Assembly (NCBI GenBank): GCA_027489175.1
Contig: JAIYAE010000014.1
Coordinates: forward strand, 376,491-440,490
DNA from: Rhodobacter sp.
GTDB taxonomy: Bacteria; Pseudomonadota; Alphaproteobacteria; Rhodobacterales; Rhodobacteraceae
Length of the DNA: 64,000 bases
Reading direction: 5' to 3'
Under the pieces are notes generated by a model. That model worked only from the letters and a program-made list of their open reading frames with translations. It was not told the origin of the DNA and made no database searches. Of the stretch, positions 1 through 64,000 are shown one piece after another (the first letter of the stretch is position 1; every line of letters starts with the position of its first letter). The translations under genes were made by a program, and so were the position numbers.

Positions 1-639
1 GGCAATCGCCACGGCATGTTCCTGAATGGCAAGCTGGGCATCCAGCATCGCCACATCGACCTGCGCACCCTGTCCGGTGCGTTCCCGGTCATACAGCGCC
101 GCAAGGATGCCTTGGGTCAGAAACATCCCCGCCGCGATATCGCCAATGCTGGCACCGACGCGGACTGGTGGGCCATCCGCCTCGCCGGTGATGGCCATCA
201 CCCCGCCCCGCGCCTGCACGACCATGTCATAGGCGGGTTTTTCGGCCTCTGGCCCGGTCTGCCCGAATCCCGAGACCGAGGCATAGATCAGCCGGGGAAA
301 GCGCGCATGCACCACCTTCCAGCCATAGCCCAGCCGGTGCAGGGCGCCGGGACGGAAATTCTCGATCAGAACATCAGCGCGGGCCAGCAATTGTTCAAAG
401 ATCGCGCGATCGGCGTCGTCGGTAAGGTCCAGCGCGATGGATTGCTTGCCCGCGTTCAAGGTCGCGAAATAGGCGCTTTGCCCATCCTTGAACGGCGGGA
501 AGGCGCGGGTATCGTCCCCGGTGCCCGGGCGTTCGACCTTGATGATGCGCGCGCCAAGGTCCTGCAGCGTGTGGCTGGCGAAAGGCCCGGCCAGAACATG
601 CGTCAGATCCAGTATCGTGATCCCGTTCAGGGGTGCCAT
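1..639 (-). CDS. CaiB/BaiF family CoA-transferase (partial, C-terminal end outside window)
   Basis: Minus-strand reading MAPLNGITILDLTHVLAGPFASHTLQDLGARIIKVERPGTGDDTRAFPPFKDGQSAYFATLNAGKQSIALDLTD..., typical CaiB/BaiF N-terminus; ATG at 637-639 (minus). Confidence 0.9.
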   Translation of the reverse strand, partial: MAPLNGITILDLTHVLAGPFASHTLQDLGARIIKVERPGTGDDTRAFPPFKDGQSAYFATLNAGKQSIALDLTDDADRAIFEQLLARADVLIENFRPGALHRLGYGWKVVHARFPRLIYASVSGFGQTGPEAEKPAYDMVVQARGGVMAITGEADGPPVRVGASIGDIAAGMFLTQGILAALYDRERTGQGAQVDVAMLDAQLAIQEHAVAIA

Positions 640-734
640 GGGACATGCCTTTTGTAAGTCTGCTTGGCCCATCCTTGCAGGCCGCGGCGTTCGGGGCGTT
701 GACGCGGATCAAATCCCCCACTACCTCGCCCCCC

Positions 735-2543
735 ATGGCACGCGCACCCCTCCTTCAGCTTTCCGGCATTTCGCTTACCTTCGGCGGCAATCCGGTGTTC
801 GATGATCTGACCCTTGTGGTCCAGCCCGGCGACCGGGTGGCCCTTGTCGGCCGCAACGGCTCGGGCAAGTCCACGCTGATGAAGGTGATGGCGGGGCTGG
901 TTGAAGCCGACAGCGGCACCCGGACCATCGCCCCCGGCACGACCGTGGGCTACATGGAGCAGGACCCGGACCTTTCGGGGTTTGAGACTTTGGGCGATTT
1001 CGCCGCGTCGCACCTGCCCGACGGCATGGAATACCGCCTTGCCGTGGTGGCCGAAGGCCTGAAGTTCCGCCCCGAAGCCCCCGTCGCCACCGCGTCGGGC
1101 GGCGAAAAACGCCGGGCGGCGCTGGCCAAGCTGCTGGCCGAAGCGCCGGACCTGATGCTGCTAGACGAACCCACCAACCACCTCGACATCCAGGCGATCG
1201 AGTGGCTGGAGGAAGAGCTGTCCTCCACCCGCACCGCCTTTGTCCTCATCTCCCACGACCGCGCCTTCCTGCGGGCGCTGACGAAAGCCACCCTCTGGAT
1301 CGACCGGGGCGAGGTGCGCCGCCGCGACTCGGGCTTTGACGGCTTTGAGGATTGGCGCGAAACCATCTGGGCCGAAGAGGACGAGGCCCGCCACAAGCTG
1401 GATCGCAAGATCAAGGCCGAGGCGAAATGGGCCGTCGAAGGCATCTCAGCCCGCCGCAAGCGCAACCAGGGCCGGGTCCGCGCCCTGGCCGCCCTGCGCG
1501 AAGAACGCTCCTCGCAGATCCGCCGTCAGGGCACCGCAGCCATGGCGCTGGAAAGCGGCACGACCTCTGGCAAGAAGGTGATCGAGGCGCAGCATCTGAC
1601 GAAATCCTTCGGCGACAAGCACCTTGTCCGCGATTTCAGCCTGCGCATCCTGCGTGGCGACCGGGTGGCTTTTGTCGGGCCGAACGGCGTCGGCAAGACC
1701 ACGCTTCTGAAACTTCTCACCACCGAACTGGCCCCCGATTCCGGCAAGGTGACCCTTGGCACCAACCTTGAGATTGCCGTCTTCGACCAGTCCCGCGCCC
1801 GGCTCGACCCTGAGGCCACGCTTTGGGACAACCTGACAGGCGATCCCCTGATGCGCGTCTCTGGCGCCTCGGATCAGGTGATGGTGCGCGGCACCCCGCG
1901 GCATGTGGTGGCCTACCTCAAGGACTTCCTCTTTGACGAAGCCCGCGCTCGCGCCCCCGTTCGCAGCCTGTCGGGCGGCGAAAAGGCCCGACTTTTGCTG
2001 GCCAAGCTGATGGCACAGCCGTCGAACCTTCTGATCCTGGACGAACCGACGAACGACCTTGACGTCGAAACGCTGGACCTTTTGCAGGATATCCTTGGCG
2101 ACTACGACGGCACCGTCCTCCTCGTTTCCCACGACCGCGATTTCATCGACCGCATCGCCACCGCGACCGTCGCGATGGAGGGTGAGGGCAGGGCGACCGT
2201 CTACCCCGGCGGCTGGTCCGACTATGCCGCCCAACGCGGCCAGCCAACCCCGGACCCCGCGCCTGCAGCCAAGCCCGCCAGCAAGACCGGCCCAGCCACC
2301 AAGGCCGAGGCTCCGCGCCAAAGCACGCTGACTTTCACCGAAAAGAAGCGCCTCGACGATCTGCCCGCCCAGATCGAACGGCTTGAGGCCGAGATCGCCA
2401 AGCTTGCCACCCTGCTGGCTGACCCCGATCTCTTCATCCGCGACCCGGCGAAGTTCCGCAAAGCGACCGCCGCGATGGCAGAGCGTCAGACCGCCCTGTC
2501 CACCGCCGAAGCGGATTGGCTTGACCTTGCGGAACGAGGATAG
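735..2543 (+). CDS. ABC-F family ATP-binding protein (Uup-like)
   Basis: Two ABC cassettes (GRNGSGKST, SGGEKRRAALAKLL, LLDEPTNHLD; GPNGVGKTT, LSGGEKARLLLAKL, LDEPTNDLD) without TM segments; start taken at MARAPLLQLSG rather than the longer ORF start. Confidence 0.95.
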   Translation: MARAPLLQLSGISLTFGGNPVFDDLTLVVQPGDRVALVGRNGSGKSTLMKVMAGLVEADSGTRTIAPGTTVGYMEQDPDLSGFETLGDFAASHLPDGMEYRLAVVAEGLKFRPEAPVATASGGEKRRAALAKLLAEAPDLMLLDEPTNHLDIQAIEWLEEELSSTRTAFVLISHDRAFLRALTKATLWIDRGEVRRRDSGFDGFEDWRETIWAEEDEARHKLDRKIKAEAKWAVEGISARRKRNQGRVRALAALREERSSQIRRQGTAAMALESGTTSGKKVIEAQHLTKSFGDKHLVRDFSLRILRGDRVAFVGPNGVGKTTLLKLLTTELAPDSGKVTLGTNLEIAVFDQSRARLDPEATLWDNLTGDPLMRVSGASDQVMVRGTPRHVVAYLKDFLFDEARARAPVRSLSGGEKARLLLAKLMAQPSNLLILDEPTNDLDVETLDLLQDILGDYDGTVLLVSHDRDFIDRIATATVAMEGEGRATVYPGGWSDYAAQRGQPTPDPAPAAKPASKTGPATKAEAPRQSTLTFTEKKRLDDLPAQIERLEAEIAKLATLLADPDLFIRDPAKFRKATAAMAERQTALSTAEADWLDLAERG

Positions 2544-2778
2544 ACCAACGCCTGACGGCCACTAGGCGCTCCATGACATTTGCGTGAAACAGGTATCCTG
2601 GAGGAGGGGCGGCGGTTTCCGGCCCAATGCTCCCGGGTTCCTCGGCGCTTATCGGCCACCACCGAACACATCGCATCACCCCCGCGTGACAGGGCATTGT
2701 CCCTGACCCAATTCCCCCCCATTCCCTTTGGACCCGGCCCGAACTTTTCGTCGGGCCCAATCCATGCAGGAGATTGCA

Positions 2779-3375
2779 ATGAAAAAAATCGCAGCAGCGC
2801 TCGCTACCTTCGCCATCGTCAGCCCGGCCTTCGCCGGCGGCCCGGTTGAAGTGGCCCCCGAACCGACGGTCGAAGCGACCTATGCCCCGGCAGCCCCGGC
2901 TGGCATCGACTGGACGGGCTTCTATGCCGGTGCCCAACTGGGCTACGCCGACATCGATTCCAGCACCGGCACCCTGGAAGGCAACGGCTACCTTGGCGGT
3001 ATCCACGCCGGCTACCGTTGGGATTTCGGCAGCTACGTTGCTGGTGCCGAACTCGACTATGACAGCGCCAACATCGATCTTGGCGGCACCACCGGCACGC
3101 TGGATGACGTTGCCCGTCTGAAACTTCTGGGCGGGGCCAAGCTTGGCAACAGCCTGATCTACGCAACCGCTGGTGCCGCATATGCCAGCGCAACCGTGGG
3201 CGGGACCGAACTGAGCGACAACGGCGTCTTCTACGGTGCTGGCGTCAACACCGCCGTGTCCGAGCGTTGGACCGTTGGTGCCGAACTCCTGCAGCACGAC
3301 TTCAACAATTTCGACGGCTCGACCGTTGATCTTGATGCGACGACGCTGTCGGCCAAGGTTGGCATGCGCTTCTAA
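2779..3375 (+). CDS. Outer-membrane beta-barrel protein (opacity/OmpW-like small porin)
   Basis: Signal peptide MKKIAAALATFAIVSPAFAGG, alternating aromatic/glycine beta-strands, ends ...LSAKVGMRF with C-terminal Phe; AGGAG RBS upstream. Confidence 0.85.
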   Translation: MKKIAAALATFAIVSPAFAGGPVEVAPEPTVEATYAPAAPAGIDWTGFYAGAQLGYADIDSSTGTLEGNGYLGGIHAGYRWDFGSYVAGAELDYDSANIDLGGTTGTLDDVARLKLLGGAKLGNSLIYATAGAAYASATVGGTELSDNGVFYGAGVNTAVSERWTVGAELLQHDFNNFDGSTVDLDATTLSAKVGMRF

Positions 3376-3391
3376 GCGCGCCCCTGATCTG

Positions 3392-3419
3392 CCCCTTTCC
3401 CGATCCGTTGGGGAAGGGG
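3392..3419 (+). terminator. Hairpin downstream of the OMP gene
   Basis: CCCCTTTCCC-gatccgtt-GGGGAAGGGG, 10-bp stem with one G.T pair; no U-tract follows. Confidence 0.45.
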
Positions 3420-3453
3420 GGACCGGGCACGTCCCGGCTGACTAACCCCATCT

Positions 3454-3939
3454 TTACGGGCAGGGGTTCAATGGCTGCAGAAGGAACCTGCGGTCATCGC
3501 CCGCATCCGCGCGCAGGGTGACAAAGCCCGTTTCCCCTTCAAAGCCCATTCCGGCCTTGTCCACGGTCACAAGGGCCGCGCCGCCTTTTGACGTGGCAAT
3601 CGTGAAGGCACCCGCATCCCCCTCCATCATGCAGCCCAGCCGTGTGCTGTCGTGAACCTGGCAATAGGCCAGCGCCTCAAGCGCCTCATCAGGCCGGTCG
3701 CGCAGGGTGATCGTGACCCAGACCAGCATCGCAGGGTCTTCCACCTTGGCCCCTTCCGGGCGCAGAGCAATGCTGCTGACCATCTGCGCCGGATGTTCTG
3801 CCAGATGCTGCGCAGAATAAGTGCGGGCATAGCAGTTTGCATCGGACGGGAACAAAACCTCTCGCGGGCTTTCAGCGGCAAGGGGGGCAGCGGCCAACAG
3901 GATCAGGATCGTCGCGTAAAGTCCTGGTCTGCCTACCAT
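3454..3939 (-). CDS. Hypothetical exported protein
   Basis: MVGRPGLYATILILLAAAPLAAESPREVLFPSDANCYARTYS..., signal peptide-like N-terminus; overlaps the preceding gene. Confidence 0.7.
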   Translation of the reverse strand: MVGRPGLYATILILLAAAPLAAESPREVLFPSDANCYARTYSAQHLAEHPAQMVSSIALRPEGAKVEDPAMLVWVTITLRDRPDEALEALAYCQVHDSTRLGCMMEGDAGAFTIATSKGGAALVTVDKAGMGFEGETGFVTLRADAGDDRRFLLQPLNPCP

Positions 3940-4877
3940 TTCCCGCTTGCACCACCGCCTGAAGACCGCCCGCCGCCAAAGCCGCCACTGCGGGATGACC
4001 CGCCGCCGCTGCTGCCGGTGGTCGAACTCAGCCGCGAGGCACCGAAAGACTGGCTTCGCCCCACGCGGAACTGCTTGCGGTCGACAAAGCCGCAGCTGGT
4101 GCATTTCTGATGCTCGATTCCGGTGCCGCTCGACATCAGCGTCGCAGGCTCGATCACCTCGCGCGTGCGCGAAAGGGTCGCTTCGCCGCAGCGGGGGCAC
4201 AGCTTCCGCGCCCTGGCCGAGCGCCAGAAGAAAAAGATCACCGCCGCCCCGAAGGCCCCGGCCCCGGCCAGCCAGGGTACATTGCTTGGAATCTCTTCGG
4301 CAAAGCCGTCGGTCAGGGTGACGGGGCGGCCTTCGATGAAGGGCGCGATCAGCCTTTCGCGTGAGGAGGCGATGCCCGCCTCGATCCCCTGCGCCATGCG
4401 CCCCTCACGCAACTCGGGCAAGACAGCGGTGGACAGGACCCGCGCTGCGCGCCCGTCATAGACCGCATCATAGCCCGCACCCAGCGCAATGCGCACTTCG
4501 CGCGCGTCGCTGACGACCAGCATCATGATGCCGTCATTGCGCTCGGCGTCGCCCACGCCCCAGGCGTTGAACAGCGCCTTGGCATAGGCATCCAGCCGCT
4601 GGCCCGCACCGCCGTAGTTTTCGATGGAGGGCAGGGTGACCACCACCATCTGCACCCCGGTTTCCGCCCGCACCGCCGCCAAAAGGCCCGCAATCCGGCC
4701 TTCGGCGGCCGGGTCCAGCACATCAGCAAAGTCCGACAGCGTCTCGCTCAGCGGGGCGGGCAGGGCCGGATTGGTCACCGGCTCGGGCGCAGGATCGGCT
4801 GAGGTTTGTGCAAAAGCACCCGGGGAAAATACCCCGAGCGCCAGCGTCACCGCGATGGCAAGGGCCTTGATTGTCAT
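3933..4877 (-). CDS. TPM-domain (YgcG/Psb32-like) protein
   Basis: DFADVLDPAAEGRIAGLLAAVRAETGVQMVVVTLPSIENYG..., TM helix, zinc-ribbon-like CPRCGE...CTSCGF, Gly/Ser-rich tail SGGGSSRSGGFGGGRSSGGGASGKW. Confidence 0.85.
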   Translation of the reverse strand: MTIKALAIAVTLALGVFSPGAFAQTSADPAPEPVTNPALPAPLSETLSDFADVLDPAAEGRIAGLLAAVRAETGVQMVVVTLPSIENYGGAGQRLDAYAKALFNAWGVGDAERNDGIMMLVVSDAREVRIALGAGYDAVYDGRAARVLSTAVLPELREGRMAQGIEAGIASSRERLIAPFIEGRPVTLTDGFAEEIPSNVPWLAGAGAFGAAVIFFFWRSARARKLCPRCGEATLSRTREVIEPATLMSSGTGIEHQKCTSCGFVDRKQFRVGRSQSFGASRLSSTTGSSGGGSSRSGGFGGGRSSGGGASGKW

Positions 4878-6259
4878 GATGCAAGCAATTCTTTGAGTGT
4901 TGTTGCAATCAACATGACATCTTCGCGACAACAGTCAAATGATCCGACCTGCACCCGGATGGCAAACACGCCATCCACCCGTGTCTGGGTCAGGTACAGC
5001 CGGCCATCGTCGTTGATCCGCGCCAAAAGCGCCTCGGTCGCCGCATCTGTTTCCAAAGCGAAACAAAAGAGCGACAGCCGGGGTTCGGTCACGATTCGAA
5101 TTCCCGGCAGAGCGGCGATCTGATCCCGCGCCTCCAGCGCCCAGGCCACGTGGTTGCGGATTCGTTCTCGCAGCCCCGCCAACCCATAGGCGCGCAGCAC
5201 GAACCACAGCTTCAGCGCCCGGAACCGGCGGCCCAGGGGCACGGTCCATTCGTTGAAGTTGACGATCTCCTCACGCCCCGCCGTTTCCAGATAGGTCGGC
5301 CGCAGGCCAAGCGTGCGGACCTGCGCGCCGGGATCGCGTATGAACTGGACGGAACAGTCGAACTGCGCCCCAAGCCACTTGTGCGGGTTCAGAACAACCG
5401 AATCCGCCCCCTCAACGCCCGCCCAGAGCTCGCGGAACTCCGGGCAGATCATCGCCGACCCGGCCCAGGCCGCATCGACATGGACCGGCACGCCCGCCGC
5501 CTGCGCCGCCGCGATGCACTCGCCGATCCGGTCGAAGGCCCCCACGCTGGTGCCCCCGGCGCACAAGATCACGCCCGCAGGCAACATCCCCGCCGCCCGG
5601 TCCGCCTCAATCGCCGCCGCCAGCGCCGCCCCGGTCATCGCCCGGTCCGCGTCCACCGCCACCTTCACCAAGTTGCGCTGCCCAATCCCCGCCACCCGTA
5701 TCGCCTTGTCGACGGATGAATGCGTCTCGGCACTTGCGTAGAACCGCAACACCGGCCCGCCCTGCAGCCCGTCCTCCAGCCCGCGCCAGCCAAGCGCGCG
5801 TTCCCGCATCGTCAACACCGCCGACAGCGTCGCCGTTGTCGCCGTGTCATGGATCGTGCCGACGAACCCCTCCGGCAGCCCCACCGCCTGACGCAGCCAG
5901 TCGACCATCACCTGCTCGATCTCGGTCGCGGCGGGTGAGGTCTGCCAGATCAGCGCATTGCACCCCATCGCATTGACCAGCTGCTCTGCCAGCATCGACG
6001 CCGGGGCGGCGTTGGCCGGGAAATAGGCAAAGAAACGCGGGTGCTGCCAATGCGTCATGCCCCCGGGCACGATCGCTTCAAAATCCGCCCAGATCGCCTC
6101 CATCGGCTCCGCGCCCTCAGGCGGCGCGCCCGGCACCTGGCGCGCCACGGCCCCCGGCACCAGCGGCGCCCGCACCGGCCTGTCGCGCAACCCCGCATGA
6201 TAATCGGCCGCCCAGTCCGCCGCCCGCTTCGACCACAACCTTAGACCTTCATGGTCCAT
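4874..6259 (-). CDS. PLP-dependent group II decarboxylase (aromatic amino acid decarboxylase-like)
   Basis: HVDAAWAGSAMICPEFRELWAGVEGADSVVLNPHKWLG (PLP-Lys motif NPHKW), HWQHPRFFAYFPANAAPASMLAEQL; ATGA overlap with downstream TPM gene. Confidence 0.93.
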   Translation of the reverse strand: MDHEGLRLWSKRAADWAADYHAGLRDRPVRAPLVPGAVARQVPGAPPEGAEPMEAIWADFEAIVPGGMTHWQHPRFFAYFPANAAPASMLAEQLVNAMGCNALIWQTSPAATEIEQVMVDWLRQAVGLPEGFVGTIHDTATTATLSAVLTMRERALGWRGLEDGLQGGPVLRFYASAETHSSVDKAIRVAGIGQRNLVKVAVDADRAMTGAALAAAIEADRAAGMLPAGVILCAGGTSVGAFDRIGECIAAAQAAGVPVHVDAAWAGSAMICPEFRELWAGVEGADSVVLNPHKWLGAQFDCSVQFIRDPGAQVRTLGLRPTYLETAGREEIVNFNEWTVPLGRRFRALKLWFVLRAYGLAGLRERIRNHVAWALEARDQIAALPGIRIVTEPRLSLFCFALETDAATEALLARINDDGRLYLTQTRVDGVFAIRVQVGSFDCCREDVMLIATTLKELLAS

Positions 6260-6431
6260 TCCGTCCTCCCGTTCCGGCCAGCAAAGGGGCAGCAAAGCGG
6301 CGGAACCGCAGGCAAAGACCCACGAGTCGCCATGTCACCACCTTGTTTGGGTCACGGTTCTTGCTTAGGGTTTCCTTCATCAAAACGGAAGATACCGTCC
6401 TCCATCCCTCTTGCTTGCCCATAGGTGACCC

Positions 6432-7049
6432 ATGTCCTTCTCTCGCCGCGCCGTGCTTCTTGGCCTTTCAGTTGCCGCGCTGACCGCCTGCGTTCCCGGA
6501 AACCGGTTTGAGACGGCCTATGACCCTGTCCCTGCCGCGGTCTCGCAAGGCTGGCGCCTGTCGGATGTGCAGGTCGATGTCCCCAAGACCCTCGTCGTCT
6601 CCGAGGCGAAGTCGCTTCTGCCCAACGCCGATATCGTCTGGCGCGAAGACCCGCTGGGCGACCGCTACATTCAGGTCGACAAGATCATGACCGATGCCAT
6701 CCGCGCCGGGGCGCAGGGGCTGCGCGGCTCGCGCCCCGTCATCATTGACGTGACGGTCACCCGCTTCCACGCCCTGACGTTCGAAGCGGAACAGCGCGGG
6801 CAGGATTGGGGCGTGCACAACATCGACTTCATCGCCCGCGTGGTTGATGCAAGCTCGGGTGAGGTTCTGCTGCGCGACACCCTGATCCGCGCCGAACTGC
6901 CCGCCCTTTCCGGCGCCCAGATGGCTGAGGCGCGCAAACAGGGCCAGACCCAGAAGAAGATGATCACCGCCCATGTCGCCCGGACTGTCGCGGGCTGGCT
7001 TGGCATTGGGCCGGACAACCGCGGCGCCTTCACCCGTTCGGGCGACTGA
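6432..7049 (+). CDS. Lipoprotein of the DUF6778 type
   Basis: Lipobox MSFSRRAVLLGLSVAALTAC; conserved-looking WRLSDVQVDVPKTLVVSEAKSLLPNADIVWREDPLGDRYIQV. Family name from memory. Confidence 0.65.
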   Translation: MSFSRRAVLLGLSVAALTACVPGNRFETAYDPVPAAVSQGWRLSDVQVDVPKTLVVSEAKSLLPNADIVWREDPLGDRYIQVDKIMTDAIRAGAQGLRGSRPVIIDVTVTRFHALTFEAEQRGQDWGVHNIDFIARVVDASSGEVLLRDTLIRAELPALSGAQMAEARKQGQTQKKMITAHVARTVAGWLGIGPDNRGAFTRSGD

Positions 7050-7135
7050 TCTGGCATTTGGCGGTCCGTCTTTCCCGCGCGAAGGCGGGCCGCCCCACTT
7101 GCACCGCGCCACCGCGCCATGCTAGGCCGACCCAC

Positions 7136-7180
7136 ATGACGACGTTGCGCAACATCTGCATCTGCTGCATTACCCGCTGA
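7136..7180 (+). CDS. Candidate Cys-rich leader peptide [14 protein letters not shown] upstream of cysS
   Basis: ATG ACG ACG TTG CGC AAC ATC TGC ATC TGC TGC ATT ACC CGC TGA; three Cys codons in a six-residue ICICCI core; lies between a GCTAGG -10-like box and terminator-like hairpins, just before cysS. Confidence 0.65.
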
Positions 7181-7187
7181 CTTCGGT

Positions 7188-7254
7188 CGCGCGGGCGCTT
7201 CGTCATTCCCTCAGGATGAAAAGCCACTCCCGCGCGGGGAAAGCCTGCGTTTTT
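7188..7254 (+). promoter_or_regulatory. Candidate attenuator (competing hairpins plus T-run) in cysS leader
   Basis: CGCGCGGG (7188-7195) pairs with CCCGCGCG (7229-7236); the overlapping arm CGCGGGC (7190-7196) alternatively pairs with GCCTGCG (7243-7249), directly followed by TTTTT (7250-7254). Confidence 0.5.
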
Positions 7255-7266
7255 GGGACGACTGAC

Positions 7267-8733
<1,467 letters not shown>

Positions 8734-8746
8734 CCCCCGCGCGCCA

Positions 8747-8790
8747 CCGGAATTTTCGAAAATTCCGGCCAAAATCCTTCGAAGGATTTT
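8747..8790. repeat. Two adjacent perfect palindromes (tandem hairpins) between cysS and cimA
   Basis: CCGGAATTTTCGAAAATTCCGG (8747-8768) and AAAATCCTTCGAAGGATTTT (8771-8790), both perfectly self-complementary around TCGA; the second ends in a TTTT run. Confidence 0.8.
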
Positions 8791-8835
8791 GTCTCGCCCA
8801 ATGCCAAACCGTTACGAAATCCTTAAACTGCCAAG

Positions 8836-8884
8836 CTAACCCATTGATTTCACGCCTGTCGAAGCATGTCCCTGCCCGGGACAC
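8836..8884 (-). repeat. Dispersed 49-nt intergenic repeat, copy A
   Basis: Reverse complement GTGTCCCGGGCAGGGACATGCTTCGACAGGCGTGAAATCAATGGGTTAG matches 25915-25963 without gaps at about 40/49 positions. Confidence 0.75.
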
Positions 8885-8902
8885 CCATCCCGGACCCACC
8901 CC

Positions 8903-10522
8903 ATGAGCGACCGCCTCTACCTCTTCGACACCACCCTGCGCGATGGCCAGCAGACCCAGGGCGTCCAGTTTTCCACCGCCGAAAAGGTCCAGATCGCCAA
9001 GGCGCTGGATGCCCTTGGGGTCGATCATATCGAAGGCGGCTGGCCCGGTGCCAACCCCACCGACTCTGATTTCTTTTCGGCCCCCCCGGCCACCCGCGCG
9101 ACCCTGACCGCCTTCGGCATGACTCGCCGCGTGGGTCGGTCGGCCGAGAATGACGACACCCTCGCCGCCGTCCTGAATGCGGGCACCCCGGCGGTCTGCC
9201 TTGTCGGCAAGACCCATGACTTTCAGGTCACCACCGCCCTTGGCGTCACGCTGGAGGAAAACCGCGACGCCATCGCCTCCTCCCTCCGCCACCTTGACAC
9301 CAAAGGCCGCGAGGCCCTCTTCGACGCGGAACACTTCTTCGACGGCTACCGCAGCAACCCCGGCTACGCCCTCAGCTGCCTCCACGCCGCCCTCGACGCC
9401 GGCGCCCGCTGGATCGTCCTGTGCGACACCAACGGCGGCACGCTTCCCGCCGAGGTTGGCCGCATCACGGCCGAGGTCATCGCCGCGGGCATCCCCGGCG
9501 ACCGGCTGGGGATCCACTGCCACGACGACACGGGGAACGCCGTTGCCAACTCCCTTGCCGCGGTCGACGCCGGCGCGCGGCAGATCCAGGGCACGCTGAA
9601 CGGGCTGGGCGAGCGCTGCGGCAATGCGAACCTGACAACGCTGATCCCGACGCTTCTGTTGAAAGAGCCCTACGCCAGCCGCTTCCAGACCGGCGTCACG
9701 CCCGGGGCTTTGGCGGGCCTTCTGAAGACCAGCCGCATGCTGGATGACATCCTGAACCGCGTGCCATTGCGGTCATCCCCCTACATCGGCGCCAGCGCTT
9801 TTGCCCACAAAGCAGGCCTTCACGCCAGTGCCATCCTGAAGGACCCGACCACCTACGAACACATCGACCCCGCGCTTGTCGGCAACGAACGCGTCATCCC
9901 GATGAGCAATCAGGCAGGCCAGTCCAACCTGCGCGCTCGGCTGGAAGCGGCGGGCCTCAAGGTCGACTCAAAAGACCCGCGCCTTGGCCGGATCATCGAG
10001 GTCGTGAAGGAGCGTGAGGATCAAGGCTACGCCTATGACGGCGCGCAGGCCAGCTTTGAACTTGTCGCCCGCCGCGAATTGGGCCTGTGCCCCGAGTTCT
10101 TGGAGGTGAAGCGCTACCGCGTCACGGTCGAGCGGCGGAAGAACAAATACGACCGCATGGTCAGCCTGTCCGAGGCCGTGGTGGTGGTCAAGATCGGCGA
10201 CCGCAAGAACATGTCGGTCTCCGACAGCATGGATGAGGCCGGGTCGGACCGCGGCCCGGTCAACGCGCTGGCCAAGGCGCTTGGCAAGGACCTTGGCCCC
10301 TATCAGGCCTGCATCGACGATATGAAACTGGTGGATTTCAAGGTTCGCATCACCAATGGCGGAACCGAAGCGGTCACCCGTGTGATCATCGACAGCGAAG
10401 ACGGGCAAGGGCGGCGCTGGTCGACCGTCGGGGTCAGCGCCAACATCGTCGATGCCAGTTTCGAAGCGCTTCTGGACGCGATCCAGTGGAAACTGATCCG
10501 CGACATCGGCACGCCCCAATGA
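8903..10522 (+). CDS. cimA: (R)-citramalate synthase
   Basis: [70 protein letters not shown]-terminal LeuA dimer-type regulatory domain. Confidence 0.95.
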   Translation: MSDRLYLFDTTLRDGQQTQGVQFSTAEKVQIAKALDALGVDHIEGGWPGANPTDSDFFSAPPATRATLTAFGMTRRVGRSAENDDTLAAVLNAGTPAVCLVGKTHDFQVTTALGVTLEENRDAIASSLRHLDTKGREALFDAEHFFDGYRSNPGYALSCLHAALDAGARWIVLCDTNGGTLPAEVGRITAEVIAAGIPGDRLGIHCHDDTGNAVANSLAAVDAGARQIQGTLNGLGERCGNANLTTLIPTLLLKEPYASRFQTGVTPGALAGLLKTSRMLDDILNRVPLRSSPYIGASAFAHKAGLHASAILKDPTTYEHIDPALVGNERVIPMSNQAGQSNLRARLEAAGLKVDSKDPRLGRIIEVVKEREDQGYAYDGAQASFELVARRELGLCPEFLEVKRYRVTVERRKNKYDRMVSLSEAVVVVKIGDRKNMSVSDSMDEAGSDRGPVNALAKALGKDLGPYQACIDDMKLVDFKVRITNGGTEAVTRVIIDSEDGQGRRWSTVGVSANIVDASFEALLDAIQWKLIRDIGTPQ

Positions 10523-11265
10523 CCCTCGACGCCTGTGCCAACCTTGTTGAGCGTGGCGATCCGGACCGATTCCGGGCAGTGATGGCCGCGCCCCTGCATG
10601 CCCGCGCACAGCTTTTCCCGCTTTACGCCTTCAACCTAGAGGTCGCTCGCGCGCCCTGGGTCACGGAGGAGCCGCTGATTGCCGAGATGCGGCTGCAGTG
10701 GTGGCGCGATGTGGTTGAAAACGCGGCCTCAGGGGCCGCCCGCGCGCACGAGGTCGCAGGGCCGCTGCACGCGTTGATCCAGGATTTCGGCCTGCCGGTC
10801 GACGTGCTGGATCGCCTGATCGCCGCCCGCCGCTGGGACATCCACAAGGAAGCGCATGAGTCCCTCGACACCTACCTGGAAGACACGGGCGCCGGGTTGA
10901 TGTGGCTTGCAGCCCGGGCACTTGGCGCGCCGGACACGGCGGAAACAACGGTGCGGGCCTATGGCTGGGCAACGGCGGCGGCCTTCTATCTGCGCGCGGT
11001 GCCCGAACTTCTGGCGCGGGGCCGCCAGCCTTTGCCAGACGGGGTCAGCGCTGGTGATCTGGCGCGGCAAGGGTTGGACAAACTGGCCATGGCGCGGGCC
11101 GGTCGAAAGCTGGTGCCGAAAGACGTGGCCCCGGCCTTGCTTGCCGGCTGGCAGACCGAAGGTCTTTTGCAGCAGGCGCTTGGGGCGGGGGCCTCAGCCT
11201 TGCAGCTGACCGAATTCCAACGGCGCGGGCGGCTGTTGTGGCAGGCCGTTTCGCGGCGCTGGTAG
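10519..11265 (+). CDS. Squalene/phytoene synthase-family protein (NDUFAF6-like)
   Basis: ATGA overlap with cimA; LYAFNLEVARAPWVTEEPLIAEMRLQWWRDVVE, ARRWDIHKEAHESLDTYLEDTGAGLMWLAARALG. Confidence 0.85.
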   Translation: MTLDACANLVERGDPDRFRAVMAAPLHARAQLFPLYAFNLEVARAPWVTEEPLIAEMRLQWWRDVVENAASGAARAHEVAGPLHALIQDFGLPVDVLDRLIAARRWDIHKEAHESLDTYLEDTGAGLMWLAARALGAPDTAETTVRAYGWATAAAFYLRAVPELLARGRQPLPDGVSAGDLARQGLDKLAMARAGRKLVPKDVAPALLAGWQTEGLLQQALGAGASALQLTEFQRRGRLLWQAVSRRW

Positions 11266-11273
11266 CAGCCCCG

Positions 11274-12479
11274 TCAGGCCCGCATGTCCTGCGGTCGAAG
11301 CCACAGCCAGATCAGCGCCCCTCCGGCCAGCACAAGGAAAGGCAGCATGGCAAGGTTGACCATCTGCCACCCCGCCTGAACCGATCCACCGGCGCAATTC
11401 ATCAACCCGCCCGAGGAAAAGCTGGCCATCGTCACGCCGCCGAACACCACAAGGTCATTCAGACCCTGCAGGCGGCCACGCTCTTCGGGCCGTTGGGCGC
11501 TGGTCAGCATGGTCGTCGCCCCGATGAAGCCGAAATTCCAGCCGATCCCCAGCAGGATGAGGGCTATGAAGAAATTCTCCAGTTCCACCCCCGCCATGGC
11601 GACGGCCCCGGCGGCTGCAAGGATCGTCAGTCCAAGGGCGATGACCCTCTCGGTCCCGTAGCGCGCGATGATATGGCCGGTGAAGAAGCTTGGCGCATAC
11701 ATCGCCAGCACATGGGCGGTGACCACATCCGCCGCATCGCCGGTGTCAAAGCCGCAGCCCACAACCGCCAGCGGCGATGAGGTCATCACCAGGTTCATCA
11801 GGGCATAGGACACGGTGGCACAGATCATCGCGACGGCGATGGTCGGGGTGCGGATCAGCTCGGCCCGGCTGCGCCCGATCATGGCCCCAGGCACCGGGGG
11901 GGTGGGCTTCGGGATCTGCAGACCGGCAAACAGGAACATCCCCGCAAGGTTGAGGGCGATGACCGCCAGATAGCTGCCAAGAAAAGTCACGGCCATCAGG
12001 TCCGAGGTGACCTTGACCAGTTGCGGCCCGACCACCGCCGACAAAAGCCCCCCCGCCATGACCCAGCTGATCGCCTTGGGCCGGAAGGCGTCTGATGCGG
12101 TGTCGGCCGCGGCGAAGCGGTAAAAGCCCTGCGCCGACATGTAGATGCCGGTGAAAAGGGCGCCGATGCAAAAGAGGACAAAGTTGCCCGAGGACAGCCC
12201 ATAGGCGCCGATCGCCGCCCCAAGCGCCCCGCCAAGCGCCCCGACGACAAAGCCCGCGCGGCGGCCGTGGCGCTGCATCAGCGCCGAGATCGGCGTGGCG
12301 GTCAGCATCGACCCGATCACCGTCATCGTGATAGGCAGCGTGGCCCAGCAGGGATTCGGCGCAAGCGAGGATCCGGCGAGGCCCGCGATGGTGAAGATCA
12401 TCGGCATCTGCGCGCCAAGGATCGCCTGGGCTGCGACCAGCACCAGAACGTTGCGTTTTGCGAGGGCGTCACTCTTCAT
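11274..12479 (-). CDS. MFS transporter
   Basis: About 12 hydrophobic segments, MFS-like loops (MQRHGRRAGFVVGALGG); start MKSDALAKRNVLVLVAAQAILG. Confidence 0.88.
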   Translation of the reverse strand: MKSDALAKRNVLVLVAAQAILGAQMPMIFTIAGLAGSSLAPNPCWATLPITMTVIGSMLTATPISALMQRHGRRAGFVVGALGGALGAAIGAYGLSSGNFVLFCIGALFTGIYMSAQGFYRFAAADTASDAFRPKAISWVMAGGLLSAVVGPQLVKVTSDLMAVTFLGSYLAVIALNLAGMFLFAGLQIPKPTPPVPGAMIGRSRAELIRTPTIAVAMICATVSYALMNLVMTSSPLAVVGCGFDTGDAADVVTAHVLAMYAPSFFTGHIIARYGTERVIALGLTILAAAGAVAMAGVELENFFIALILLGIGWNFGFIGATTMLTSAQRPEERGRLQGLNDLVVFGGVTMASFSSGGLMNCAGGSVQAGWQMVNLAMLPFLVLAGGALIWLWLRPQDMRA

Positions 12480-12562
12480 GTGCCATCGGTACGAGGCTGC
12501 AGTCCGCAGGGCAAGATGCAATGAGCGGTTGCCTCTCTGGTGAAGGATTGAGACAAGAGGCC

Positions 12563-13192
12563 ATGGTAGGCCGCATCATCCATTCCCTTGACTGTGTCGC
12601 CGAAGGCGCTGCCTGGCTTGCCGCCCAGGAACCGGCCTTTGCCCGGGCATTGCCCCTGGTTGGCGATCTGCCCTTGCGCCGCGAGGAGGACGGGTTCGCC
12701 GCCCTCTTGCGCGCGATTGTCGGGCAGCAGGTGTCCGTCGCCAGCGCCCGGGCAATCTGGGCGCGGCTTGAGGCGGCAGGGCTGACCGAGGCCGCGGCGA
12801 TGGCCCTCGCCTCGGATGAGGACCTGCGCGCGGTGGGCCTCAGCCGGCAGAAAGCACGCTATGGGCGGGCGCTGGCGGGGGCGGGGATCGACTTTGACGG
12901 TTTGCGCCAGCGCCCCGATGCCGAAGTGGTGGCGACGCTGGTCGCGGTGCCGGGCATCGGCGTCTGGACCGCCGAGATCTACGCGATGTTCGCCCTTGGC
13001 CGGGCCGATGTGTTTGCGCCCGGAGATCTTGCCCTGCAGGAAGCCGCACGGGTGCTTTTCGGGCTAGAGAAACGGCCGACCGAGAAAGGCTTGCGGCTTA
13101 TGGCCGAAGCCTGGTCGCCCTGGCGGTCTGTTGCGGCGCGGCTGCTCTGGGCCTACTACCGGGTGGCAAAGGAACGGGACGGGGTGGCGTAA
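12563..13192 (+). CDS. DNA-3-methyladenine glycosylase (AlkA-like HhH-GPD)
   Basis: FAALLRAIVGQQVSVASARAIWARL, LVAVPGIGVWTAEIYAMFALGRADVFAPGDLALQ (HhH + GPD Asp). Confidence 0.92.
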   Translation: MVGRIIHSLDCVAEGAAWLAAQEPAFARALPLVGDLPLRREEDGFAALLRAIVGQQVSVASARAIWARLEAAGLTEAAAMALASDEDLRAVGLSRQKARYGRALAGAGIDFDGLRQRPDAEVVATLVAVPGIGVWTAEIYAMFALGRADVFAPGDLALQEAARVLFGLEKRPTEKGLRLMAEAWSPWRSVAARLLWAYYRVAKERDGVA

Positions 13193-13842
13193 TGCGGGAA
13201 TTGCAGTTCGGGCGGGCAGGGGCGGCGGAGCCCTCGGCCCTTGTGGTGTTCCTCCATGGCTATGGCGCCAATGGCGAGGACCTGCTGGGCCTGTCCGAGG
13301 TCCTGGCGCCGCATCTGCCGGGCGTGGCGTACCTTGCCCCCGACGCGCCTGAGCGGTGCGTGGGTGGGGGTTTCGGGTTCCAGTGGTTTCCGATTCCCTG
13401 GATCGACGGCTCACCCCAGGCGCTGGCCGAGGCGGGGCTGGATGAGGCGGCGGCAGACCTGAACGGGTTTCTGGATGCCCGGCTGGCCGAGGCGGGCCTT
13501 GCTGCGGACCGGCTGGTGCTGATCGGCTTCAGCCAGGGCGCGATGATGAGCCTGCATGTCGCCCCGCGCCGGGATGAGGCCGTGGCGGGGGTGGTCGCCA
13601 TCTCGGGCCGGCTGTTGCGGCCGGAGCGGCTGGAGGCCGAGGCGCGGGTCAAGCCGCCGGTCCTGTTGATGCATGGCGATCAGGACCCGGTGGTGCCTTT
13701 TGCCGATATGGCAAAGGCCGGGAATGCCCTGGTTGCGGCAGGATTTCCGACCTTTGGGCATGTGATGCAGGGCACGGGCCACGGGATCGCGCCGGATGGG
13801 CTGGGGGTCGCGCTGCAGTTCCTGAAGGAGCGGCTGGAGTAA
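13192..13842 (+). CDS. Alpha/beta hydrolase (phospholipase/carboxylesterase family)
   Basis: VVFLHGYGANGEDLLGL, LIGFSQGAMMSLH (GFSQG), GDQDPVVPF, GTGHGIAPDG; TAATG overlap with upstream gene. Confidence 0.92.
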   Translation: MRELQFGRAGAAEPSALVVFLHGYGANGEDLLGLSEVLAPHLPGVAYLAPDAPERCVGGGFGFQWFPIPWIDGSPQALAEAGLDEAAADLNGFLDARLAEAGLAADRLVLIGFSQGAMMSLHVAPRRDEAVAGVVAISGRLLRPERLEAEARVKPPVLLMHGDQDPVVPFADMAKAGNALVAAGFPTFGHVMQGTGHGIAPDGLGVALQFLKERLE

Positions 13843-13927
13843 GTGACCACGCTGGTCAGACCCTTTCAGATCAGTTTTATCAAAGACTTGCGCGTGGACA
13901 TTAACAGTCTGGCAATCTTTGCCGCGG

Positions 13928-14902
13928 TTAGGGCAACCCGTGCAGATAGGCCGCGCAGCCGGTGAGCGCGGCGTAGTCGTCTTCGACCACGGTCACCGAG
14001 AAATCCTTCAGCAAGAGATCAACCCGCCGCGCCTGCCGGAAGGCGGCGGTCAGGTTCAGGCTGGCGAAGGACGGCGTCATTGCCCGCGACATGCCGCCGA
14101 TCAGGTAGATGCCGCCATAGGGCAGGTGAACCAGCGCCAGATCGGCCAAGGTTTGGCCCAGGATATGCACGTACAGCCGCGCGGCATGGGCGGCGGTGGG
14201 GTCGCCCGCCGCAAGGGCTGCCAGCACCTGCGATGAGGTCATGGTGGTGGGGTGGCCGGCGGCGTAGGCTGCAAAGGCATGCAGGTTGGCAAGGCCACGA
14301 CCCGCCAGAACCTCTTCCACCCCGGCATGGGGCACTTCGCCTTCGGCTTTCAGGCGCGCCTCGATGAAGCGGGCAAGCTGGAAATCCTCTTCCGTGCGGA
14401 CGGGCATGTTGACGTGACCACACTCCGACGGCGGCACGACGCGGCCGTGGCTGCCGGGATGAACCGGGGCCGCGTTGACGCCGGTGCCAAGACCCACGAC
14501 CAGCATCGGCGCATGGGGCAGAACGGGGCCGTCGATCACCCGGCGCAAGTTCGCGGCCGGGATATGCCCAAGCGCTTGACCTTGTGCCTGCAAGTCATTG
14601 AGGATGGCCACCTTTCCTGCACCAGTGGCGTGGCTGAGCTTGGCCGCGTCCATCACCCAGTCAAGGTTGGTCATCGTGGCGACACCATCCTGCACCGGGC
14701 CTGCGGCGGCGACGCAGACGCCGGTCACACTGGCCCCGGTCTGGGCCAGATAGTCCTGCAGCACATGGGCAATGTCCTGACCGCGCGCCTGATACTCGGC
14801 GTTCGGGAAGCGGCGGATGCTGTCCAGCCGCACCGAAGCGCCATCGGCCAGAGCGACTCGGGTGTTGGTGCCGCCGATATCAGCAAGAATGGCGAGGGAC
14901 AT
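13928..14902 (-). CDS. glk: Glucokinase
   Basis: MSLAILADIGGTNTRVALAD, LVVGLGTGVNAAPVH, PSECGHVNMP, GGIYLIGGMSRAM. Confidence 0.93.
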   Translation of the reverse strand: MSLAILADIGGTNTRVALADGASVRLDSIRRFPNAEYQARGQDIAHVLQDYLAQTGASVTGVCVAAAGPVQDGVATMTNLDWVMDAAKLSHATGAGKVAILNDLQAQGQALGHIPAANLRRVIDGPVLPHAPMLVVGLGTGVNAAPVHPGSHGRVVPPSECGHVNMPVRTEEDFQLARFIEARLKAEGEVPHAGVEEVLAGRGLANLHAFAAYAAGHPTTMTSSQVLAALAAGDPTAAHAARLYVHILGQTLADLALVHLPYGGIYLIGGMSRAMTPSFASLNLTAAFRQARRVDLLLKDFSVTVVEDDYAALTGCAAYLHGLP

Positions 14903-14903
14903 C

Positions 14904-16250
14904 TTAAGCTCCATCATTCCGCGCCAGCGCGCGGGCGAGGGCGTGATAAGAGGATTTCGGCGTCCTGACCAGAGTGTCAAAGTCGACATGCACCAGACCG
15001 AAGCGCTTTTCGTAGCCCTCGGCCCATTCGTAATTGTCGAGGAGCGACCAGTAGAAGAAGCCCTTCACATTGGCCCCATCGGCAATGGCCTGCCGGGTAG
15101 CGGCAAGGTGCGAAAAGAGGAAATCTTCACGAATCTGGTCAGTTACCGCGCTGCCTTCCAGTACATCGGCGTTGGCCATACCATTTTCAGTGACATAGAT
15201 CGGCAGGTCGCCGACGTAGTCCTTGGACAGACGGGTCAGGAAATGGTGCAGGCCTTCGGGATAAATCTCCCACCCCATCTGCGTGCGCGGGCGGTCACCG
15301 GGAACGTCGCGCAGCGAGGGCCAGGGCGTGCCGGGGGCATGGGCGTGCAGGCGGCGGGTGTAGTAGTTGACTCCCAGCCAGTCGAGTTTCTGCCCGATCA
15401 GCGGCATGTCGTCTTGCCAGTTCTGCGGCATATGGGGGCCAAGGCCTTCCAGCACATTGGCGGGATAGCTTTGGCGGGTGATGCCTTCGATGAACCAGCG
15501 GTTGAAGATCCCGTCCCAAAGGTCTGACGCGGCTTGATCTTCCGGGCTGTCGGTGGCGGGCGAGGCGTGGTCGAAGTTCAGCACGATGCCAAGGTTCGGC
15601 TGGCCCATGCCGCGCAAACGCTCCACCGCCAGGCCATGTGCCAAGAGGATATGATGCATCGCGCGGGCAGCGGCGCGGATGTCGCGCAGGCCGGGGGCGT
15701 GGATGCCCATGAAATGGGAAAGCCACGCCACGCACCAGGGTTCATTGATCGTGGCGATGCTGGCCACACGGTTGCCAAGGCGGCGGGTGACGGCTTCGCT
15801 GAAGTCAGCAAAGCGGTAGCAGGTGTCGCGGTTGGTCCAGCCGCCCTTGTCGGCCAGCGCCGAGGGCATTTCCCAGTGGTAGAGGGTCTGGAACGGTTTC
15901 AACCCGCGTTCCAGCATGCCATCAACCAGACGGTCATAGAAATCAAGCCCTTCCGGGTTGATGTTCACGCCATCGGGCATGACCCGCGGCCATGAGGTGG
16001 AAAAGCGGTAGCCGTCCATATGGGCGGCTTTCAGAAGGTCAAGGTCCGCGGGCCACTGGTGGTAATGGTCGCAGGCTTTCGCCCCATCCTCAGCCCGGAC
16101 CACGTTGCCGGGGGTGGCGGAGAACGTGTCCCAATGGCAGGGGCCGCAGCCGCCGAAGGCTGACCCTTCGATCTGGTAGGCAGCGGTGGCTGCGCCAAAG
16201 ACGAATCCTGGCGGAAAGTCGAAGCGCGACAGGGGCTTCGTGGAAAACAT
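14904..16250 (-). CDS. GH1 family beta-glucosidase
   Basis: PPGFVFGAATAAYQIEGSAF, TINEPWCVAWLSH (acid/base TxNEP), IYVTENGMAN (nucleophile TENG), YFYWSLLDNYEWAEGYEKRFGL. Confidence 0.96.
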   Translation of the reverse strand: MFSTKPLSRFDFPPGFVFGAATAAYQIEGSAFGGCGPCHWDTFSATPGNVVRAEDGAKACDHYHQWPADLDLLKAAHMDGYRFSTSWPRVMPDGVNINPEGLDFYDRLVDGMLERGLKPFQTLYHWEMPSALADKGGWTNRDTCYRFADFSEAVTRRLGNRVASIATINEPWCVAWLSHFMGIHAPGLRDIRAAARAMHHILLAHGLAVERLRGMGQPNLGIVLNFDHASPATDSPEDQAASDLWDGIFNRWFIEGITRQSYPANVLEGLGPHMPQNWQDDMPLIGQKLDWLGVNYYTRRLHAHAPGTPWPSLRDVPGDRPRTQMGWEIYPEGLHHFLTRLSKDYVGDLPIYVTENGMANADVLEGSAVTDQIREDFLFSHLAATRQAIADGANVKGFFYWSLLDNYEWAEGYEKRFGLVHVDFDTLVRTPKSSYHALARALARNDGA

Positions 16251-16253
16251 GGA

Positions 16254-17282
16254 TCAGCCTTTGGGTGCGGGGCCGGTGGATTGGCCAATGATAAGCTCAG
16301 CCTCAAGCAGGCGTTGCTGGGGCCCTGCGTCGGGGTGGGCGATGACGTCAAGGAGCATCTCGGCGGTCAGGCGACCAGCCTCGCGCACCGAGGAGCGGGT
16401 GGCGGTGAAGATCGGCACATCCTCACCGTTCTTCATGTAGGAAAGGTCATCGTCATGGATGATGACCGAAACGTCCCGCCCAAGGACAAGGCCCGCACTT
16501 TCCACCGCGCGGCGCACGCCCATGCCCGAGATCATCGAGGATGCAAGGAAAGCGGTCGGCGGCTGGGGCAGGGCAAGCATGCGGGTCGCGGCGCGGAAAC
16601 CGGCAATCTCGGTCATCTCGTCCGAGGCCATAAGGGCTGGGTCCGGCGTGATGCTGCGCGCGGTCAGGGCATCGACATAGCCGGTACGGCGGCGGATGGC
16701 GAAATCCATGAATTCGAGCCCGTTGACGAGGCCGATGCGGGTATGGCCGAGGTCGAGAAGGAATTCGGTCGCGCGCTGGAAGGCGCGGCGGTTGTTCACG
16801 TCCAGCCAGCAATAGGGCTCGGCCGTGCCGGTCGCGCGGCCGTGGACCACGAAGGGCAGGCCGATTTCACGCAAAAGGGCGATGCGGGGGTCATGCGTCC
16901 GGGGGGCGTGGACGATGACACCATCGACATTGCCCTTGGATTTCAGGCCGCGGTAGGTGGTTTCCTCATCCTCATCGGGGACGACGGACAGGACCATGTC
17001 ATAGTCGTTGCGGCTGTATGTCTCACCCGCGCCGGCGATGAAATCCGCGAAGACAGGGTTCACGATCTCATGCCTTGTGGCGATGGGGATGACGTGGCCG
17101 ACCGCCATGGCGCGCCCGGTGGCCAGGCGGATGGCGCGGGTGTTGGGGTGGTAGTTGTGGCGTTTGGCTGCGGCGACAACGCGTTCGCGGGTGGTCTCGT
17201 TCACCTCGGGATAGCCGTTCAGGGCGCGCGACACCGTGGTGGGCGACAGCCCCAACTTGGTGGCGAGTTCCTTGAGGTTCAT
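16254..17282 (-). CDS. LacI family regulator (AglR-like by position)
   Basis: MNLKELATKLGLSPTTVSRALNGYPEVNETTRERVVAAAKRHNYHPN LacI HTH; divergent from the agl operon. Confidence 0.9.
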   Translation of the reverse strand: MNLKELATKLGLSPTTVSRALNGYPEVNETTRERVVAAAKRHNYHPNTRAIRLATGRAMAVGHVIPIATRHEIVNPVFADFIAGAGETYSRNDYDMVLSVVPDEDEETTYRGLKSKGNVDGVIVHAPRTHDPRIALLREIGLPFVVHGRATGTAEPYCWLDVNNRRAFQRATEFLLDLGHTRIGLVNGLEFMDFAIRRRTGYVDALTARSITPDPALMASDEMTEIAGFRAATRMLALPQPPTAFLASSMISGMGVRRAVESAGLVLGRDVSVIIHDDDLSYMKNGEDVPIFTATRSSVREAGRLTAEMLLDVIAHPDAGPQQRLLEAELIIGQSTGPAPKG

Positions 17283-17297
17283 TGCGGCGCTTTTGCT

Positions 17298-17484
17298 CAA
17301 AACGGTTTCAACCGCGCAAACCTTAGCCAGCTTGGCGGGGTGCGTCAAAACATATCACCGGCCTCCGTAAACGATTACGGCGCACGGGACGGGCAGATTG
17401 GGGGCGGTTTGCATCGTTTGAAGGCGCTTTGGATTGACTTGAGGGCCGGGATCGGCGACCCTTGGGCATCCAAAGCGGTTTGAA
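17298..17484. promoter_or_regulatory. Candidate LacI-family operators in the aglR/aglE divergent promoter region
   Basis: CAAAACGGTTTCAA (17298-17311), CCGTAAACGATTACGG (17365-17380), CAAAGCGGTTTGAA (17471-17484). Confidence 0.5.
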
Positions 17485-17566
17485 GCGATTCTGGTTCAGA
17501 AGCGTCTCCGGCTGCCCTTGGGAACAATCGCCCCGCCATGAGGGCGGGGGAATCGGGAGGATTGCA

Positions 17567-18913
17567 ATGAAGACGAAACTTCTCGTCAGCGCCGCGGCGC
17601 TGGCGCTGGGTGCGGGCGGCGCGATGGCGCAGGACCTGAAATTCCCCGTGGGCGAAGGCGCCTTCAACTGGGCCAGCTACACCGCGTTTGACGAAGCCAA
17701 CAACCTGGAAGGTCAGTCGCTGACGATCTTCGGGCCATGGCGCGGCGAAGACCAGGTTCTGGTTGAATCGATGCTGGCGTATTACACCGCCGCCACCGGC
17801 GTGACCGTGAGCTACTCGTCGTCGGAAGGCTATGAGCAGCAACTGATCATCGACGCCGAAGCGGGTTCGCCCCCGGACGTCGCCGTTCTGCCGCAGCCCG
17901 GCCTGATCGCCGATCTGGCCAAGCGCGGGTTCATCACGCCCCTGCCAGCCGAAACCGCGACCTGGCTGACCGAAAACTACGGCGCAGGCGCAAGCTGGGC
18001 GGCCCTTGGCACCTATCCGGGCGCTGACGGCACCCCGGCCCTTTACGCCTTCCCCTACAAGGCCGACGTGAAATCGCTGGTCTGGTACAGCCCCGACAAC
18101 TTCGCCGACGCAGGCTATGCCGTGCCGACGACGATGGAAGAGCTGATGGCCCTGACCGACCAGATCGTCGCCGATGGCGGCACGCCCTGGTGCATCGGCC
18201 TGGGTTCGGGCGGTGCGACGGGCTGGCCTGCGACCGACTGGGTCGAAGACATGATGCTGCGCACGCAGCCGCCGGAAGTCTATGACGCTTGGGTGTCGAA
18301 CACGCTGGCGTTCAACAGCCCCGAAGTCGTGGGCGCGATCGAAGCCTTCGGGACCTTCGCCAAGAATGACGCCTATGTCGCCGGTGGCGCTGCCGCCGTC
18401 GCCTCGACCGACTTCCGCGACAGCCCCAAGGGCCTCTTCTCGTCGCCGCCGCAGTGCTACATGCACCGCCAGGCGTCGTTCATCCCGTCCTTCTTCCCCG
18501 AAGGCACGGAACTGGGCACCGATGCTGACTTCTTCTACTTCCCGGCCTATGCCGAGAAGGATCTGGGTCAGCCGGTTCTGGGCGCGGGCACGCTTGCCTT
18601 CATCATGAAGGACAGCCCGGCTGCACAGGCCTTCATCGAGTTCCTGAAGACCCCGATCGCGCATGAAGTCTGGATGGCGCAAACCGGTTTCGTCACCCCG
18701 CACAAGGGCGTCAGCACTGACCTTTACGGGTCGGCCGCGCTGAAAAAGCAGGGTGAGATTCTGGCAAACGCCACCACCTTCCGCTTTGACGGATCGGACC
18801 TGATGCCGGGCGCCGTTGGCGCGGGCAGCTTCTGGACAGGGATGGTCGACTTCGTGGGCGGCAAGTCCGCGCAGGAAGTGGCTGACGCGATCCAGGCTTC
18901 CTGGCCGAAGTGA
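17567..18913 (+). CDS. aglE: Alpha-glucoside ABC transporter substrate-binding protein
   Basis: Signal peptide MKTKLLVSAAALALGAGGAMAQ; carbohydrate SBP body; followed by AglF/G/A/K-type genes. Confidence 0.88.
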   Translation: MKTKLLVSAAALALGAGGAMAQDLKFPVGEGAFNWASYTAFDEANNLEGQSLTIFGPWRGEDQVLVESMLAYYTAATGVTVSYSSSEGYEQQLIIDAEAGSPPDVAVLPQPGLIADLAKRGFITPLPAETATWLTENYGAGASWAALGTYPGADGTPALYAFPYKADVKSLVWYSPDNFADAGYAVPTTMEELMALTDQIVADGGTPWCIGLGSGGATGWPATDWVEDMMLRTQPPEVYDAWVSNTLAFNSPEVVGAIEAFGTFAKNDAYVAGGAAAVASTDFRDSPKGLFSSPPQCYMHRQASFIPSFFPEGTELGTDADFFYFPAYAEKDLGQPVLGAGTLAFIMKDSPAAQAFIEFLKTPIAHEVWMAQTGFVTPHKGVSTDLYGSAALKKQGEILANATTFRFDGSDLMPGAVGAGSFWTGMVDFVGGKSAQEVADAIQASWPK

Positions 18914-19020
18914 TCTGATACTTTGGGTCGGGCGCCACCGCGCGCCCGGCCCATCCCAGGCAGTTCTGCCCAAGGGTCCCGTCAGAGGATCTGTTTCAAG
19001 TCAGACAGATGGAGGGGAAC

Positions 19021-20244
19021 ATGCATCCGGCACTGCAAGCCTTGTTCGTGATCGTCATTGGCGTCGGCGGCTGCGTTTTCTACTTTTACGCCTCCAACAT
19101 TTTCCTCGACAAAGTGCTGTATCCGGCAAAGGGCCCGAATGCGGGGCGGAATACCAACCGGGCCAACATGATCCGGCCCTGGTTGTTCCTGTTTCCGGCG
19201 CTGGCGCTCCTCTGCCTGTATCTGGCCTATCCGGTCTTTGCCACGGCCTGGCTGTCGGTCTTCAACCGGGACGGCGACTTCGTGGGCCTAGGCAACTATT
19301 CCGCCATGTTCGCCGAGCCGAAGTTTGTCGAAAGCCTGCAGAACAACATCCTGTGGCTGATCGTCGTGCCGGCTGCTGCCACCGCCTTTGGCCTTCTGGC
19401 CGCGCAGCTGACCGACCGGATCAAATGGGGCAACTTCGCCAAGTCGCTGATCTTCATGCCGATGGCGATTTCCTTTGTCGGCGCATCGGTGATCTTCAAG
19501 CTGATCTATGACAGCCGCGACGCGAACCTGAGCCAGATCGGCCTGATCAACGCGGTCTGGCTGAAGTTTGACGGCGGCGTGGGGTCCTTCCTGATGCTGC
19601 GGCTGGTGCCTTTCGTGCTGATCGGCTGCCTTTTGCTGGCCATCGCCTGGGCCGGGTGGAGCGTTCTGCGCCCCTTGGTGCAGGGGCAGGGCGGCGGGGC
19701 GCTGTTGAAGGCGGCCCGGGTGCTGGGCGCGCTGGTGGCGGCCTTCCTGGTCTATGAACTGGCTGTGTGGCTTTACGGGATCGTCACCAACGAATTGCCC
19801 TACGGACAGCCGCAGGTCTGGTTGCAAAAGCCTTACTGGAACAACTTCTTCCTGATGGCGGTGCTGGTCTGGATTCAGACCGGGTTCGCCATGGTCATCC
19901 TGTCCGCCGCCCTACGCGGCGTGCCGGAAGACACGATCGAAGCCGCGACGATCGATGGCGCCAACCCCTTCCAGATCTTCTTCAAGATCAAGGTGCCGCA
20001 GATCATGGGGACCATCGTTGTGGTCTGGACCACGATCACGATCACCGTCCTCAAGGTCTTTGACATCGTGCTCGCCATGACCAACGGCCAGTGGGAAACG
20101 CAAGTGCTGGCCAACTACATGTATGACAAGCTGTTTCGTTCGCTGGACTGGGGCATGGGCTCGGCCTCGGCGATGATCATCATGCTGCTCGTGACCCCGA
20201 TCCTGATCTGGAACGTGATCAACGCGCGCAAGGAAATGCGGTAA
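19021..20244 (+). CDS. aglF: Alpha-glucoside ABC transporter permease
   Basis: MalF-type permease with EAA-like loop EDTIEAATIDGANPFQIFFKIKVPQIMGTI. Confidence 0.88.
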   Translation: MHPALQALFVIVIGVGGCVFYFYASNIFLDKVLYPAKGPNAGRNTNRANMIRPWLFLFPALALLCLYLAYPVFATAWLSVFNRDGDFVGLGNYSAMFAEPKFVESLQNNILWLIVVPAAATAFGLLAAQLTDRIKWGNFAKSLIFMPMAISFVGASVIFKLIYDSRDANLSQIGLINAVWLKFDGGVGSFLMLRLVPFVLIGCLLLAIAWAGWSVLRPLVQGQGGGALLKAARVLGALVAAFLVYELAVWLYGIVTNELPYGQPQVWLQKPYWNNFFLMAVLVWIQTGFAMVILSAALRGVPEDTIEAATIDGANPFQIFFKIKVPQIMGTIVVVWTTITITVLKVFDIVLAMTNGQWETQVLANYMYDKLFRSLDWGMGSASAMIIMLLVTPILIWNVINARKEMR

Positions 20245-20254
20245 GGGGGCGGCG

Positions 20255-21391
20255 ATGGACGGGATTGCAGGCAAGAAATCGGGCCTCGTCTGGGCGGTGC
20301 ATCTGTCGACGATTGCGCTGGTGCTGCTGTGGGTCGTGCCGACATTCGGGCTTCTGGTGTCATCTTTCCGCACCGGGGATCAGATTGTGGGCTCCGGCTG
20401 GTGGCAGTCGCTGTCAACGCAGGTGCAGCAACTGGCCGCCGTGCGGATCGAAGGCGATGAGGTGCAGCGCGATGGCGTCTTTGTCATCGAGGGCCAGCTT
20501 TATGCGGCGGGCACAGATGTCAGCGCCTGGGGCACCTCCTCGCGTGAGCCGGAGGCCTATGAGCCTGGCGCCGTGGCCGACCTTGGCGATGGCGTGACGC
20601 TGACGGTTGGCGCGGATGGCGGGTTTGTCCTGTCCTCACCCACGACGATGGCCGATCTGCGGATGCCGCGGGTGTTTGCGACTGCGTCCACCCCGCCGGA
20701 GTTCACGGTGGACAACTATACCAACGTGATCTCCTCGCCTTTGGCCGGGCAAAGCATCGGGCAGGCGTTCCTGAACACGATGACGGTGGCGATTCCGGCG
20801 ACGATCATCCCGATCCTGGTGGCGGCCTTCGCGGCCTATGCGCTGGCTTGGATGGATTTCCCGGGGCGGGCGCTTTTGGTGGCCTTTGTGGTGGGCCTGC
20901 TGGTCGTGCCGCTGCAACTGGCGCTGATCCCGCTTTTGCAGTTCCACAACTGGATTGGCATCGGGAAGGGGTATCTGGGGATCTGGATGGCCCATACCGG
21001 GTTCGGGTTGCCGCTCGCGATCTACCTCTTGCGCAACTACATGGTCGGCCTGCCGCGCGACATCATCGAGAATGCCAAGGTCGATGGCGCGACGGATTTC
21101 CAGATTTTCACCAAGATCATCCTGCCGCTGTCCTTCCCGGCACTGGCGTCTTTCGCGATCTTCCAGTTCCTCTGGACCTGGAATGACCTTCTGGTGGCGC
21201 TGGTTTTCTTGGGCACCGGCAATGACCAGCAGGTGCTGACCGGCAACATCGTCAACCTGATGGGGTCTCGCGGGGGCGACTGGGAGATCCTGTCCGCCTC
21301 AGCCTTCGTGTCGATCGCGGTGCCCTTGGCGGTGTTTTTCTCCATGCAGCGGTTCCTGGTGCGCGGTCTTCTGGCGGGGTCGGTGAAGTGA
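20255..21391 (+). CDS. aglG: Alpha-glucoside ABC transporter permease
   Basis: MalG-type permease, EAA-like loop RDIIENAKVDGATDFQIFTKIILPLSFPALASF; large periplasmic insertion. Confidence 0.88.
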   Translation: MDGIAGKKSGLVWAVHLSTIALVLLWVVPTFGLLVSSFRTGDQIVGSGWWQSLSTQVQQLAAVRIEGDEVQRDGVFVIEGQLYAAGTDVSAWGTSSREPEAYEPGAVADLGDGVTLTVGADGGFVLSSPTTMADLRMPRVFATASTPPEFTVDNYTNVISSPLAGQSIGQAFLNTMTVAIPATIIPILVAAFAAYALAWMDFPGRALLVAFVVGLLVVPLQLALIPLLQFHNWIGIGKGYLGIWMAHTGFGLPLAIYLLRNYMVGLPRDIIENAKVDGATDFQIFTKIILPLSFPALASFAIFQFLWTWNDLLVALVFLGTGNDQQVLTGNIVNLMGSRGGDWEILSASAFVSIAVPLAVFFSMQRFLVRGLLAGSVK

Positions 21392-23031
21392 GCTTGATGG
21401 AGCGTGACGGGCGCAGCGTTCTGGCGGCGGACCCCGACTGGTGGCGGGGCGCGGTGATCTATCAGATCTACCCGCGCAGCTTTCAGGACAGTGACGGCGA
21501 CGGGGTCGGTGATCTGGCCGGTATCACCGGGCGGCTGGACCATATCGCGACCCTTGGGGCGGATGCGATCTGGATCAGCCCGTTCTTCAAGAGCCCGATG
21601 AAAGACTTCGGCTATGACGTCAGCGACTATTGCGACGTTGATCCGATGTTCGGCACGTTGGCCGATTTCGACGCGCTGGTCACCCGCGCGCATGAGCTTG
21701 GCCTGCGGGTGATGATCGACCTAGTGCTGTCGCACACCGCCGATACCCATCCGTGGTTCACGGAAAGCCGCAAGGACCGCACCAACCCGAAGGCGGACTG
21801 GTACGTCTGGGCCGATCCCAAACCCGATGGCACGCCCCCGAACAATTGGCTTTCGGTGTTCGGCGGGTCTGCTTGGCAGTGGGACGGACGGCGGGAGCAA
21901 TACTACCTCCACAACTTCCTGACCTCACAGCCCGACCTCAACCTGCACCACGACCCCGTGCAAGAGGCGCTTCTGGACGTGGCCCGCTTCTGGCTGAAGC
22001 GCGGGGTGGATGGCTTCCGGCTGGACACCATCAACTTCTACTTCGCCGACAAGTACCTGCGCGACAACCCGTCCTTGCCGAAGGAACTGCGCAACGACAG
22101 CATCGCGCCATCGGTGAACCCCTATAACCACCAGCTGCATCTCTTTTCCAAGAACCAGCCGGAGAACATGAATTTTCTGCGAAAATTCAGGGCCGTCCTG
22201 AACCCCTACAACGCGGCCGCCGTGGGTGAAGTGGGTGATGCCCAGCGGGGTCTGGAGATCATGGCCGAGTATACCTCGGGCGGCGATAAGGTGCAGATGT
22301 GCTACCCGTTCGAGATGCTGCAGCCGACCCGGCTGACGGCGCCTGCGCTGGTGGAAACCTTCGCCCGGATGTCGGCGGCGGCCCCGGATGCCTGGCCCTG
22401 CTGGTCATACTCGAACCACGACACCGTGCGCCACATCACCCGCTGGAACCTGTCAGAGGCCGCGGCCAAGACCTATGCCACGCTTCTTGTCACGCTGCGC
22501 GGGTCGATCTGCCTTTATCAGGGCGAGGAGCTGGGCATGCCCGAAGCCGACCTCAGCTTGGATGAGCTGCAGGACCCCTACGGCATTCAGTTCTGGCCGG
22601 AATTCAAGGGCCGCGACGGGGCCCGCACCCCGATGGTTTGGATCACGGATAACAACAATGGCGGGTTTTCTGCGGGCAAACCCTGGCTGCCGGTCAAGCC
22701 GCCACATTTGCCGCTTTCTGTTGCCACACAAGACCGCGACAAAACCTCGGTCTTGGCGCATTACCGCCGCGCGCTTGCCTTTCGCCGCGCGCACCCTGTG
22801 CTTCGAACCGGGGCGATGGAAAACATTGCAGCGGTGGGTGGGGTAACGAGTTTTCAACGCAGGGGAGAGGAGACTCTCCTCTGCGTGTTTAACCTTGGTG
22901 ACAGCACGGCCCGGTTTGGCCTGCCCGAGGGAACCTGGACAACAATCGGAACAGACCTGGGCAGCCAGACCGCCATCGGGGGCAGCGTGATGCTGGACCC
23001 CTGGGGCGTGTATCTGGCCAAGCAGGCATGA
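21388..23031 (+). CDS. aglA: GH13 alpha-glucosidase
   Basis: GAVIYQIYPRSFQDSDGDGVGDLAGI, GFRLDTINFYFADKYLRDN, VGEVGD, YSNHDTVR; ATGA-type overlap with aglG. Confidence 0.93.
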   Translation: MSLMERDGRSVLAADPDWWRGAVIYQIYPRSFQDSDGDGVGDLAGITGRLDHIATLGADAIWISPFFKSPMKDFGYDVSDYCDVDPMFGTLADFDALVTRAHELGLRVMIDLVLSHTADTHPWFTESRKDRTNPKADWYVWADPKPDGTPPNNWLSVFGGSAWQWDGRREQYYLHNFLTSQPDLNLHHDPVQEALLDVARFWLKRGVDGFRLDTINFYFADKYLRDNPSLPKELRNDSIAPSVNPYNHQLHLFSKNQPENMNFLRKFRAVLNPYNAAAVGEVGDAQRGLEIMAEYTSGGDKVQMCYPFEMLQPTRLTAPALVETFARMSAAAPDAWPCWSYSNHDTVRHITRWNLSEAAAKTYATLLVTLRGSICLYQGEELGMPEADLSLDELQDPYGIQFWPEFKGRDGARTPMVWITDNNNGGFSAGKPWLPVKPPHLPLSVATQDRDKTSVLAHYRRALAFRRAHPVLRTGAMENIAAVGGVTSFQRRGEETLLCVFNLGDSTARFGLPEGTWTTIGTDLGSQTAIGGSVMLDPWGVYLAKQA

Positions 23032-23043
23032 GGGGGGAATACC

Positions 23044-24129
23044 ATGGCTGAACTGGTTCTGAAGAACGTCGAGAAAGCCTACGGCGAGGTCAAGGTGTTG
23101 AAAAACATCAACCTTGACATCAAGACGGGTGAGCTGATCGTGTTCGTCGGCCCCTCAGGCTGCGGCAAATCCACGCTTCTGCGGATGATCGCGGGGCTGG
23201 AGCGGATCACCGGCGGCGATTTCACCATCGACGGCGTGCGCATGAACGATGTGCCGCCCGCGCAGCGCGGCATCGCGATGGTGTTCCAGTCCTACGCGCT
23301 TTACCCGCACATGACGGTGCGCGACAACATGGCCTTCGCGCTGAAGATCGCGAAGAAAACCCCGGCCGAGATCAATGCCGCCGTCGACAAGGCCGCGCGA
23401 ATCCTGCAGCTGACGCCCTATCTGGACCGCCTGCCCAAGGCCCTGTCCGGCGGGCAGCGCCAGCGGGTCGCGATCGGGCGGTCGATTGTGCGCGACCCCA
23501 AGGTTTACCTCTTTGACGAACCGCTCTCAAACCTTGACGCCGCCTTGCGGGTGGCAACGCGAATCGAGATTGCGCAGTTGAAAGAGGCGATGCCGAATTC
23601 CACCATGGTCTATGTCACCCACGACCAGGTTGAGGCGATGACTTTGGCCAGCCGCATCGTGGTGCTGGCGGGCGGCGGGATCAGCCAGGTGGGCTCGCCC
23701 CTTGAACTCTATGAGCGGCCCGAGAACGAATTCGTGGCCCAATTTATCGGCAGCCCGTCGATGAACCTGCTTCCGGGTGAGGTGGTGGAAACCGGTGCGA
23801 CCACGGTTGTCCGGCTGGAAAACGGCGGTCTGGCGCGCAGCCACGTGCCGACGCAAAGCGCCGACAAGGGGTTGAAGGTAAAGATCGGCGTGCGGCCGGA
23901 AGATTTCACCGAAACCGACGGCGACGCGATCCACGCCGGTCTGGTTGAGATCACCGAGGCTTTGGGGGAGGTGACGCTGCTTTACTTCCAGAAGACCGCC
24001 GATGGCGCGCAGGTCGTGGCAAAGCTTCCCGGCATCCGCCCGGAACTGCGCCGTGCCACGGTGAAACTGACCGCTGACCCGAAGAAGGTGCACCTCTTCG
24101 CGGGCGGCAAGTCGCTGCTTTACCGCTGA
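23044..24129 (+). CDS. aglK: Sugar ABC transporter ATP-binding protein (MalK/UgpC-type)
   Basis: GPSGCGKSTLLRMIAGLE, LSGGQRQRVAIGRSIVRDPKVYLFDEPLSNLD, C-terminal TOBE-like region. Confidence 0.93.
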   Translation: MAELVLKNVEKAYGEVKVLKNINLDIKTGELIVFVGPSGCGKSTLLRMIAGLERITGGDFTIDGVRMNDVPPAQRGIAMVFQSYALYPHMTVRDNMAFALKIAKKTPAEINAAVDKAARILQLTPYLDRLPKALSGGQRQRVAIGRSIVRDPKVYLFDEPLSNLDAALRVATRIEIAQLKEAMPNSTMVYVTHDQVEAMTLASRIVVLAGGGISQVGSPLELYERPENEFVAQFIGSPSMNLLPGEVVETGATTVVRLENGGLARSHVPTQSADKGLKVKIGVRPEDFTETDGDAIHAGLVEITEALGEVTLLYFQKTADGAQVVAKLPGIRPELRRATVKLTADPKKVHLFAGGKSLLYR

Positions 24130-24245
24130 AACAGGGCCAGCAGGCCGAGCCAGACAAGGCACAGGCAAAGGGCGGCAAGGCTTGGCACCCAGCGGGTGAG
24201 CCTTGGGCTTGGCGCTGGGGTCTGTTTCAGGGACACGCGTTTCAT
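24120..24245 (-). CDS. Candidate 41-aa single-pass membrane peptide
   Basis: Minus strand MKRVSLKQTPAPSPRLTRWVPSLAALCLCLVWLGLLALFQR*; one hydrophobic helix, basic N-terminus; overlaps aglK 3' end antisense. Confidence 0.4.
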   Translation of the reverse strand: MKRVSLKQTPAPSPRLTRWVPSLAALCLCLVWLGLLALFQR

Positions 24246-24292
24246 GGGCGTCATTAAGGGCATGGAAAGGTTAGCCATGCGTTAATCATGGC

Positions 24293-25090
24293 ATGGCTGC
24301 CGATGATCCCTTCCAACCCTGCCAGCAAAGCGCCGTCTATGCGGCGGCAGTGGGCCTGTGCGGCGCGCAGGTGCGCGAGGTCGACCTTGGCGTCGGGCGC
24401 GCCCTGGCGGTGGAGCGGGGCCGGCTGCGGCTGATCTCTCGCGGGCCGATATGGGAGGCGGGGGTATCTGAGGACGGGAAGCGGCGCGCCCTGCGTCGGC
24501 TGGCGCGCTGGCCGGGGGTGACGGTGGCGACCCCGGAGGAAGGGATTGCGGGCTTTGGGCTGATCCCGCTGGTAACGCCGATGCACCACGCGATCTGGAC
24601 GCTGAGGCCGGACTTGCGCGCCGGGATGGCGGGCAAATGGCGCAACCGGCTGGTTACGGCGGAAGCTGCGGGGGTAAGGGTTCGGCGCGGTGGGGCGGAT
24701 ACGCTGGCCCGGCTGATCGCGGCCGAAGGGGCTCAGCGCGCGGCCCGGCGCTACCGCGCGCTGCCGGTGGGTTTCACGCTGGCACTGCAGCCGGGGGATT
24801 TGCGGCTGTGGGAATGGCGGCAGGGCGGGGCGATGGCGGCGGCGATAGCCTTTGTGGTGCATGGGACGACCGCGACCTATCACCTCGGCTGGGCCTCGGA
24901 CGCGGCCCGGGAGGCTGGGGTGCATGCGGTGATGCTGACCCACGCGGCTGAAGAACTGTGGGCCGAGGGTGTGCGCTGGCTGGACCTTGGATCAGTTGAT
25001 ACCGAAGCGGCCCCGGGTCTGGCGCGGTTCAAGCTGGGGACGGGTGCGTCGCTGAAGCGGCTGGGGGCGACGGTGCTGGTCTTGCCGTGA
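24293..25090 (+). CDS. GNAT/FemAB-like acyltransferase
   Basis: AIAFVVHGTTATYHLGWASDAAREAGVHAVMLTHAAEELWAEGVRWLDLGSVDTEAAPGLARFKLGTGA, FemAB/GNAT-type C-terminal pattern. Confidence 0.75.
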   Translation: MAADDPFQPCQQSAVYAAAVGLCGAQVREVDLGVGRALAVERGRLRLISRGPIWEAGVSEDGKRRALRRLARWPGVTVATPEEGIAGFGLIPLVTPMHHAIWTLRPDLRAGMAGKWRNRLVTAEAAGVRVRRGGADTLARLIAAEGAQRAARRYRALPVGFTLALQPGDLRLWEWRQGGAMAAAIAFVVHGTTATYHLGWASDAAREAGVHAVMLTHAAEELWAEGVRWLDLGSVDTEAAPGLARFKLGTGASLKRLGATVLVLP

Positions 25091-25129
25091 CGGGCGCTCC
25101 GGGGCAGGGTGGGGCAAACGGGGGGTACC

Positions 25130-25915
25130 ATGTTCACGGTCACGGATGAGATGGTTGAGGCCTACCAGCGCGACGGGGTGGTGTTGGTCAAGGGCCTCTG
25201 GGCCGACTGGGTCGACATGCTGCGCGCCGGGATCGCGCGGAACATGGCCAGTCCGACGCAGCAGATGGCCACGCTGAAACCCGGTGAGGCGGGAGGCTTT
25301 TTCGACGATTACTGCAACTGGCAGCGTATTCCCGAATTCGCTGCGGTGATCCGGCAGTCCGAGGCGGCCGAGGTGGCGGGGCGGTTGATGGGGTCTGAGC
25401 GGGTGCAGCTCTTTCATGACCATGTGCTGGTCAAGGAACCCGGCACGACGAAACCCACGCCCTGGCACACCGACGGGCCTTACTACTTTGTCGAGGGGCG
25501 GCAGACCGTCAGCTTCTGGTCGCCGCTGGACCCGGTGCGGGAGGCGTCGTTGCGCTGTGTGGTGGGGTCGCACCTCTGGTCGAAGGATGTGCTGCCCACG
25601 CGCTGGGTCAGCGAGACGGAGTTCTATCCGGGTGACCACGACTATATCCCGGTGCCGGACCCCGAGGCGGAGGGGATGGAGATCCGGGAATGGGAGATGG
25701 AGCCGGGGGATGCGGTGGCCTTCAACTTCCGCACCCTGCATGGGGCGCGGGGGAACCTTGCAGCCACCCGGCGGCGGGCGTTTTCCCTGCGGCTGGTGGG
25801 CGAGGATGCGCGCTATGTGGCGCGGCCGGGGCCGACCTCACCCCCGTTTCCGGGGCATGGGATGACCCCGGGGGAGCGGCTGCGGGAGGACTGGTTTCCG
25901 GTCCTGAGGGGCTAG
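25130..25915 (+). CDS. Phytanoyl-CoA dioxygenase family protein
   Basis: HDHVLVKEPGTTKPTPWHTDGPYYFVEGRQTVSFWSPLD (HxD), FNFRTLHGARGN. Confidence 0.93.
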   Translation: MFTVTDEMVEAYQRDGVVLVKGLWADWVDMLRAGIARNMASPTQQMATLKPGEAGGFFDDYCNWQRIPEFAAVIRQSEAAEVAGRLMGSERVQLFHDHVLVKEPGTTKPTPWHTDGPYYFVEGRQTVSFWSPLDPVREASLRCVVGSHLWSKDVLPTRWVSETEFYPGDHDYIPVPDPEAEGMEIREWEMEPGDAVAFNFRTLHGARGNLAATRRRAFSLRLVGEDARYVARPGPTSPPFPGHGMTPGERLREDWFPVLRG

Positions 25916-25963
25916 TGTCCCGGGCGGGGACATGTCGCGACCTACATGAAATCAATGGGTTAA
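25915..25963 (+). repeat. Dispersed 49-nt intergenic repeat, copy B
   Basis: GTGTCCCGGGCGGGGACATGTCGCGACCTACATGAAATCAATGGGTTAA; ungapped match to the reverse complement of 8836-8884; contains hairpin TGTCCC-GGGCG-GGGACA. Confidence 0.75.
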
Positions 25964-25972
25964 AAAGTGTTT

Positions 25973-25987
25973 TTAAGGCGATGTTAA
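25973..25987. promoter_or_regulatory. Candidate CtrA-type binding site
   Basis: TTAA-GGCGATG-TTAA(C), exact N7 spacing, upstream of the TehA/SLAC1-like gene. Confidence 0.45.
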
Positions 25988-26039
25988 CGATTCAGGCCGG
26001 GCATGGAGCCGAGAGTGTCGTGGGTCAAGAGGGGTGCAA

Positions 26040-27047
26040 ATGACTGAACCAGACCCCCGCCGCGAGGCGCGGCCGAAGCGCTTTCCGCCGCCGGAGTTTC
26101 CGCCGCGGCGACCGGCTGCCTTTGCGCGGACGCCGCCCGCGATCTTTCCGCCGATCCTGGGGCTTCTGGGTCTGGCGATCACGCTGCGTCTGCTGCTGGG
26201 GCAGTTGGTGCTGCCGCTTGGCGCGGCGGACCTTTTGGCGGGTCTGGCACTGGGCCTGTGGCTTTTTGCGGCCTTTGCCTATGGGGCAAAGGTCCTGCGA
26301 CGGCCGGGCGTGGTGATCGAAGACCTACGGGTGCTGCCCGGACGGTCGGGGTTGGCGGCGCTGACGGTCGGGGGCATGGCTGCGGCAACGCTGCTGGCGG
26401 TCTATGCGCCCGGTCTTGCGAAAGCTGTGCTGGTGCTTTCACTGCTGGGGCATGGCGTGCTGGCGGGTCTCCTCCTGCGCCTGCTTCTGGGGCTGCCGCC
26501 GGAAAGCCGACAGGTCAACCCGACCCTGCACCTGAGTTTTGTGGGCTTCATCGTGGCCGGGCCAGCGGCGATTGCGCTTGGCTGGACCGGCCTTGCCACG
26601 GTGCTGCTGTGGTTGACGCTGCCGGTGGCGTTGGGGATCTGGGCAGCGAGTGCGTTGCAGTTCGCCCGGGCGGTGCCGCCGCCACCCTTGCGGCCCTTGC
26701 TCGCGATCCATGTGGCGCCGGCGGCGCTCTTGGCGAGTGTGGCGGGGCTTTTGGGGTTGGTCGCCTTGTCAAACGTACTTTTGGTGGCGGGGCTGGCGCT
26801 GGCGCTGGTGCTGGCGGCATCGGCGCGCTGGCTGTTGAGCGCGGGGATCACGCCGATGTGGGGTGCGCTGACCTTTCCGCTGGCGGTGCTGGCGGCGGCG
26901 CTGATCCGGGGCGGCGGGGCCTGGCAGGGGATCGGCATTGCCGTGACGGGTGTAGCGCTGGCGGTGATCCCGGGCGTGCTGTGGTGGGTCCTGAAGCGCT
27001 GGCCCGGGGGGAAGCTGGCGGCAGTGACCAACGCGGCAGAGGCCTGA
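26040..27047 (+). CDS. TDT family (TehA/SLAC1-like) membrane protein
   Basis: About 10 TM segments after an N-terminal Pro/Arg-rich region; HLSFVGFIVAGPAAIALGW, LLAIHVAPAALLASV. Confidence 0.8.
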   Translation: MTEPDPRREARPKRFPPPEFPPRRPAAFARTPPAIFPPILGLLGLAITLRLLLGQLVLPLGAADLLAGLALGLWLFAAFAYGAKVLRRPGVVIEDLRVLPGRSGLAALTVGGMAAATLLAVYAPGLAKAVLVLSLLGHGVLAGLLLRLLLGLPPESRQVNPTLHLSFVGFIVAGPAAIALGWTGLATVLLWLTLPVALGIWAASALQFARAVPPPPLRPLLAIHVAPAALLASVAGLLGLVALSNVLLVAGLALALVLAASARWLLSAGITPMWGALTFPLAVLAAALIRGGGAWQGIGIAVTGVALAVIPGVLWWVLKRWPGGKLAAVTNAAEA

Positions 27048-27087
27048 GCGCGGGTTTCAAATTGAGCGCGTGCCGCGCAGGCTTTTT

Positions 27088-27152
27088 GTCTCGCCTCTGG
27101 CGCGCGAGACGCGCGCCAACCGGCTCGGTCATTGGGGGTTTTCCACCCCCAA
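27088..27152. terminator. Cluster of hairpins between convergent genes
   Basis: GTCTCGC(27088-27094)/GCGAGAC(27104-27110), overlapping GGCGCGCG-AGA-CGCGCGCC (27099-27117), then TTGGGGG-TTTTCCA-CCCCCAA (27132-27152). Confidence 0.55.
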
Positions 27153-27196
27153 ACCCCCGGAGGATATTTGGGCAAATGTGAAAGGGCCTTGGGGCT

Positions 27197-27895
27197 CTAT
27201 CCGATCAGGTTGACCCAGGCGCGGGCGAGGCTGAGGCCGTGGGCATCGGCTTCGGCCCCTTGGGCTTGGGCGAGGGCGCTGTGGCGGGTGGCCCAGCCGG
27301 GGGACATCTTCTCGACGCCTTCCGGGAAGCGGGCGAGCCAGTCGGCGACGACTGGGCGGCTCGCCTCAAAATGGAACTGGGTGCCATAGGTGGCGCGGCC
27401 GATGCGGAAGGCCTGATGGGCGGCTTTGGCGCTGGTGGCGAGGTGGGCGGCCCCTTCCGGCAGGGTGAAGGTGTCGGAATGCCACTGGAAGATTGGAAAG
27501 GTCTGCGGGACCTGTGACAGGACCGGATCAGCGCGACCGGCTTCGGTGAGGGTCACATCGACCCAGCCAAACTCAGGCGCGGTGCCGAGGTGGTTTTCAG
27601 CACCGTATGCCCGGGCGAGGAGTTGGGAGCCAAGGCAGATGCCAAGAACCGGTTTGTCTGCCGCCGTATAGGCCTGCATCAGGCGGGCGAGGCTTGGCAG
27701 GTAGGGGTGGGTGTGGTCATCGGTGGCGGATTGCTCACCTCCGAAGACGACGAGGGCATCTGCCTCGGGCGCGTCCGGCAGGGGTTGGCCGGTCCAGGGC
27801 TTATGAAGGTCGATCAGGGCGGCGCGTTCATGGAGCGCCACGCCGACCAGGCCGTGGTGGGTGACGCGGGTGTTTTCGACAATGGCGACGCGCAT
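27197..27895 (-). CDS. Class I glutamine amidotransferase-like protein
   Basis: PVLGICLGSQLLARAYGA (GxCxGxQ nucleophile), QWHSDTF, YGTQFHFEAS. Confidence 0.93.
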   Translation of the reverse strand: MRVAIVENTRVTHHGLVGVALHERAALIDLHKPWTGQPLPDAPEADALVVFGGEQSATDDHTHPYLPSLARLMQAYTAADKPVLGICLGSQLLARAYGAENHLGTAPEFGWVDVTLTEAGRADPVLSQVPQTFPIFQWHSDTFTLPEGAAHLATSAKAAHQAFRIGRATYGTQFHFEASRPVVADWLARFPEGVEKMSPGWATRHSALAQAQGAEADAHGLSLARAWVNLIG

Positions 27896-27987
27896 GTTGT
27901 GTCCTTTTTGGGCACGCCCACTCAACATAGCTGGGGGGCTGGGTGCAAGGGGGGCAGATTGCCCTTGCGTTACCGGGCGCTGCGTGA

Positions 27988-29478
<1,491 letters not shown>

Positions 29479-29515
29479 GGGCTGGGGCATCGCTTCGCAG
29501 GGGCCGTGAGTAGGC

Positions 29516-30601
29516 TCATGCGGCGGGCTGCGTCAGAAGCCTTGCGACCAGCGCGAGAAGCCGGTCACCCCGGGCGGGCAGGGCGGTCTGGCCTTGTGCG
29601 TCAACGCTGGAGAGAGTGGAGATCAGGTCGGCGCGGAGGCGGGTGGCCCAACCTGTCGCGGCCTTCAGGTCGGGCGGGACGGGGGGCTGGTTCAGGTCGT
29701 ACCCGAAGGCCGGATCGGTGCAGGCGCTTTGCAAGAGGTCGCCAAGGGCAGTGATGCTGGCATGGGGCCAGGCGGGGCGGTTCTGGAAGGCCAGTGCGGG
29801 ATGCGCGCGCAAGGCCTGCCAAGCGGCCAGCAGTGCCTGACGCTTGGCAAGACTGCGGGGTTGCAAACGCTCCACCAGCAGGGATTCGAAGGCGAAGACC
29901 GGGCCGGTCCAGTGCCTATGGCCGTTTGTCAGGGTGGCGGTGTTTTCAAACAGGACCTCACCGTCGCGGCCAAGGATGCGCAAGGTGTCGAAGGTCACCT
30001 CAGCCTCGGCCAGGGCAAGGAAGGCGGGCCAGCGGTGGTAGGCCTTGAGCAGACGGTCCCAGGCCACCGCCTTGGCAAAGCCGGTTTGCGTGATGGCCGC
30101 CTCGGCATCGCGCTGCAGGGTGGCAAGCCAGCTTTCCTGCGGCGGCAGGGCCAGCACCTCACATATCACCCGGTAGCCTGCAGCGCGGGCCATGGCGGCG
30201 CGCTTGGCTACGCCGACGGGAACATGCACCTCATGCAAGACATGGGCGCGCAGACCCATGGCGCGGGTGAGGAGTGCGTCAATCTGGGCGGGCTGGGCCT
30301 GCCGCTCATACCGAGACAACGCATCAACCAGCGCGGGGTCATCCGGATCGCGGAAAAGCTCGGGCACGAGGGCGCAGAGCGCGTCACCGCTGATGATCTG
30401 GCTTCGGTCGGGGCCAAGCGTGGCCGCAAGCTGGGCGACGCGGCGGGTCTTGCCGCTGCCCGGCTGGCCGCAGACAAAGGTCCAGCTGGGGGAAGCGACG
30501 CCGCCTGAGGCCACGCCAAGGGCTGGAAGGACGCGATCCCGAAAGATCGCGTCCCAGTCCAAGCCAAGCTGCGGCACGCGGGTCACGGCGTCAGGCGTCA
30601 C
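29516..30601 (-). CDS. Zeta toxin-like kinase domain protein
   Basis: Walker A CGQPGSGKTRRV, IISGDALCALVPELFRDPD, HEVHVPVGVAKRAAMARAAGYRV resembling zeta-toxin P-loop kinases. Confidence 0.65.
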   Translation of the reverse strand: MTPDAVTRVPQLGLDWDAIFRDRVLPALGVASGGVASPSWTFVCGQPGSGKTRRVAQLAATLGPDRSQIISGDALCALVPELFRDPDDPALVDALSRYERQAQPAQIDALLTRAMGLRAHVLHEVHVPVGVAKRAAMARAAGYRVICEVLALPPQESWLATLQRDAEAAITQTGFAKAVAWDRLLKAYHRWPAFLALAEAEVTFDTLRILGRDGEVLFENTATLTNGHRHWTGPVFAFESLLVERLQPRSLAKRQALLAAWQALRAHPALAFQNRPAWPHASITALGDLLQSACTDPAFGYDLNQPPVPPDLKAATGWATRLRADLISTLSSVDAQGQTALPARGDRLLALVARLLTQPAA

Positions 30602-30659
30602 GGCAACATATCAGGACGTTGCAGGCGCAGGCGACGCGTGCCGTTTCACTTAAAGCGTT

Positions 30660-30878
30660 TTACTTGAAGGCGGTGTTGATCGGGGCAGGCTCATCATCGT
30701 CATTCGACAGGGCCACGGCGATAACTGCAATCGCCAGAAGCGGGATCAGCACGCCGCCAAGCGACGAGGCGGGCTTTTCAGCCACCACTTCCATTTCTTC
30801 TTCAACAACAACCGGGCCTCCAGCCATGGCGGGGGCAGCAAGGGCAGCAAGCAGGGCAGCAGTCAGCGTGGCTTTCAT
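30660..30878 (-). CDS. Small exported/membrane protein
   Basis: MKATLTAALLAALAAPAMAGGPVVVEEEMEVVAEKPASSLGGVLIPLLAIAVIAVALSNDDDEPAPINTAFK: signal peptide, one TM, acidic tail. Confidence 0.75.
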   Translation of the reverse strand: MKATLTAALLAALAAPAMAGGPVVVEEEMEVVAEKPASSLGGVLIPLLAIAVIAVALSNDDDEPAPINTAFK

Positions 30879-31086
30879 AAGAAAGGCATCCTTTTTCAGG
30901 GTTAAGGAGGTAACGTCTGGAATCGGGCGCCACCAGCGTCAAGGGCGATTGGGACGGCACCGACAACGCGTTGCTGACTGTTGCAGATTGCACCTTGCCG
31001 GGGCAGGCGAAAGCACGGCAGACAGCGGATGACCTGGGCATCGGGACCATTGCGCCCCACCGACCTGCCCGCTTGACGGAGACCGC

Positions 31087-32238
31087 ATGACCCCCTCAGC
31101 CCGACTGGCCGCCGCGATCGAAGTGCTGGACCGAATCCTTGCCGGGTCCCCCGCTGAACGGGCGTTGACGAACTGGGGCCGCGCCAGCCGCTTTGCCGGA
31201 TCGGGCGACCGGGCGGCGGTGCGCGATCTGGTGTTTGATGCGCTGCGGCGGCGGCGGTCGGCGGCGGCCCTTGGCGGCGGGCTGACCGGGCGGGGTCTTG
31301 TCCTTGGCCTCTGCCGCGAGGCCGGGCAAGAGGCGCTGTTTACCGGCGAAGGCCATGCGCCCGCGCCGGCCACCGCCGATGAGGCGGGCCACATTCCGGC
31401 AGGGGCCGAGGCGTTGGACATGCCCGACTGGCTGCTGCCACGGCTGCAGGACAGTCTGGGTGACCAGATGGCAGCGGTCTGCCGGGCGATGCGGGACCGC
31501 GCGCCGGTGTTCGTGCGGGTGAACCTGCGCAAGGCCAGTGTGCCAGAGGCCGTGGCGGCTTTGGCAGCGGAAGGGATCACGGCCGAGCCGCACCCTTTGG
31601 CGCAGGCCTGTCTGGAAATGGGCGGGCAGGTCCGCAAGCTGCAGGCCGGGGCGGCCTATCTGGGCGGGCTGGTCGAGTTGCAGGATGTATCCTCGCAAGC
31701 CGTGGTCGAGGCCTTGCCCTTGCAGGACGGGATGCGCGTGCTGGATCATTGTGCAGGCGGCGGCGGCAAGACGCTGGCGATGGCCGCGCGGGCCCGGCTG
31801 ACGCTGCACGCGCATGACGCGGCACCCCAGCGGATGGCCGACCTGCCGACCCGGGCGGCGCGGGCGGGGGTTGCGGTCGCGCTGACCGCAGCGCCCGAGT
31901 CCACCGCGCCCTATGACCTTGTGCTGGTCGATGCGCCCTGTTCGGGCCTTGGCAGCTGGCGGCGCGACCCGGAAGGCAAATGGGCGCTGACCCCGGAGCG
32001 GCTGGCCGCGTTGGGGGCCACCCAGGCGGCAATCTTGCGGCGGGCGGCGGCGATGGTGCGACCGGGGGGGTGGCTGGCCTATGCCACCTGCTCGCTTCTT
32101 GCGGAAGAGAACGGCGGGCGCGTGGCGGGTTTTCTGGCGGAAACCCCGGGCTGGACGCTGATGCAAACCCTGACGCTGACACCCTTGACCGGGGGCGACG
32201 GTTTCTTTCTTGCCACCCTGCAGCGATCTGACACCTAG
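31087..32238 (+). CDS. rsmB: RsmB/Sun-type 16S rRNA (cytosine-C5) methyltransferase
   Basis: NusB-like N-terminus, VLDHCAGGGGKTLAMAA, LVDAPCSGLGSWRRDPEGKW, AYATCSLLAEENG. Confidence 0.92.
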   Translation: MTPSARLAAAIEVLDRILAGSPAERALTNWGRASRFAGSGDRAAVRDLVFDALRRRRSAAALGGGLTGRGLVLGLCREAGQEALFTGEGHAPAPATADEAGHIPAGAEALDMPDWLLPRLQDSLGDQMAAVCRAMRDRAPVFVRVNLRKASVPEAVAALAAEGITAEPHPLAQACLEMGGQVRKLQAGAAYLGGLVELQDVSSQAVVEALPLQDGMRVLDHCAGGGGKTLAMAARARLTLHAHDAAPQRMADLPTRAARAGVAVALTAAPESTAPYDLVLVDAPCSGLGSWRRDPEGKWALTPERLAALGATQAAILRRAAAMVRPGGWLAYATCSLLAEENGGRVAGFLAETPGWTLMQTLTLTPLTGGDGFFLATLQRSDT

Positions 32239-32293
32239 CCCAATCAACCCTTGCGCGCAGCCGGGCAGTGGGTCAGCATCCTTTAGGCCTTGG

Positions 32294-32319
32294 TTAAGGT
32301 GGGGTTAAGCATCGGTTAA
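32294..32319. promoter_or_regulatory. Triple TTAA array (CtrA-type) upstream of cckA
   Basis: TTAA-GGTGGGG-TTAA-GCATCGG-TTAA(CC): three half-sites, exact N7 spacing. Confidence 0.65.
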
Positions 32320-32389
32320 CCCTTTGCAGGCGAAGGTCCGATTACAGGCGAAGGTCTGGCGAAGTGGCAAGAACGGTGGATGGGTAACC

Positions 32390-34483
32390 TTGACAGACAA
32401 GACGGCCTTGGCGGCTGGGTTCGGCGCTGACGGCTTGCCGCTGTCGACGCTGGCGCTTCTGGCACTGATGTTTGCGGGGGCCGGATTGTCGGCCAGCGGT
32501 TATCTTTGGCTTGGCATGGGAGTGGGGTTTGCGGGGCTGGTGCTGGCGCTGGCGGCGGGGGTGCTGGCCGGGCTGGCCCTGACCCGAAACGCCCGGGCGC
32601 GGACCGAACAGGACCGCATTTTCCGATTGGTCGGCCATGATGCGGCGGCCTGTTTTTCCACCGATGCCGAGGGGCACGTCCTGCTGCGCAACCGCGCGGC
32701 GGAAGACCGGTTCGGCACCGACAGCGCCTCGATGGTCGCGACGCTTCAGCGCAACATCCTGAACCCGGGCGCGCTTTTCCTGAAGCTGCAAAGCCGTGCT
32801 GCCGCCGATGGCGCGGCGCGCGAAGACGTGGCGACGCATGACGGGCGGTTGCGGGTAATGGTGCACCGCTCGGGCGAGGGGCGGTTCCTGTGGCGGATCG
32901 AGGACATCGGGTCCAACGCTGGCGGGGAAGCGGGCGAGCGGCCGCCTGAGCGGCCCGGCGAACGCGGGGCGGACAAGCCGGGCAGCGAGGCGGGCGGGGC
33001 CGATCTCGAAGAGGTGCCGGTGGCGCTGATGACCTTTGGGCCGGATGGCGTCTTGCGCAGCGCCAACCGCGCCGCGCGCGAACTGGTGCTGAAGGGTGAA
33101 TTGCGGTCGTTGATGTTTCACGACCTGTTCGAGGGCCTTGGCCGCCCGGTCACCGACTGGCTGGGCGATGTGGTGGCGGGCCGCCTGCCGGGCGGGACCG
33201 AAGTGCTGCGCGCCCGCACCGGGGGCGAGGAAAGCTTTATCGAGGTCACCTTGCGCCGGTTCACCGAAGGCGGGCGGGTCAGCGCGCTGGCGGTCCTGAA
33301 CGACGCGACGCGCCTGAAGACGCTGGAAGCGCAGTTCATGCAAAGCCAGAAGATGCAGGCCATCGGCCAGCTGGCAGGCGGCATCGCGCATGACTTCAAC
33401 AACCTTTTGACTGCGATTTCAGGGCATTGCGACCTTTTGCTCTTGCGCCACGGCCGCGATGCCCCGGACTTTGCCGATCTGGAACAGATCCGGCAGAACG
33501 CCAACCGCGCGGCCTCACTCGTGGGGCAACTGCTGGCGTTTTCGCGCAAGCAGACGCTGAAGCCGGAGAAGCTGGACCTTGAAGAGGTGTTGGCCGACCT
33601 GACGCATCTTCTGAACCGGCTGGTGGTGGAGCGGGTGGGACTGAAGCTGTCGCATCTGGGGCGGGGGCCGAACCGCGCCTTGCGCCCGGTGCGCGCCGAC
33701 CGCAGGCAGCTGGAGCAGGTGCTGATCAACCTGGTGGTCAACGCCCGTGACGCGATGCCCGACAAGGGCAGCATCACGATCGAGACCGAGCCGGTCACCC
33801 TTGTCGAAGGCCTGCGCCGCGACCGGGCCGTTGTGCCGCCGGGCGACTATTCGGTGATCCGGGTGATCGATCATGGCGTGGGCATCCCGGCGGAGAACCT
33901 GCAGAAGATCTTCGAGCCGTTCTTCACCACCAAGCGCGTTGGCGAAGGCACGGGGCTTGGCCTCTCCATGGCTTACGGGATCGTCAAGCAATCCGGCGGG
34001 TTCATCTTTGCCGATTCGACACCGGGTGAGGGCACGACCTTTTCCCTCTACTTTCCGGCCTTTGATGGAGAGGATCTGCCCGCGCCGGAATCCGAAGCCC
34101 GGCGCACCACCGGCAAACCGGGGGAGGGCGTGGTCCTACTGGTGGAAGACGAGGCCCCGGTCCGGGCCTTTGCCGGCCGGGCCTTGCGCCTGCGCGGCTA
34201 TACCGTGCTTGAGGCCGGCACTGCCGAAGAGGCGTTGGAAATCCTGCGCGATCGGTCGATTGAGGTGGACGTCTTTGTCACTGATGTGGTGATGCCGGGG
34301 ATGGACGGGCCGTCCTGGGTGCGCATAGCGCTGGAGGACCGGCCGAATGTGCGGGTGATCTTCGTCTCGGGCTATGCCGAGGATGCGCTCTCGGAAAACC
34401 AGGCGCGCATCCCGAATTCGGTCTTCCTGCCAAAGCCGTTTTCGCTGAACGACCTGACCGCCACGGTGCAGGCGCAATTCTAG
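32390..34483 (+). CDS. cckA: CckA-like hybrid sensor histidine kinase (TTG start; ORF also open from TTG 32324)
   Basis: Two N-terminal TM helices, PAS-like regions, His[46 protein letters not shown], HATPase [21 protein letters not shown]-terminal receiver [16 protein letters not shown]. Confidence 0.88.
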
Positions 34484-34488
34484 TGCGA

Positions 34489-36202
<1,714 letters not shown>

Positions 36203-36211
36203 CCGGACCAA

Positions 36212-39200
36212 ATGACCGCAGACCGTATCATTCTGGGCGGCGCGCCCGAGGGGTTTGACGCCCTTTTGCTGTCGCGCGAACTGGCGCGGGGGCGGCCCGT
36301 CATCCATGTCGCGCGCGATGACAAGCGGGCCGAGGCGATGCGGGCGGCGCTGGCGGTCATGGCGCCGGATGTGGCGGTGTTGGACTTTCCGGCCTGGGAT
36401 TGCCTGCCTTATGACCGCGTCAGCCCCAACCCGGAAATCTGCGCCCGCCGGATGGCGACACTGGCCGCGCTGGTGGACGGGATGCCGGGGCCGTTTGTCC
36501 TCTTGACCACGCTGAACGCCGCAACCCAGCGCATTCCGGCGCGGGATGTGGTGCGGGGTGCGTCCTTCCGCGCGGTGGTGGGCGAGCGGGTGGATGAGGC
36601 GCGGCTGAAGCTGTTCCTCTCGCGCATGGGGTTCTCCCCTGTGTCCACCGTGGCGGAACCCGGCGATTGCGCCTTTCGAGGCGGGATCGTGGACATCTAT
36701 CCGCCGGGGCCGGGGGGGCCGATCCGCCTCGACTTTTTCGGCGATGTGCTGGACGGCGCGCGGCGGTTTGACCCTGACACCCAGCGGACCATCGAAAAGC
36801 TGAAGCAGGTGGCGTTTTCGGCGGTGTCCGAGGTGATTTTGGACGACGCCTCGATCGCGCGGTTCCGGCAGAACTACCGCATCAGCTTTGGTGCTGCAGG
36901 GACGGACGACCCCCTGTATGAGGCGGTGAGTGCGGGCCGCAAGCACCAGGGGATGGAGCATTGGCTGCCGTTCTTCCATGCGGGGCTGGAGACGATCTTC
37001 GACTACCTGCCCGACGCCGCCGTGATGCTGGACGATCAGGTGACCCCGGCGCGGATTGCGCGGTGGGAAAGCATCGACGACAGCTATGACAGCCGGCATG
37101 AGGCGATGGGCGCGAAGGGGCGGATCGACACGGTGTACAAGCCTGTCCCGCCGGGGGAGCTGTACCTGGACGACACCGCCTGGGAGGCGGCGGTAGGCGA
37201 CCACCGGGTGATCCAGCTGTCGCCCCTGACGCAAAGTCCGGGGCCGGGGGTTCTGGACGCAGGCGCGCGGGTAGGCCGCAGTTTCGCGCCGGAACGGCAG
37301 CAGGAAAAGGTGAACCTTTTCGGGGCGTTGTCGGACCATGTGAAGGTTCTGGCAAAGACGGGTCAGGTGGTGATTGCCAGCTGGTCCGAAGGCGCGCGTG
37401 ACCGCTTGCGCGGGCTGTTGGAGGACAACGGGGTGACCGGGGTCACCGATGTGGCCGACTTCCGGGGCGTGCCTGAGGGCAAGGGCGGCCTCTACCTGGT
37501 GATCTGGCCCTTGGAGGCGGGGTTCACCGCCAAGGGCCTTTCGGTCATCAGCGAGCAGGACGTGCTGGGCGACCGTCTGGTCGGCAAGCCGCGCCGCAAG
37601 CGCAAGGCCGACAACTTTTTGCGCGAAGTTGATACCCTTAGCCCCGGCGATCTGGTGGTGCATGTCGAACATGGTGTGGGGCGGTATCTGGGGATCGAGA
37701 CGATCACGGCCCTGGGGGCGCCGCATGCCTGCGTGATGCTGGAATATGCTGAAAACGCAAAGCTTTACCTGCCGGTGGAGAATATCGAGCTGCTCAGCCG
37801 TTATGGCCATGAGGAGGGGTTGCTTGACCGCCTTGGTGGCGGGGCCTGGCAGGCGAAGAAGGCCAAGCTCAAGGAACGGATCAAGGAAATCGCGGACCGC
37901 CTGATGCGGATCGCAGCCGAACGGGCCTTGCGCCATGCGCCGATCCTGGAGGCGCCGCATTCGATCTGGGAGGCCTTTGCCGCGCGCTTTCCCTATCAGG
38001 AAACCGATGACCAGTTGGCGGCGATTGCCGATGTGGTGGCGGACCTGGAGAAGGGCAGTCCGATGGACCGCCTCGTCGTGGGCGACGTGGGCTTTGGCAA
38101 GACCGAAGTCGCGATGCGGGCGGCGTTCGTTGCGGCGCTGAGCGGCATGCAGGTGGCGGTGATCTGCCCGACGACGCTGCTCGCCCGCCAGCACTATCGC
38201 AGCTTTGCTGAACGGTTTCGCGGATTTCCCATATCGGTCAAGCCCTTGTCGCGCTTTGTGAGTGTGAAGGACGCCAATGCCACCCGGGCGGCGATTGCGG
38301 ATGGGTCGGTGGATATCGTCGTCGGCACCCATGCGTTGCTGGCCAGGGGGATCAGCTTCAAAAACCTTGGGCTGCTGATCATCGACGAGGAACAGCACTT
38401 TGGCGTGACCCACAAGGAACGGCTGAAAGAGATGCGGTCAGAGGTTCACGTCCTGACCCTGACGGCGACGCCGATCCCCCGGACGCTGCAACTGTCGCTG
38501 ACCGGCGTGCGCGATCTGTCGATCATCGCGACGCCCCCGGTGGACCGTCTGGCGATCCGCACTTACGTCAGCGAGTTTGACACGATCACCATCCGCGAGG
38601 CGCTGCTGCGGGAACGGTTCCGGGGTGGGCAGTCGTTCTATGTGGTTCCCCGGATCAGCGACCTGCCCGAGGTTGAGGATTTCCTGAAGACCCATGTGCC
38701 GGAAGTTTCATATGTGATTGCCCACGGCCAGCTTGCGGCGGGCGATCTGGATGACCGGATGAACCAGTTCTACGACGGCAAATATGACGTGCTGGTCGCG
38801 ACCAGCATTGTTGAAAGTGGGCTGGATATTCCCACGGCAAACACCATGATTGTCCACCGGGCGGATATGTTTGGCCTCAGCCAGCTTTACCAGATTCGCG
38901 GCAGGGTGGGGCGGTCGAAGACGCGGGCCTATGCTTACCTGACGACCAAACCCCGCGCGCCGCTGACGCCGCAGGCGATGAAGCGGCTGCGGCTCTTGGG
39001 CGGCCTCGACAGCCTTGGCGCGGGCTTCAACCTGGCCAGCCATGACCTTGACCTGCGCGGCGCGGGCAACCTTCTGGGCGAGGAACAGTCGGGGCACATC
39101 AAGGAAGTCGGCTATGAACTTTACCAGCAGATGCTGGAGGACACGATTGCCAAGATCAAATCGGGGGAATTGCAGGGGCTGACGACGGTCGATGACGGCT

Positions 39201-39658
39201 GGTCGCCGCAGCTGAATCTGGGCGTGCCGGTGATGATTCCAGAAAGCTACATCCCCGATCTGGACATTCGACTGGGCCTGTATCGGCGGCTGTCGTCGCT
39301 GGGCACGAAGGTCGAGCTTGAGGGGTTCGCGGCCGAGTTGATCGATCGGTTTGGACCCCTGCCGAAAGAGGTCAACACGCTGATGCTGATCGTGCGGATC
39401 AAGGCGATGTGCAAGCGGGCGGGGATTTCGAAGCTGGATGCCGGGCCAAAGGGCGCAACGATCCAGTTTCACAACGACAAGTTCGCCAATCCCGGTGGGC
39501 TGGTCGATTTCCTGAAGGCCCAAGGGCCGGCGGCGCGGGTCAACGGCAACAAGATCGTCCTGACCGGCGAGATGAAGACCGAAGGCGACCGGATCAAGGG
39601 TGCGTTCAACATCGCCCGCGATCTGGCCGAGGTGGTCAAGGCGGGCAAGAAGGCCTAA
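36212..39658 (+). CDS. mfd: Transcription-repair coupling factor
   Basis: UvrB-like N-terminal module, CarD-like RNAP-interaction domain (LSPGDLVVHVEHGVGRYLGIET), GDVGFGKTEVAMRAAF, DEEQHFGVTHKERLK. Confidence 0.98.
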   Translation: MTADRIILGGAPEGFDALLLSRELARGRPVIHVARDDKRAEAMRAALAVMAPDVAVLDFPAWDCLPYDRVSPNPEICARRMATLAALVDGMPGPFVLLTTLNAATQRIPARDVVRGASFRAVVGERVDEARLKLFLSRMGFSPVSTVAEPGDCAFRGGIVDIYPPGPGGPIRLDFFGDVLDGARRFDPDTQRTIEKLKQVAFSAVSEVILDDASIARFRQNYRISFGAAGTDDPLYEAVSAGRKHQGMEHWLPFFHAGLETIFDYLPDAAVMLDDQVTPARIARWESIDDSYDSRHEAMGAKGRIDTVYKPVPPGELYLDDTAWEAAVGDHRVIQLSPLTQSPGPGVLDAGARVGRSFAPERQQEKVNLFGALSDHVKVLAKTGQVVIASWSEGARDRLRGLLEDNGVTGVTDVADFRGVPEGKGGLYLVIWPLEAGFTAKGLSVISEQDVLGDRLVGKPRRKRKADNFLREVDTLSPGDLVVHVEHGVGRYLGIETITALGAPHACVMLEYAENAKLYLPVENIELLSRYGHEEGLLDRLGGGAWQAKKAKLKERIKEIADRLMRIAAERALRHAPILEAPHSIWEAFAARFPYQETDDQLAAIADVVADLEKGSPMDRLVVGDVGFGKTEVAMRAAFVAALSGMQVAVICPTTLLARQHYRSFAERFRGFPISVKPLSRFVSVKDANATRAAIADGSVDIVVGTHALLARGISFKNLGLLIIDEEQHFGVTHKERLKEMRSEVHVLTLTATPIPRTLQLSLTGVRDLSIIATPPVDRLAIRTYVSEFDTITIREALLRERFRGGQSFYVVPRISDLPEVEDFLKTHVPEVSYVIAHGQLAAGDLDDRMNQFYDGKYDVLVATSIVESGLDIPTANTMIVHRADMFGLSQLYQIRGRVGRSKTRAYAYLTTKPRAPLTPQAMKRLRLLGGLDSLGAGFNLASHDLDLRGAGNLLGEEQSGHIKEVGYELYQQMLEDTIAKIKSGELQGLTTVDDGWSPQLNLGVPVMIPESYIPDLDIRLGLYRRLSSLGTKVELEGFAAELIDRFGPLPKEVNTLMLIVRIKAMCKRAGISKLDAGPKGATIQFHNDKFANPGGLVDFLKAQGPAARVNGNKIVLTGEMKTEGDRIKGAFNIARDLAEVVKAGKKA

Positions 39659-40869
39659 CGCGCGGGCAGGCCAAAGCGCATCAGCGACAGGGCAAGGGCG
39701 ATCAGGACCGCCACGCCCGCAAGCAGCGGCAGGACCGTCCCGTTGAACGCAAGCCCGATGGGAATGGCCAGCAGCACCGACCCCACCGTCGCCAGGGACG
39801 AGATGACCGAGGCGGCAAGGCCGGCGATGTGGCCCACAGGCTCCATCGCCAATGCGTTGAGGTTGCCCATGGTCAGGCCCATCATGCTGAAAAGGCCGAT
39901 CGACCAGAGAAGGTGGGCGGGAAAGGCCAACCCCTCTGGCATGAGACCGGCGGCGATGGTCAGAAGGCAAAGGAGCGTCAGGCAAAGCTGGGCAGCCAAG
40001 GTGGCGGTGATGACGCGGCGCATGCCGAGGCTCATCACGATGCGGCTGTTCAACAGGCTGCCGGACATGGAGCCGACCGCGATGAAGGCAAACCAGAGGG
40101 GGAAGGTTTCGGCCCGGTCAAAGCGCGTCTCGAAGATGCCATGCATCGACGACAGCGTGGCGAACAGTGCGCCCAGCGTCAGCGCCTGCACGATGGTGGA
40201 GATGACGATGACGCGGTGGCGGCCAAGCTCTTTCGTGGCGGACCAGAGGGTGGACATCTGCAGCGGGCGGCGTGAGTTGCGAGGCAGGGTTTCCGGCTGG
40301 CGCAGGCCCATCCACAGCATGATGACGGCGGAAAAGGCGATATAGGCAAGGAAGATCGCGTGCCAATCGGCGATGGCGATGATGCCTTGGCCCATCAGGG
40401 GGGCGACAGCGGGAATGACGGTGAAGACCATCATGACGAAAGACATGATCTTGGCCATGCCGCGCCCGCTGTAAAGATCGCGGATCATGGCGATGGAGAC
40501 GGTGCGGGGGGCGGCGGCCCCGATGCCTTGCACCACCCGCGCGGCCAAAAGGATTTCCAGTGAGGGTGCGAAGTAGCAGGCAAGGGCGGCAAGGGCATAA
40601 AGCGCGGAGCCGAACATGATGATGCGCTTGCGGCCAAAGGCGTCAGACAGGGGCCCGGCAAAAAGGGTGCCCAGACCCATGCCGAAGACAAAGCTGGTGA
40701 CGACCAGTTGGGCTGCATTCGGGGCATCGGGCGAAAGCTCAGCCGCGATGTCGGGCAGGGCGGGCAGCATCGCGTCGATGGAAATGGCGATGGTGGCGAA
40801 GAGCATCGCCATGATCGCCACGAATTCGGTCTGCGAGATCGGCTTTTGGGCGGCGGTGACGTCGGTCAA
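39655..40869 (-). CDS. Bcr/CflA-type MFS drug efflux transporter (probable TTG start)
   Basis: ISIDAMLPALPDIAAEL, GTLFAGPLSDAFGRKRIIMFGSALYALAALACYFAPS; TTGA overlap with the upstream gene. Confidence 0.88.
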   Translation of the reverse strand: MTDVTAAQKPISQTEFVAIMAMLFATIAISIDAMLPALPDIAAELSPDAPNAAQLVVTSFVFGMGLGTLFAGPLSDAFGRKRIIMFGSALYALAALACYFAPSLEILLAARVVQGIGAAAPRTVSIAMIRDLYSGRGMAKIMSFVMMVFTVIPAVAPLMGQGIIAIADWHAIFLAYIAFSAVIMLWMGLRQPETLPRNSRRPLQMSTLWSATKELGRHRVIVISTIVQALTLGALFATLSSMHGIFETRFDRAETFPLWFAFIAVGSMSGSLLNSRIVMSLGMRRVITATLAAQLCLTLLCLLTIAAGLMPEGLAFPAHLLWSIGLFSMMGLTMGNLNALAMEPVGHIAGLAASVISSLATVGSVLLAIPIGLAFNGTVLPLLAGVAVLIALALSLMRFGLPAR

Positions 40870-41513
40870 TGGGGCTTGCTTTCGGCGGGAGGGGTCAGCT
40901 CGGCGATGACCTTCGCCCAAAGGTCCGGCGGCTGCGCGCCAGAGACGACATATTGTTGTGCGACAAGAAAGGTCGGGACGGCGTTCACGCCTTTGGCGCG
41001 GGCGTCGGCGTCGCGGGCGGCGATGTCTTCGGCATCGGCGTCAGAGTGGAGAAGGCGCAGGGTGGCGGCGCGGTCCATTCCGCCTTCGCCCGCAATGTCG
41101 GCCAGGGTTTCAAGATCGCCGATGTCGCGCCCTTCGGTCCAATAGGCGCGCATCAGGCGGTCGACGATGTCGGGCTGCAGGCCCTCGATCCCGGCCCAAT
41201 GAATCAGGCGGTGGGCGTTCAGGGTGTTCGGCATGCGCTGAGGAATGTCAGGGTCCATGTCCACGCCTGCCGCGCGGGCAACTTCGCGCAGGCGGTCGTG
41301 GATGGCGTCGACCTTGGCCGGGCCGCCGAATTTCGCCTCCAAGTAGGCGCGTTTGGCCACACCTTCGGGCGGCAGGTCGGGGTTCAGCTGGAAGGGATGC
41401 CACTGGATGGCAAAGGGGTTGAGCGGGTGGTCTTGCAAGGCACGCTCAAGGTTCGCCTTGCCGATGAAGCACCAGGGGCAGACGGGATCGGAAAAGATAT
41501 CAAGGCGGATCAT
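40866..41513 (-). CDS. DsbA family oxidoreductase (FrnE-like)
   Basis: MIRLDIFSDPVCPWCFIGKANLERAL (CPWC), GVNAVPTFLVAQQYVVSGAQPPDLW. Confidence 0.92.
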   Translation of the reverse strand: MIRLDIFSDPVCPWCFIGKANLERALQDHPLNPFAIQWHPFQLNPDLPPEGVAKRAYLEAKFGGPAKVDAIHDRLREVARAAGVDMDPDIPQRMPNTLNAHRLIHWAGIEGLQPDIVDRLMRAYWTEGRDIGDLETLADIAGEGGMDRAATLRLLHSDADAEDIAARDADARAKGVNAVPTFLVAQQYVVSGAQPPDLWAKVIAELTPPAESKPH

Positions 41514-43006
41514 GGCGTTGGGCTTTTGTAAAGGGTGGCAAGGGCGCGGCGGATCAGCTTGCCGTTTGCATTGCGCGGCAGCGTGTCGACCCGTTGGTAG
41601 TGCCTTGGCTGCTTCCAGCGGGCAAGGGTGATTTCGGCGCGTTGGTGCAGGGTGGCGGTGTCGGCCTTGCACGGTCCTTCGTGGAAGAGGGCGATGATCT
41701 TGGTGCCGGGTGCCACCTCAACCTCGGCCGCGGCGCAGGATGGGAGGAGGTCGTGGAAGGCGGCCTCAATCTCCAGCGGCGAGACGCGGAAGCCGCCGGC
41801 GTTCAAGAGGTCATCGCGGCGGCCAAGGTGGGTGACGGCACCATCGGCGGCGATGGTCACCATGTCGCCGGTGCGGAACCAGGGGCCTTGAGGAGGTGGC
41901 TTGCGAAGGTAGCCACGCATGAAACCGGGGTCGGCGGTGGAGACGGCGAGTTCGCCGGGGGTGCCGTGGGGGACGGGCTCTTCACTGTCATCAAGGCTGG
42001 CGACAAGGCGGCCGGGTTGGACGAAGCCCGCGCTGCCGGGGGGTGCCGGGCGGTGGGGGGAGCCGGAGATGTAGGTGGACAGTTCGGACATCCCGAGCGC
42101 CTCATGCACGTCAGTGCCGGTCTGGCGCTGCCAGTCGGCGCGGAGGGTTGGGGGCAGGGCTTCACCAGCGGACAGCGCGTGGCGGAGGGTGGGAAGCGGG
42201 GGGACCCCAGCGCGCAGCATCTGGCGGAAGACGCCCGGAGCAGCGGCGAAGATCGTGGCGTTGGAACGGGCCATAAGGGCGGGAAGCGCGGTTGGTGGGG
42301 TGCCTGCGGCGGGGATCAGGGCGGTGGCGCCAAGCGTCCAGGGATCAAGAAGCCCGGTGCCAAGGGTGTAGGTCCAGTTCAGCGCGCCTGCGTGCAGCAG
42401 GCGGTCGCCGGGCGTAAGTCCTTCCCAGGCGTGGTGCATATTGGCCCGCGCAAGGATCGCGCGGTGGGCGTGGGAGACGCCTTCCGGCTGGCCGGAAGAG
42501 CCGGAGGTGAAGACGACATACCCCTCCCGCTGCGGATCGCCAAGGTGGAGTTGGGCCGGGGGAAACCCGGCCCAAAGGTGGGGATCCGGGGCGATGACGG
42601 GGGCAGGGTGGTTGGGCAGGGCGGTGCCTGCATCAGCGATGACGAGCTTTGGTTCGGCAAGGGTGGCAAGGCGGGTGACTTCAGAAACGGTCAGCGCGGC
42701 AGAGGTCGCGACGGGGACCAGGCCAGCGGCGATGGCCCCTAGAAAGACCACCGGAAAGGCGGGGCCGTTCTGCAGGCGCATCAGGATGCGGTCGCCGGGG
42801 TGCAGGCCGTGCGCGAGAAGCGCGGTCGCGCAGCCAAGGATGCGGGCGGTAACCTCGGCGTAGGTCAGGGCCTGATCCCGGTCGGGGTGCAGGATCACCA
42901 GCGCGGGCTTGTCAGGCGTCGCCATCCCGGCCGCCAGCACATGCCCGGCCAGGTTGAAGGCAGGTGGCACAGCGGGAAAGGGGCGGGTGTCGATCACCGA
43001 AGACAT
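41510..43006 (-). CDS. AMP-binding acyl-CoA synthetase (benzoate-CoA ligase-like)
   Basis: GYVVFTSGSSGQPEGVSHAHRA, SAGEALPPTLRADWQRQTGTDVHEALGMSE, WFRTGDMVTIAADGAVTHLGRRDDLLNAGGFRVSPLEIE. Confidence 0.93.
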   Translation of the reverse strand: MSSVIDTRPFPAVPPAFNLAGHVLAAGMATPDKPALVILHPDRDQALTYAEVTARILGCATALLAHGLHPGDRILMRLQNGPAFPVVFLGAIAAGLVPVATSAALTVSEVTRLATLAEPKLVIADAGTALPNHPAPVIAPDPHLWAGFPPAQLHLGDPQREGYVVFTSGSSGQPEGVSHAHRAILARANMHHAWEGLTPGDRLLHAGALNWTYTLGTGLLDPWTLGATALIPAAGTPPTALPALMARSNATIFAAAPGVFRQMLRAGVPPLPTLRHALSAGEALPPTLRADWQRQTGTDVHEALGMSELSTYISGSPHRPAPPGSAGFVQPGRLVASLDDSEEPVPHGTPGELAVSTADPGFMRGYLRKPPPQGPWFRTGDMVTIAADGAVTHLGRRDDLLNAGGFRVSPLEIEAAFHDLLPSCAAAEVEVAPGTKIIALFHEGPCKADTATLHQRAEITLARWKQPRHYQRVDTLPRNANGKLIRRALATLYKSPTP

Positions 43007-43071
43007 TCCCCCTGCCTAAGAACCTCGCACCCCAGTTGCAAGGTTTGGTGCGCTGCACTATCGCAAGGCAC

Positions 43072-43695
43072 ATGCACCCGACCGATCCCAAGACCGTGAT
43101 CCGCGTGGCCCGTGAGGCGGGGGGCGAGACCCATGTCGAGCCCTTGGACCTTGGCCTGCGCGTGCGCGAATTGCGCCGGAGCCATGGGTGGACGCTGGAA
43201 GAAGCGGCAACCCGGGCGGGCCTGGCGCGGTCCACGCTGTCGAAGATCGAGAACGGGCAGATGAGCCCGACCTATGAGGCGCTGAAGAAATTGGCGCTGG
43301 GGCTGGCGATTTCGGTACCGCAACTGTTCACCCCGCCGTCAAAGGCGCAGATCACCGGCCGGATGGCGGTGACCAAGGCGGGCGAGGGCCAAGGCCAGGC
43401 GACGGCGACTTATGAGCATGAATTGCTGGCCGGAAGCCTGCCAGAAAAGCAGATGCTGCCCTACCGCGCCACGATCCGCGCCCGAAGCCTTGAAGAATTC
43501 AGCGGCTGGGTCCGCCATGATGGCGAAGAATTCCTGTATGTCCTGACCGGGGTGATCCGCCTTTACACCGAGTTCCATGAGCCGGTCGATCTGCGCCGGG
43601 GCGACAGCGCCTATTACGACGCCGCCATGGGCCATAATGTGGTCAGCCTCTCGGACGAGGATGCGACGATCCTGTGGGTGACCTCGCTGGTCTGA
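43072..43695 (+). CDS. XRE-cupin transcriptional regulator
   Basis: LGLRVRELRRSHGWTLEEAATRAGLARSTLSKIENGQMSPTYEAL HTH plus C-terminal cupin (HDGEEFLYVLTGVIRLYTEF). Confidence 0.93.
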   Translation: MHPTDPKTVIRVAREAGGETHVEPLDLGLRVRELRRSHGWTLEEAATRAGLARSTLSKIENGQMSPTYEALKKLALGLAISVPQLFTPPSKAQITGRMAVTKAGEGQGQATATYEHELLAGSLPEKQMLPYRATIRARSLEEFSGWVRHDGEEFLYVLTGVIRLYTEFHEPVDLRRGDSAYYDAAMGHNVVSLSDEDATILWVTSLV

Positions 43696-43773
43696 GGCTT
43701 GATCTGCCTCATGGTGCGCGGCCCTTCAAGGCGATAGCCAAGCCATCAAGGGGCTTTGGGGAAGGAAGGCGGG

Positions 43774-44514
43774 ATGAAGTTTGCAATCCTGACAGACATC
43801 CACGCCAACCGCGAGGCGTTTCAGGCCGTTCTGGACGATGTGAAAGCCCATCGGGCCGATCAAATCGTTCTTCTGGGCGATCTTGTCGGCTATGGACCTG
43901 ACCCGGAGTGGTGCTGCGATATGGCCGGGCAGTTGCTGTCCAAGGGCGCGCTTTGCGTGCAGGGCAACCATGACGCGGCGGCGGCGGGTGCGCCCGATGA
44001 GATGCGCGCCCTTGCCCGCCGCGCGATAGAGTGGACAAGGACCCGGCTGAGCGAGACGCAGCGCAGGTTTCTGGCCGATCTGCCCCTGACAGCAACGGTT
44101 GAGGATATGCTGTTTGTCCACGCCTCGGCCAATGATCCGGGGGCGTGGAGCTATGTGACCTCGGACACGCGGGCGACGCCGTCGTTCCGGGCGACAACGG
44201 CGCGGCTGATCTTTTGCGGCCACACCCATGTGCCAATGCTGGCCAGCGCCGATATCGGCGGCGTGGTGCGTGAGCAGGCGTTTCGCCCGGACCTTGCGAT
44301 CCCGCTTTTGCGCAGCCGGCGCTGGCTGGCAGTGATCGGGGCCGTCGGCCAGCCGCGCGACGGGGTGCCGCAGGCGGGGTGGGCGATGGTCGATACCACG
44401 AAGAACGAACTCAACTTTCGGCGCACGCCCTATGACACGCAGCGGACGGCTGACAAGATGCGCGCCGCGGGGCTGCCGGAAGAGCTGGCGCTGCGACTGC
44501 TGAAAGGGAAATGA
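43774..44514 (+). CDS. Metallophosphoesterase (calcineurin-like)
   Basis: LTDIHANREAF, LLGDLVGYGPDP, VQGNHDAA, FCGHTHVP motifs. Confidence 0.94.
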   Translation: MKFAILTDIHANREAFQAVLDDVKAHRADQIVLLGDLVGYGPDPEWCCDMAGQLLSKGALCVQGNHDAAAAGAPDEMRALARRAIEWTRTRLSETQRRFLADLPLTATVEDMLFVHASANDPGAWSYVTSDTRATPSFRATTARLIFCGHTHVPMLASADIGGVVREQAFRPDLAIPLLRSRRWLAVIGAVGQPRDGVPQAGWAMVDTTKNELNFRRTPYDTQRTADKMRAAGLPEELALRLLKGK

Positions 44515-44517
44515 GCC

Positions 44518-45954
44518 ATGCCTGTGCGGCCCCATACCGGCCTGATGATCGACGGCTTCACCCTTGGTGACAAGCTGCACACTGGCGGATTTGCGACGAT
44601 CTGGGCGGTGACGCATCCGGACCATTCCTTGCCGATGGTGATGAAGGTGCCGACCATCCTGGACGGCTATGACGGGCCGACGATCGTGGGGTTCGAGGTT
44701 GAGCAGATGATCATGCCTCGGCTGAGTGGCCCGCATGTGCCGCAAGTCATCGGGATCGGCGGGTTCGAGGTGATGCCCTACATCGTGACCGAGATGATCC
44801 AGGGCGGCAGTTTCCTCAAGACCTTTCAGGCCGCGCCCTTGCCCCTGTCCGACGTGATCGAGATTTCCGCACGGATGGTGGCGGCGGTGGCGGACCTGCA
44901 CCGCCAGCATGTCATCCACCTTGACCTCAAGCCCGAGAATTTCCTGCAGCGCACCACTGGCGAGATGGTGCTGGTGGACTATGGCCTGTCGCGGCACGAC
45001 CAGTTGCCCGACCTTCTGGCCGAGGAATTCACCATTCCGATGGGCACCTTCCCCTTCATCGCGCCAGAGCAATACCTGCGCTGCCGCGATGATCTGCGCT
45101 CGGATATCTTCGCGATCGGGGCCATGCTTTACGCCTTGGCCACGGGCAGGAACCCCTGGGGCACGCCCGAAACCCTGCGCGGGGTGCGCAAGCGGCTGTG
45201 GCGTGACCCAGAACCGCCGCGCGCGATCCGGCCCGAGATTCCGGAATGGCTGCAAGAGATCATTCTGCGCGCGCTGGTGGTTGATCCGATGCAACGCTAC
45301 CAGACCGCCGCGCAGATGGCCTTTGACCTTGGCCACCCGCAGCAGGTGAAGCTGACAGCGCGGGCGCACAAGGTAAAGCGCGACGGCTGGCTGCAGGTCT
45401 GGGATCGTTGGCGGGTCATGCGCAAGATCCGGCGCTTTGCGGCCCCAAACTCGGTTGCGGCGCAGCTGGCCTCGGTCCCGGTGATCGTCGTTGCGGTGGA
45501 TCTGTCACCCGAGGGGGAAAAGCTGGCAGCCATCCTGCAACGGGCCGTGACCCGAATGCTGATGATCGAGCCGGACGCGCGGATTGCCTGCGTGAACGTG
45601 ATCAAGACGGCGCGGATCGGGATTGACCAAGGGACCGATGACCAGGGCAACAACCTGCATGTGATGCGGCTGGTGCAGCTGCGGAACTGGGCCGAAAGCA
45701 TCGACCTGCCGGACCACCGCCTGACCTATACGGTGCTGGAAGGCGCGAACCCCGCCCAGGCCATTCTGGACTATGCCACGGCCAACCATGTCGACCACAT
45801 CCTGATGGGCGCGCGCGATCATTCCACCGCTCGGCGCTATCTGGGGTCAGTCTCGGCTCAGGTGGTGGCCGAGGCGCATTGTTCGGTCACGGTGATCCGC
45901 CTGCCCGAAGAGCCGCTTGACGCCCTCGCAACCGGCAGGGTCGTGGCCGGCTGA
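44518..45954 (+). CDS. Fusion of Ser/Thr protein kinase and universal stress protein domain
   Basis: Kinase HVIHLDLKPENFLQ, VDYGLS, GTFPFIAPEQYLR; C-terminal USP-like PVIVVAVDLSPEGEKLAAIL...HVDHILMGARDHSTARRYLGSVSAQVVAEAHCSVTVIR. Confidence 0.92.
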   Translation: MPVRPHTGLMIDGFTLGDKLHTGGFATIWAVTHPDHSLPMVMKVPTILDGYDGPTIVGFEVEQMIMPRLSGPHVPQVIGIGGFEVMPYIVTEMIQGGSFLKTFQAAPLPLSDVIEISARMVAAVADLHRQHVIHLDLKPENFLQRTTGEMVLVDYGLSRHDQLPDLLAEEFTIPMGTFPFIAPEQYLRCRDDLRSDIFAIGAMLYALATGRNPWGTPETLRGVRKRLWRDPEPPRAIRPEIPEWLQEIILRALVVDPMQRYQTAAQMAFDLGHPQQVKLTARAHKVKRDGWLQVWDRWRVMRKIRRFAAPNSVAAQLASVPVIVVAVDLSPEGEKLAAILQRAVTRMLMIEPDARIACVNVIKTARIGIDQGTDDQGNNLHVMRLVQLRNWAESIDLPDHRLTYTVLEGANPAQAILDYATANHVDHILMGARDHSTARRYLGSVSAQVVAEAHCSVTVIRLPEEPLDALATGRVVAG

Positions 45955-45965
45955 GCGGGCGCCGG

Positions 45966-46088
45966 TCAGAGCATGCCAGCGACGGTATCGGCGCCGGCGG
46001 AAATGTCTTCGCCCACGCCGCCGATGGTGTTGCAGGCTGACAGGGCCGTCAGGGTCAGAAGGATCAGTGCCAGTTTGCGCATGCTCAT
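45966..46088 (-). CDS. Entericidin A/B-like small lipoprotein
   Basis: Unlisted short ORF MSMRKLALILLTLTALSACNTIGGVGEDISAGADTVAGML*: lipobox LSAC followed by NTIGGVGEDISAGADTV, entericidin pattern. Confidence 0.85.
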   Translation of the reverse strand: MSMRKLALILLTLTALSACNTIGGVGEDISAGADTVAGML

Positions 46089-46126
46089 GCCTTATGCTTG
46101 GTCGGTTTTTGTCGGTCGGGGGGCGG

Positions 46127-47947
46127 TCATTCTTCGAACCACCACAGCGCCGGAAGATAGGAATTTCCCCAATCGCCGTAAAGCTGAACCGTTTCGGGAT
46201 GCTTAAGGCGGCTGTCGTGGACAATCAGGTTGCGGTCGGCGAACCAGAACGGCACGACGTAGCGGCCGGCGATCAACAGCCGGTCCAGCGCCTGGGCGGC
46301 GATGGTGAAATCGTCCAGGTTGCGGGCCGACAGCATCGCCGCAATCATCGCATCGATGGCGGGGGATTTCACGCCCATCCAGTTGCGCGAACCGGGGGTG
46401 TCGGCGGCCTCGACGCTCCAATACAGGGACTGCTCGTTGCCGGGGGACAGCGACATGGTGCGCAGGATGTAGGTCATGTCGAAGTCGAAGGCATCGGTGC
46501 GGGTCTTCATCTGGGCTGAGTCCAGCATGGTGACGCGGGCATCGATGCCGACGGATTTCAGCGCCTCGATATAGATCGCGGCGATGCTGGCGGCTTCGTC
46601 CTGGCCGATGGTGAGAAGGATCTCGAACGCGAAAGGCTCACCCGCCGCGTTGCGCAATAGGCCGTCATCGCCGACGACCCAGCCCGCCTCTTCCAGAAGC
46701 GCTGTCGCCTTGCGGAGGCCCGCGCGGTTGACCGGCGTTCCGTCCGATTCGGGCAGGGCGTAACCGTCCAGCGTGCCGGGCAGAAGGTCGGCTTCAAACG
46801 GCTTGAGCAGATCAAGGACCGCCCCTTCCGCCGGGGTGCCGGGGGTCATGGCGAAGGGGCTGTTGGCGAAGTAGGAGGTGATGCGCGGGGCGGCCCCCCC
46901 GGTCAGCGTCTGGTTGATGAAGTCGAAGTTGAACATCTGGATCATCGCTTCGCGCACCCGCCAATCGGCAAAGAGCGGTTTTCGCGTGTTCATCACGAGG
47001 CCGATGATGCCCGAGGGGCGGTCATGCGGAACCTCAAGCTTCACCATGCTGCCGTCGGAGATGGCGGGGAAGTCGTAGCGGCTGGCCCAGCGGGCAAGGT
47101 TGTCTTCGCGGTAGGCGGAGATGGCACCGGACTTGACCGATTCGAAGACCGCGACCGGGTTGCCGAAGTATTCGTAGGCGATCTGGTCAAAGTTCCACTG
47201 GCCACGGTTGAAGGGCAGGTCTGCCCCCCACCAGTCGGGGTTCTTGCGATAGGTGATGCGCACGCCGGGATCGACCTGGTCGACCACATAGGGGCCGGAG
47301 CCGGTAAGCTTGTCCAAGGTGGTGGCGTCGAACGTCTTGCCGTCGAAATCGGCCTTTTTCAGGATCGGGCGCAGGCCCAGGATCAGCGGCAGCTCGCGGT
47401 CTTCGACGTTGAAGGTGAAGCGGACGGTGCGGTCGCCGACAGCCTCAGCACTCGCGATCTTCTTCCAGGCGGTGGCATAGCGCGGGTGGCCAAGGGTGCC
47501 GAGGGTCTCATAGCTCCACAGGACATCTTCCACCGTCACGGGGCTGCCGTCCGAGAATCGGGCCCCTTCGCGCAGGGTGAATTCCACGAAGGTGCGGGCG
47601 TCATCGGTGGTGATCGATTCGGCCAGAAGACCATAAAGCGTGAAGGGTTCATCGAAGCTGCGACCCATCAGCGTCTCAAACGTCAGGGCCGAAACCCCTT
47701 CAGCCGGAGAGCCGTTGGTGATGAAGGGATTGAGGGTGTCAAAGCTGCCGTTGACCGCCATCGTCAGGCTGCCACCTTTGGGCGCATCGGGGTTGGCCTG
47801 GGGCAGGGACACAAAATCCGGGGGGAGCGCGGGTTCACCATACATAGCTATGCCATGCTGGGGTTCAGCCTGGGCCGTGGTTGCCGTAACGGCAAGCAAG
47901 GCAGCCATGGCAAGGCGGCGGAGATTCGTCAGCGGTTGACGCAACAT
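46127..47947 (-). CDS. Family 5 extracellular solute-binding protein (YejA/peptide type)
   Basis: Signal peptide; HGIAMYGEPALPPDFVSLPQANPDAPKGGSLTMAVNGSFDTLNPFI, DIGRDEAASIA-like core. Confidence 0.9.
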   Translation of the reverse strand: MLRQPLTNLRRLAMAALLAVTATTAQAEPQHGIAMYGEPALPPDFVSLPQANPDAPKGGSLTMAVNGSFDTLNPFITNGSPAEGVSALTFETLMGRSFDEPFTLYGLLAESITTDDARTFVEFTLREGARFSDGSPVTVEDVLWSYETLGTLGHPRYATAWKKIASAEAVGDRTVRFTFNVEDRELPLILGLRPILKKADFDGKTFDATTLDKLTGSGPYVVDQVDPGVRITYRKNPDWWGADLPFNRGQWNFDQIAYEYFGNPVAVFESVKSGAISAYREDNLARWASRYDFPAISDGSMVKLEVPHDRPSGIIGLVMNTRKPLFADWRVREAMIQMFNFDFINQTLTGGAAPRITSYFANSPFAMTPGTPAEGAVLDLLKPFEADLLPGTLDGYALPESDGTPVNRAGLRKATALLEEAGWVVGDDGLLRNAAGEPFAFEILLTIGQDEAASIAAIYIEALKSVGIDARVTMLDSAQMKTRTDAFDFDMTYILRTMSLSPGNEQSLYWSVEAADTPGSRNWMGVKSPAIDAMIAAMLSARNLDDFTIAAQALDRLLIAGRYVVPFWFADRNLIVHDSRLKHPETVQLYGDWGNSYLPALWWFEE

Positions 47948-48060
47948 GCGAGGGCTTCCCTGCTTAAGTCATTGTTCTTTGCCCCGAACCCTAGTCCCGT
48001 CCTTGCGGCATTTCAAACTTTTAGCTTGGCCATCGGCGGAGAGGGGACTATAACAACCCT

Positions 48061-48137
48061 ACTGCTCGATAGGTTTCTTGCCTGTATGAAACCTGCCTCA
48101 AAGACTTAACGCCGGCTTCGTGCCGGCGTTTTTTTTT
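48061..48137 (+). ncRNA. Candidate sRNA (~77 nt) with promoter and intrinsic terminator
   Basis: -35-like TTGGCC (48026-48031), 17-nt spacer, -10 TATAAC (48049-48054); hairpin AGGTTTC-N10-GAAACCT (48071-48094); terminator AACGCCGGC-TTCGT-GCCGGCGTT plus 9-T run (48108-48137). Confidence 0.6.
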
Positions 48138-48231
48138 GGCCCGGCGGAGGGTGGCTGCAACGGCGGCGCGGCGCTTTCCCTTGGCGCTGCAGCATGGCAT
48201 GGTTTCGCAAATGCAGCATAAGGGGCGGACC

Positions 48232-49011
48232 ATGACCAAGACATTGGCGGGCAAGCGGGCAGTCATCACCGGATCAAACTCAGGGATAGGCCTTGGCGTG
48301 GCCGAAGCCTTGGCGGCTGCCGGGGCCGAGGTGGTGCTGAACAGCTTCACCGACCGGCCGGAAGACCACGCCTTGGCCAAGGATCTGGGTGAACGGCATG
48401 GCGTGGTTGCGCGCTATATCGCCGCCGACATGTCGGAGGGGGATGAGTGCCGGGCGCTGATCGAAAAGGCGGGCGGCTGCGACATTCTGGTGAACAACGC
48501 GGGCATCCAGTTCGTGGCCCCGGTCGATGAATTTCCAGTGGAAAAGTGGGATGCGATTCTGGCGATCAACCTGACCAGCGCGTTCCACACCACCGCCGCC
48601 GCACTGCAGGGGATGAAGGCCAAGGGTTGGGGGCGAATCGTCAATGTGGCGTCCGCCCACGGTCTGACGGCCAGCCCCTACAAATCGGCCTATGTCGCGG
48701 CCAAGCATGGCATTGTCGGGCTGTCAAAGACCGTGGCGCTGGAGGTTGCGGGGCAGGGCATCACTTGCAACGCGATTTGCCCCGGCTATGTGCTGACGCC
48801 CTTGGTCGAGGCGCAGATCCCGGATCAGATGAAGGCCCACAAGATGGACCGCGAGACGGTGATCCGTGAGGTGATGCTGCTGCGCCAACCGTCCCGCCAG
48901 TTCGCGACGGTCGAACAGGTGGGCGGCACGGCGGTCTACCTGTGCAGCCCGGCGGCGGATCAGGTGACCGGGACCACGATCAGCATCGACGGCGGATGGA
49001 CGGCGCTGTGA
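48232..49011 (+). CDS. bdhA: 3-hydroxybutyrate dehydrogenase
   Basis: MTKTLAGKRAVITGSNSGIGLGVAEAL, NNAGIQFVAPVDEFPVEKWDAILAINLTSAFHTT, YKSAYVAAKHGIVGLSKTVALE, AEQ-type C-terminus typical of BDH. Confidence 0.9.
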   Translation: MTKTLAGKRAVITGSNSGIGLGVAEALAAAGAEVVLNSFTDRPEDHALAKDLGERHGVVARYIAADMSEGDECRALIEKAGGCDILVNNAGIQFVAPVDEFPVEKWDAILAINLTSAFHTTAAALQGMKAKGWGRIVNVASAHGLTASPYKSAYVAAKHGIVGLSKTVALEVAGQGITCNAICPGYVLTPLVEAQIPDQMKAHKMDRETVIREVMLLRQPSRQFATVEQVGGTAVYLCSPAADQVTGTTISIDGGWTAL

Positions 49012-50042
49012 CCGAGGGCGGGCCGCGCCGTGTCAACCTGGCGCTGCAGGGTGGGGGCGCGCATGGCGCCTTTACCTGGGGCGTGCTTGACCGGCTGCTG
49101 GAAGAGGACGACCTTGAGATCGCGGCCATCTCTGGCACCTCGGCCGGGGCGCTGAACGGGGCGGCGCTGAAGGCCGGGCTGATTGCGGGCGGGCGGGGGG
49201 CTGCGAAAAAGCGGCTGGACCGGCTTTGGCATCAGGTGGGGGCCGTGGGGGATTTCCGGATGATCCCCTGGCTGCAACCCTTTCTGCCGGCGGTGAAATT
49301 CTGGCAGGACGCGGCTTCGGCGGTGCTGCCGGTATCCCCGCAAAGCCTGACGGCGGCGCTTTACTCGCCCTATTCCTGGGGGTCAAACTGGCAGAACCCG
49401 CTGGAGCCGGTGGTGCGGGATCTGGACTTTGCCAATGTCTGCGCCGATGCCGGGCCACGCCTTTTTGTCAGCGCGACCAATGTGCGGACCGGCAAGATCA
49501 AGGTCTTCGCCGGCACTGCGATCACGCCCGAAGCTTTGATGGCCTCGGCCTGCGTGCCGACGGTGTTTCAGGCGGTGGAGATTGGCGGCGAGGCCTATTG
49601 GGACGGCGGCTATGCCGGGAACCCGGCCCTCTTCCCGCTGTATGAGCCGGACCTGCCCGAGGACGTGCTGGTCGTGTCGATCAACCCGATCCGGCGTGAG
49701 GAGGTGCCGGAAACGCCGCTGGATATCCAGAACAGGATCAACGAAATCAGCTTCAACGCCAGCCTGCTCAGCGAGTTGCGCGCCATCAACTTTGTCCGCC
49801 GCCTGATTGCCGAGGGCCGGATGGAAAAGGGCCGGATGAAGGACGTCCGCGTTCACATGATTGCCGATGACGGGCTGATGAACGAATTGTCGGCCAGCAC
49901 CAAGCTTGCGCCGTCCCCGCAGCTTCTGGAGCGGCTGAAACAGGCCGGACGGGCGGCGGCCGAGCGGTTTCTGGCGACGGATGGCAAGAGGATCGGGCAA
50001 GAGCCCAGCGTCAGCCTGCCAGACCTTTTGTCCAACGGCTAA
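49008..50042 (+). CDS. Patatin-like phospholipase (GTG start overlapping bdhA stop)
   Basis: LALQGGGAHGAFTWGVLDRLLEE, ISGTSAGALNGAAL (GxSxG), YWDGGYAGNPALFPL (DGG). Confidence 0.93.
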   Translation: MTEGGPRRVNLALQGGGAHGAFTWGVLDRLLEEDDLEIAAISGTSAGALNGAALKAGLIAGGRGAAKKRLDRLWHQVGAVGDFRMIPWLQPFLPAVKFWQDAASAVLPVSPQSLTAALYSPYSWGSNWQNPLEPVVRDLDFANVCADAGPRLFVSATNVRTGKIKVFAGTAITPEALMASACVPTVFQAVEIGGEAYWDGGYAGNPALFPLYEPDLPEDVLVVSINPIRREEVPETPLDIQNRINEISFNASLLSELRAINFVRRLIAEGRMEKGRMKDVRVHMIADDGLMNELSASTKLAPSPQLLERLKQAGRAAAERFLATDGKRIGQEPSVSLPDLLSNG

Positions 50043-50719
50043 ACCGGCTCTTTCGGCAGAGGATAGACGAGACCGCCAGAGACGATCAGCTTGGCCGCGT
50101 CATCGATCTTCATATCGAGGATCGTCAGGTCTTTCGTCGGTACGAACAGCAGCATGCCAGAGGTGAAGGGTGTCAGCCCGACAAAGACGGCCGAGAAGTC
50201 GGGGCCAAGCCGGGCGAGTTGGCTGGCCACCTCTCCCTTCGGGCGGGTCGAGATGAAGCCAAGCGCATAGGACCCCGGGCGCGGGAATTCCAGAAGGCAG
50301 ACCTGGTCAAAGCTTTGTTCCTTCTTGTTGAAGAAGGTTTCCGCCACCTGCTTGATCGCACCATAGACTGACCGGATGATCGGCATCCGGTCGACCATGT
50401 CTTCGCCCCAGCGAATGACGGACCGGCCGAACAGGCCCTTGGCCATCCACCCGATGATGACAGTGAAGACAAGGAAGACCAGCACGCCCACGCCCCGCAC
50501 CGGGAAGTTGGCGTCGGGGCCGATGTAGCGTTCGACCAGCGCCTCGGGCTGGTAGGACGAGGGGATCAGCGGCAGGATCCAGCCGTCGATCCAGCCGATC
50601 AGCGTCCAGACGAAGTAGATCGTAAGGCCGATCGGCAGCACCACGACCAGCCCGGTCAGGAAACTGGCGCGCAGGCTGGCAAGGATGCTGCGGCGACGGG
50701 ACGGATGGGGTTCGGTCAT
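50039..50719 (-). CDS. DUF502 family membrane protein
   Basis: SFLTGLVVVLPIGLTIYFVWTLIGWIDG, PVRGVGVLVFLVFTVIIGWMAKGLFGRSVIRWGEDMVDRMPIIRSVYGAIKQVAETF. Confidence 0.95.
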   Translation of the reverse strand: MTEPHPSRRRSILASLRASFLTGLVVVLPIGLTIYFVWTLIGWIDGWILPLIPSSYQPEALVERYIGPDANFPVRGVGVLVFLVFTVIIGWMAKGLFGRSVIRWGEDMVDRMPIIRSVYGAIKQVAETFFNKKEQSFDQVCLLEFPRPGSYALGFISTRPKGEVASQLARLGPDFSAVFVGLTPFTSGMLLFVPTKDLTILDMKIDDAAKLIVSGGLVYPLPKEPV

Positions 50720-50796
50720 GCAGGCCTCGGCCAGGAATACGTTGCCAACCTATGGTCGGCACCGGCGCTTGCCAATGGCCCGAAACGGCTTTCTGG

Positions 50797-51716
<920 letters not shown>

Positions 51717-51720
<4 letters not shown>

Positions 51721-52607
51721 GATCCGATCTCTCCTGAAACATAGGCGGCGGCGGCGCGCAGGGCGGCGTCCAGGGCGGCCTGACGGTCGGCGCCTTGCGC
51801 CTCGGCCACGATATGGGCGGCCATGAAGGTATCGCCTGCGCCAGTGACGCGGGTCACGAGGACCGGCGGCGGGGCGCCTTCGATCACGCCCCCGTCGCGG
51901 CGACCGTCGGCTGAGACAGCACCGCCGTTGGTGACCAGCACCCGACTGGCGCCACGGGCCAGAAGCGCAGCGGCGGCCTCAGGCGCGGTGGTGGACTGTG
52001 ACTTGGCCAGTATGTTCGCCTCTTCCAGGTTCACATAAAGCGTGGCCGTTGGGTGGGTCAGAAGGGGCAGCAGCCGTTCCGCCTTGCCAGGCGAGGCCGG
52101 GGCCACGCGCAGGTCAGCGGCGGCGAAAAGGGGCGAGGTGGCGATGGCGGACAACAGCGCCTCGGTCAGGTTGCCGTCCAGCGCGATGCGACCGGGCCAA
52201 GGCGCGGCGGCGGAGCCAAGGCGGCCATCCTCCAACGGGCGGAGGATCTTGTCTCCCGCCGCCTCAAGCGAGTGGGCGTCGGCAATGGCGGCGATCAGGC
52301 CGTTTGCGCCTTCGATGGCCATGTAGCGGTCGGTCGGCAGGTCGTCGGAGCGGTAGATGTGGGCAGTCAAAAGGCCCATGCGGTCACAGGCGGCGATCAG
52401 TTCTGCCCCTTCGGCGTCGCGTCCGATGGCCGTCAGCAGGCCCGGCGTCATGCCAAAACGGCGGAGCGTCATCGCGATGTTCATTGCCACACCGCCCGGC
52501 AGACGGCTGATCCGGCCCGGCACGTCCGACCCAAGCCGCATCGACGTGGGCGAGCGGCCGATGATGTCCCACAAGACGGACCCGATACAAAGGATGTCTG
52601 GTGTCAT
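51717..52607 (-). CDS. psuK: PfkB family carbohydrate kinase, probable pseudouridine kinase
   Basis: CIGSVLWDIIGRSP, LPGGVAMNIAMTLRRFG, VTGAGDTFMAAHIVAEAQG; ATGA overlap with psuG. Confidence 0.85.
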
Positions 52608-52665
52608 GGCCGCCCTTTCGCGTTGCGCGGCGTTGTGGCCGAGGATCCGGGGCGGCGCAAGGGTC

Positions 52666-53835
52666 TTAGCGCTTGCGAAAGAGGCTGCCGTAGCCGCCGT
52701 TGCGGCCATCAGGGAAGGGGCCTTCGGTCAGATAGCGTTCGTGGCAGCGGGCGAGGGCCTTTTCATCCAGCGTGACGCCAAGGCCGGGGCCATCGGGGAC
52801 GCGTGTCACGCCGTTTTCAAGCGTGAAGGGGCCGCCTTCGATCACATCGTCGGCGTACCAGTGGAACAGGGTCTGGCTGGCACCGCGCACATGCTCCAAC
52901 GCGGCGGTCAGGTGGAGGTAGGCGGCGCTGGCGATGCCGGTTTCGCCGGAATGGAAGCGGAAGCCGACGCCCATCGCCTCACAAGCGCGGATGAAGTCGC
53001 GGGTGCGCGCGATGCCGCCGTGTTCGTTCACATTGGTCACGATGCAGTCAGGGCAGCGCAGGGCTATGGCTTTGGGCAGGTCGATGGCATGGGCAGAAAA
53101 GGGAATGTCGGAATGACGGCGGAGGTCGGCCATTTCCTCATAGGTTTCAACTGGTTCTTCGAACCAGCTGATGTTGAAAGGGGCCAGGCGGCGCAGGGCG
53201 TCGCGGGCGGTAGGCACTGTCCAGCCGCCGTTGGCATCCAGTTGCAAGGGGCGGTCGCCGATGGCCGCGCGCACTTCGCGGACCATCTGCACCTCTTCGT
53301 CCAGACCCACCGCGCCGACCTTGCCTTCGAAGATTTGCGAGCCGTGGCGTTCGATCATCGTGGCGCAATAGCGCGCCACCTCAACCGGAGAGCCTTCGCC
53401 GGGGTGGTTGGCACCCGGCCAGCGATAGCTGAAATACTCGGTCAGGGGGATTTCTGTGCGGACCGCGCCCCCCAGCAGGCCGTACAGCGGCACGCCTTCG
53501 GTCTTGCCGCGTGCGTCCCACATCGCCATCTCGATCCCGCCGAAAACGCGACGGGCGGCCAGCACATTGCCCCAGGGGGTATAGCGCATGCCGGGGACGA
53601 TCTTGGCCTCAGCGCCATGAATGTCGCGGATGTCCATGCCGACGAGCCGGGCACCCGCCGCGATGACATCCGCCGCCCGGTCACCATCGGCGCATTCGCC
53701 AAGGCCGGTCACGCCATCCTCGGTCTCCAGCCGGATCACCGTTTTTGTCAGCGAAGCGATGGCGCCATAGCTGAAGCGGTAAGGCGCGGTGAAAGGGATG
53801 TTCACGGGAAGCGCAGAGATGGAGCGGATTTTCAT
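52666..53835 (-). CDS. Enolase superfamily (mandelate racemase/muconate lactonizing-like) enzyme
   Basis: MKIRSISALPVNIPFTAPYRFSYG, LQLDANGGWTVPTARDALRRLAPFNISWFEEPVE, DCIVTNVNEHGGIARTRDFI. Confidence 0.9.
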   Translation of the reverse strand: MKIRSISALPVNIPFTAPYRFSYGAIASLTKTVIRLETEDGVTGLGECADGDRAADVIAAGARLVGMDIRDIHGAEAKIVPGMRYTPWGNVLAARRVFGGIEMAMWDARGKTEGVPLYGLLGGAVRTEIPLTEYFSYRWPGANHPGEGSPVEVARYCATMIERHGSQIFEGKVGAVGLDEEVQMVREVRAAIGDRPLQLDANGGWTVPTARDALRRLAPFNISWFEEPVETYEEMADLRRHSDIPFSAHAIDLPKAIALRCPDCIVTNVNEHGGIARTRDFIRACEAMGVGFRFHSGETGIASAAYLHLTAALEHVRGASQTLFHWYADDVIEGGPFTLENGVTRVPDGPGLGVTLDEKALARCHERYLTEGPFPDGRNGGYGSLFRKR

Positions 53836-54063
53836 GGCGACCAGTGGTTTTGGACGTGTTCTGCGAAAGTCTAGCCGCAGCACTGCCCGCCGCGCCACGG
53901 AATGCGACATGGATTGCGCCGCTTTGCCGACAGGGAACCGGATGTCCGCAGCAGCGTTACCTTGGGTCAAGCACCATTTGTGCGGCTACAGGCATACTTG
54001 CGGAGCCGTAGCGCTTTATTCATTTAGCGAGTAGGTGTCGTCACATTCACCCTGAGGTTGTAT

Positions 54064-54420
54064 ATGGAAGAAGAATTTGGACAGTCCTACGTCAATGCAG
54101 CACCGTTCCATCGTGACGGGCCAAAACGTGGCTACTGGGTCATATCGGTCCGAATTCTGGATGAAGCGCGGTATTTCACCTATCTTGAGGTTGCCATCGA
54201 CGCGATCGACACGCTTGGCGGGCGCATGGTCATCCGCAGCCCTCAGGTGATCGTGGGGGCGGGCACGCCAAAACCGCGGCTGGTTGTGGTGGAGTTTGCA
54301 TCGCTGGCCGACGCACAGAAGGCGTTTGAGAATGTTGCCCAGCAGGCGGCCATGTTGCTGTTCGACGGGATTGCCGAATATGATCTGGCGATTGTCGAAG
54401 GCTATGATGATTTCGGCTGA
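54064..54420 (+). CDS. DUF1330-like protein
   Basis: GYWVISVRILDEARYFTYLEVAIDAIDTLGGRMVIRSPQVIVGAGTPKPRLVVVEFASLADAQKAFE, DUF1330 pattern. Confidence 0.75.
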   Translation: MEEEFGQSYVNAAPFHRDGPKRGYWVISVRILDEARYFTYLEVAIDAIDTLGGRMVIRSPQVIVGAGTPKPRLVVVEFASLADAQKAFENVAQQAAMLLFDGIAEYDLAIVEGYDDFG

Positions 54421-54465
54421 CGCTTGACCCTTGCAGAGCATGGGAAAACCCAGTAATGGGCGCCT

Positions 54466-54580
54466 ACTTCACAGGTGTTGCTGGGGCCGATGCGGGGAGA
54501 AATCCCGTGCGGTCCACCGGTTGCCCCCATCCGGGGGTGAAGACGGCGGCACCGAGGATCAAACCGGAAAAGGATAAGGC
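54466..54580 (+). promoter_or_regulatory. Candidate structured 5' leader of rpsB
   Basis: Promoter-like TTGCAG-N17-TAATGG (54431-54459); hairpins GGGA-N4-TCCC with flanking GC...GC pairs (54492-54510) and CCCCC-ATCC-GGGGG (54524-54537). Confidence 0.4.
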
Positions 54581-55345
54581 ATGGCTCTTCCCGAGTTCAC
54601 CATGCGTCAGCTTTTGGAAGCTGGCGTTCACTATGGCCACCAGACCGCCCGCTGGAACCCCAAGATGGGCGAGTACATCTACGGTGACCGCAATGGCATC
54701 CACATCATCGACCTGACGCAAACCGTTCCGCTGCTGGACCAGGCGTTGAAGACCGTCCGCGACACCGTCGCCAAGGGCGGCCGCATCCTGTTCGTCGGCA
54801 CCAAGCGCCAGGCGCAAAAGCCGGTGGCCGAGGCCGCTGAGCGTTGCGCGCAGTTCTACATGAACCACCGCTGGCTGGGCGGCACGCTGACCAACTGGAA
54901 AACCGTGTCCCAGTCGATCCAGCGTCTGAAGCAGCTGGACGAAGTTCTGGGCGCAGGCGGCGAAGGCCTGACCAAGAAAGAGCGTCTGGGCATGGAACGT
55001 GACCAGGCCAAGCTGCAAGCCTCGCTTGGCGGGATCCGCGAAATGGGCGGCACCCCGGACCTGATCTTCGTGATCGACGTGGGCAAAGAGGATCTTGCGA
55101 TCCTGGAAGCGCAGAAGCTGGGCATTCCGGTTGTCGGCGTGGTCGACACCAACTGCTCGCCCAAAGGCGTGACCCATGTGATCCCGGGCAACGATGACGC
55201 CGCGCGCGCGATTCAGCTGTACTGCGACCTGATCAGCCGCGCGGCACTTGACGGCATGTCGGCCCAGATGGGTGCGGCGGGCGTTGACCTGGGCGCGCTT
55301 GAGGCGGCCCCGGAAGAAGAAGCTGTCGCCGAAGTCGAAGCCTAA
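54581..55345 (+). CDS. rpsB: 30S ribosomal protein S2
   Basis: [52 protein letters not shown]. Confidence 0.99.
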
Positions 55346-55366
55346 GCTTCGCGTCACAAGCCTGTC

Positions 55367-55435
55367 ACCCGGCGGGTATAGCCCGCCGGGTCATGATTTC
55401 TGCGGTGGGCGCGGCCCGCCGCGCCACGATTTCTG
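55367..55435 (+). promoter_or_regulatory. Tandem hairpin/repeat module in rpsB-tsf spacer
   Basis: ACCCGGCGGG-TATAG-CCCGCCGGGT (55367-55391) then CATGATTTCTG; GGCGCGG-CCCG-CCGCGCC (55408-55425) then CACGATTTCTG. Confidence 0.6.
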
Positions 55436-55448
55436 AGGAGTGGGAACA

Positions 55449-56357
55449 ATGACGATCACCGCCCAGATGGTGAAAGACCTGCGCGAAGCGACCGGCGCAG
55501 GCATGATGGACGTGAAGAAAGCGCTGACCGAAACCAACGGCGACATGGATGCCGCGGTTGACTGGCTGCGCACCAAGGGCCTGGCGAAAGCCGCCAAGAA
55601 GGCCGACCGCGTGGCCGCCGAAGGTCTGATCGGTGTGGCTGTGACCGATGGCAAAGGTGTCGCGGTCGAGATCAACTCGGAAACCGACTTTGTCGCCAAG
55701 AACGCCGATTTCCAGGCGCTTGTCCGCGAAGTGGCGAATGTCGCCCTGACCACCGGTGCCGAGATCGAGGTCGTCAAGGCCACCCATCTGAACGGCAAGA
55801 CCGTGGATACCGTGGTGCAGGAAGCGATTTCGCGCATCGGCGAAAACCTGACCTTCCGCCGCATGCATGTGCTGGAGGGCGAGACCGTCGTGTCCTACGT
55901 CCACAACGCCGCAACTGCTGGCATGGGCAAGATAGGCGTGCTGGTCGCGCTGAAGGGCGACAAGGCCAAGGCGGAAGAGATCGGCAAGCAGTTCGCGATG
56001 CATATCGCCGCGACTTCGCCTCTGTCGCTGTCGGAAGCCACGCTTGACCCGGTCGTGCTGGAGCGGGAACTGGCCGTGCAGACCGCCAAGGCGCTGGAAG
56101 AGAACGCAGCCTCGCCCAAGCCGAAGCCGGATGCGGTGATCCACAACAACATCATCCCCGGCCGGATGAAGCGTTTCCTGGCGGAAAACACGCTGCTGGG
56201 CCAGGCCTTCGTTATCAACCCCGACCTGACCGTGGAAGCCGCGGCCAAGGAAGCCGGCGTCGAGATCACCGGTTTCGCCCGCGTCGCGGTGGGCGAGGGG
56301 ATCGAGAAGAAGTCGGAAGACTTTGCCGCCGAAGTGGCCAAGGCGCTGCAGGGCTGA
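55449..56357 (+). CDS. tsf: Elongation factor Ts
   Basis: [59 protein letters not shown]. Confidence 0.99.
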
Positions 56358-56378
56358 TCTTTTGAAAGACAGGGCAGG

Positions 56379-56408
56379 GGGCCGGTGCAGCGATGCGCCG
56401 GCCCTTTT
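56379..56408 (+). terminator. Intrinsic terminator after tsf
   Basis: GGGCCGGTGC-AGCGAT-GCGCCGGCCC followed by TTTT. Confidence 0.85.
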
Positions 56409-56678
56409 CCGTTGTGGTGGGACCCAGAACGTCAGCGGCGCGGCCCTGGGGAAGGCCGCGCCGCAAGATCTTGTCCCACCCCTCGGGGATGAAACAGGGC
56501 AGACAAGACTGACGTCAGCCGCAGGGAGAGCGGCGCACAACGTGGTTCACTTGACCGCTAATGGCGATAAAGGTTTCCCTTAGGTCAGGAATGCCCGACC
56601 ATCGCCCGTAGCGTGAGTAGGGAATACCATACCTTGGTCATATCCGCGCACCCGACCGGTGCCTTACCCTTGCGGTCC

Positions 56679-57464
56679 CTACCGGGCGGCGAGGGCCACG
56701 TCGGGCAGGCGCTGGAAGATCATGTTGAGAAGCGCCCCCTTGGCCACGGCCTGGGCGGTCGTTTCCACGGCCAGCGCCTCACGCGCAAGGCGCAGGTGCT
56801 TTTCAACCATCGCCGGGCTGACGCCCATCAACAGCGCCACATCCTGAGTGGTCTTGCCATCGGCGACCCACTCCAGCGCCTCGCGCTGGCGGGGCGACAG
56901 GGCGCGGTGGCGGCTGAGCTGCGGCAGATGCACGATGGTCAGGTGCATCATATTGGCGACGGCGATGATTTCCTCACCCCGGGCGGCGAAGATCCGATCA
57001 ACCTCGGCGTGGTCCAGGCCCGGATCAGCGATCAGCCCCAGCGCGCCCTTGGAGCGGGACGACACTTCCGGAAAGCTGATCGAAATGCCCGCGGTCACGC
57101 CCATGGCGGCGTTCTGGCGCACGGCCTCGGCCTCCTCGGCGGAAAGCTTGCCCGCCTCGAACGCCTCTTTCACCCAAGTCCAGGTGCAGGCACCCGAAGA
57201 CCGCTCCGCCCAGCGAAAGACCGGGGTTTTGGCGTAAAAGCCACCGCGAAAGTAGCGCTGCACATAGTCGGCATCACAGGTGGACAGGAACAGCGCATCA
57301 TCCGGGTCGCCGATCGTCTTCAGGTGGCGAAAGCGGGTGAAGCCATAGTTCACCCGGCGAAAGCCAAGGCTGCCAAAATAGGCCGTGGCGATGCCCCAAG
57401 TGTCATCAATGCTGGAGGCACTCGCGATCCGGTTCAAAAGCTGCAGAATTGTCATGTCTGTCAT
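56679..57464 (-). CDS. LuxR family regulator with autoinducer-binding-type N-terminal domain
   Basis: N-terminal ~165-aa sensor domain (AYFGSLGFRRVNYGFT...) plus HTH LSPRQREALEWVADGKTTQDVALLMGVSPAMVEKHLRLAREAL. Confidence 0.88.
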   Translation of the reverse strand: MTDMTILQLLNRIASASSIDDTWGIATAYFGSLGFRRVNYGFTRFRHLKTIGDPDDALFLSTCDADYVQRYFRGGFYAKTPVFRWAERSSGACTWTWVKEAFEAGKLSAEEAEAVRQNAAMGVTAGISISFPEVSSRSKGALGLIADPGLDHAEVDRIFAARGEEIIAVANMMHLTIVHLPQLSRHRALSPRQREALEWVADGKTTQDVALLMGVSPAMVEKHLRLAREALAVETTAQAVAKGALLNMIFQRLPDVALAAR

Positions 57465-57639
57465 CGTCTCTGTCCTTCAAGCGCAAGGTATTCCCAAGGT
57501 TGCAGGCATTTGCCGCCGGGTCACCTTTGCCGTGCGCCGAGTGATAGGTCGGGTTTTCCGTCCTGTCGAGAAAAGATGCCAGCCAGACCGGCCAAATGGG
57601 CCAAATGACAGAAGATGTCATCTAACCGCGCCCGTGCGG

Positions 57640-58329
57640 TCAGGTATTGGGCACAAGCCGCGGGGCGAAATGGCTGACGAGGCCGGGCAGGGCGGCGAAA
57701 TCGCTGAAGATCAGCTTGGCCCCAAGGTCGTCCACCGGGGCCTTGCGATAGCCTTCGGTGAACAGCGCCAGTGGCACGCCCGCGCGCTGGGCGGTTTCGG
57801 CATCAACCTCACTGTCCCCGACAAAGAGCGCAGCCCCGGGTCCCATGGCCGAGAGCGCGGCCAGCAACGGGGCCGGGTCGGGCTTGCGCTGGGGCAGGCT
57901 GTCGCCGCCGATCAGCACTGCGATGTGCTTGTCGAGCCCGAAATGACGCAAGGCAGCGCGGGCAGGGCCTGCGGGTTTGTTGGTGCAAAGCCCAAGGCGG
58001 TGGCCTTGCGCGGCAAGCGCGTCCAGCGCGGGCAGGACACCGGGATAAAGCACTGTCAGATCAAAGGCATCTTCGTACAAGCTGATGAACTGGGCCACGA
58101 GGTCGCGGTGCAGCGGCCCAGCCGGATCCAGGCCCTGCGACTGCAAGAGCCGCGCCACCAGAACGCCGACGCCATTGCCGATGAAGCCTTTGACAACTAG
58201 AAAAGGAAAGGGCTGCAAGCCATTGGCAGTGAACACTTTATTGGCAGCAGCGTGGATGTCCGGCGCGGAATCGATCAGGGTGCCGTCGAGATCGAAGATG
58301 ATGTTGAGGGGCTGGGTCTGGTCAGCCAC
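57640..58329 (-). CDS. gph: Phosphoglycolate phosphatase-like HAD hydrolase (probable GTG start)
   Basis: IIFDLDGTLIDSAPDIHAAANKVF, LGLCTNKPAGPARAAL, LFVGDSEVDAETAQRAGVPLALFTEGYR. Confidence 0.9.
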   Translation of the reverse strand: MADQTQPLNIIFDLDGTLIDSAPDIHAAANKVFTANGLQPFPFLVVKGFIGNGVGVLVARLLQSQGLDPAGPLHRDLVAQFISLYEDAFDLTVLYPGVLPALDALAAQGHRLGLCTNKPAGPARAALRHFGLDKHIAVLIGGDSLPQRKPDPAPLLAALSAMGPGAALFVGDSEVDAETAQRAGVPLALFTEGYRKAPVDDLGAKLIFSDFAALPGLVSHFAPRLVPNT

Positions 58330-59014
58330 GGGCAGCCTCGGCCGCGGCGCGGATCGCACGGATATTGGCGCCATAGCCCGCCGGATTGTCCACCGATCCA
58401 CCCTTGAACACCGCCGAGCCTGCAACCAGCGCATCCGCACCGGCCTTGGCAACGAGGGGTGCCGTGGCGACGGTGACCCCGCCATCCACCTCGATATGCA
58501 CGGGGCGGCCGCCGATCATCTCGCGCAGGCGGGCGATTTTCGGCAGTTGGCTTTCGATGAATACCTGCCCGCCGAAGCCCGGGTTGACGGTCATCACGCA
58601 GACCAAATCCACCATGTCCAGAAGATCCGCCACCGCCTCGACCGAGGTGCCGGGGTTCAGCGCCACGCCAGCCTTTTTCCCAAGGGAACGAATGGCTTGA
58701 AGCGTGCGGTGAATGTGCGGCCCAGCCTCGACATGCGCAGTGAGGATATCTGCACCGGCCTTGGCGAAAGCCTCAAGATAGGGGTCCACCGGGGCGATCA
58801 TCAGATGCACGTCCATCACGCCCTTGATATGCGGCCGGAGCGCCGCGCACATCGCCGGGCCAAAGGTCAGGTTCGGCACGAAATGGCCATCCATCACATC
58901 GACATGCACCCAATCGGCACCCTCAGCCTCAATCGCGCGGCATTCAGCGCCAAAGTTGGCAAAGTCGGCAGCCAGGATCGAGGGGGCGATCTTGATCGAA
59001 CGGTTGAAGGGCAA
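58322..59014 (-). CDS. rpe: Ribulose-phosphate 3-epimerase
   Basis: KIAPSILAADFANFGAECRAIEAEGADWVHVDVMDGHFVPNLTFG, CVMTVNPGFGGQ. Confidence 0.97.
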   Translation of the reverse strand: MPFNRSIKIAPSILAADFANFGAECRAIEAEGADWVHVDVMDGHFVPNLTFGPAMCAALRPHIKGVMDVHLMIAPVDPYLEAFAKAGADILTAHVEAGPHIHRTLQAIRSLGKKAGVALNPGTSVEAVADLLDMVDLVCVMTVNPGFGGQVFIESQLPKIARLREMIGGRPVHIEVDGGVTVATAPLVAKAGADALVAGSAVFKGGSVDNPAGYGANIRAIRAAAEAARG

Positions 59015-59149
59015 AGCGGCATCCTTTCGCGGTCAACGCCTCATATCGTGGCGGCTCCGGCCTTTCCAGCGCACATTACATGACATAATACTGATTATGC
59101 GTTATTCGGGCATAGGCAACTACACCTACCCCAAAGCCATTTTGCCAAG

Positions 59150-59181
59150 AAAAAAGGCCCGGTGCGAGGACCGGGCCTTTT
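59150..59181. terminator. Bidirectional intrinsic terminator downstream of ndk
   Basis: AAAAAA-GGCCCGGT-GCGAGG-ACCGGGCC-TTTT. Confidence 0.85.
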
Positions 59182-59199
59182 CCTGAATTGCAGCCGTTA

Positions 59200-59622
59200 T
59201 CAGCCGACCAGTTCAAGGCCCGAGAAGAAGAACGCGATCTCACGCGCCGCAGCGCCTTCGCTGTCGGACCCGTGGACCGAGTTCTCGCCCTTGGACAGCG
59301 CGAACTCCTTGCGGATCGTGCCGGCAGCGGCAGCGGCCGGGTCGGTCGCGCCCATCACTTCGCGGTTCTTCAGGATCGCGCCTTCGCCTTCCAGCACCTG
59401 CACAACCACCGGCTCTGACGCCATGTAGGCCACCAGCTCACCATAGAAGCCGCGCTCTTTATGCTCGGCGTAGAACTCACCGGCCTGGGCGGCGGTCAGG
59501 TGGATGCGCTTGGACGCGACGACCCGCAGGCCCGCTTCTTCAAACTTGGCAACGATCTTGCCGGTAAGGTTGCGCTTGGTGGCGTCGGGTTTGATGATCG
59601 ACAGGGTGCGTTCGGTGGCCAT
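59200..59622 (-). CDS. ndk: Nucleoside diphosphate kinase
   Basis: [43 protein letters not shown], active-site [20 protein letters not shown]. Confidence 0.98.
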
Positions 59623-59747
59623 GGGGCTCTCCTTAAGGTGTGGCACGAGGTGCCGGAATGGGATGCGCGGCTGCTATCATGCCGCGTGTGCATTGAAAAG
59701 CCGTCGCGGCATTGACGACGGCCGTGTGATCAGGCACTTCGCACCCC

Positions 59748-61598
59748 ATGCTGAAAATCGAAGACATCACCTATTCCGTTGAAGGCCGCCCGCTGTTTGA
59801 GGGTGCTTCTGCCACGATTCCCACTGGCCACAAGGTGGGCATCGTTGGCCGCAATGGCGCGGGGAAAACCACGCTTTTCCGCCTGATCCGGGGTGAGCTT
59901 GCGCTGGAGGGCGGAACGATCACCCTGCCCCAGCGCGCGCGCATTGGCGGCGTGGCGCAGGAGGTGCCGTCGTCGGAAACCTCGCTGCTGGATACGGTGC
60001 TTGCCGCCGATACCGAGCGTGCGAGCCTGATGGCCGAGGCGGAGACCGCGCATGACGCCCACCGCATCGCCGAGATTCAGGCGCGGCTGGCCGATATTGA
60101 TGCCTGGTCTGCGGAAGGTCGCGCCTCCAACATCCTGAAAGGATTGGGGTTTGATGCAGCGCAGCAGTTGATGCCCTGTTCCGCTTTCTCGGGCGGCTGG
60201 CGGATGCGAGTGGCCCTCGCCGGGGTGCTGTTCGCGCAGCCGGATTACCTCTTGCTGGACGAACCGACCAACTATCTGGACCTTGAAGGTGCACTCTGGC
60301 TAGAAAGCTACCTGCAAAAGTACCCCCACACCGTCCTGATCATCAGCCACGACCGCGGCCTTCTGAACCGCGCCGTGCAGGGCATTTTGCACCTGGATGC
60401 GAAGAAACTGACCTACTGGACCGGCCCCTATGACCAGTTCGCGCGGCAAATGGCCGAACGCCGGGCCGTTCTGACGGCCGAGGCGAAGAAGATCGACGCC
60501 CGCCGCGCCCACCTGCAAAGCTTTGTCGACCGCTTCAAGGCCAAGGCGTCAAAGGCCGTGCAGGCCCAGTCCCGCGTCAAGATGCTAGAAAAGCTGACCC
60601 CGATCGCCGCGCCGGAAGAGGCGAAGAAGGTGGTTTTCACCTTCCCGGAGCCGGAAGAGTTGTCGCCCCCGATCATCAACCTTGATGGTGCGGCGGTCGG
60701 ATATGGTGGCCCGCCGGTCCTGAAGAAGCTGAACCTGCGGATCGACCAGGATGACCGCATCGCCCTTCTGGGCCGCAACGGTGAGGGAAAGTCAACGCTT
60801 TCCAAGCTGTTGGCGGGCAAACTTCAAGCCTCCGAGGGCAAGCTGGCTCGTTCATCGAAGCTGCGGATCGGCTATTTCGCCCAGCATCAGGTGGACGAAC
60901 TGCACATCGACGAAACCCCGCTGCAGCACATCCAGCGCCTGCGGCCGGCCGAGATGCAGGCGAAACTGCGCGCGCGTCTGGCCGGGTTTGGCCTGATGGC
61001 CGATCAGGCGGACACCGTCGTTGGCCGCCTGTCGGGCGGGCAAAAGGCGCGGCTGTCGCTCCTCCTCGCCACCATCGACGCGCCGCATCTACTGATCCTG
61101 GACGAACCGACCAACCACTTGGATATCGAATCCCGTGAGGCCTTGGTGGACGCGCTGACCGAATACTCCGGCGCGGTGATCCTGGTTTCCCACGACATGC
61201 ACCTTCTCAGCCTAGTGGCTGACCGTCTTTGGCTGGTCAAGGGCGGCGCCGTCACCCCCTACACCGAAGACCTTGAGGCCTATCGCCGCCAGCTTCTGGC
61301 TGGTGAGGATGAAGTGAAGACCGCACCGAAACCTGTTGAAAAGAAACGCCAAGTCAGCCGGGACGAAATCCTCGCCCTGAAGGCCGAGGTCCGGAAAAGC
61401 GAAGAGCGCCTCGCCAAGCTGAACGAGATGCGCGACAAGCTGGCGACCAAGCTGGCCGACCCCGCCTTGTACGAAGACGCCCGCAAGGGTGAGCTTGCCA
61501 CCTGGAACGCCAAGTACGCCGAGGTGATGACAGCGCTGGACCGGGCCGAGGCTATGTGGCTGGCAGCGCAGGAAAAACTGGAACAGGCAGCGGCTTAG
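59748..61598 (+). CDS. ABC-F family ATP-binding protein (YheS-like)
   Basis: GRNGAGKTTLFRLI, FSGGWRMRVALAGVLFAQPDYLLLDEPTNYLDLEGALWLESYL, second cassette GRNGEGKSTLSKLL, LDEPTNHLDIES. Confidence 0.95.
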   Translation: MLKIEDITYSVEGRPLFEGASATIPTGHKVGIVGRNGAGKTTLFRLIRGELALEGGTITLPQRARIGGVAQEVPSSETSLLDTVLAADTERASLMAEAETAHDAHRIAEIQARLADIDAWSAEGRASNILKGLGFDAAQQLMPCSAFSGGWRMRVALAGVLFAQPDYLLLDEPTNYLDLEGALWLESYLQKYPHTVLIISHDRGLLNRAVQGILHLDAKKLTYWTGPYDQFARQMAERRAVLTAEAKKIDARRAHLQSFVDRFKAKASKAVQAQSRVKMLEKLTPIAAPEEAKKVVFTFPEPEELSPPIINLDGAAVGYGGPPVLKKLNLRIDQDDRIALLGRNGEGKSTLSKLLAGKLQASEGKLARSSKLRIGYFAQHQVDELHIDETPLQHIQRLRPAEMQAKLRARLAGFGLMADQADTVVGRLSGGQKARLSLLLATIDAPHLLILDEPTNHLDIESREALVDALTEYSGAVILVSHDMHLLSLVADRLWLVKGGAVTPYTEDLEAYRRQLLAGEDEVKTAPKPVEKKRQVSRDEILALKAEVRKSEERLAKLNEMRDKLATKLADPALYEDARKGELATWNAKYAEVMTALDRAEAMWLAAQEKLEQAAA

Positions 61599-62305
61599 CG
61601 CGACTTGGCGGCGTAATGCTGTTCAATCCGGTCCCAGCTGACCTTGCACCAGCTTTCGTCGTCGGGCCAGTCGTCGGCGGTCATGTCCATTGGCGTCGGC
61701 AGTGGCAAGGGATCGCCGGAAAAGCTCCAGCTGCGGGCCTTTGAGACGGGAAAGGTCAGAAGGTGGAAGGTTGTGGCGGGGGTCAGCCTAAGCTGGGCCG
61801 CGCCCTCTGCCCCGGTGTCGGCGCTTGCGTGGTCATAAAGGACGAAGGTCTTGTCGTTCGACAGGCGCAGGAACAGGATCAGCATGCCATGTTCCGGATC
61901 GCGCAGGCGCTTGACCGCCGTGACAGTGAAAGTCTCATCCCGGACAAGGCCACGCGCAAGATCGGCTTCCAGGTCGGACAGCCTGTGTTGCCTTGTCCGC
62001 CTTGAGCGCAGCGTCCAGCGGATCTGGCTGGTAACCGTGTAGCCCAAGATCAGGATCGGCATTGCGACGGCGATGTAAAACGTGACCGGATTGCTGCGCC
62101 ACGCGCCGTTGGCCAAAGGGATGCCGGCCAGCATCGCAAGGATCGCCAGGACTAGATAGGCAAGCATCGTGAAGATGGCCGGTGCCAGAGTGGCCGCCGC
62201 AAGCAGCAACCAGAGGTTTCGGCCGGCATTTCCGTGACGGGCTGCGGCAATCAGCCCTTCAAGTTGTGCCATCTCTGGCGGGGTCATCTGGCGCGCTTTT
62301 GCCAT
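61595..62305 (-). CDS. Hypothetical membrane protein
   Basis: MAKARQMTPPEMAQLEGLIAAARHGNAGRNLWLLLAAATLAPAIFTMLAYLVLAILAMLAG..., TM helices plus soluble C-terminal domain. Confidence 0.75.
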   Translation of the reverse strand: MAKARQMTPPEMAQLEGLIAAARHGNAGRNLWLLLAAATLAPAIFTMLAYLVLAILAMLAGIPLANGAWRSNPVTFYIAVAMPILILGYTVTSQIRWTLRSRRTRQHRLSDLEADLARGLVRDETFTVTAVKRLRDPEHGMLILFLRLSNDKTFVLYDHASADTGAEGAAQLRLTPATTFHLLTFPVSKARSWSFSGDPLPLPTPMDMTADDWPDDESWCKVSWDRIEQHYAAKSR

Positions 62306-62464
62306 CGGGCCTACCTGCTGCAACGGCCGGTCCACCGGCCTGCAAGCAGACTATGACAGGCCGCAGTGCCGTCCGCAAAACGAACCTTTGGCCGGAGGGG
62401 CCGCGCAGGTTCCGCTTTCCAAAGGCTGGGGCTGCGGGCTACCCTGCCCCGAACCGCCGGAGCG

Positions 62465-63088
62465 ATGATGCCAGAAACCGCTTTCCTGATCACGGCTTTC
62501 GCCACGCTTTTCGTGGTGATCGACCCGCCCGGCCTAGTGCCCCTATTCATCGCCTTGACGCGGGGCATGCCACCCGAGCGGCGCCGGGCCATGGCGCGGC
62601 GGGCTTGCATCATTGCGGCGGTCCTGCTTTTGCTTTTCGGCGTCGCTGGTGAGGCGATCCTGGGCTTCATCGGTATCTCGATGCCCGCGTTCCGGATTGC
62701 CGGGGGGATCCTTTTGTTCCTCACCGCGCTCGATATGCTGTTCGAACGGCGCACCCAGCGGCGGGAGGGCCAACAGGCCGACCCGGACCATGATCCTTCG
62801 GTCTTCCCCCTTGCCACGCCCCTGATCGCGGGGCCTGGGGCGATTGCGACGATGATCCTGCTGGTCGGCGAATCCGGCACCGGCTGGGCGGGGACCTTTG
62901 CGGTGCTGGGGCTGATGCTTTTGATGATCGTGGTGACCTATGCCTTCCTCCTCGCCTCACCGCCACTGGAGCGGATGCTGGGCCGGACCGGGACCATCGT
63001 CATCACCCGGCTTCTGGGGATGCTGCTTGCGGCCTTGTCGGTGCAATTCGTGATTGATGGGGTCAAGGGGACCGGGTTGATCGGCTGA
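62465..63088 (+). CDS. MarC family membrane protein
   Basis: ITAFATLFVVIDPPGLVPLFIALTRGMPPERRRAMARRA, FPLATPLIAGPGAIATMILL. Confidence 0.95.
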   Translation: MMPETAFLITAFATLFVVIDPPGLVPLFIALTRGMPPERRRAMARRACIIAAVLLLLFGVAGEAILGFIGISMPAFRIAGGILLFLTALDMLFERRTQRREGQQADPDHDPSVFPLATPLIAGPGAIATMILLVGESGTGWAGTFAVLGLMLLMIVVTYAFLLASPPLERMLGRTGTIVITRLLGMLLAALSVQFVIDGVKGTGLIG

Positions 63089-63139
63089 CCTTTTCACGGA
63101 AGCCCCCTGCCCCCATATCGGTGAAAACCGGAGGTTCTG

Positions 63140-63715
63140 ATGGACGGAGAGACCCTGGCCCGTGTGGCCTATCTTGGCATCATCCTTGTCGCCCTTGGCG
63201 GCTGGGTGATGGTCGAGTTTCGCCAGCGGATGGGGCAGGCCTTGCGGATGGCGCTGGCCTGGGGGCTGATCTTTGTCGGCATGATGGCGGGCTATGGTCT
63301 GTGGTCCGACATCCGGCGCGAGGCGATGCCGGTGCAGATGGTCAGTGAGGCGGGAGAGGTGGAGGTGCCGATCTCACCCGACGGGCACTATTACCTGACG
63401 CTGCAGATCAACGGGACGGATGTGCCGTTCATGGTCGACACCGGGGCCTCGGGCATGGTGTTGGGGGTCGAGGATGCGGCGCGGCTGGGGATCGAGGCAG
63501 AGCCCCTGCGTTTTACCGGTGAGGCGATGACCGCGAACGGGGTGGTGCGGACCGCGCAGGTCACGCTGCCGCTGGTCGAATTGGGGCCGTTCCGGAATGA
63601 GGGGTTCCGGGCCTATGTGACCGAGGGCGAAATGCCGGGGTCGCTTCTGGGGATGGACTATCTTGGCCAGTTCCGGATGGAGTTCGGCGCAGGGCGGCTG
63701 GTTCTGCGGCAGTAG
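63140..63715 (+). CDS. Retropepsin-like clan AA aspartic protease (TIGR02281 type)
   Basis: N-terminal TM region then VPFMVDTGASGMVLGVEDAARLGI (DTGAS), GSLLGMDYLGQFRMEFGAGRLVL. Confidence 0.92.
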   Translation: MDGETLARVAYLGIILVALGGWVMVEFRQRMGQALRMALAWGLIFVGMMAGYGLWSDIRREAMPVQMVSEAGEVEVPISPDGHYYLTLQINGTDVPFMVDTGASGMVLGVEDAARLGIEAEPLRFTGEAMTANGVVRTAQVTLPLVELGPFRNEGFRAYVTEGEMPGSLLGMDYLGQFRMEFGAGRLVLRQ

Positions 63716-63806
63716 TGTCCAGCGTGGACATTCTTTGAAAATCGTTTCAGATGAGCATCTTGGCATTTTTTGTTCAGGAAGTGTTAACCTAGTTCTGCCG
63801 GCAGGA

Positions 63807-64000
63807 TCAGGCTTCCGGCATCGGGCGCACCGGGCTTTCGGCCTTTTTCTCCCAACGTCCGCCCTCTTCCGACCAGTATTGTGCGGCGTGGCCGGCGGCG
63901 GTGATCGCGCGCCATTGGTCGCGGGCGGCGTCCTTGAGGTCGTCGCCGAACAGGATCCAGACCCGTTCCATCGCGGCAATCTCGGCGTCGTCGGCCCCTG
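63807..64000 (-). CDS. holC: DNA polymerase III subunit chi (partial)
   Basis: Minus-strand C-terminus ...GADDAEIAAMERVWILFGDDLKDAARDQWRAITAAGHAAQYWSEEGGRWEKKAESPVRPMPEA*. Confidence 0.85.
   Translation of the reverse strand, partial: GADDAEIAAMERVWILFGDDLKDAARDQWRAITAAGHAAQYWSEEGGRWEKKAESPVRPMPEA

Follow-up and report, generated by a model that had tools for sequence, protein, structure and literature searches.

The 14-codon leader ORF upstream of cysS in this Rhodobacter stretch (64,000 nucleotides, here called the window) is, on balance, probably part of a ribosome-mediated attenuator that reads the supply of both Cys-tRNA and Ile-tRNA, and that controls the cysS-cimA operon. A broader version, which we judge evenly poised between right and wrong, is that of a leaderless OR gate for two unrelated amino acids, in which too little Cys-tRNA or too little Ile-tRNA stalls the one leader and switches on the operon, which encodes the tRNA synthetase for the first and the committed enzyme for the second, in the Rhodobacterales and in some Rhizobiaceae. 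The sequences compared support the regulatory codons, three helices together with the mutual exclusion among them, and the order of the genes. The elements of the locus are as follows.

7099-7126, forward strand: putative promoter, with a -35-like TTGCAC (7099-7104) and a -10-like GCTAGG (7121-7126)
7136-7180, forward strand: leader ORF, with ATG at 7136 and 14 codons plus TGA, in frame across relatives
7136-7142, forward strand: 5′ arm of helix P0 (ATGACGA), the first seven nucleotides of the leader ORF; partner 7200-7206
7173-7181, forward strand: segment 1, the 5′ arm of hairpin 1:2 (CCCGCTGAC), spanning the last codons and the stop; partner 7186-7195
7186-7196, forward strand: segment 2, which has segment 1 or segment 3 as partner
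7197-7208, forward strand: stretch behind segment 2, containing the P0 3′ arm TCGTCAT (7200-7206)
7229-7237, forward strand: segment 3, the 3′ arm of the alternative hairpin 2:3 (7187-7195 with 7229-7237, plus an inner stem)
7228-7258, forward strand: hairpin 3:4, immediately 5′ of cysS, with most of the T5 run (7250-7254) in a bulge
7267-8733, forward strand: cysS, cysteine--tRNA ligase (TIGR00435, 433 bits, cut-off 340)
8903-10522, forward strand: cimA, citramalate synthase of the isoleucine pathway (TIGR00977, 580 bits, cut-off 450)

The window leader has Cys (TGC) at codons 8, 10, and 11, and Ile at codons 7, 9, and 12. An earlier note on this DNA had described the leader ORF with its three TGC codons, and the arms CGCGCGGG (7188-7195), CCCGCGCG (7229-7236), CGCGGGC (7190-7196), and GCCTGCG (7243-7249) with TTTTT (7250-7254), all of them correct in letters and coordinates. 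Its proposal of a Cys-responsive attenuator at cysS is well supported by conservation, but the anatomy of the switch needs changing. The 2:4 pairing (CGCGGGC with GCCTGCG) and the T-run, proposed as terminator, are neither of them conserved across the family. The family-conserved OFF hairpin appears to be 1:2, which forms over the stop codon and is reinforced by P0, and the alternative would be 2:3, which with its inner stem (7186-7240) has a predicted folding energy of about -25 kcal/mol. The note lacked hairpin 1:2, the long-range helix P0, and the promoter at the ATG, and it did not remark on the Ile codons or on the second gene, cimA. A search of window positions 4000-13000 against Rfam 15 matched zero families at E ≤ 1, and searches for ilvA in the window's genome returned matches below cut-off only.

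From the 80 nearest cysS loci plus the window, 72 leaders could be extracted. A covariance model built from the leader and hairpin 1:2 matches 320 of 395 Rhodobacteraceae genomes, in 126 of the 140 genera; among second matches within a genome, those inspected are chance ones and none is found 5′ of cysS. Outside the Rhodobacteraceae, a class-wide search with the model gives 26 low-scoring matches, of which 25 were examined as loci and one precedes cysS. That one comes from G450, the only representative of its order in the sample, and it is a real case of the leader outside the Rhodobacteraceae. Codons were counted in 132 leaders, or in 91 once near-duplicates were removed. The comparison of upstream regions across the Rhodobacteraceae, which the earlier note had suggested, finds the Cys mini-ORF and hairpin 1:2 conserved but not the T-run: at least four consecutive Ts occur within the last 45 nt before cysS in 6 of 132 loci, and five in the window only.

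Some loci have lost the leader, or at least lack it, and retain cysS-cimA (L035, L037, L042, L048, L064, L068, and L077, including Rhodobacter capsulatus and Rhodovulum); these are natural leader-minus strains. In three further loci (L040, L053, L071), an additional hairpin of the GGTCGGG..CCCGGCC type separates segment 1 from a GGCGGGAC stretch and apparently alters the topology of 1:2.

RNAalifold did not recover the structure from a broad alignment, probably because P0 and 1:2 shift register between species, and we used instead a swap test, in which the pairing of each sequence with itself is compared with its pairing to partners from other species. With 91 sequences, and relatedness uncorrected, the test gives z values of -6.3 for P0, -10.5 for 1:2, and -3.5 for 2:3, and three control pairings are at or weaker than the null (z of +1.1, +1.5, and -0.1). 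A first run with 43 sequences agrees for all three helices, and had two unclean controls: leader start with segment 2 (z = -4.3, segments that overlap P0) and segment 1 with segment 3 (z = -1.8). Counted by columns, the covariation in 1:2 is modest.

The reading of such leaders as Cys attenuators has already been published as a computational prediction, under the motif name uORFC-8-2 (Brewer et al. 2021, RNA Biol., PMC8632094). As far as the available text of that paper goes, uORFC-8-2 comprises 145 examples, exclusively 5′ of cysS and in Rhodobacterales, with an AUG-started uORF, tandem Cys codons (mainly UGC), stems, and a U-run, and it was proposed to be a ribosome-mediated attenuator. The leader described here shares with it the adjoining cysS, the short AUG-started uORF, and the tandem TGC TGC. 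In the window this tandem occupies codons 10-11, whereas the published text places it usually at positions 14-15, a difference that may lie in the counting. The same text describes two stems as prominent, with the Cys codons lying in the first, and doubts the covariation of a third. Here the Cys codons lie inside P0, with 1:2 after it, and going by the published wording these may be the equivalent stems. The 3′-terminal U-run of uORFC-8-2 may have as its counterpart a U-rich stretch in most loci, weak in the window. A leaderless start, the 2:3 alternative, and occurrence outside the Rhodobacterales are undescribed in the available text, and the words isoleucine, citramalate, and cimA are absent from the main text.

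Leaders are 12-15 codons long, mostly 14 (132 leaders), and at least one Cys codon is present in 91 of 91 non-redundant ones. Among leader residues, 29% are Ile and 19% Cys; the CysS proteins encoded at these loci contain 4.0% and 0.9%, respectively. The sole invariant residue is an Ile, at position -3 from the stop (91/91; ATT in 90, ATC in 1), and its conservation exceeds that of any leader Cys. Ile or Cys is found at -4 in 88/91 leaders (97%) and at -5 in 79/91 (87%). Of the 455 codons at positions -4 to -8, 356 encode Ile or Cys. The two replace each other in the same alignment columns, and codons intermediate by one step between them are nearly absent (TTC 4/455, AGY 0), which points to selection acting on codon identity. 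Cys is written TGC 214 times and TGT 9 times across loci. Leaders differ in how many Ile and Cys they have and in how these are arranged, and switches between the two, counted on the CysS tree, are many, a number that codon insertions inflate and that is of qualitative use only.

The second gene matches the second amino acid. In the first 80 loci, cimA lies 3′ of cysS in 77 of 77 scorable cases (in the other three the contig ends at cysS), and also in 60 of 60 further loci, G450 included. Cys-tRNA sensing, as the earlier note had it, agrees with the conserved Cys codons; it is probably incomplete, given the Ile enrichment, the better conserved Ile at -3, and the presence of cimA in the operon. 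The leader probably senses Ile shortage besides Cys, a proposal drawn entirely from codon content and operon matching. No Ile/Cys leader was found ahead of a cysS fully unlinked to cimA, and thus the link between Ile and cimA is made by matching.

The main competing explanation, which we regard as possible though rather unlikely, is a Cys-only attenuator as published, in which the Ile codons would provide an unstructured AU-rich stall region or serve other RNA purposes, and cimA would be a passenger. It is the published reading of uORFC-8-2 and agrees with cysS as the first gene; moreover, in several other Alphaproteobacteria cysS-cimA is present and the leader is not detected. The near-exclusive ATT at -3 also hints at a constraint on the RNA: the usual Ile codon in cysS is ATC, unlike the one at -3, so that part of the conservation of this Ile may act at the RNA level. 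Yet Ile is 7-fold enriched, and hydrophobic residues of other kinds (Val, Phe, Met, Leu) seldom occur; the Ile codons at -6 to -8 are both ATT and ATC; Ile and Cys exchange without intermediates; and the leader of Shinella is down to one Cys and keeps three Ile.

A putative promoter is recognizable at an almost fixed distance from the leader. In the 91 non-redundant loci, a -35 TTG lies mostly 35-36 nt, and a -10 TA mostly 12-13 nt, 5′ of the leader ATG. From this sigma-70 promoter spacing we infer that transcription starts at, or a few bases from, the A of the ATG. Shine-Dalgarno (SD)-like 4-mers precede the leader in 5/91 loci, or in 11/91 using a wider set of 4-mers, and with that wider set they precede cysS in 86/91. 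The leader is probably leaderless. The same class of bacteria offers a precedent in the trpL of Sinorhizobium meliloti, a leaderless 14-codon leader whose translation has been captured by Ribo-seq (PMC7298713, PMC10117765), although it senses Trp and belongs to another operon with another sequence.

In relatives outside the window's group (such as L043, L060, L067), a conserved GAAGTTGCTAAGCCCGC that resembles a -10 element is found ~25-50 nt 5′ of cysS. The stretch runs just ahead of and into segment 3, and a TA at most 8 nt upstream of segment 3 is present in 61/83 sequences vs. 13% of coding controls. Since the leader-minus L048 and L077 retain a similar stretch, a second, unattenuated cysS promoter is possible.

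The mechanism that we propose for the dual attenuator would operate as follows. Transcription would start at or next to the leader AUG, as the promoter spacing suggests, and the first ribosome would load on the 5′ end of the RNA. When Cys-tRNA and Ile-tRNA are ample, the ribosome would finish the leader and leave, the end of the leader and its stop codon would fold into 1:2, and P0 would hold the leader start against the stretch behind 1:2 (OFF). When either charged tRNA is short, the ribosome would stall on the Ile/Cys codons; a stall at -3 to -5 would hide segment 1 under the footprint, and segment 2 would be left to pair with segment 3 (ON). What we infer in this scheme is that the ribosome stalls, in which direction control runs, and how the switch is read out.

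Hairpins 1:2 and 2:3 are mutually exclusive, segment 2 being common to both, and they lie past the regulatory codons as in a classical transcription attenuator, with which the leader appears to share the regulatory codons themselves and their in-frame conservation. In ribosome-free RNA 1:2 prevails, with at least 4 bp in 77% of sequences. Hiding the leader up to the front edge of a stalled ribosome takes 2:3 (at least 4 bp) from 27% to 92-93% and abolishes 1:2 if P0 is taken to be unable to form around the ribosome; if P0 is allowed to form there, 2:3 rises only from 21% to 44-49%. For a footprint of ~11 nt beyond the A-site codon, an A site at -3, -4, or -5 covers segment 1 wholly, mostly, or partly, and these are the most constrained codons. 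The earlier note's worry that a ribosome at the stop would mask both arms is eased, as a stall at these positions would cover segment 1 and free segment 2. In many sequences 2:3 can also form while a ribosome sits at the stop codon, and the OFF state thus requires prompt release.

In the window, equilibrium folding at full length does not produce a clean OFF/ON switch, and 3:4 persists with the leader hidden; a switch there would therefore depend on the order of co-transcriptional folding. When P0 is allowed to form around the ribosome, it is retained in the window, where 2:3 is then minor. In the window's group, TCGTCATTCC (7200-7206) has two possible partners, the leader start (P0) and GGATGA (7214-7219) inside 2:3, and this single stretch may serve both folds.

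The readout may be a terminator, Rho, or control of translation; for the family, we favour premature transcription termination. A U-rich stretch (at least 5 T in 8) is found behind 1:2/P0 in 60/91 loci vs. 9% of coding controls, so that the OFF fold of most relatives is followed by what termination would call for. The stretch is present in only 1 of 27 sequences of the window's own group, and the window has 4 T in 8. Compared to a classical Rho-independent terminator, then, the U-rich stretch exists in most relatives and is weak in the window, and T5 is a feature of the window only. T-runs directly 5′ of cysS are not enriched, and we rejected 7250-7254 as a conserved terminator, five Ts being confined to the window. 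The 3:4 hairpin is also present in the window's close relatives, where T5 is absent; together with T5, it may contribute to the window's own readout.

We think it unlikely that the readout is translational, with the folds gating the cysS ribosome binding site such that 3:4 covers the SD and 2:3 frees it. This alternative concerns the readout, and it is compatible with either sensing model. In the window and its close relatives, the outer stem of 3:4 (TCCC with GGGA in the window) pairs segment 3 with the presumed cysS SD, GGGA/GGGAC, and the absence of a conserved T-run before cysS would also fit. But in equilibrium folding the SD does not gain accessibility upon stalling, which goes from 0.33 to 0.23 in the window's group and from 0.39 to 0.41 in the others, and SD sequestration as the readout finds no support in such folding.

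It is very unlikely that the leader encodes an arrest peptide responding, inside the ribosome tunnel, to free cysteine or some other ligand, or that the peptide or the leader RNA acts in trans, as reported for S. meliloti trpL. The C-terminal peptide is conserved (I-C-C-I-T-R/C/G), and the class has leaderless leaders of 14 aa that function in trans (PMC7298713), but Ile and Cys vary in number and arrangement, whereas an arrest motif would be fixed, and a second target or copy was not seen. Finally, GC-rich intergenic DNA often contains short ORFs, but that this is one of them by chance has next to no probability, being refuted by the family-wide in-frame conservation and the swap tests.

Leaders that read several amino acids tied to the products of their operon are well known for ilv operons such as E. 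coli ilvGMEDA. The amino acids in that case form one pathway group, whereas the dual attenuator proposed here would combine Cys, for a tRNA synthetase, with Ile, for a biosynthetic enzyme, from different pathways. In mycobacteria, polycysteine leaderless sORFs are reported by Canestrari and colleagues in 2020 (a study cited in PMC13236596) to act as attenuators that control downstream genes in response to cysteine. By that description they are similarly leaderless, Cys-rich, and short, in a different phylum, and we know of no Ile component in them. What appears to be new in our analysis is, most importantly, the dual Ile/Cys reading; further additions are the copies in rhizobia, the probable leaderless start, and helices P0 and 2:3. 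The published candidate uORFC-8-2 is thereby revised in range, structure, and signal. If the dual reading is true, one leader of 14 codons ties the charging of cysteine to the synthesis of isoleucine throughout a major lineage of bacteria, and this tie could also explain why cysS and cimA have remained linked in that lineage.

The layout of the leader extends beyond the Rhodobacterales, because copies exist in Sinorhizobium and Shinella. A Sinorhizobium meliloti record has the leader MKTVICIICRNIIR* upstream of cysS, with a predicted fold in which P0 has 13 bp and the stop codon lies within 1:2. Shinella has MKTVLCIRRSIIR* upstream of cysS. Both leaders have a promoter-like sequence shortly 5′ of the ATG, and both are predicted to form a long P0 and a 1:2 that contains the stop. 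In the two genera cimA lies 2.6-2.7 kb downstream of cysS, and in Sinorhizobium all genes between the two are on the same strand. DNA-pattern searches for further rhizobial copies returned chance matches only. The Sinorhizobium copy makes dual sensing testable in a standard laboratory species with a Ribo-seq precedent for leaderless leaders. As a side observation, one 3.72 Mb record that contains cysS (L235, CP090106.1) is labelled plasmid pSymB, and its size suggests that it is a mislabelled chromosome.
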